Of a DNA stretch of 25,690 nt, positions 1-25,690 are shown piece after piece. The notes under the pieces were generated by a model. It searched no databases and was not told where the DNA came from. It saw nothing but the letters and a program-made list of their open reading frames with translations. The DNA comes from a virus. Numbering within the stretch: the stretch's first letter is position 1; the number at the start of each line of letters is the position of its first letter. Made by a program: the position numbers and the translations under genes. The stretch covers positions 1 through 25,690 of the IMG/VR virus record IMGVR_UViG_3300005563_000095. One strand, written 5' to 3'.

Positions 1-1
1 C

Positions 2-106
2 CTATGGGATCGATACGATGGCACCAACGAGCCGTGGGGCTTCTGGGGCGAAGAAATACATCGCGAGCTGAACCGGCGCGGCGAAGGACTGTATTGCGCG
101 GTCTGA
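2..106 (+). CDS. 3' end of an unidentified plus-strand gene (partial)
   Basis: An open frame enters from the left edge and stops at TGA 104-106, giving 34 residues that end in RRGEGLYCAV. The visible part is rich in Trp, Gly and charged residues (motif EPWGFWGEE) and reads like a real protein C-terminus rather than an out-of-frame translation. No family is recognised. The next plus-strand gene starts 26 nt downstream, so the two may be co-transcribed. The start and most of the protein lie outside the window, so no function is proposed. Confidence 0.45.
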   Translation, partial: LWDRYDGTNEPWGFWGEEIHRELNRRGEGLYCAV

Positions 107-132
107 CCGCATTCATCCTGTGAGAAAGCGCC

Positions 133-351
133 ATGCTAATGATGAGATGCAGTGATCTATCCGTGGCCGAGCTGCGGAGCCTATCGGCGGCTGAGAGACG
201 AGCCTACTGGCTGGGACGCGGCCTTGGTCATTTCAGACTGCGCATGCGCGGCTACAATCCGGTCTATCGATATTGGCGCGGTAGTGGCTTTCCGACCTAC
301 ATGGCGGCCGGCGCCCTAAACAAAAACCGCAGGTTCAATCGCATTCCCTAG
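133..351 (+). CDS. small basic hypothetical protein (72 aa)
   Basis: This is a 72-residue frame starting ATG at 133, with a purine-rich GAGAAAG stretch about 6 nt upstream as a plausible ribosome site. The protein is strongly basic and aromatic (WLGRGLGHFRLRMRGYNPVY, then YRYWRGSG). It has no membrane segment, cysteine pair or catalytic motif that I can see. It lies in line with the partial gene at its left and the methyltransferase 74 nt to its right, all on the plus strand and opposite to the phage late genes. It may be a phage accessory gene or host DNA; the sequence does not decide. A second ATG (codon 3) is an alternative start. Confidence 0.45.
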   Translation: MLMMRCSDLSVAELRSLSAAERRAYWLGRGLGHFRLRMRGYNPVYRYWRGSGFPTYMAAGALNKNRRFNRIP

Positions 352-425
352 AGATAACCGTTTTCCGGGTTGTCAAGCCCCTCTTTGCGCTGGAAGGTTG
401 AGGGGGCGGGGGGTAGTGGTGGGGG

Positions 426-1022
426 ATGAGCCTCCAGTCACGCCTCCACCAAATCGACGAATTAGCGAACGAACGATGGCTCGGCATCTCAACTGCCGAG
501 TGGCATCAGGTTCATTTTGATGACCGTCCGGACTTCCGGGGCTATGGCCCGACATCCTACCGAGACTGGCGCGCCATAAGACGCCACATCGAGCCCCGCG
601 GATCGTTCATCGACTATGGGGCTGGCCTTGGTCGTGTCACGATTCTCGCTGCTAGGCTTCCCTTCGATAGGGTGATCGGGATCGACCTAGACCGCGATTT
701 AGTTGAGCGCGGCAACCATAATATTGGACGCGCCCGTTGGCTAAAGTGCGGCGCTCATATTCTCTGCCAAGACGCCGCTGCATTTGCAATACCTGGCTCG
801 ACCACAGTTCTATACTTTTGCAATCCGTTTTCAGGCAAGGTTCTTTCGAATGTTCTCGTTAATATAAAAAATCTGAAAGAGCCCGTTTCTCTCATTTGCA
901 ACCTTCCTCCGATCAGCGGCTTTGAAAAAGAGATACGCGCCGTCCCGTGGCTCTCATTGAAAACCGAATTTGCGCTATCCTATGGGCGCAAATGCCTTAT
1001 CTTAAGCTCAGCGCAAACGTAG
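426..1022 (+). CDS. class I SAM-dependent methyltransferase
   Basis: The 198-residue protein has a Rossmann-type methyltransferase core. The glycine-rich SAM loop DYGAGLGR is at residues 63-70, the acidic end of strand 2 is at IGIDLD (about 84-89), an acidic residue follows in CQDAAAF (about 114-120), and a motif IV-like strand YFCNPFSG is at 130-137. The substrate cannot be read from sequence. Small free-standing methyltransferases beside phage spike genes often modify surface glycans or DNA, so either is possible. The gene runs opposite to the tailspike gene and their 3' ends overlap by 15 nt. Its 3' third is AT-rich: positions 841-900 are about 33% GC by hand count, which suggests separate acquisition. 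The start at 426 follows a G-rich run; a GTG slightly upstream cannot be excluded. Confidence 0.8.
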   Translation: MSLQSRLHQIDELANERWLGISTAEWHQVHFDDRPDFRGYGPTSYRDWRAIRRHIEPRGSFIDYGAGLGRVTILAARLPFDRVIGIDLDRDLVERGNHNIGRARWLKCGAHILCQDAAAFAIPGSTTVLYFCNPFSGKVLSNVLVNIKNLKEPVSLICNLPPISGFEKEIRAVPWLSLKTEFALSYGRKCLILSSAQT

Positions 1023-3161
1023 GCGTGGGCGGCCAACTATCGTAATTTGCGCCGGATTAATACCAAGATCGGTTTGAATCTCGATCGTCACCGATCCGCT
1101 TCCCACGGCGCCGGACATGGCCGGAGTTATCTGATTATCGACAAGCCAAACATTCCCCGAGTTTGGAAGAGCGAGCCCGCTATCAGAGCCGAGGCTGCTT
1201 GCGCCCGCTGGCGTTATGGTGCGAACGCCCGCCGTCGTCAGATCAATAATCGGCGTCCACGTTGCTTGGGTATTGCCAGGCTTTGCAATGACAACGGGCC
1301 CGTCAAGATTGAGCGTGCCTGCGGAATATCCCGACGCGACCGTGAATTTAATGCTGATGACCTGTCCAGATATCTTAATCTGATGGACTGCATCCGCAGC
1401 TCCGATATTCCCGTTATAGATCTTGTTCCATTGCGAAAACTGAACCCGGTTGCTCGTAACATTCGACCATGAAATAGCGTCGTCAGTACCCGTACAGCTT
1501 GCAAAAGATATTAGTGGCGCAGCAGTGATGGCGGAAATGGTCGTCGCTGGCGAAACCGGCGAGGGGAAACCCCCGGATTGATCGGTTTGAATATAAAGCG
1601 TTGTTCCGTCGTCATACATATCCAGCACTTTCCACGCTGGATTTTCATAATTGTATCTGCTCCCGATGAAAAAGTAATGGCCCGGAATAGCCCACTGGAC
1701 CGGCCCTCCCGTTCCACCGCTCTTAAGGCGCGTGATCAATCCGTTAGTGCAAGAATATCCGCCCGTACCTGTGAGGTCTACTTCCTTGACCCCGCCAATC
1801 AGCAACTGACCGGCAAATGACGTGCCGGTTACACTGACAACATCAGGTGCTCCATAAGCGCTAGGACCGAACTGAGACTGATCCGGAAGAGAACTATTGT
1901 TGATCGTCCAATTTGCAGATGTGGCCTGAAATTGAGTTGTTATTGTGACATTATTGAGCGTCACGTTAAACGGACTTGGGCTTTGGGGACCTGCAAAACC
2001 ATGTAAGGTAGAATTGAAGATGGTTAGATTCTCGGTATCCTTGTCCAGCTCCCATGACGTTGGAACTGTAATATTATCAAAAGTCGCGTCTCTTTGAAAT
2101 GAGACGTTGGGTCCAAAGCTTTCGAACGTTGAATTTTTGACGGTCATGTTGCGACCGCCCATATTCTGAAGTGTCGGCGTCGCCCGGAAGTTCACCCCAT
2201 CCCATATATGATCAACGTCCCAAAGATCGCTCTGAATGAGATATAGGGTTGCAGGGCCGCCAAGGCTGAATGCGCCCCCGGTATAGGTTGGCGCGCCGAC
2301 GCCCGCTGATCCATTGACCCATTTCGGCCAATTGGATTTATAGGAGTTTTTAAGAGGGGCATTTATGGTGATAGTACCGGCAACGGCATCTATAGCGGTT
2401 ACTTTAACAAATTCTGCAAATTGTGGATTAGGCGGGCTTCCGAATCCCTGTACATCAAATCCGGTCATCCATGACCATTTGCCGACGGTCGCCTTACCCG
2501 CATCCGAGGCCGTTACAGTATGTAAAACTGTCGCACCAGCGCTGACGGACTGAATCAGAAGTTCGGCCGTATTGTCGTTATAAAGCGGGGCACCATTGAA
2601 ATTAAGAACAGGACCCGCGCCACCGCCGAGCATATCGGAAAGCGTCGGGCCGCCTATGCCGGTCACGGTGAGCGACGCAACGCCTTGGCCAACAGCGAGG
2701 CTAGGGCCAGCGCCGCCTCTTCCGGAAACGAACAGATACCTACCGGCCGGGATCGTTAGCGCAACATTCGATTGGCCTGCTTGCGCAGTATTGAACGCTT
2801 CGAAGGCGGCGCGATCGTCGCTGCCCCACTCCATTGTTGTTGAGACGTTGCTGATTGATCTGCCAGCGGCAGGGCCGCCAAGGACCACCGTCATGGAGGT
2901 CCCGTCCCATGCCGCCGAGATGGAATCGATCGTCCCGTTAGCAGTTCCAGCCGCGCTCCCCTGTCCGCCGGCAGGGTTCCCCCCGTTGGCACCAAGAGCG
3001 GTCAGCCAGCCGGCCACGCAAATAAACTTTCCGACGTCTCCCGCAGTAAAAATCTGAGAGAAAACGGTCAGATTATTCGATGCGGAATTGAACGTCGCGT
3101 TAGACGTTATAAGCTGTCCATCGCCAACAGCGCCATAAGTGGATTTAATATCAAAAGACAC
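1008..3161 (-). CDS. tailspike with pectate-lyase-like beta-helix (putative depolymerase)
   Basis: This 717-residue protein begins SFDIKSTYGAVGDG, and the YGAVGDG...DDRAAFEAF pattern is the hallmark N-terminal edge of the pectate lyase 3 / right-handed beta-helix fold used by phage spikes. A long stretch of short repetitive beta strands with many N, T, S and G residues follows (about 160-480), then a C-terminal beta-rich domain ending RPRLRLR, perhaps for trimerisation. Spikes of this fold bind and often cleave capsular, LPS or exopolysaccharide; the catalytic residues cannot be assigned here. The start codon is GTG, sharing a TAGTG overlap with the preceding gene's stop. It is the last late gene and its 3' end overlaps the convergent methyltransferase. 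It is the best host-range determinant in the window. Confidence 0.8.
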   Translation of the reverse strand: MSFDIKSTYGAVGDGQLITSNATFNSASNNLTVFSQIFTAGDVGKFICVAGWLTALGANGGNPAGGQGSAAGTANGTIDSISAAWDGTSMTVVLGGPAAGRSISNVSTTMEWGSDDRAAFEAFNTAQAGQSNVALTIPAGRYLFVSGRGGAGPSLAVGQGVASLTVTGIGGPTLSDMLGGGAGPVLNFNGAPLYNDNTAELLIQSVSAGATVLHTVTASDAGKATVGKWSWMTGFDVQGFGSPPNPQFAEFVKVTAIDAVAGTITINAPLKNSYKSNWPKWVNGSAGVGAPTYTGGAFSLGGPATLYLIQSDLWDVDHIWDGVNFRATPTLQNMGGRNMTVKNSTFESFGPNVSFQRDATFDNITVPTSWELDKDTENLTIFNSTLHGFAGPQSPSPFNVTLNNVTITTQFQATSANWTINNSSLPDQSQFGPSAYGAPDVVSVTGTSFAGQLLIGGVKEVDLTGTGGYSCTNGLITRLKSGGTGGPVQWAIPGHYFFIGSRYNYENPAWKVLDMYDDGTTLYIQTDQSGGFPSPVSPATTISAITAAPLISFASCTGTDDAISWSNVTSNRVQFSQWNKIYNGNIGAADAVHQIKISGQVISIKFTVASGYSAGTLNLDGPVVIAKPGNTQATWTPIIDLTTAGVRTITPAGASSLGSDSGLALPNSGNVWLVDNQITPAMSGAVGSGSVTIEIQTDLGINPAQITIVGRPRLRLR

Positions 3162-3907
3162 TAGGCACCCTTAATGGCAACCGCCAACGAGCATCCAGAG
3201 CCACCGCCACCATAGCTTACGAGTGTATTGGTTCCCGGCGCGTACTCGGCTGCAACGGCAAAAGTGTTTAGGGTATTGTCGTGGCCGATATCATTGTCCG
3301 TTGCGGTTGTGAAATTGCTTCCAGAGTTGAACCCGCCGATCAACTTACGAGTTGTGGGGCTGGTTGAAATATTGATGGTCTTTCCTGACGCGGTCGAGGT
3401 TTGGACAACCGGGAAACTTGTCGCGCCTCCAGTCTGATCAACTGAAACGAAAGAGGCAAACATAACGTTGAGCTGATTGTTCCCTGTCCATGTTGACTTA
3501 AATGATAACGAACCCAAGGCTGGGGCCATCAAATAAAACATATAAGTATCACCGCCACTGGCGCCATTCTGAACGAATGCGCCAGGGATCTGCGTCATCG
3601 ATTGATTAGTGCCACCGAAATCCCAAGTACAGACGGGAGAAGTGCTTGTCCCACCTGCCGATCCCCCAAATAAGAGGACAGCAATCAAACACCTGTTGGC
3701 CGTGCCATTAGGCCCGCTGCCTACGTTGGGGCCAGATGCCCCGCCCGCAATAGTGTAGGTGGCAACACCATTGCCGGAATGGGATGTGCCACCGGCTACA
3801 ACATCGATCAGAACGGTGGATTCGCTGCCGCCTCCTCCAGGCGCAGGCACATACAGCGCGGCTTGGTTCAGATTCAGAAATCGTTTTCGTTGAAGTAAAG
3901 GCATCAT
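3161..3907 (-). CDS. virion surface protein, Gly/Ser/Thr-rich beta-sandwich (248 aa)
   Basis: After a short basic N-terminus (LLQRKRFLNLNQ) and a flexible GGGGS linker near residue 26, the protein is a low-charge, Gly/Thr/Ser/Asn-rich beta protein. The pattern of hydrophobic strands with CTWDFGG and SFVSVDQTGG resembles a domain often seen in phage tail and other extracellular proteins, where a strand-rich sandwich carries a conserved VDQT turn. I infer a tail-fibre or capsid-decoration role. It is coupled to the tailspike gene by TAGTG and follows the 256-aa structural gene by 17 nt. Two ATGs stand in tandem; a GGAAAG ribosome site precedes them. No enzymatic motif is visible. Confidence 0.55.
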   Translation of the reverse strand: MMPLLQRKRFLNLNQAALYVPAPGGGGSESTVLIDVVAGGTSHSGNGVATYTIAGGASGPNVGSGPNGTANRCLIAVLLFGGSAGGTSTSPVCTWDFGGTNQSMTQIPGAFVQNGASGGDTYMFYLMAPALGSLSFKSTWTGNNQLNVMFASFVSVDQTGGATSFPVVQTSTASGKTINISTSPTTRKLIGGFNSGSNFTTATDNDIGHDNTLNTFAVAAEYAPGTNTLVSYGGGGSGCSLAVAIKGA

Positions 3908-3924
3908 GGGACTTTCCGCTTCAA

Positions 3925-4695
3925 CTAGGTGAAGTTGCCGATCCCAATGCAGGATACGTTACTGCCTGTGGTGATTTTCCACGCTCCCGACACCGAGAAC
4001 ATTCCCAAGGGAATGAAGAACGGCACGAGGTTGGAAACTGACGTAGCGCCGCCGGCAAACACCGTGATCGATGTGGCGTTGTCCAGCAGTAGCACATTGC
4101 CTGGAGAGGTCGTCGCAGGCACAACAAGAATGCCGGAAATGAAGTCGCCCGTGCCGCCCGTGGCACCAAGCACCTGCGCGGTTTGAGAGGCAGCGACCGT
4201 CTCATATTCCGAGCCATCGAGTTGAGCGCTGTCGATCGCAACCCGGAGCGTGCGCGATCCGCCAGTTCCCGACCCGAGATCAAGGGCGGTAGACCCGAGA
4301 GCGGTAACGAGCGAGCCGATATCGCGCGAGAGAGAACGGAGCTTCGCAGAGATCGAGCCTGTCGCACCAGCCGTGACCGCAGCGTCGGCAATCGCGCCCT
4401 GCGTCAGATCCCAGCCGTCAACACCCGCACCAGCGGCCAGAGAGCCCGCCGCATAGGCACCTGACGCTACAGCCCCAGAGGCCACTGAGCCGGACGCAAT
4501 GCCGCCAGAGGCCGTCCTAACCGTGCCAATAACCTTTGTGGTTTCGGCGGCGAGAGTGGCGGCAACAGGAATGCTGCTCTGGTCGCTCGCGAGCACAACG
4601 GGACGCGAGGCCGCCATCAAGGCCTGACCAGGCGTAAGCGGCTTCTCCAAGGCAACGGTAGAGCCTGCAGCGTCTTTGACGTTAATCGTAGCCAT
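3925..4695 (-). CDS. phage structural protein with Ala-Ser-Gly repeat (256 aa)
   Basis: The N-terminal 70 residues include a SRPVVLASDQSSIPV segment common in phage virion proteins. Residues about 63-95 form a short-period repeat (ASGSVASGAVASGAYAAGSL), then DLTQGAIADAAVTAG and a helical segment. The C-terminal 90 residues are a strand-rich domain with VLLLDNATSITVF and a Trp-containing end. Such proteins are usually annotated as tail or head structural proteins; the exact role is unknown. It follows the 57-aa gene by 3 nt and precedes the 248-aa virion protein. The start at 4695 opens MATINVKDAAG, typical of this group. Confidence 0.55.
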   Translation of the reverse strand: MATINVKDAAGSTVALEKPLTPGQALMAASRPVVLASDQSSIPVAATLAAETTKVIGTVRTASGGIASGSVASGAVASGAYAAGSLAAGAGVDGWDLTQGAIADAAVTAGATGSISAKLRSLSRDIGSLVTALGSTALDLGSGTGGSRTLRVAIDSAQLDGSEYETVAASQTAQVLGATGGTGDFISGILVVPATTSPGNVLLLDNATSITVFAGGATSVSNLVPFFIPLGMFSVSGAWKITTGSNVSCIGIGNFT

Positions 4696-4698
4696 AGA

Positions 4699-4872
4699 TT
4701 AGATGTCCTCTAGAATGGCCAAAAGGCCTGTGTCGTCACCAGTTGCGTTTGAAAAGTCCATTGTGCCGTCCCCCGTTGGGGTTCCGGCGCTCACTACGAC
4801 GTGCTTTGGAATCACGCCCATTCGCCCAAACGAGATTCCAAGGCCGAACGCCATCGCCCAGAACATAGCCAT
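4699..4872 (-). CDS. small protein with hydrophobic N-terminus (57 aa)
   Basis: This 58-codon frame is preceded by a strong AAGGAAA ribosome site and ends TAA 3 nt before the ATG of the next gene. The first 15 residues (MAMFWAMAFGLGISF) are hydrophobic and could insert in a membrane or pack into a virion. The remainder, with VSAGTPTGDGTMDFSN and an acidic end LLAILEDI, looks like a small soluble domain. No family is recognised. Its place between a DUF4406 gene and tail structural genes and its tight spacing support translation. Confidence 0.6.
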   Translation of the reverse strand: MAMFWAMAFGLGISFGRMGVIPKHVVVSAGTPTGDGTMDFSNATGDDTGLLAILEDI

Positions 4873-4882
4873 TGATGTTTCC

Positions 4883-5164
4883 TTAGATTTTTACGACGCG
4901 AAGTCCGAGATACTTCGCCAACAGGAACTCAACCCAAGTCCCTCCAAACCTCATCCACCAGCCGGGAATGAGTGCAATGGCTTCACATTCGCAGAGCTGC
5001 GGAAGGACATGGGCCATGATGCGATTGAGGGGCATTCCCTCGAGATTCGCCGCGGCGGGGTTGAACACTTGGTAGCCTTCGGCGCGGAGCTTTCCTGCGG
5101 CGGCAGCGAACTTCTCGAAGTAGTGGGGATCGCTCCTGATGCGACCGGCGAGGTATACGCGCAT
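4883..5164 (-). CDS. DUF4406 domain protein (nucleoside deoxyribosyltransferase-like fold)
   Basis: The 93-residue protein opens MRVYLAGRIRSDPHYFEKF and continues with AAAAGKLRAEGYQVFNPA, the typical first half of DUF4406. The second half, CECEAIALIPGWWMRFGGTWVEFLLAKYLGLRV, carries the expected D/E-x-A-hydrophobic-P strand and the late Glu. DUF4406 is related to nucleoside 2-deoxyribosyltransferases, and many phages carry it as a free gene; its substrate is not established. Its length matches the whole domain. It starts by TGATG overlap with an upstream 22-codon frame and ends 10 nt before the next gene, sharing an AATCTAAGGAAA stop/ribosome-site junction with the 5698-5709 junction. An enzyme here, inside a structural/lysis region, is a probable accessory insert. 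Confidence 0.75.
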   Translation of the reverse strand: MRVYLAGRIRSDPHYFEKFAAAAGKLRAEGYQVFNPAAANLEGMPLNRIMAHVLPQLCECEAIALIPGWWMRFGGTWVEFLLAKYLGLRVVKI

Positions 5165-5232
5165 CAGGTCTTGTCAAACTTAAATTTCTTGCGAGCTGTC
5201 TCCACGTCAAGGAAGAGGAGCTTGGCGCTCAG
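5164..5232 (-). CDS. candidate 22-codon gene or frameshift tail
   Basis: Between the 152-aa exported protein and DUF4406 a short frame reads SAKLLFLDVETARKKFKFDK and ends in a TGATG overlap with the DUF4406 start, the same junction type used by confirmed neighbours. It has no ATG, GTG or early TTG. A CTG codon at 5232 lies 7 nt after a GGAGGGG ribosome-site-like run and could initiate. Alternatively, slippage on the G-rich run (complement of 5240-5250) would fuse these residues to the upstream protein. It could also be noise; confidence is low. Confidence 0.25.
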   Translation of the reverse strand: MSAKLLFLDVETARKKFKFDKT

Positions 5233-5234
5233 GG

Positions 5235-5693
5235 CTAAACCCCTCCCCCCATGACGAAGCAGTAGACGTTAAACCCCGTAATGTTCTCGCTACCGTCAGC
5301 ACCATAAGAACGAATGGGAGATCCAAACAGAATGCTGTGCCCGGTCGGATTCCCCTCATCCCATTTCAGCTTGTACGGGGGAATATAGACTTCTGTCCCG
5401 TTCGGGACGACGGGACGACCCGGAATGTCCCTTTCGTCATTGACCGTGCAGTAAAGGTTCTTGGCACCGTCACTGCCGGTTTTAACATGGTAGTCGTCGC
5501 ACCAGTATGAGTCCTTTTCCCCGCAGCAAGGAGTATGCGGGTTGTCGGGCTGCATCAGTCCGCTGTACCATTGATCCATCTCGTGGTGCGCGGGATCGTG
5601 CGCGTAGGCCTTAACGCCAGTCCAGAACAGAACCAAACACAGGATCACAAAGCAGGTCAGCGCCAGCGCGAGCCAGCGTTCGGCCTTGTCCAT
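5235..5693 (-). CDS. membrane-anchored or exported Cys-rich protein (152 aa)
   Basis: Residues 8-26 form one hydrophobic segment after a short charged N-terminus, giving either a signal peptide or an N-terminal anchor, so the rest should be periplasmic. The exported part starts AHDPAHHEMDQWYSGL and contains C56-C57, C65, C82 and C145, a pattern suited to disulfides. The CC...DxYWCDDY motif and a C-terminal YCFVMGGG are like a family of small alphaproteobacterial exported proteins of unknown role often found near phage lysis genes. The start has a good AAGGAAA site 6 nt upstream. I infer a lysis-associated or cell-envelope function but cannot name it. Confidence 0.6.
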   Translation of the reverse strand: MDKAERWLALALTCFVILCLVLFWTGVKAYAHDPAHHEMDQWYSGLMQPDNPHTPCCGEKDSYWCDDYHVKTGSDGAKNLYCTVNDERDIPGRPVVPNGTEVYIPPYKLKWDEGNPTGHSILFGSPIRSYGADGSENITGFNVYCFVMGGGV

Positions 5694-5702
5694 GGGATTT
5701 CC

Positions 5703-5939
5703 TTAGATTGTGTTGTCTTCTACCTTTTGACAGCCAAGCCTTACGCTGATCTCGCCCTTCTTGGATTCAACGAGCGAGTTGACGTAGCCGACCGCCGCCT
5801 TGCCTGCTTCGGTTTCCGGAAAAGCCGCGCAAGCCTCTTCAGTGGGAAAGGTCTTTTGATTGTAGGTCAGCACACCGGCCGGCTTATCGGACGGAACGCC
5901 ATTGGTCAGGAGAAAGAAGACCGCAACGAATTTGAACAT
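5703..5939 (-). CDS. small secreted protein with one probable disulfide (78 aa)
   Basis: The N-terminus MFKFVAVFFLLTNGVPS is a short signal-like hydrophobic segment. The mature part has just two cysteines, C37 and C70, which could pair in the periplasm, and an acidic middle (TEEACAAFPETEAG). It starts by TGATG overlap with the holin-like gene and ends 9 nt before the 152-aa exported protein, so it belongs to the lysis operon. No family is recognised. Confidence 0.55.
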   Translation of the reverse strand: MFKFVAVFFLLTNGVPSDKPAGVLTYNQKTFPTEEACAAFPETEAGKAAVGYVNSLVESKKGEISVRLGCQKVEDNTI

Positions 5940-6121
5940 CAGCGCCCCTTGTATCGTTTATAGAGCCAATAGCTCATCTGCATGAGAAGCCACGCGCAGC
6001 CGAGAAACGGCAGCATGTATCCGGCGACCTCGGACCACTCCCGCAGTACAGGAAGCCACCACGGACTAATGACGGCGGCACCTGCCCCAACGCTGGTTAT
6101 GATGTCGCCATGATGCTGCAT
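5939..6121 (-). CDS. holin-like small membrane protein (60 aa)
   Basis: Starting at ATG 6121 gives 60 residues with two hydrophobic stretches. IITSVGAGAAVISPWWLPVL spans about residues 7-26, followed by a short polar link (REWSEVA) and GYMLPFLGCAWLLMQMSYWL at about 34-53, then a basic tail YKRYKGR. Two helices, a charged C-terminus and a place in the lysis cassette fit a class II holin. A longer frame from TTG 6136 exists, but the ATG forms a TAATG overlap with the lipoprotein stop, the pattern used throughout this genome. It competes with the 127-aa protein as the true holin. Confidence 0.6.
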   Translation of the reverse strand: MQHHGDIITSVGAGAAVISPWWLPVLREWSEVAGYMLPFLGCAWLLMQMSYWLYKRYKGR

Positions 6122-6312
6122 TAGTGATGAGTCCAACGCAGCCTTCCCGTGAATTTCTTGAACCGTTCCTTGAAGGTCGGAGGAGCCGTTACGGCTGGTG
6201 CGGCTTTGACGATCGGGGCCTTCTGGGGCATGACCATCATTTGAGGCCGTGGAGCGCTTGCGCAGCCCGCCAGAAGCATCAGGAGACTAGCGCTTAAGAA
6301 TCCGCGCGACAT
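6121..6312 (-). CDS. Rz1-like outer-membrane lipoprotein (o-spanin candidate)
   Basis: From ATG 6312 the 63-residue protein has a lipoprotein signal peptide ending in the lipobox LAGC, with the lipidated cysteine at residue 17 followed by Ala, which predicts outer-membrane sorting. The mature 47 residues contain seven prolines (APRPQ, APIVK, APPTF) and a basic C-terminus. That is the size and composition of Rz1 outer spanins, which join an inner-membrane partner to fuse the envelope at lysis. Its start overlaps the 3' end of the 127-aa gene by 26 nt, as Rz1 genes often overlap their partner. A TTG at 6318 would be too close to the GAGAGG ribosome site. No classical Rz partner is evident. Confidence 0.6.
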   Translation of the reverse strand: MSRGFLSASLLMLLAGCASAPRPQMMVMPQKAPIVKAAPAVTAPPTFKERFKKFTGRLRWTHH

Positions 6313-6670
6313 TTTCAAATCCTCTCTTGGTAAAGTAGAACGACATGACGAGACCAGCCCAAGTGCTTACGTCGCCCTTGAGCGGCGGCGTGCTGCCGAG
6401 GCCGAGAACGGTGTCCCAGATCACGCACTTGGCGAAGAAGAACAGGCAGATATAGAACGCGAGCTTTTCGGGCTCCCATGGGTGCCCGATCTCAGCAGTC
6501 TTTAGCTGTGCATTGAGGTTGGCTTGCGCGGTTTGTGCCGCGATCTCATTGGCAGCCAGATCAGCCGCGGTCTTCTCGGAGGTGTTATCTGCGGCGAGCT
6601 TGGCTTGATAGGCCTTGATCAAGCCAGAGATGACCGGGCCTCCGAGGAAGCTCAGGATGGTCATCCACAT
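6287..6670 (-). CDS. 3TM holin-like membrane protein (127 aa)
   Basis: The protein has a hydrophobic N-terminal helix (about 3-19) and an Ala/Gln/Lys-rich coiled-coil-like stretch (about 20-62). Two further membrane segments follow, LAFYICLFFFAKCVIWDTVL (about 69-88) and WAGLVMSFYFTK (about 104-115), with a basic end ENVARILKR. This layout resembles the three-TM holin family known from gene transfer agents and many alphaproteobacterial phages. It could instead act as the inner-membrane partner of the downstream lipoprotein, because it has a coiled coil and overlaps that gene. It starts by TAATG overlap with the 49-aa gene. Confidence 0.6.
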   Translation of the reverse strand: MWMTILSFLGGPVISGLIKAYQAKLAADNTSEKTAADLAANEIAAQTAQANLNAQLKTAEIGHPWEPEKLAFYICLFFFAKCVIWDTVLGLGSTPPLKGDVSTWAGLVMSFYFTKRGFENVARILKR

Positions 6671-6819
6671 TACTTGATGGCCGCCTTGATCGCGTCAGCC
6701 TTGGCCTGCAGGTTCTTGGCGAATGCCTCGGCTCCCTGCCACCATTTGACCAGCATATCTTTCCCGAACCAGCAAGCAGCGAAGCCAGCCGCGAATACAA
6801 GAATATCGATCATTGCCAT
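6670..6819 (-). CDS. 49-aa single-pass membrane protein of the lysis cassette
   Basis: The frame starts ATG 6819 inside the last codons of the endolysin gene and ends TAA in a TAATG overlap with the holin-like gene. Residues 3-18 (MIDILVFAAGFAACWF) form one membrane helix. The rest, KWWQGAEAFAKNLQAKADAI, is an amphipathic Ala/Lys helix. Proteins of this shape recur between endolysin and holin genes; a role as pinholin, antiholin or short inner spanin is possible but unproven. Both its junctions are translational-coupling overlaps, which is the main evidence that it is real. Confidence 0.65.
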   Translation of the reverse strand: MAMIDILVFAAGFAACWFGKDMLVKWWQGAEAFAKNLQAKADAIKAAIK

Positions 6820-7376
6820 TTGAAGAACCCTTTCAGTTTAGAGATGAGTTGGGAGAACCACGAGACTTGCGGGGCAGGCGTCGGCTTGTTCAGCCCCTCA
6901 AGGCAAAGATCGGCCTCGCCGTTACGACGATTGATCAGGCCCTTGACCACACGGCCTCCGGCGCGAACGTACCAGCCCCGGAAAGCTTCGCAGCCTTCCT
7001 TGAGCGAGCCCGCATTCATCTTCTCGACCATCGGCGATTTGCAGACAGCCGCAGGACCAGCATTGTAGGCAGCGGAGATCAGCGCAGCCTTGGGCTCGTC
7101 AGGAATATCGACATGGAGACAAGGAGAGATGCCGTTCCAGTATTTCGGAAGGCTCTTTTGCAGGAGATCCTTGCATTGCTGCGCCGTGAACTTCTGGCCA
7201 ACCTTCAAGTCTGGAAGCTCGGCCTTGGTAGCGCCATAGCAGACCGTGACGGGCTTACCCGTTCCGATCTTGTCTACCTTGGCGGTCGTCCATAGACCCT
7301 CCCATGGGATGATGAAGGCGCAGGCAAGCAGAAGTGTGCCGCCACCGGCGGCCTTGTGAGATGGTTTTAGTTTCAT
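6810..7376 (-). CDS. GH24 phage lysozyme with SAR-type N-terminus (endolysin)
   Basis: This 188-residue peptidoglycan hydrolase has the GH24 catalytic layout of lambdoid R21/P1 Lyz enzymes: Glu26 in WEGLW, Asp35 in VDKIG and Thr44 in VTVCYGAT. The later NAGPAAVC and GLINRRNGEADLC motifs are also typical. Residues about 9-24 (Gly-Gly-Gly, then LLLACAFIIP) form a weakly hydrophobic Gly/Ala-rich segment, as in signal-anchor-release endolysins that are exported by Sec and held inactive in the membrane. Cys19 sits in that segment and Cys46 next to the active site. A 20-residue amphipathic tail ends FKGFFKW-like. The gene opens the lysis cassette and its ATG is 9 nt after a terminator T-run. Confidence 0.85.
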   Translation of the reverse strand: MKLKPSHKAAGGGTLLLACAFIIPWEGLWTTAKVDKIGTGKPVTVCYGATKAELPDLKVGQKFTAQQCKDLLQKSLPKYWNGISPCLHVDIPDEPKAALISAAYNAGPAAVCKSPMVEKMNAGSLKEGCEAFRGWYVRAGGRVVKGLINRRNGEADLCLEGLNKPTPAPQVSWFSQLISKLKGFFKWQ

Positions 7377-7385
7377 ATGGTTCCC

Positions 7386-7408
7386 AAAAAAACCGCCCGA
7401 AGGCGGTT
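7386..7408 (-). terminator. rho-independent terminator before endolysin
   Basis: On the minus strand a perfect 7-bp stem AACCGCC / GGCGGTT encloses the stable tetraloop TTCG and runs straight into seven T residues. It ends 9 nt before the endolysin ATG, so leftward transcripts from the tail genes should stop here unless antitermination or readthrough occurs. The plus strand lacks a T-run after the stem, so it is directional. Confidence 0.8.
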
Positions 7409-7427
7409 GAGATCAGCTTACCGGAGG

Positions 7428-7455
7428 TTGAATCGACTATTAAAGCGTGTAGAAT
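7428..7455 (+). promoter_or_regulatory. candidate sigma70-type promoter for the plus-strand pair
   Basis: TTGAAT (7428-7433) and TAGAAT (7450-7455) are separated by 16 nt; the -10 matches consensus at five of six bases. A start near 7462 would put the first base next to the ATG at 7464 and make the message leaderless, which agrees with the absence of a ribosome site there. It was recognised by eye only. Confidence 0.3.
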
Positions 7456-7463
7456 CCGGCTCC

Positions 7464-7550
7464 ATGGCTGGACCCATCATCCTTCTGATCGTTACGCTAC
7501 TTCTTATCGGCGTCGTCTGGCTGTCACTCGGCATCGAGGGGAGACCTTGA
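7464..7550 (+). CDS. 28-aa single-helix membrane peptide
   Basis: This short plus-strand frame encodes MAGPIILLIVTLLLIGVVWL then SLGIEGRP. One long hydrophobic helix covers almost the whole peptide, with a charged C-terminus. The next gene's ATG overlaps its stop (TGATG), and that gene's GAGGGGAG ribosome site lies in its last codons, so the two are probably translated together. There is no clear ribosome site for this one. It is antisense to the leader of the endolysin transcript. Possible roles are superinfection exclusion, membrane toxin/moron or lysis timing; none is demonstrated. Confidence 0.5.
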   Translation: MAGPIILLIVTLLLIGVVWLSLGIEGRP

Positions 7551-7744
7551 TGCTCTGGCTTGTAATCAAGGAAGGCGATAGTCCTTACGTTGACAGCTTG
7601 CACGGTCTCGCCTCACAAGCATGGACATTGGCCGAACGCAGCATTTCCAAATCGAATGCTGCGTTCATGTTCTCAGGTCTTGCGATGGCGCTTTCTCTAA
7701 TCGCCATTCTGATTGCGATGGCTGACAGAAAATCTAGCAAATAA
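7550..7744 (+). CDS. 64-aa membrane protein, coupled to the preceding peptide
   Basis: Starting ATG 7550 with a strong GAGGGGAG site 6 nt upstream, the protein has a polar first half (KEGDSPYVDSLHGLASQAWT) and one membrane helix near the C-terminus (AFMFSGLAMALSLIAILIAM, about 39-58), ending DRKSSK. A longer frame from 7334 is open but crosses the terminator and is unlikely. The gene converges tail-to-tail with the minus-strand tail-fibre gene that ends at 7745, with no spacer. No family is recognised; the opposite orientation suggests independent expression. Confidence 0.5.
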   Translation: MLWLVIKEGDSPYVDSLHGLASQAWTLAERSISKSNAAFMFSGLAMALSLIAILIAMADRKSSK

Positions 7745-8977
7745 TCAGCGCTCCCGTCTTGCTCTAATCGTCCCGAACGCAGAACAAGTGCTGGTCGCGA
7801 AGTTGGCGCGGCCCACAAGAAATAACGTCGTCGTTGTCGAAACGCTGAAGCGAGTTGGACCGACTGGTTGCGCTGGGTTGACGTTAGCGAAAACGGTCAA
7901 ACTGTTATAGAATTGGGAGTTGTTTCGCTCTGGTGTAGTGTCCGGTGTCGCCGAAGTTGTCGAAATGCTTGCAGTCGCAAATGTCAATGTAGTCGTTGCC
8001 GGTCCAGTGAACGATACAACTCCCGAGGCGTCGTAGTCGCCGGGCGTAACGGTAAGCGTGGCGATATTTGTATTTGTGGCTGTCGAAATGCCGGACGCAG
8101 AAGCTAACAGAACCCTTGAGATAAGCTCTTCACCAACACTGCCCGCCGAAGCGCTATCATTCGTCGCGCTTCCAACAATGTTTGGCGTGGTAATCGTTGG
8201 CGTCGAAGCCAGGACATTGCTGCCTGTGCCCGTATTGGCAGTGATCGATGTTCCATTGATCTTGAAGACGTTGCCGGTTCCGGCCGTATCGAACGTCTTG
8301 TTCGTGAATACGGCCGTAGAGTCCGCAGTCTGAACCGCACCAGAACTAGACGGAAAGGTCATCGTGGTCGAGTCAGTACCGGCCAGCGTCAGGGTGTTGC
8401 TGAACGTGAGCGTCTTGCCGGCTGATCCCGTAAGCGTATATGTCCCGGTCGTAAGCGTGTTGCCGTTGAAGCTCGTTGCGGTCAACACCCCGAAGGCATT
8501 CGTGCCCGTGAACGTCTGGCCTGCATCGGTTCTCGCGATGGTCGCGCTTGTGGTGGGGAATGTCAGAGTAGTGCTATCAGTGCCCGCAAAGGTCAGGGTA
8601 TTATTGATCGTTGCGGTCTTGCCGGCTCCGAGCGTCAGCCTTCCCGTGCCAGCCGTCCAGAAATTTCCATTGAACGAAACGACGCCGGTGTAGGTGCCGC
8701 CCGTGATCGTCTTCCCGGTAAACGTGAGAGCCGAAGGAAGAGAAAGCGTTGGATTTGCGGAAATACCATCGCCGTTCGCGACAGAGATTTCGTTGGCTGT
8801 CCCGGTAATAGTCCTTCCGGCGAAATCTCCCGTTAAATCCGTAGCCGCTATCAAACCAGAATTTGGAAGCTCGGGAAGGCCGGTAATAGACGCCGGCTTA
8901 TTGGTGATGTTATCCCAATCGACCGATGCGACCGAGGAAAACCGAGCGGTTGAATTGGAGGTGAATTTTAGGCCCAT
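7745..8977 (-). CDS. repeat-containing tail fibre (410 aa)
   Basis: This Thr/Ser/Gly/Asn-rich fibre opens MGLKFTSNSTARFSSVASVDWDNI-like (first residues), with the WDNITNKPAS motif typical of tail-fibre N-termini. Two imperfect repeats of about 42 residues occupy 119-160 and 187-228, each with NTLT-x-AGTDSTT-x-TFP. The C-terminal 130 residues form a different domain (SVGEELISRVLL, then TPGDYDASGVVSF) that may be the receptor-binding tip; its last residues are basic (TIRARRER). It starts by TGATG overlap with the 124-aa gene. Host recognition is inferred. Confidence 0.65.
   Translation of the reverse strand: MGLKFTSNSTARFSSVASVDWDNITNKPASITGLPELPNSGLIAATDLTGDFAGRTITGTANEISVANGDGISANPTLSLPSALTFTGKTITGGTYTGVVSFNGNFWTAGTGRLTLGAGKTATINNTLTFAGTDSTTLTFPTTSATIARTDAGQTFTGTNAFGVLTATSFNGNTLTTGTYTLTGSAGKTLTFSNTLTLAGTDSTTMTFPSSSGAVQTADSTAVFTNKTFDTAGTGNVFKINGTSITANTGTGSNVLASTPTITTPNIVGSATNDSASAGSVGEELISRVLLASASGISTATNTNIATLTVTPGDYDASGVVSFTGPATTTLTFATASISTTSATPDTTPERNNSQFYNSLTVFANVNPAQPVGPTRFSVSTTTTLFLVGRANFATSTCSAFGTIRARRER
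8294..8419 (-). repeat. tail-fibre internal repeat, copy 2
   Basis: This codes residues about 187-228 of the 410-aa fibre (GKTLTFSNTLTLAGTDSTTM, then TFPSSSGAV). It aligns with copy 1 at identical spacing of the AGTDSTT-x-TFP core. Confidence 0.6.
8498..8623 (-). repeat. tail-fibre internal repeat, copy 1
   Basis: This codes residues about 119-160 of the 410-aa fibre (GKTATINNTLTFAGTDSTTL, then TFPTTSATI). The linker between the copies carries TSFNGNTLTTGTYT, itself similar to the segment before copy 1 (TGGTYTGVVSFNGN), so the unit is about 68 residues long. Confidence 0.6.
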
Positions 8978-9351
8978 CAGAATCCCAAATTTTCATTGAT
9001 GAAAGTGACGATTCCGCTCGCCCAATGCGTAATGGTCCCGCTCCCGTCTTTCTGGGAGAACTCCGCGATATAATCCCCGACCAAGCTGGACAGATTCCCG
9101 ACTGCACAATTGATCGCAAAGAGCGTGTAAGTCGTGTTCTGCGTTACCGTGATCTCAATGCCGCTTGTGAGCGTCAGGCAGACGCTCCCTCCGTCACAAC
9201 GCTTAAAGACGAACTTCCACGTCGAAGTGTCCGCGCCGCTGATCTCAAGATTGTTTTGTGCGATTTCAAAGCTCTCGACCCAGGTGGCTCCATTAGAGAC
9301 AGTTCCGGATACGATGCCTTTGGCGCCTGTGTTGGTTGAATGGCGGCGCAT
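8977..9351 (-). CDS. small tail-fibre-associated protein (124 aa)
   Basis: From ATG 9351, which overlaps the preceding stop as TAATG, the protein has 124 residues. A GTG at 9363 would add four residues but breaks the junction pattern. The sequence is a beta-rich domain: WVESFEIAQNNLEISGADTS, then TWKFVFKRC, LTSGIEITVTQNTTY, GDYIAEF and THWASGIVTF. This succession resembles the N-terminal domain of baseplate/fibre adaptor proteins (BppU-like), so it may attach fibres to the virion or chaperone them. It lies between two fibre genes. Confidence 0.5.
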   Translation of the reverse strand: MRRHSTNTGAKGIVSGTVSNGATWVESFEIAQNNLEISGADTSTWKFVFKRCDGGSVCLTLTSGIEITVTQNTTYTLFAINCAVGNLSSLVGDYIAEFSQKDGSGTITHWASGIVTFINENLGF

Positions 9352-10730
9352 TAGCCAAGCCACCGGGCAAGCATAAGCATGTTGGCAGATGTTCCAAGGA
9401 AGGAGTTGTTCGTGGTTCCTGAAGGTGCCTGCTCAATCATGTTGAATTGAGAGATGCCAATAAACGGCTGAATAACGGCAGTGGCCTTCAACGTCGCGTC
9501 AACGGTCGAGCTCGTCCCTCCGACAAGGGCGACATTCAGCCTGCCCTTTTGCCCCGTCACGACGGTTGTTGAGTTCAGGCCAACCGCTATTTCTGCTGTG
9601 CTGGTCGTGCTGGCCGCGGCGAGAGAACTGACATTCTGGTTGAATGTGATGTCTACGCGCTCTTCCGGAAGACCTGCAAAGCCCATGACGAAATTGCTGG
9701 CATCACCAGCCGACTGTCGCCAGGTTGTCGGAGTATTTCCCCAATTGCTTGATGCCGTTCCGCCCTGCAATTCGATAGGCAAGCGATTATAGGCGTTCCA
9801 GACGCTCCATTTCCGCGATTGACCAAAATCAACATTGCAAGTGACCTGACCCGCAGAACTGTCGATGAAGAGCGAACCTACATACGTCCCCTGATTGGCG
9901 TTGACGCTGTAGGTAGATGCGCCATTCCGCGCGGTCGCCATCGCATTGGCGTTGACCCACAGGCCATTGAGGCGGGTCAGCTCAGTGGTGCCGGCGCCCG
10001 ATCCACGCGCGCCGGAGCCCGCCGTAATCGTCGTCCAGGCCGGACCCGTAACGATCCGGATCGTTCCGGAATCGTTGATGATGAAACAATCATAGATCGA
10101 GCTGGATAAGTGATTGGAAGTCAGCGTAAGCGTGAGTTCGGCAAAGACCTTGGCATTGAATTGAACGCCATCATAGACGGGGCAAAGATTGCCGACATAC
10201 GGAGTATAAAAGACTGAGGTTGCGTTCGAGACCGTGGAAGCAATGTTCGGCGTTCCGCTGGTAAGCGTAAGCCTGCCTTGGGGCTTGGATAGGAGGGTCG
10301 TCAGTGCGTTAGTGAATGTGGAGATCTGAGCTGCCAGCGCCGTCACATCGGCCGCCGCCGCGGCTCCCAGGGCCGTCAGGGCGGCTGCTGCCGTGGTCGA
10401 GCCCGTACCCCCCGAGGCGATCGGAAGCACGCCCCCCGTGGCCGTCCCGGTGTCAATATTGTCCCATTCCCAGATCAGGACGCCGGTTGAGGTTTCGGCC
10501 CTGAGCTTGTAGACGCCCGCCGCCATGTAAAAGCGGGGGAAATCGCCCGAAGCATTGGAGGCATTGGAACCGGATAGCGGGTTGGTCAGGGGTGTGGTAA
10601 GACCGCTATCGGAATAGATCGGCCGGTTGGTCGTGGTGCCGACCTCATAGACATGCAGGACAGCTCCCACGATGGGAACGCCATTTGAGTCCAGAACCTT
10701 GATAAAGGGCTGTTCGCCGCTAAGGGCCAT
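9351..10730 (-). CDS. tail fibre with virion-anchoring N-terminus (459 aa)
   Basis: Residues 1-95 carry the common tail-fibre N-terminal domain: KVLDSNGVPIVGAVLHVYEV, GTTT, YSDSGLTTPLTNPL, FPRFYMAAGVYKLR and IWEWDNI. A collagen-like or fibre-linker motif follows (LPIASGGTGSTTAAAALTAL, about 102-121), then a short coiled coil (DVTALAAQISTFTNALTTLL) that could trimerise the chain. The remaining 300 residues form a beta-rich C-terminal domain including VNFGQSRKW-type and NRLPIELQGG segments. I infer that the N-terminus docks to the tail hub or the ejection-protein vertex and the C-terminus meets the host. An SD-like GGAGACGAC precedes the ATG. Confidence 0.7.
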   Translation of the reverse strand: MALSGEQPFIKVLDSNGVPIVGAVLHVYEVGTTTNRPIYSDSGLTTPLTNPLSGSNASNASGDFPRFYMAAGVYKLRAETSTGVLIWEWDNIDTGTATGGVLPIASGGTGSTTAAAALTALGAAAAADVTALAAQISTFTNALTTLLSKPQGRLTLTSGTPNIASTVSNATSVFYTPYVGNLCPVYDGVQFNAKVFAELTLTLTSNHLSSSIYDCFIINDSGTIRIVTGPAWTTITAGSGARGSGAGTTELTRLNGLWVNANAMATARNGASTYSVNANQGTYVGSLFIDSSAGQVTCNVDFGQSRKWSVWNAYNRLPIELQGGTASSNWGNTPTTWRQSAGDASNFVMGFAGLPEERVDITFNQNVSSLAAASTTSTAEIAVGLNSTTVVTGQKGRLNVALVGGTSSTVDATLKATAVIQPFIGISQFNMIEQAPSGTTNNSFLGTSANMLMLARWLG

Positions 10731-10791
10731 GTCGTCTCCAAAAGAAAGCAGATCCGCAAAGGGCCTGTTTCTGGGTTATTGCGTGCTTGTA

Positions 10792-12390
10792 TTATTGCTG
10801 GGCTGGTGGCCTTGGAACTTGGTTCTCATCGGCGTTGGCTGTGCCTGGCGATTGCAGGCCCTTCATCAAATCCGAAGGCGATATATTGATTCCGGCACCG
10901 CGAAGGTTATTCGATAGATTGCGCGCCGAGATTAAAGCCGCCGCATAGGTACGGCCGTTCTGGCCCACTGAAAACGCCTGGGCGGCTTGGTTGAATTTGG
11001 CGGAAGAACTGGCGAGCGGAGCACGCGAGCGAATGGCTTCCGAAATCTGCTTTGCCGCCTGAAGAGTGCTTCGGTTGCCAAGGCTCTTTAGAATGTAACC
11101 TAAACCTGACGGTGCCGCGGCTCCAAGGAATGCTCCCGGTACACCTCCGACAACCGCGCCGGCACCAGCGCCGATGGCTGACATATGCTGTGCGCCAAGG
11201 CCACCGCCGCCGCCAAGGTAATTGCCCGCATAACGCAATGCATTCTGCGTTTTGGTGCCCCTGACGACCTGCTCCATCAACCCCAGTTCGTCTTTGGTAA
11301 ATCCACGCTGCCGCTCGGAATGCTCCGGATCGAGAATGTCGGCAAAGCGCTGGCGAACAGTATTGGCGACGTTCTTCCCAGAGTGAGTTGCCGCCGCGCG
11401 CAAGTCAGCCTTGATCGTTTTATTGTCTACGGTCTCGGCATGTTTCGCTGCCGAATAATTGGCGTTCGCTGTATCAAGGGCTTCGCCGGCAGCTTGGGGA
11501 TCGCCTGAAATAACGTCTTTGGCTTCGATGTTCGGAATATGCTCGTCAAGCGCATCAAGTGCGACCTTTGCCGCCCTGCCTTCTTTGCCGGGCTCACCTG
11601 CCGTATTACCGAGCAATTGCCGAATGCTCTTGATATTGTTTCCGGTCACGGTAGCGCCAGCAGGAGCGCTTTCCATCTTGCTCAGTTGTTTATGCGTAAT
11701 TGGAGCTAGATTTTCGTCTAACCCAGCGGCGTCCAGTGCAACCTTGGTCTTTGTAGCAAAGTCCGTGATCGCGGGTGCCTTGACCTCGAGACTTGATAGC
11801 TCGGTTCCTTCATAACCTCCTGGCGATCCGGCTTTCCCGGAGGCGGCAGCTTTCAATTCCGGAATGCTCGGCGCGACTGCTTTTGGCACGGGGCCCCGAG
11901 TTGCGAGCGCCGACATGGCGGTGTCAACATCGCCCTTCGCCGCCTCATACATCTTTTGCGGGTCGTCTTTGGCCGCGACTTCTGGATTAATCAGAGTACC
12001 TGCCGCGTGCTCGCCTTGGGCCATCAGATGCCCAATAACCGATCGAGCTAAACCAGCGGGCAATGCAGATATCAATTCCGGCAGGCCAAGGATCTGCTTA
12101 CCTGTCCGCATTAGGCCTTCAACCGGCCCCAGTTGTCCCCTGGTGCGCGGATCGAAGCCGGGGATGTCGGTGACGCTATTGCCCGTTAGATGCTGCACGC
12201 CCTGCTGATAGGCCGCGTTAACCTCATGAGGAATGTCAGCTACCGCCGCCGGCAATAGTTGCTGCACCGGAACGGCCGCCGCCTGTTCTGGTTTAGCCTG
12301 CCGAAATGCCGCCCAGGGATCATCACCAGAAGCTTGACTCGCAGGCGCTTGGCCTTGGACGCGAAAAGCGGCCCAGTCGTCAGCCATCAT
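10792..12390 (-). CDS. large ejection protein, P22 gp16-like (532 aa)
   Basis: This is the third and largest of three adjacent virion ejection proteins; 532 residues compares with 609 in P22 gp16. The N-terminus repeats DDWAAFR and DDPWAAFR (about 4-10 and 23-30), a short motif typical of internal virion proteins in rhizobial phages. The middle is alpha-helical, and a Gly/Ala-rich hydrophobic segment (GAGAGAVVGGVPGAFLGAAA, about 405-424) is suited to membrane insertion during DNA entry. No lysozyme motif is seen. It starts by TAATG overlap with the gp20-like gene. The assignment is based on order, size and composition rather than close similarity. Confidence 0.6.
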   Translation of the reverse strand: MMADDWAAFRVQGQAPASQASGDDPWAAFRQAKPEQAAAVPVQQLLPAAVADIPHEVNAAYQQGVQHLTGNSVTDIPGFDPRTRGQLGPVEGLMRTGKQILGLPELISALPAGLARSVIGHLMAQGEHAAGTLINPEVAAKDDPQKMYEAAKGDVDTAMSALATRGPVPKAVAPSIPELKAAASGKAGSPGGYEGTELSSLEVKAPAITDFATKTKVALDAAGLDENLAPITHKQLSKMESAPAGATVTGNNIKSIRQLLGNTAGEPGKEGRAAKVALDALDEHIPNIEAKDVISGDPQAAGEALDTANANYSAAKHAETVDNKTIKADLRAAATHSGKNVANTVRQRFADILDPEHSERQRGFTKDELGLMEQVVRGTKTQNALRYAGNYLGGGGGLGAQHMSAIGAGAGAVVGGVPGAFLGAAAPSGLGYILKSLGNRSTLQAAKQISEAIRSRAPLASSSAKFNQAAQAFSVGQNGRTYAAALISARNLSNNLRGAGINISPSDLMKGLQSPGTANADENQVPRPPAQQ

Positions 12391-13694
12391 TACCTCGGCG
12401 GCACAACGCCGGGCGAGCCATCAGGAAGGATGATCGCGGTCCCGGGCGGCAATGACATAGCCTGTTGCGGAGTTTGAACGGGGATCGGCTTGTTGCCACC
12501 CTGCGGCTTGCTTCCGCTACCTTGCGGGCCATAAAGCGTGTCATATTGACTGCGCACCATGCCGGGCGATTGCTGGCCGCGAAGAATTTCCTTCCTCATC
12601 ATGTTGGCAATGGCCACAACCTGCTCGTGATTGTGCGCCTGATTAAGAATCCTCTCCGCTTCTCCGCGCAGCGCATCAGATCCTATGCCGCCGCCCGCGA
12701 AACGTGCGTAATCATTGACCACGGTATTTAGCGCGGCTCCGAGTGCCACAGTCTTTGGATCACCCGTACCAGTGCGGTATGCATTGAGAGCGGCGTTAAC
12801 GCTAGGATATTGTGATCGCGGAACGTCTGCCGATGCTTGAACCGCGATATCGAGCGCGCCCAACGCATTATTGCCGAATACTTCGTTTTTATTATTGATG
12901 CCGGCGAGATTATTTTCCGCTGCCCGCCGTGCTCCAAGCCCGGTAGCGTTATTAACAACAGATTTGGCTTGATCGCTGACGGGAATACCAGCCGCCTCTC
13001 TCTGATCTGCCGTAGTTTGAACCCTGGCAATCAGGCCAGGCACCCTCGAAAGACCAACAAGATGCTTCTGGTCCCCTAATCGGGTTCGATCCGCCAGGAA
13101 ATCAATCGTTGATTGCGGCGTGTCATCGGCGCTGGCTGCTTTGTCGTTCTTGTGATCGACGACAACTTTGCCGGCTTCGTCCAAATGATAAAGCTCGCCC
13201 CCCGGCGTAAGCGACTTAATGCCACCAGGGGCCGCAGCTTCGCCCGCAGCTTTTGCCGCCGCGTACTGGTCTATATAGGCCGGCTGGCCGGGCTGTCCTG
13301 CCCTGGGATTCGGTGCGTACTGATCCGGCGTGTTCTCGTAATCTGCTGCGGCGCGGCTTTCAGCAGCAGCAGCCCGATCCGCCGCCTGCTTTTGCAAGCC
13401 AAAGGACGCATTCCAATGCTGTGCGTTTAGAGCATCCTGTTGCTCAGTATGCTTGCGCGTGAAATCGTTCTGGATCTGCGTCCCGATCGCGTTCGCGCCC
13501 TGATAATCTCCGACGCCCAGCAGCGTAGCGAGCGCAGCCTTGGGATCGCCGGACTGATAAGCCTGCACAGCCTGTCCACGCGCGTCCGTAACGGCCTGCT
13601 CTTTCTGTCGCTTCAGTCCCGAGTCATAAGCCTGCTGGCCCAGCAAGAGGGCCTGCGTGGGATTGACGACAGAAACTTCGAAGGGATTCGCCAT
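12390..13694 (-). CDS. ejection protein, P22 gp20-like (434 aa)
   Basis: The protein is long, helical, and rich in Ala and Gln. The N-terminal 130 residues (QALLLGQQAYDSGLKRQKEQ, QALNAQH-type heptads) look like a coiled coil. A Pro/Gly/Tyr linker follows (YAPNPRAGQPGQPAYIDQY), then a mostly helical C-terminal half and a Pro-rich end. Its size (P22 gp20: 471) and place between the gp7-like and gp16-like genes support an internal virion protein expelled with DNA. It starts 1 nt after the gp7-like stop and ends in a TAATG overlap. Confidence 0.6.
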   Translation of the reverse strand: MANPFEVSVVNPTQALLLGQQAYDSGLKRQKEQAVTDARGQAVQAYQSGDPKAALATLLGVGDYQGANAIGTQIQNDFTRKHTEQQDALNAQHWNASFGLQKQAADRAAAAESRAAADYENTPDQYAPNPRAGQPGQPAYIDQYAAAKAAGEAAAPGGIKSLTPGGELYHLDEAGKVVVDHKNDKAASADDTPQSTIDFLADRTRLGDQKHLVGLSRVPGLIARVQTTADQREAAGIPVSDQAKSVVNNATGLGARRAAENNLAGINNKNEVFGNNALGALDIAVQASADVPRSQYPSVNAALNAYRTGTGDPKTVALGAALNTVVNDYARFAGGGIGSDALRGEAERILNQAHNHEQVVAIANMMRKEILRGQQSPGMVRSQYDTLYGPQGSGSKPQGGNKPIPVQTPQQAMSLPPGTAIILPDGSPGVVPPR

Positions 13695-13695
13695 A

Positions 13696-14502
13696 CTAGC
13701 CGTAATCCGCCGCAGTTAGGCCGGCAAGTGGGTTGGATTTGCTGCCACCATAGGCGCTATCCAGAAACGTGCCGCCTCCATAGGAGGGGCTTCCGCCGAA
13801 GAGACTACCTACAGCGCTGCCCACGCCGCCAAAACCAAGGCCGCCGCCCAGTGCGCCGCCAAGGATCGACCCGCCGAGATTGAACAGATTTTGCATGCCC
13901 TGCGTCTTGGCGTTGGCCGCTGCAATATCGCCTTGCCCGATCGTGCCGGCCGAAGTCATGTTGCCGTTGTAAGCCGACGTATTCGCGCCGAGCTGGCCCG
14001 TGAGGCCCTGGCCCTGCATCTGAATGCCAGCGCCCTGAAGTGCGTTCGCTTGCCCCTGCGCTCCAAGTCCCTGCTGAGAGATGCCAAGGAGGCGTGAAAG
14101 CTGGTCGCCATAGGTCTTATCGGCCAGGTTCGTTGCGTATCCCGTCAGGGCCTTGCCCTGCTTGCCAGAGAACAAATTCCCGTTTGCAAGCGCTGAGTGA
14201 TCAAGTGCCCTGGTGCCTTGGGCCAGATCGAACTGATAGCCCGGCAACGAACTAACGCTTGAGGGGTTGGCAAGAAGCTGTTGGACCGCCGTATTGGCGC
14301 CCTGCCCCGTATTGATCCATGGTGCATAGCTGGCCGAGAGCCCGCCCAAAGACGAGCCGAGCCCGGCGAATTTATCCGCGTAAGCCTGACCCTGGCCCTG
14401 CAGGACGCTGGTCGCAGCCTGTTGCTTGGCGTAGGTATCGGCCGCAGCCGCCTTTGCTGCGTCGGCACTGGTATTGCCGAGCAAATCATCTAGGAAGCCC
14501 AT
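13696..14502 (-). CDS. DNA-transfer/ejection protein, P22 gp7-like (268 aa)
   Basis: The protein begins MGFLDDLLGNTSADAAKAAA, followed by a Gln/Ala-rich helical region and GQGL/GQGQ repeats (about 140-180). It ends in a strongly Gly-rich hydrophobic segment (FNLGGSILGGALGGGLGFGG, about 207-226) able to enter membranes. These traits and the size match gp7-type DNA-transfer proteins (P22 gp7: 229), the first ejection protein in gene order. It starts 5 nt after the 57-aa gene. A phenotype in DNA entry is inferred from the group. Confidence 0.65.
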   Translation of the reverse strand: MGFLDDLLGNTSADAAKAAAADTYAKQQAATSVLQGQGQAYADKFAGLGSSLGGLSASYAPWINTGQGANTAVQQLLANPSSVSSLPGYQFDLAQGTRALDHSALANGNLFSGKQGKALTGYATNLADKTYGDQLSRLLGISQQGLGAQGQANALQGAGIQMQGQGLTGQLGANTSAYNGNMTSAGTIGQGDIAAANAKTQGMQNLFNLGGSILGGALGGGLGFGGVGSAVGSLFGGSPSYGGGTFLDSAYGGSKSNPLAGLTAADYG

Positions 14503-14507
14503 AGAGC

Positions 14508-14681
14508 CTACTTTTTGTTGAGATCGTTGAGGAGGATGTTAAAGCGCGCGATCAGATCAGCGAGTGACGCTGCGCCATCAACCGGCGTGGTGTTGGATGG
14601 AAAGCGGCTTTCAATCATCTGCAAATAGGCGATCATCGGCTGAGACAGGTTCTCGCCGGCCGGTAGTTGTGAATTGGCCAT
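14508..14681 (-). CDS. 57-aa small protein between gp10-like and gp7-like genes
   Basis: The frame starts ATG 14681 by TAATG overlap with the gp10-like stop and ends TAG 5 nt before the next ATG. The protein (ENLSQPMIAYLQMIESRF, then SLADLIARFNILLNDLNKK) is two short amphipathic helices with no membrane segment. In P22 the tail needle gp26 and gp14 genes lie at this point; at 57 residues this is too short for a trimeric needle. It may be a small assembly factor. No family is recognised. Confidence 0.65.
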   Translation of the reverse strand: MANSQLPAGENLSQPMIAYLQMIESRFPSNTTPVDGAASLADLIARFNILLNDLNKK

Positions 14682-16141
14682 TATGGTTTGATCAGTCGAA
14701 TGTTGGCGGATATGCCGACAATGCCGCGAACAACCGGATCGGACACCCGCAACCGAAACATGATGCCCTTGTCCTCGAACTTGCCGATTCTGCGGGTTCG
14801 GATGCGCTTGACCTCGCCGCCCTTGCCAAGCTTCAACTGGCGGTTTCCAACAAAGGTCTGGCCACCATCCTTGGACCAGGACAGCATCAGGATTGGGTCA
14901 TAGCCCTGATCGGTCGTCAGCGTCGTCCCTACGCCAGTCGCTACATCGATATGAAGGGCGTCTATAATGCCGCCCATCCCGGCCACACCATGAATAAACG
15001 GCGTATCCATGCCCCAGATCATGGTCCCACTGTCTTCGGTATAGGTGTCCTTGTCGAGATAGAAAAGCTTGCCGGACTGACTGTCTCCAACGATCGTCTT
15101 GCCGAATGCCCGGACAGCATTACAGGCCCGCCAGTAGTTCAGCCCGTAGCTCGATCGTTCATGCCAGAACTGATTAGCGGCATCGTAGGCCACCGTGTAG
15201 CCCGTGCTGGTCCAGTTCGCGAAGGAATGGCCTTCAAACGAATAGGGCAAGCTCTGGATGTTCTCCCGGTTGGCATCGCCCTCCAGGAATCGTTCAATGC
15301 CATGAGTGGAAATGCGCGTCGGCTGATACCCATTCATCCGGCAGAAGAGATTATCTTCACTTGGAAACATCAGCGTATTGTCGCATTCGACAACCGCGAG
15401 CGGCGCAACCAAACCCTTCTTTGAAACAGAGCCACCGATCAGGGAAAACGGCAAATCAAGATCGCCCGTCACGCGCCACGGCTCAATTGATTGATGGCTG
15501 AAGAAGATAACATCCGACCCGTTCGCCTTGATCCGCGTCAGCTTGTCCGCATACTGCTCTGCGGTCGCAAAATCGAGCGGGTCAACGGTCTGGGTTTGGT
15601 TGATCGAGGAAAAGAAGAACTGCCCCGTCGCCATTCCGTAAAGCGTGTAGCCCGAGACATTTTCGGAAGCGATCGGATCATCTGTTCCATTAAGAAACGT
15701 GGTGGTATCGACCTGCTTGACGACATCGCCCTGAATGTAAAAATCGCCTGCATCGCAGTGAATATTGATCTGGGGCGGGTCCGCTTGGTTGCGGCTCATC
15801 TGCACCTGATCGATGCCGGGCAGCGTTCCTATCCGCGACGCCGAAAGAGTGAAGGGGCTGTCACTCGTCTTGACATACTTATAGACACCCGAGGCATGAA
15901 CCACATAACCGGCCTGAAGGTCATCCAGAAAGATATTGCCACGGTTGGCCGTCGTTGTGACCGTGCAGCACGGCACCATACCGGGACAGGGCAGAACAGC
16001 CAGAGGTGCCTTTGCATCGTTTCCCTGTTGCTCCGCATAGGCATTGAGAAGCCGAGCTGAACCGGCAAAGGTATATCGGGCAGGATCGGACCGGAACGCT
16101 AATTGAACCTGGTGTGGTGGTGGACCGCCCTTGGTCGCCAT
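14681..16141 (-). CDS. packaged-DNA stabilisation protein, P22 gp10-like tail hub
   Basis: The 486 residues compare with 472 in P22 gp10. The N-terminus (PARYTFAGSARLLNAYAEQQ, then APLAVLPCPGMVPCC) matches the start of the phage-stabilisation family, and the body is a beta-rich, probably beta-propeller-like hub (repeated strand-turn units with HEXPY-like loops such as TRIKANGSDVIFFSHQSIEP). After packaging it binds the gp4-like ring to close the portal channel and carries fibres or spike. The gene follows the gp4-like gene by TGATG overlap, exactly as in P22 (gene 4, then gene 10). Confidence 0.85.
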   Translation of the reverse strand: MATKGGPPPHQVQLAFRSDPARYTFAGSARLLNAYAEQQGNDAKAPLAVLPCPGMVPCCTVTTTANRGNIFLDDLQAGYVVHASGVYKYVKTSDSPFTLSASRIGTLPGIDQVQMSRNQADPPQINIHCDAGDFYIQGDVVKQVDTTTFLNGTDDPIASENVSGYTLYGMATGQFFFSSINQTQTVDPLDFATAEQYADKLTRIKANGSDVIFFSHQSIEPWRVTGDLDLPFSLIGGSVSKKGLVAPLAVVECDNTLMFPSEDNLFCRMNGYQPTRISTHGIERFLEGDANRENIQSLPYSFEGHSFANWTSTGYTVAYDAANQFWHERSSYGLNYWRACNAVRAFGKTIVGDSQSGKLFYLDKDTYTEDSGTMIWGMDTPFIHGVAGMGGIIDALHIDVATGVGTTLTTDQGYDPILMLSWSKDGGQTFVGNRQLKLGKGGEVKRIRTRRIGKFEDKGIMFRLRVSDPVVRGIVGISANIRLIKP

Positions 16142-16539
16142 CAGAGTGTCGAGGACGCCGTGTAGGGCATCCAGCCGCGGCCCGTGGATTCATTCGAGGA
16201 CGCCAGAAGCGGCATCGAGCCCCGAGGCGCTGCCATCACGATCAATCGCGATTCCGAGGCGTCGATAAGCTGAAGCATTTCGGCGTGGGTGATAAGCCCG
16301 TTCTTGAACTGGATCGGGAGCGAGCAACGCAAAGCCAGCTCAACAAAGTACTGATCCGGTATCTCAACCTCGGAGCCGTTCCAGATGGGAATGCCGATGG
16401 TTGAAAGCATCTGGATAACAGAGCTATTGGAGCGGGTTGCGTCGGCAAATTCGGAAGCCGAGAGTGTTCCATCGATTTCAACCACGCCGGCGGATTTGAG
16501 GGTTTCCGTGGCGAGATCGGTTTCGGTGTAGGTCGTCAT
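16141..16539 (-). CDS. head-tail connector, P22 gp4-like tail accessory factor
   Basis: The protein has 132 residues against 166 for P22 gp4. It opens with a helical ETLKSAGVVEIDGTLSASEF and contains DQYFVELALRCSLPIQF then LITHAEMLQLIDAS, the helix pattern of tail accessory factors that add to the portal after packaging. It lacks the long C-terminal extension where P22 gp4 carries its muramidase activity, so enzymatic function is not expected. It starts in an ATGA overlap with the DUF115-like gene. Order (coat, this gene, gp10-like) supports the call. Confidence 0.75.
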   Translation of the reverse strand: MTTYTETDLATETLKSAGVVEIDGTLSASEFADATRSNSSVIQMLSTIGIPIWNGSEVEIPDQYFVELALRCSLPIQFKNGLITHAEMLQLIDASESRLIVMAAPRGSMPLLASSNESTGRGWMPYTASSTL

Positions 16540-17417
16540 GCGGCATCAAGCCCGAACGCTTCGAGATTATCCGCCATCGCCATCGCGCCCGAAACCTTGT
16601 TGTCCTTGTAGGCCGGAGAGACCACGAGCGATTTTTCCTTGCCGCCGAAGAGGTCAACCAAGCCCTGCGACATCCACAAAACCTGATATTCGGGATTTTG
16701 CACCATGGCGGTTAGCAAGCCTCCGTCCTCGTTCGACAGGAACTCAGGCAAGTCGCGGATGTATTGGGAAAGGCCAATCGCCTGCAAGAACAGATCTGGA
16801 GCCGTCAGAAAGTCATGATTGCCGCAGCGGACAATCATTTGTTCTTTCCGGTCCTCGTCCATGTAGGCATGAGACTTGTTCGGCAGATAGGACGACTCGC
16901 AGCCGAAGAACTTGACGCTGCGGTATCCCATCCGGATCGCAAGATGCGGGGCACATGAGGCAGTCGAGGCCGCCCCAGCAATCCCGCCATTCTCCTGATC
17001 GGTATCGAACGTGTAGACTTCGGTGCCCTTTAGAACCTCGAAGACATCCGGATCGCAACTGATCTCCACGATAGCCTTGTCCGCCATCGCGGCCCATTGC
17101 TTGACGATCGGATGCGGATCACAAGCGAAGAACGTCGCTTTGATACCGCGTTGCCGGCACCAATCAAATGCCCCATTTATTGCCCATATATCTCCGTCGA
17201 AGTTCCTGATTTCTTCGAAATTTCCATCAATCGATGGACCGCCGCCGATCACGGCAAGCCGTGTTTTGTCCGTTTGCCATGATCGGTAGGTTTTGAGACC
17301 GAGCTTTTTGTTCTGCTCGGCATTGTCCTGCACTTTCTCGATGGAAACCGGAAGTTCGCCCGTGATATCCAGTTCAATGGATGAACCGACCAGCGTTCCA
17401 CCGAGAATAGTGTACAT
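16536..17417 (-). CDS. DUF115 / MptE-like Rossmann-fold protein
   Basis: The 293-residue protein has a strand-loop LAVIGGGPSIDG (about 54-65), then DIWAINGAFDWCRQRGIKAT and FFACDPHP (D100). A second conserved block, GIAGAASTASCAPHLAIRMG (about 145-164), leads to YRSVKFFGCESSY. These are the signature blocks of DUF115, the fold shared by archaeal MptE-type 6-hydroxymethylpterin pyrophosphokinases and Maf-type flagellin glycosyltransferases. Which chemistry applies cannot be decided; transfer of a nucleotide-activated sugar or a pyrophosphoryl group is family-based inference. It sits between the capsid genes and gp4, is 2 nt from the upstream gene and overlaps the downstream gene (ATGA), so it is made together with virion proteins. 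Confidence 0.75.
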   Translation of the reverse strand: MYTILGGTLVGSSIELDITGELPVSIEKVQDNAEQNKKLGLKTYRSWQTDKTRLAVIGGGPSIDGNFEEIRNFDGDIWAINGAFDWCRQRGIKATFFACDPHPIVKQWAAMADKAIVEISCDPDVFEVLKGTEVYTFDTDQENGGIAGAASTASCAPHLAIRMGYRSVKFFGCESSYLPNKSHAYMDEDRKEQMIVRCGNHDFLTAPDLFLQAIGLSQYIRDLPEFLSNEDGGLLTAMVQNPEYQVLWMSQGLVDLFGGKEKSLVVSPAYKDNKVSGAMAMADNLEAFGLDAA

Positions 17418-17419
17418 GC

Positions 17420-17701
17420 TTACGCGCCTACCTTGTGTAGGTTGTAGTCACGCAGCACAGCGCGGATCTCCGCGACCGCATCAATCAGGTTGCCCATCTG
17501 GGTGGAAACCACACCAAACGAGTTGCCGGTCACGATCGAAAGTCCGGTATTGATGAAGATCGAGAGAGAGACGGACAAAGCCGCAGACGCACGGCGGGAC
17601 GTAACAGTACCACCGTGGAATGCGATGAGGTCAGTCGCGGACTGACCGAGGGAGGTCCCGAGGGGACCGCCATCCGAGAGTTGCTTGATTGAACTTGCCA
17701 T
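17420..17701 (-). CDS. small capsid-associated protein (head decoration/fibre-like, 93 aa)
   Basis: The sequence begins SSIKQLSDGGPLGTSLGQSA followed by TDLIAFHGGT and ends IDAVAEIRAVLRDYNLHKVG. The N-terminal LSDGxxxGTxLGQSxxDxIxFxGxT pattern and the C-terminal ExRxxL helix recur in small proteins encoded next to phage coat genes, sometimes annotated as head fibre or decoration proteins. No enzymatic motif is visible. It follows the coat gene by 26 nt with a strong AAAGGAGCC site, consistent with abundant expression. Confidence 0.6.
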   Translation of the reverse strand: MASSIKQLSDGGPLGTSLGQSATDLIAFHGGTVTSRRASAALSVSLSIFINTGLSIVTGNSFGVVSTQMGNLIDAVAEIRAVLRDYNLHKVGA

Positions 17702-17727
17702 GAGTTAGGCTCCTTTCAGGTTATGGG

Positions 17728-18969
17728 TTAGGTGCCGCTCAGGCGCGTTGCGAGGCGAGGGTCAAGGGCAGTAAACCCGTAGAGCATATCCAAACGCCAC
17801 GTACTCACGTCGTTCACGCCGTCATAGACGGGAATGACACGGACGCTCGTGCCCTCGAAGCTCTCACGACCCACGTCAACGGCGCCCGGAGGCTTCACCA
17901 GCGGCACGCTCACCAGTGCAAAGGCATTCTTATGGAACACCATGTTCTGGCGATACGAGGTCGAGGCAGAACCCACCACCACGATCGCCTGACCGTTGAG
18001 GTCGGTCGAGGTGGTCGAGATGTTCTGGAACGCGCCCGACCAGATCAGAGCCGGCGAGATGGTCAGAGACACCGAAGAAGCCACCGCCGTCGCATCCGCG
18101 GTCACAGTGAACTGCTTCAGGAACGAGAGCTTAGCCTTCGTCACCGGATTGACCGCGAACGCCGTGGCAATCGTGATGATGTCGCCCTTCTTGAAGGTAT
18201 CGGTCGAACCAGCGGTTGAGACCGTGATGGGCTGGGTGTTGGTATCCTTCACCGACTCGTAAGTCGTGGTCGAAGTCGTGATAGAAGCGCCAACCGTGTG
18301 GCCAGTGGTCGCCCGAGTGCCCGTGGTGTGGGTCGGGACGTTCTGCGCCATGTATGTATCGACGCCGCCGATCTCACCGAGATTGCGGTTGCGATAAGCC
18401 TGCCGAGCTTCACCCTGCATGAACAATGCAGTCTGAGAACCCAACATGCCCCAGTAATCTGCAGGGCTCAGAACCGAGGAGCGCTGATCCTGCGGGACGC
18501 CGAACTCGTCGAGCTGCTGCGGGCCGAGAGCATAGTCCGCGAAGCTGTTGACGATCTGGCCGGCCGTACCAACCCACTGCGGGACGCTCGAATAAAGCGA
18601 CATCAGGTCAACATCGACCTGGTTGGCAAGCTGCACCATCGCAGGCTTGATCACACGATTACTAAGGTCCTTGATGTTCAAGGTCAGGTCTTGCGACGTG
18701 AACTTGAAATCAACGCCCTTGAGCTGGTTGATCTGGATGGTGGTCTTGCCTTCCTTGATATCCTGCGCGGCAATCGTGGCGCCGCTACGGACAGTGAAAT
18801 CGGTCGGCTTGCGGATCGATATCGTATCACCAACGGTATAGCCATTGATGTTCTTATCGAACTCGTTCTCGTAACCTCGGAAGACCTGCTTGGACATCAC
18901 GAGGTTGTTGTTCAAGATCATCAGCGCTTCTTTGGCGATGATGCTTGCGGTCAACGTATTTTGAGTCAT
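17728..18969 (-). CDS. major capsid protein, P22 coat-like
   Basis: The 413 residues compare with 430 in P22 gp5. The N-terminal ASIIAKEALMILNNNLVMSK and YTVGDTISIRKPTDFTVRSG, the central PQWVGTAGQIVNSFADYAL, and the C-terminal MVFHKNAFALVSVPLVKPPG then WRLDMLYGFTAL are the blocks of the P22 coat family (HK97 fold). A Thr-rich middle (about 220-300) fits the inserted I-domain. It follows the scaffold gene by 70 nt, with AGAAGGAA as ribosome site. It forms the shell around scaffold before DNA packaging. Confidence 0.85.
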   Translation of the reverse strand: MTQNTLTASIIAKEALMILNNNLVMSKQVFRGYENEFDKNINGYTVGDTISIRKPTDFTVRSGATIAAQDIKEGKTTIQINQLKGVDFKFTSQDLTLNIKDLSNRVIKPAMVQLANQVDVDLMSLYSSVPQWVGTAGQIVNSFADYALGPQQLDEFGVPQDQRSSVLSPADYWGMLGSQTALFMQGEARQAYRNRNLGEIGGVDTYMAQNVPTHTTGTRATTGHTVGASITTSTTTYESVKDTNTQPITVSTAGSTDTFKKGDIITIATAFAVNPVTKAKLSFLKQFTVTADATAVASSVSLTISPALIWSGAFQNISTTSTDLNGQAIVVVGSASTSYRQNMVFHKNAFALVSVPLVKPPGAVDVGRESFEGTSVRVIPVYDGVNDVSTWRLDMLYGFTALDPRLATRLSGT

Positions 18970-19039
18970 AGAAATTCCTTCTGGCGGGGCGCATCACTGC
19001 GTTCCGCGCTGGGCTGTGCCGTCATCGCGACGGGAAAAA

Positions 19040-19831
19040 TTAGCCGCCCCAACCCGCGTTGCGCTTTGCCACGTACTCAGCCATGGAAGCGGTACTCGGA
19101 TCGAAGTTGCCGGAAGCGCCGCCGCTTGGCGTTTTCACCGGGGCGGGCGCCTTGGTTGCTTTGGTCGGAGGTTTCGACAACGTATCTTCGATGCGAGCGA
19201 TTTCCTTCGCGGCCTGAAGCGGAGCAAGAGAACTGATCTTGTTCGCGAGAATCGGATTTTTGGCGAGGTGATAGGTCAATTGAGGACCCACATCGCTATC
19301 CATCACCAGCTCACGAACCGCGTCGGAGAACTTCCCGCCCTTGGACACAAAGTCTTCGACAACATCGTCAAAGTCCTTGGCCTTGGTTTTGAAAGCGTCC
19401 GCGCGTTCATTGAAGTCAGACAGGACTTCCTGGTTAAGGCGCTCCGCGTGGGATTGCTGCGAAGCCTTGCGGTCTTCAGCAAGCGAACCCTTGACGGCCT
19501 TTGCAGCCTCATGAGCGGCCATCGCGGCAATGTACTTGCCCCAATCGCCGTTGAAGTCCTCTTCCTTGGGTGCCTTGTCGTCAGCCTCGGTTTTCGTCCC
19601 AACTTCTTTGAGTCGGGCGTTGGCGAGTTGCGCTTCGGCAATCAAGGCCCTCCGCTTCATCCGGGAGTAACCGGATTCGCGTTTGGGCTTTTCTGACTCC
19701 TCAGTCTCTTCCGCTTCCGGCTGTTCGCCCTCTGCGGTCTCTTCCGTTGTTTCCGGGGTCTCGGTTTCCGCAGGCGCTTCTGCCAGCGTGGTTTCCGGGA
19801 TAATTTCCGGGTCGTTACCTTCGCTCATCAT
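19040..19831 (-). CDS. capsid scaffolding protein (263 aa)
   Basis: The N-terminal 50 residues are extremely acidic and Pro/Thr-rich (ETTLAEAPAETETPETTEET). A basic helix follows (KPKRESGYSRMKRRALIAEA), then a long charged helical region, and a C-terminus ending STASMAEYVAKRNAGWGG. An acidic, helical protein of this size with a short basic C-terminal SMAEY motif, just before a P22-like coat gene, is a scaffold (P22 gp8: 303). It would guide shell assembly and leave before packaging. Two ATGs stand in tandem; the ribosome site is weak (TTGGACAA) and lies immediately after a terminator T-run. Confidence 0.8.
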   Translation of the reverse strand: MMSEGNDPEIIPETTLAEAPAETETPETTEETAEGEQPEAEETEESEKPKRESGYSRMKRRALIAEAQLANARLKEVGTKTEADDKAPKEEDFNGDWGKYIAAMAAHEAAKAVKGSLAEDRKASQQSHAERLNQEVLSDFNERADAFKTKAKDFDDVVEDFVSKGGKFSDAVRELVMDSDVGPQLTYHLAKNPILANKISSLAPLQAAKEIARIEDTLSKPPTKATKAPAPVKTPSGGASGNFDPSTASMAEYVAKRNAGWGG

Positions 19832-19978
19832 TTGTCCAATAAAAAAACCCCCGAAAAGGGGCTGTCATCGGGTTACCCGCGTTATCGCGGGCCTGCCGAA
19901 GCTCTGTGAGCTATGGACTGCTCAAATTAGCTGGATCGAAAATACGGGCCGATCCGTGCCCATCGCCTAAAACGGCGA
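19832..19978 (-). other. structured 147-nt intergenic leader before scaffold/coat
   Basis: This gap, one of the longest between minus-strand genes here, holds three stem-loops. One is ATCGCC/GGCGAT (19962-19979) at the zinc-ribbon stop. The second is a perfect CCCGCG-ATAA-CGCGGG hairpin (19876-19891). The third is the terminator at 19841-19861. A 13-codon frame (MGTDRPVFSIQLI) starts in the first stem, about 19963. No convincing promoter was found. It may be a regulatory RNA or attenuator controlling the capsid genes. I found no match to a known riboswitch and no tRNA features. Confidence 0.4.
19841..19861 (-). terminator. terminator-like hairpin before scaffold gene
   Basis: On the minus strand a CCCC-TTTTC-GGGG stem-loop runs into a seven-T tract that ends 9 nt before the first scaffold ATG. 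The stem is short but pure GC. It would stop leftward transcription from the terminase/portal genes, or act as an attenuator. Confidence 0.65.
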
Positions 19979-20185
19979 TTACGCTAGAGCCGCGCCCTTG
20001 AAATCGCACGTTTCGCAATGAATGTACTTCCTTGGCGGCGCGCTGGGCAGAACCGCAGCGGGGCTGGAATCAAACAGCTCTTTCCCGCAGGACGGGCACG
20101 CAATGCCGTTTTTCTTGGGCAAGCCTGAAACGCGATAGGCTTCGGCCTTTATCGCGTCGTGTTGTTCAAGCGTGCGGAGCTTCAT
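19979..20185 (-). CDS. small zinc-ribbon protein (68 aa)
   Basis: Two CxxC pairs, C30-PS-C33 (ACPSCGKELF) and C57-ET-C60 (HCETCDFKG), separated by 23 residues, define a four-cysteine zinc ribbon; the N-terminus is a short basic helix. Such modules bind nucleic acid or protein, and its target is unknown. It starts by TGATG overlap with the 103-aa gene and is followed by the structured leader. Its place between portal and scaffold is not part of the basic P22 order. Confidence 0.65.
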   Translation of the reverse strand: MKLRTLEQHDAIKAEAYRVSGLPKKNGIACPSCGKELFDSSPAAVLPSAPPRKYIHCETCDFKGAALA

Positions 20186-20496
20186 CAGCTATTCGAGATA
20201 ACCGAGAGCTTCATCAGCGCGCCGCGCGGCACACCAAAATATTCCGTCTGGTCAGCCGCCATGCGCCGCGAACTGGTCGTCGCCGCCGTATAGGTGCCGC
20301 TATTGTCAGGCAGCGTGAAATGAATGGAGCAAATCGCGTCCACGTGAACCCGAACAACGCTGCAATTGGGGTCAAAGGCAGTTGACTTGGTTTCGCTGCC
20401 GATCGTGAGCACCTGAGTCCCCAGAGAGGGTTCTTGCGCAATGTCGGAGCCGCTGACGCCCACACCGCCGAACTGAGTAAGGTATAAACTCGCCAT
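20185..20496 (-). CDS. hypothetical virion protein after portal (103 aa)
   Basis: The sequence is beta-rich and soluble: SLYLTQFGGVGVSGSDIAQE, a CSVVRVHVDAICSIHF core, then SRRMAADQTEYFGVPRGALM and a short C-terminus. The pattern of an alternating hydrophobic barrel with a late ADQxEYFGVPxG motif is like small phage structural proteins. No function is assigned. It starts by TAATG overlap with the portal stop and overlaps the zinc-ribbon gene, so it is expressed with the portal. A head completion or decoration role is possible. Confidence 0.55.
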   Translation of the reverse strand: MASLYLTQFGGVGVSGSDIAQEPSLGTQVLTIGSETKSTAFDPNCSVVRVHVDAICSIHFTLPDNSGTYTAATTSSRRMAADQTEYFGVPRGALMKLSVISNS

Positions 20497-22778
20497 TAGT
20501 CTGCCTCTGCCTTCTCAGGCTGTTTCATCTGCTTAATCGTTTGGTCGTGCTTCTCAGCGCCTTGTTCAAGTGCCTGCTCGCCCTGCTCCAACTGCTGGAA
20601 ATGCTTGTCAGCAGTCGTCGCTATATGAACCTGATGCTTGTCATGGGCGTGCACCATGTCCTGCCGATGCTTGTCAATGCCCTTGGCCGACTCGATCTCG
20701 CCCTGTCCCAGCTTCTGCTTGGCGAGCATGAGATTAACCCGCGCCGTCTCGGCATCAGCCTCCGCCTTGTCAGCATCCGCCTTGGCCTTGCGGGCCTTCT
20801 CAACCTCGCCCTGAGACTTGGCCTGCATTTCCTGCAAACCAGCCTGTAGCTGGGCTTGCTGGGCTTGCTGAGCCATTTGCTGCTGTGGATCAGGCTGCGG
20901 AGGCTGACCGCTTTCCTGCTGCTCCTGAGCCTTCTCAGCGGCTATAATCTGGGGTGGCAACGCGGCGTGAAGGCGCTCAGCAAACTTGTCCTTCATCGGC
21001 CATTCCTGGGCCTGCGCAATCAGATCCATGACAAGCGGTGCCGTGTTCGGCAACGCCTGCATGAACTGCATCATGTTGTCGGAAGCCTCTTCACGCTTCG
21101 TGGTGTAGCTGTTGCCGGCCTCCGCAATCACGTCATAGGCGCCGGAGGTCATGTCGTTGAGCATGGCCGGCTGGCCGGTCTGCGGGTCCACGATCGGCAT
21201 TCCAGCCTTATCGCGCTCCTGATTGATCTGCATCAGGTCAATCTTGCCATCCTCGCCCATGATCCTGATGGTGCGCTGGGTATCGTAAACGTGCGGAATG
21301 AGATCGATCAGGATGCGCCCGATCTGCCGGACAGATCGGGCGAAGTTGTCCCGGTAAAGAATGGTCCCGGTATCGCCCTGCTCTTCCCTTTGCCTGATCG
21401 CAACGCCCGAGGTTTCATTCGACTTCGCCCCCAGCGAGGCATCATAGATGCCGATGATGCGCCGCATGTTCTCGTTGGCGAGCTCCAGACCAGTATCAAT
21501 GCCCTGAGAGTTGACCGGAGGCGGAAGCCGCTTGGGCTCGGCATTCCCGTTCTTTGGATCCGGCGTCCAAAGCATATACGGGAAGTTCTTGGTATTCGCC
21601 TGCTCCCACATCTGCTGGTATTTGCCGATGTTGGTTTCAGTCAAAAGCCAAGGAGCCTTGGGCTGCAACGCGACCACCTCGGTATGCGCTGAACAGAAGT
21701 AGTTGAACTGCCGCTGGGCGTCCTTGGCCTCCCGAATGATCCCGCGACGGACCACAATGCGGCCAACCCGGACCTCTTCCCCGACGAACGGAACAATCGG
21801 GATAAAACGGCCCATCCATTCCGAGGATTCCAGCACGTCATTGACCGTCAGAAGATAGCGGCAGATCGAATACGACTCGCGCTTTTCAATCCTGGCCCCA
21901 TTGGCCTTGCACAGCGCCAGCTTCTTTTGAGCCGTCAGCCCGCCATCGAACTCATCGTCTTCCGTGCAGTCAATCGTCTCGCCGGTCTTGGTCAGCGCGA
22001 GAATGAGCGTCTTGGGCTTCTTTACCCAGTACTCGGCTACCCGGATGATTTGATCGGTGCGCCAGTCCGAATAATACTGCCAGTTCTTGACATCCTCGAA
22101 TTCGGCCATGGACGCATCCGGCCAATGCGCCTTGAAGTAGTCGTGGCTGTGATCAACCGGAACAAAGCACCATTGCGCGTCCTCCCGCGTGATGCGCTTG
22201 GCGTCCGGGTCCCACAGAACGGAAACCTGGTCGTCTACCCCGTCGATCCGGATTTCCTGCTCAAAGGTCGTGTCGTCAGCGTATTCGGTCGTTATCCGGG
22301 CGTGGCCGATACCACACGCGACCTGGCTGTCTGCGGCCTTGAAGTAGATGCCCGTGGCGTCCGAGCGGTTCTCGATGTATCGGATCATGCCCTCGCGGAG
22401 GTCGGCAAGCTTCGGATCGGCCTGATCATCAACCCCGACAACCCTGATCGCGGGCCGCATCTTCCTGATGTCGCCTGTGACCTGATGCACGAACTGCGGC
22501 ATCTGGTTGTTCGTCAGGACAGGCCGGGATTCCGCCTCTCGCGTTGCCTTCACATCGGCCGGCCATTGATTGCCCGCCATGAAGTCGAGATCTTCATATG
22601 CAAGCCGGATGTTGTTCCGCTCGTGCTCCATGGCGCGAGTCCAGCGCTCACGGGCAAGCTTTAGAATGGCGTCCTTTTCGTCTTTGGATAGCTTGAGAGG
22701 TTCGCCGAGCTGGTCGTTGCTGGGAATGTTCTGGGACGCTTCGTCCTGTCCCTTTTCCGCAGCGTAATCCTCAGCCAT
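20496..22778 (-). CDS. portal protein, P22-like
   Basis: The protein has 760 residues (P22 gp1: 725). The N-terminal WTRAMEHERNNIRLAYEDLD followed by FMAGNQWP, a mid-region GIGHARITTEYADDTTFEQE, and IYDASLGAKSNETSGVAIRQ are characteristic portal blocks. The last 120 residues are a Gln/Lys/Glu-rich coiled coil (from about 640: QQMAQQAQQAQLQAGLQEMQ), comparable to the long C-terminal barrel of P22 portals. The dodecamer forms the DNA channel, docks the terminase and later the gp4-like ring. It follows the large terminase through a coupled 30-aa gene. Confidence 0.85.
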   Translation of the reverse strand: MAEDYAAEKGQDEASQNIPSNDQLGEPLKLSKDEKDAILKLARERWTRAMEHERNNIRLAYEDLDFMAGNQWPADVKATREAESRPVLTNNQMPQFVHQVTGDIRKMRPAIRVVGVDDQADPKLADLREGMIRYIENRSDATGIYFKAADSQVACGIGHARITTEYADDTTFEQEIRIDGVDDQVSVLWDPDAKRITREDAQWCFVPVDHSHDYFKAHWPDASMAEFEDVKNWQYYSDWRTDQIIRVAEYWVKKPKTLILALTKTGETIDCTEDDEFDGGLTAQKKLALCKANGARIEKRESYSICRYLLTVNDVLESSEWMGRFIPIVPFVGEEVRVGRIVVRRGIIREAKDAQRQFNYFCSAHTEVVALQPKAPWLLTETNIGKYQQMWEQANTKNFPYMLWTPDPKNGNAEPKRLPPPVNSQGIDTGLELANENMRRIIGIYDASLGAKSNETSGVAIRQREEQGDTGTILYRDNFARSVRQIGRILIDLIPHVYDTQRTIRIMGEDGKIDLMQINQERDKAGMPIVDPQTGQPAMLNDMTSGAYDVIAEAGNSYTTKREEASDNMMQFMQALPNTAPLVMDLIAQAQEWPMKDKFAERLHAALPPQIIAAEKAQEQQESGQPPQPDPQQQMAQQAQQAQLQAGLQEMQAKSQGEVEKARKAKADADKAEADAETARVNLMLAKQKLGQGEIESAKGIDKHRQDMVHAHDKHQVHIATTADKHFQQLEQGEQALEQGAEKHDQTIKQMKQPEKAEAD

Positions 22779-22863
22779 GCGCGAGCTTCAAGCAGCCGTA
22801 GATCAAGAGAAGCGTTCCAATCATGATGAGGAAAATACCGGAGTGGTAGTCGTCAAAGTTCAT
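22771..22863 (-). CDS. 30-aa membrane peptide between terminase and portal
   Basis: The frame starts in an ATGA overlap with the large terminase stop and its own end overlaps the portal ATG by 8 nt (ATGGCTGA), so both sides are translationally coupled. The peptide is a short polar start (MNFDDYHSG), one hydrophobic helix (IFLIMIGTLLLIYGCLKLA) and HG. No other use of this 81-nt space is visible. A helper for membrane-associated packaging or simply a coupling cistron are the main possibilities. Confidence 0.6.
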   Translation of the reverse strand: MNFDDYHSGIFLIMIGTLLLIYGCLKLAHG

Positions 22864-24416
22864 GCCCCTTGCCAGCCCGCACCACGCGCAAAGGAGAACT
22901 TCGGCGAATGGTCGATCACCTCGGCCACGGGCTCTGCGAACGTCAAGGCAATCGCATCCCAGTCATCCGGAGATCGCACACCCCGCGCTCTCATATGCTC
23001 TTTGCTTTCCAATAGAAGCCGCTGGTTTACGTCATACGAATAGGCGGGACCGCAGGCATCGGCTTGCAAACTGTCCAGATCGGGAATGTCCGCGCCGCCT
23101 GGCTCGTCAAGCCAATCCCGCGACCGCAACCACATTTCAGCCCGCCTGTTGCGAGGTCCGGCCGCTTTTGTCCCGTCAGGAAGCAGAATGACTGGCTCTT
23201 GTGGCTCTGAACCGAAATTGATCGGCGTGACTAGCTCAAGGTAAACGCCGCCCCAGCTATGAAGGATATCAACCACTCCTCCACCGACCCCGCCGACATC
23301 CACAAAAACCCGTGCAGGCCTGTCATGGTCTATGATCTGCTTGACCCAGTTGGCGCCGGCGACTGTATCGATCTTGGTTTTGCTCTCGATCTTGGAGACC
23401 TTGCGCCCCTTGCGCCAAGCGATGGAAAAGCGATCGTCTCCAAAGCGTGCCGGATCGACGCCAAGAACGAGGGGTCCGATTCCTTCGCAATCTCGCTTAC
23501 GAGCTCCAAGAACCTTGTCTGACCTAATGAAGCTATCGTGGCCCGTAAGCTGAAAGGCTTCGTCAGCAGTCGCCGGATATTCCTGTTTGAAGAGCAAAGT
23601 ATCTTTGAGTTCGGCAATCTTGGCTCGTCGCCAAGCCATTTGTCCGTCAGTGAGCTTGTGGGCGTCTGCATATTCCTGCTCTTCATCGTCTAGCCGAAAT
23701 CCCGCTGGTACTTCGCGCTGATATCCGCTGTCCCAAAACCACGGGATGAATATCGCCTCGTAGTCGCCGATTCCGGCTTCCGCCTGCTGCCAACGCTCAT
23801 GAAACTCGCCGCCGACGCCGTTGGCCGTGCTCTCTAGAACCACCTCGGTTCCGGGCAGGTCAGGGATTGCTTGAACAACACCCGCGAAATGAGTTTTAGC
23901 ATTGGGCCAGAAAGCAACCTCTGAGCCATGGAAGAGCTGTACCGTCTGCGAGCGACCAACCGCCTTGGCTCCCGCCGTTCCGACAGCATACCCACTCTCA
24001 AGGGCTGCAAAGCTTAGCTCTTTGGCGTTGGCGGCGCCGGTCGTAGGACGAACGAGGTCAGGGCAATGAGAATGGTAGCGGTCAACCATGCCAAAAAGAT
24101 TGTTGGTGGCATCTTGCTCATGGGTGAGAATGAACACCCTAACACCACGACTATGAGTGGCCCGCCAATAATAGCGGCCGCCGATATAAGTCGATATACC
24201 CTGCTGTCTTCCCTTGAGGACAAGCGCCCGAACCTTTCCCACTCGCTCTCGTTGAGCTTCTAAGCGGCCATGCAAATAGATTTGAGCCTGATTGAGAACC
24301 AGCGGCTCGATCTGGCCCGCCTTGGTTCTGATCCTCAGGCATTTACTGGCATAGTGAGCGAAGTCGTCCCGAAGGCGTTGCCTTATTGACCGCTCCCGGT
24401 CATTCAAGCTCGTCAA
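22860..24416 (-). CDS. terL: terminase large subunit
   Basis: With start TTG 24416 the protein has 518 residues. The N-terminal ATPase shows a Walker A-like loop, KGRQQGISTY (about 68-77), a motif B-like FHGSEVAFW (162-170) and the coupling motif STANG (196-200). The C-terminal nuclease shows GVDPARFGDD (D321), FVDVGGVGGGV (D373) and a late WDAIALTFAEP. It translocates and cuts concatemeric DNA at the portal. The TTG overlaps the small terminase stop by 17 nt and has GAGG upstream; an ATG at 24524 would give a 125-nt overlap with an implausible Arg-rich extension. Confidence 0.85.
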   Translation of the reverse strand: MTSLNDRERSIRQRLRDDFAHYASKCLRIRTKAGQIEPLVLNQAQIYLHGRLEAQRERVGKVRALVLKGRQQGISTYIGGRYYWRATHSRGVRVFILTHEQDATNNLFGMVDRYHSHCPDLVRPTTGAANAKELSFAALESGYAVGTAGAKAVGRSQTVQLFHGSEVAFWPNAKTHFAGVVQAIPDLPGTEVVLESTANGVGGEFHERWQQAEAGIGDYEAIFIPWFWDSGYQREVPAGFRLDDEEQEYADAHKLTDGQMAWRRAKIAELKDTLLFKQEYPATADEAFQLTGHDSFIRSDKVLGARKRDCEGIGPLVLGVDPARFGDDRFSIAWRKGRKVSKIESKTKIDTVAGANWVKQIIDHDRPARVFVDVGGVGGGVVDILHSWGGVYLELVTPINFGSEPQEPVILLPDGTKAAGPRNRRAEMWLRSRDWLDEPGGADIPDLDSLQADACGPAYSYDVNQRLLLESKEHMRARGVRSPDDWDAIALTFAEPVAEVIDHSPKFSFARGAGWQGA

Positions 24417-24678
24417 GAGCGTCCTCGTGCGAGATCGCCAGACCGCCGCTGACTTCAGTCGTTTGATGCGGCTTTCCATCAACTCGATCGTTGATTTCCT
24501 TGATGGCCGGAACATCGCCCTCAATGGCTTTATCGACCAACTTGCGAGCGATCTGGCGCAGCTTCTTGGTCATCGTTCCGTCCGCGTCCTGTGCTTCCTG
24601 ATGAAGTTCCAAGATCAGCGCGTCCCGCATTAACTTGTCGGGCTTGCCGCCTTTGGACGGCGTGTTTCGCGCCGCCAT
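24400..24678 (-). CDS. putative terminase small subunit (92 aa, DUF5681-like)
   Basis: The protein is small and charged: KGGKPDKLMRDALILELHQE, KKLRQIARKLVDKAIEGDVP, then AIKEINDRVDGKPHQTTEVS and an acidic end. The DKAIEGDVPAIKEI-RVDGKP block recurs in a family (DUF5681-like) encoded just before phage large terminases, where a small subunit recognises the packaging site. No helix-turn-helix can be proven by eye. A TTAGGAGC ribosome site precedes the ATG, and the 3' end overlaps the large terminase. The name rests mostly on position. Confidence 0.6.
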   Translation of the reverse strand: MAARNTPSKGGKPDKLMRDALILELHQEAQDADGTMTKKLRQIARKLVDKAIEGDVPAIKEINDRVDGKPHQTTEVSGGLAISHEDALDELE

Positions 24679-24706
24679 GTTTAGCTCCTAAGTTTTTGAA
24701 ATAAAA

Positions 24707-24904
24707 TTACTTGCCCGTCATCAGCTTAGCGCGAGCCTTGCGGGCGATCTCCTGCTTTGCAGCAGGAGATAATCCCTTGGCGCGTGGAAGATCAGATAGC
24801 GCTGCTCTCGCGTGGTTCTTATCAGGCAGAGGAAAGCTCCGTCCCGGGCCAGCGAAGTCCTTGCTTGGCAATTTGGCTCGCGCCTTGGCTGTCAGTTTGC
24901 TCAT
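24707..24904 (-). CDS. small Lys/Ala-rich phage protein, intact paralogue (65 aa)
   Basis: The protein opens MSKLTAKARAKLPSKDFAGP then GRSFPLPDKNHARAAL and ends with a basic helix (AAKQEIARKARAKLMTGK). The PSKDFAGPGRSFPLPDxxHARAAL block is common in small phage proteins of unknown function. Its first 18 residues match the truncated copy at 25338-25397 at 15 of 18 positions. The endonuclease gene's 3' end covers its first 83 nt in another frame. AGGAAG upstream of the ATG serves as ribosome site. Confidence 0.65.
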   Translation of the reverse strand: MSKLTAKARAKLPSKDFAGPGRSFPLPDKNHARAALSDLPRAKGLSPAAKQEIARKARAKLMTGK

Positions 24905-25337
24905 TTCTTCCTGGCTCCAGATAGCTCGCCAAGACCCGAAGCAGTGATGGCGAATCTTTTACGTGGCCCAAGACTTTGTTGCACCTATCGCAAATCCATC
25001 CTCGAAACATGCCGCTCGCATGACAATGATCGAAAACAACTTTACCTTCGGTGCAGCATATCTCGCAAAAAGGCGAACGAGGGCGGCCAGCCTCCATTTC
25101 TCTTTTTTGGGCGTAGCTAATTTGTTGTCTCTTTTTTGACTTAGTATACATCTCGGGTTGGTCTTCACGTCTGCGCTTATGTGCTTCAGCATCTTTTTTG
25201 CGAACGCGCTCTAAATGAAGCTCTCTAAACTTAAGCGTAGCCCTTTTAAGAACTTCAGGGTTCTTTACTTCGCGGGCTCGCAAAACAGCGTTTCGACCCG
25301 GATTCCTGCGCCTCCATTCAGTAGTTTTACTGACCAT
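24822..25337 (-). CDS. recombination endonuclease VII-type HNH nuclease
   Basis: The 171-residue protein has an Endonuclease VII domain: zinc pair C91-x2-C94, catalytic FDHCH (D103, H104), zinc pair C116-x2-C119 and N120. All expected zinc and catalytic residues are present. Residues 1-88 are highly basic with a repeating NPE-type pattern, likely DNA contact. Related proteins resolve branched DNA (T4 gp49) or act as free-standing homing endonucleases. The gene starts directly after the stop of a truncated gene and ends inside the intact copy of that gene. Its GC (about 43-47% over 25081-25260, hand count) is well below the roughly 62% next to it, indicating a mobile origin. Confidence 0.8.
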   Translation of the reverse strand: MVSKTTEWRRRNPGRNAVLRAREVKNPEVLKRATLKFRELHLERVRKKDAEAHKRRREDQPEMYTKSKKRQQISYAQKREMEAGRPRSPFCEICCTEGKVVFDHCHASGMFRGWICDRCNKVLGHVKDSPSLLRVLASYLEPGRNEQTDSQGASQIAKQGLRWPGTELSSA

Positions 25338-25397
25338 TTAGGCAGCGAAATCCTTGCTGGGGATCTTGGAGCGGGCTTTAGCTGTGAGCTTGGTCAT
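25338..25397 (-). pseudogene. truncated copy of the 65-aa gene (19 codons)
   Basis: From ATG 25397, overlapping the upstream stop as ATGA, the frame reads MTKLTAKARSKIPSKDFAA and stops. It matches the N-terminus of the 65-aa protein at 24707-24904 at 15 of 18 residues, while about 13 of 54 bases differ, mostly at third positions. The stop is directly followed by the endonuclease ATG. The peptide may still be translated; the gene is probably a remnant cut by endonuclease-gene insertion. Confidence 0.65.
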
Positions 25398-25630
25398 GCG
25401 GGCGGATCGTTACTGAGGATGTCAATTGCGGATTTGAGGCCATCGAGTTCGCCCTTAACGGCCGCAATAGCTTCCTGATGCGGTGCAAGAGCGGCAGCAC
25501 GCTTGGCGTCTAGCTCAGCCTTCTCGGCACTAAGGCCATCAAGATCAGCTTCAAACGCCTTCATGGCATCTGGCGCAATATTGCGAGCCGCCAAAGCCTT
25601 GGCTTTGAGCCGTTCGATCATGCTGCTCAT
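25394..25630 (-). CDS. small coiled-coil protein (78 aa)
   Basis: The sequence is a charged helix: MIERLKAKALAARNIAPDAM, then KAFEADLDGLSAEKAELDAK with a clear Leu/Ala heptad, a hinge PHQ, and a second helix GELDGLKSAIDIL ending DPPA. It resembles small phage coiled-coil proteins near terminase genes; function unknown. The ATG at 25630 has GGAAG 5 nt upstream, but the same frame stays open to the window edge (PQIEVHKEITGRK), so the true start may be further right. Its stop overlaps the truncated gene's ATG. Confidence 0.55.
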   Translation of the reverse strand: MSSMIERLKAKALAARNIAPDAMKAFEADLDGLSAEKAELDAKRAAALAPHQEAIAAVKGELDGLKSAIDILSNDPPA

Positions 25631-25690
25631 TTTTCTTCCAGTGATTTCCTTGTGGACTTCGATTTGTGGCGTTGGATCGCTGATCGCCGC
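25627..25690 (-). CDS. window-edge fragment, reading uncertain
   Basis: One frame ends QRHKSKSTRKSLEEK and TGA in an ATGA overlap with the coiled-coil gene start, the junction style used throughout, which suggests the 3' end of another gene. The competing reading is an in-frame extension of the coiled-coil gene itself. Only about 20 codons are visible, so I cannot decide. Confidence 0.25.
   Translation of the reverse strand, partial: RRSAIQRHKSKSTRKSLEEK

Follow-up and report, generated by a model that had tools for sequence, protein, structure and literature searches.

A phage EndoVII-type nuclease gene as a candidate homing element carrying a spare front half of its target gene

We describe a phage nuclease gene set between two copies of a small gene, one truncated and one intact. 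It is very probably a free-standing homing element of the EndoVII type (DHHRN), directed at the 5' half of the small gene and equipped with a diverged spare of that half. The sequences of relatives show what appears to be a recurrent mobile element in phages, one copy of which lies in the window (the whole stretch of DNA analyzed, a 25,690-base IMG/VR record). We also lean, with less assurance, towards a widespread phage cleave-and-rescue cassette that combines the nuclease with a ribosome-binding site in the final nuclease codons and with a spare front half of the cut gene that resists cleavage. If this is true, a cleave-and-rescue element spreads without destroying its target and leaves foreign/resident chimeras of the target gene as it moves.

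On the minus strand, the window carries in this order an upstream gene, the 19-codon truncated copy, the 171-aa nuclease gene, the intact 65-aa gene, a gene at the small-terminase position, TerL, and a P22-type portal (Table 1). The truncated copy, whose ATG shares bases with the upstream stop codon (ATGA), agrees with the 65-aa gene at 15 of 18 residues, as previously noted, and at 41 of 54 nucleotides and 8 of 18 third positions. Together, the two copies form a 55-nt direct repeat of 76% identity with a spacing of 493 nt, and the 65-aa protein used as query matches the truncated copy at E 1.4e-5, i.e., above chance. The nuclease fills the gap between the copies just as the preliminary description had it, with its ATG (25337) starting at the base right after the TAA of the truncated copy (25340-25338) and its stop (24822) falling 83 nt within the intact gene. 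The drop in GC content reported there (about 45% against 62%) is real, but about half as large: the nuclease gene has 49.6% GC (47.8% for the part outside the small-gene overlap) and the neighboring genes 54.5 to 57.6%. A second IMG/VR contig, IMGVR_UViG_3300025949_000063 (34.9 kb), has the same arrangement and encodes proteins identical to those of the window, and a DNA search of isolate phages using the window region gave no match. No terminator was found around the window element. As no sigma-70-like promoter was found there either and no -10-like box precedes the nuclease, the latter is probably read from the phage operon.

Table 1. Coordinates of the features at the nuclease locus of the window
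Feature	Position	Strand	Remarks
Upstream gene, open at the window edge	25394..25690	-	~215-aa frame in sibling contig; stop overlaps start of truncated copy
Truncated 5' copy (candidate remnant) of the resident small gene	25338..25397	-	MTKLTAKARSKIPSKDFAA*; 19 codons
EndoVII-type (DHHRN) putative homing endonuclease, 171 aa	24822..25337	-	PF02945, 4e-16
Putative Shine-Dalgarno segment of the small gene	24905..24920	-	Nuclease L-E(-P-G-R) codons: CTGGAGCCAGGAAGAA, then ATG
Intact small gene, 65 aa	24707..24904	-	Starts MSKLTAKARAKLPSKDFAGPG...; PHROG 16160, 6.5e-11; DUF6582-like
Downstream gene, small-terminase position	24400..24678	-	After small gene
TerL	22860-24524	-	
P22-type portal	20496-22778	-	

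Residues 73-141 of the 171-aa nuclease match PF02945 (EndoVII; E 4e-16), and the protein further matches PHROG 2633/2914, endonuclease VII. Both matches would suit a phage Holliday-junction resolvase (EndoVII proper) that came to lie here by chance gene shuffling. We regard this as extremely unlikely: the catalytic domain lies at the C-terminus, like that of F-CphI, and not at the N-terminus, like that of T4 EndoVII; the closest solved relative, by sequence and by fold, is the site-specific enzyme Hpy99I; and such genes are recurrently placed on one target gene, with varying N-terminal extensions. The catalytic D-H-H-R-N residues and the two CxxC zinc pairs of the F-CphI/EndoVII homing family (residues defined in PMC6083498) are all present, the pattern CxxC...DHCH...R...CxxCN being invariant in alignment A4 (D103, H104, H106, R112, and N120 plus C91/C94/C116/C119). 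The last ~30 aa, beyond the catalytic domain, include the overprint of the 5' end of the small gene, and pLDDT is under 50 for residues 143-171 in the predicted structure. A group I intron around the nuclease was rejected, since Rfam searches gave no match at E<=1 in positions 23900-25690 of the window and none at gathering scores in six relatives. Two other kinds of N-terminal zinc-finger-like extension are joined to the same C-terminal core in L063, L066, L068, and L317 and in L036, L081, L096, and L074-L076, and the DNA-binding end thus looks modular.

The small protein belongs to PHROG 16160, a family without assigned function; related small proteins approach DUF6582 yet stay below its curated cut-off, and a fold search with the small protein gave nothing significant. 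The motif LPxxxFAxPxxRxYP...A of the small gene matches residues 281-310 of the crAss001 cargo protein gp45 (PDB 7qog; profile E 8e-5), a hint that the family may serve as virion cargo or in ejection. Most of the sampled family members have no nuclease, and wherever the nuclease is absent, the small gene is single copy.

In the EndoVII clade of the window, known from metagenomic phage contigs, the nuclease gene nearly always stands directly before a member of the small-gene family, while those of other EndoVII subclades (most of L082-L120) have no small gene next to them; the association is therefore limited to one clade. Among 235 distinct small genes collected by pattern scans, 36 have the nuclease directly upstream, and L057, assigned by hand to the nuclease group since its nuclease is inverted, brings to 37 the distinct viral loci where a clade nuclease lies against the small-gene family; the intact gene follows the nuclease in 36 of the 37. 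The nuclease ends in Y-L-E in 31 of 36 cases, and its Leu-Glu codons supply a Shine-Dalgarno sequence to the small gene. The Glu codon concerned is GAG in 30 of the 31, against a background of 116 of 374 in the rest of these genes (p 1e-13). It stands 7 nt before the small-gene start in 27 of the 31 and 10 nt from it in 3, the latter being the spacing of the window. Codon choice and spacing thus provide strong sequence evidence that the nuclease end doubles as the ribosome-binding site of the small gene. A different EndoVII clade lies directly 3' of the small gene in L213 (4344-4991, reverse strand coordinates) and in L311; between L213 and L048, the flanks have 89 to 90% DNA identity and homology restarts exactly after that EndoVII gene. 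This clade seems to target the same small gene from the other side.

Remnants of the small gene, all of its 5' end, lie against the nuclease or a short way upstream of it in the window, L026/L043, L038/L078, L045, L047, L060, L063, L317, and L057 (with its inverted nuclease), that is, at 9 of 37 nuclease loci and at none of the ~180 loci that lack the nuclease and extend 600 nt or more upstream (Fisher test 4e-8, computed as 9/36 versus 0/180; an automated match inside the L064 nuclease was removed by hand). A truncated and an intact copy side by side without a nuclease, which the preliminary description named as the finding that would speak against insertion, were therefore met at none of these loci. 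The same counts bear on the idea, also put forward there, that the two copies were old paralogues, and on its stronger form, in which two small genes stood in tandem as old paralogues until the nuclease slipped between or upstream of them, the gene not being its target. The window copies do differ at 10 of 18 third positions, as old paralogues might; however, a second 5' copy is seen only beside nucleases, empty sites hold a single gene, and we consider such a history very unlikely. The breaks of the remnants range from codon 12 to codon 31, and those of L043, L045, and L063 nearly coincide, immediately ahead of the conserved His-Ala. In L038/L078, the nuclease is shortened at its 5' end and meets the remnant across letters common to both (about CCAAGCAAGCGG), a junction of the sort that microhomology joining would leave. 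In L057, the inverted nuclease (2473-2978) lies between the truncated and the intact copies, which suggests that insertion can happen in either orientation. Relics of the nuclease 3' end were looked for upstream of nuclease-free small genes, and none was found.

Pairs of occupied and empty relatives point to homing into the small gene. L348 is a nuclease-free near-twin of L081: their upstream flanks, 97.3% identical, cease to match at the start codon, and identity restarts at codon 32 and continues at 92%. In the small gene itself, codons 1-31 match at 48 of 93 nt and the last 42 codons, from codon 32 to the end, at 125 of 126 (Fisher 2e-19 for the contrast between the two parts). Likewise, L030 has a nuclease-free twin in L322, the two being 99.4% identical across 3.7 kb as far as codon 2. 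Here the small gene is mostly different (84% from about codon 15 onwards), which points to a longer exchange tract. In comparisons of L317 with L279/L298/L328, of L060 with L137, and of L063 with L307, upstream homology enters the remnant and restarts in the intact copy at about nt 90-103, or already near nt 49 for L317 versus L298. The nuclease is thus present or absent at the target among close relatives (L081/L348, L030/L322, L317/L279). Across the collection, when pairs are matched for 3'-half identity, 5' halves are less similar in nuclease-linked/free than in free/free pairs in every bin (p 0.003-0.006); in the top bin (3' identity 0.82 or more), 5'-half identity is 0.525 for linked/free and 0.948 for free/free pairs. 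As occupied and empty members of such pairs differ in the 5' part and match in the 3' part, the intact gene, where an empty relative exists, is to all appearance of its sequence a foreign front half on a resident back half. Over deep time, the 5' half was not favored over the 3' half in a Mantel co-travel test (r 0.31 and 0.48, respectively, against nuclease distances), and co-travel of the 5' half alone is therefore visible only in recent pairs.

Altogether, these pairs and the repeated order of truncated copy, nuclease, and intact copy bear out the earlier proposal that a homing endonuclease entered the small gene and that an intact copy was kept or recreated, except that the gene had not been a repeated one beforehand. 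The further proposal that the intact copy came from the allele of another phage holds in relatives for the front half only, the back half being resident. We also weigh a functional two-gene cassette, in which the small gene would be, e.g., a partner or an inhibitor of the nuclease and both would have moved as a unit beside an older copy. Such a cassette would account for two genes that adjoin and are translationally coupled in all close relatives, and for the many linked loci without a remnant. Nevertheless, the nuclease is absent from most sampled members of the small-gene family, and recent insertions brought in only a foreign 5' half, needless for a partner gene, in front of a resident 3' half; we therefore hold this explanation to be unlikely.

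Near the insertion codon, 17 of 36 nuclease-linked genes have residues other than the standard D..H, compared with 14 of 108 nuclease-free genes (p 8e-5), the latter having been sampled regardless of site residues; the first pattern scan, conditioned on these residues, was excluded from the site statistics. The form D-T-x-x-R-A is found in 12 of 37 linked and 2 of 96 free genes (p 3e-6), and the two nuclease-free genes with DT..RA show no nuclease relic. L081 thus reads PVDTRGRAAN where the empty L348 reads PVPDKSHAAN, and we infer from such differences that altered site residues may prevent cutting of the donor half. The intact copy of the window retains the standard site PDKNHA, and resistance would therefore need DNA-level differences or another cutting position. 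Many relatives from AT-rich phages show, ahead of the nuclease, a -10-like box (TGATATAAT or TGATATGAT in many cases) and then a short hairpin over its ribosome-binding site or start; the stems vary in sequence (z-scores against dinucleotide shuffles of -0.8 to -4.5 in 14 leaders), and the hairpins resemble those that hide the ribosome-binding sites of T4 homing endonucleases (PMC2988022). In L041-L056, a vestige of YPMPDKS codons often persists next to the -10-like box upstream of the nuclease even where a full remnant is missing; by analogy with I-TevI, it could be an operator resembling the target site.

The history of the window insertion itself is read partly by analogy with these relatives. 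None of 79 TerL relatives (67 to 86% identity) has the nuclease, and L372 (TerL 81%) is a related phage of the kind that the preliminary description had looked forward to, with one intact gene at the site and no nuclease. Its small-gene start overlaps the upstream stop (CAATGAGG) in the same way as the truncated copy of the window does (GCATGACC), which fits the truncated copy being the original start of the resident gene. L372 is too distant for mapping the right-hand junction of the window and is not the closest to its 3' half. Speaking against homing as in relatives, the left break of the window is at codon 19 and not at ~31, the standard site is retained, and the extended -10/hairpin leader of many relatives is absent. 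We propose that the window contains one old or divergent instance of the element and that its intact small gene, as in relatives, would join a 5' part brought by the element to the 3' part of the resident gene.

We propose a model of homing based on the following: (i) the nuclease would cut resident alleles near codons 30-31; (ii) repair from the donor phage would bring in the nuclease together with donor codons 1 to ~31 and join the resident 3' half in frame, forming chimeras such as those that the empty-site pairs reveal in relatives; (iii) the displaced resident 5' end would persist upstream in the form of a remnant whose length varies (19 codons in the window), a pattern seen repeatedly beside the nuclease; (iv) the new gene would be translated from the Shine-Dalgarno sequence within the last nuclease codons, for which the sequence evidence is strong; and (v) the different sequence of the donor half at the insertion codon should shield it against further cutting. 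The occupied/empty pairs L081/L348 and L030/L322 make the cutting site and self-resistance directly testable. Moreover, such an element accounts for the mosaicism seen among alleles of this common small gene of phages, and for the odd pairing of truncated with intact copies near EndoVII genes.

No paper on such a phage element was found in the open-access literature, subscription journals being mostly outside the search; among the papers searched, this is apparently the first phage homing endonuclease repairing the invaded gene with a diverged replacement half. Free-standing HEGs of the T4 type split genes, as mobE does in nrdA and mobA in gene 60, and hairpin regulation at the ribosome-binding site is known for I-TevI, segB, and mobE (PMC2988022). 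The element shares with them a nuclease gene within a protein gene and, in several relatives, a -10-like box with a hairpin hiding the ribosome-binding site; the split halves of T4-like phages act as two polypeptides, whereas here a duplicated front half re-makes an intact gene. The ShiLan domain, described as an out-of-frame HNH insertion element that is read through in frame within its host protein (PMC11855218), likewise involves a homing nuclease inside a phage gene and an overlapping reading frame, but no duplicated gene half figures in its abstract.

The closest characterized enzyme is F-CphI of cyanophage S-PM2, where an intron in the neighboring psbA shields the genome that encodes the enzyme, in what is called collaborative homing (PMC6083498). 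Both are free-standing phage nucleases with the EndoVII motif and a C-terminal catalytic domain, adjoining their target gene; in contrast to F-CphI, no intron was detected here, and protection would come from the diverged 5' half. The closest precedent in logic is provided by fungal mitochondrial endonuclease ORFs with a replacement C-terminus (mORFs), as in atp6 of Allomyces macrogynus and in atp6, atp9, cox2, and nad3 of Glomus sp. (PMC3630166). In both cases, an endonuclease ORF lies between a diverged inserted terminus that is used and a displaced native terminus, and empty relatives match the native one. A diverged duplicate terminus fused in frame, together with a native remnant, is found in relatives of the phage element, and the window has the remnant. 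The mORFs replace the 3' end (C-terminus) of mitochondrial genes and encode LAGLIDADG or GIY-YIG enzymes, whereas the phage element replaces the 5' end with an EndoVII-type enzyme whose own codons give the ribosome-binding site. As it is the N-terminal half that is replaced, the phage element works like the mORF type and is not a member of it; it would mirror what is seen in fungal mitochondria and be a natural counterpart of engineered cleave-and-rescue drives.
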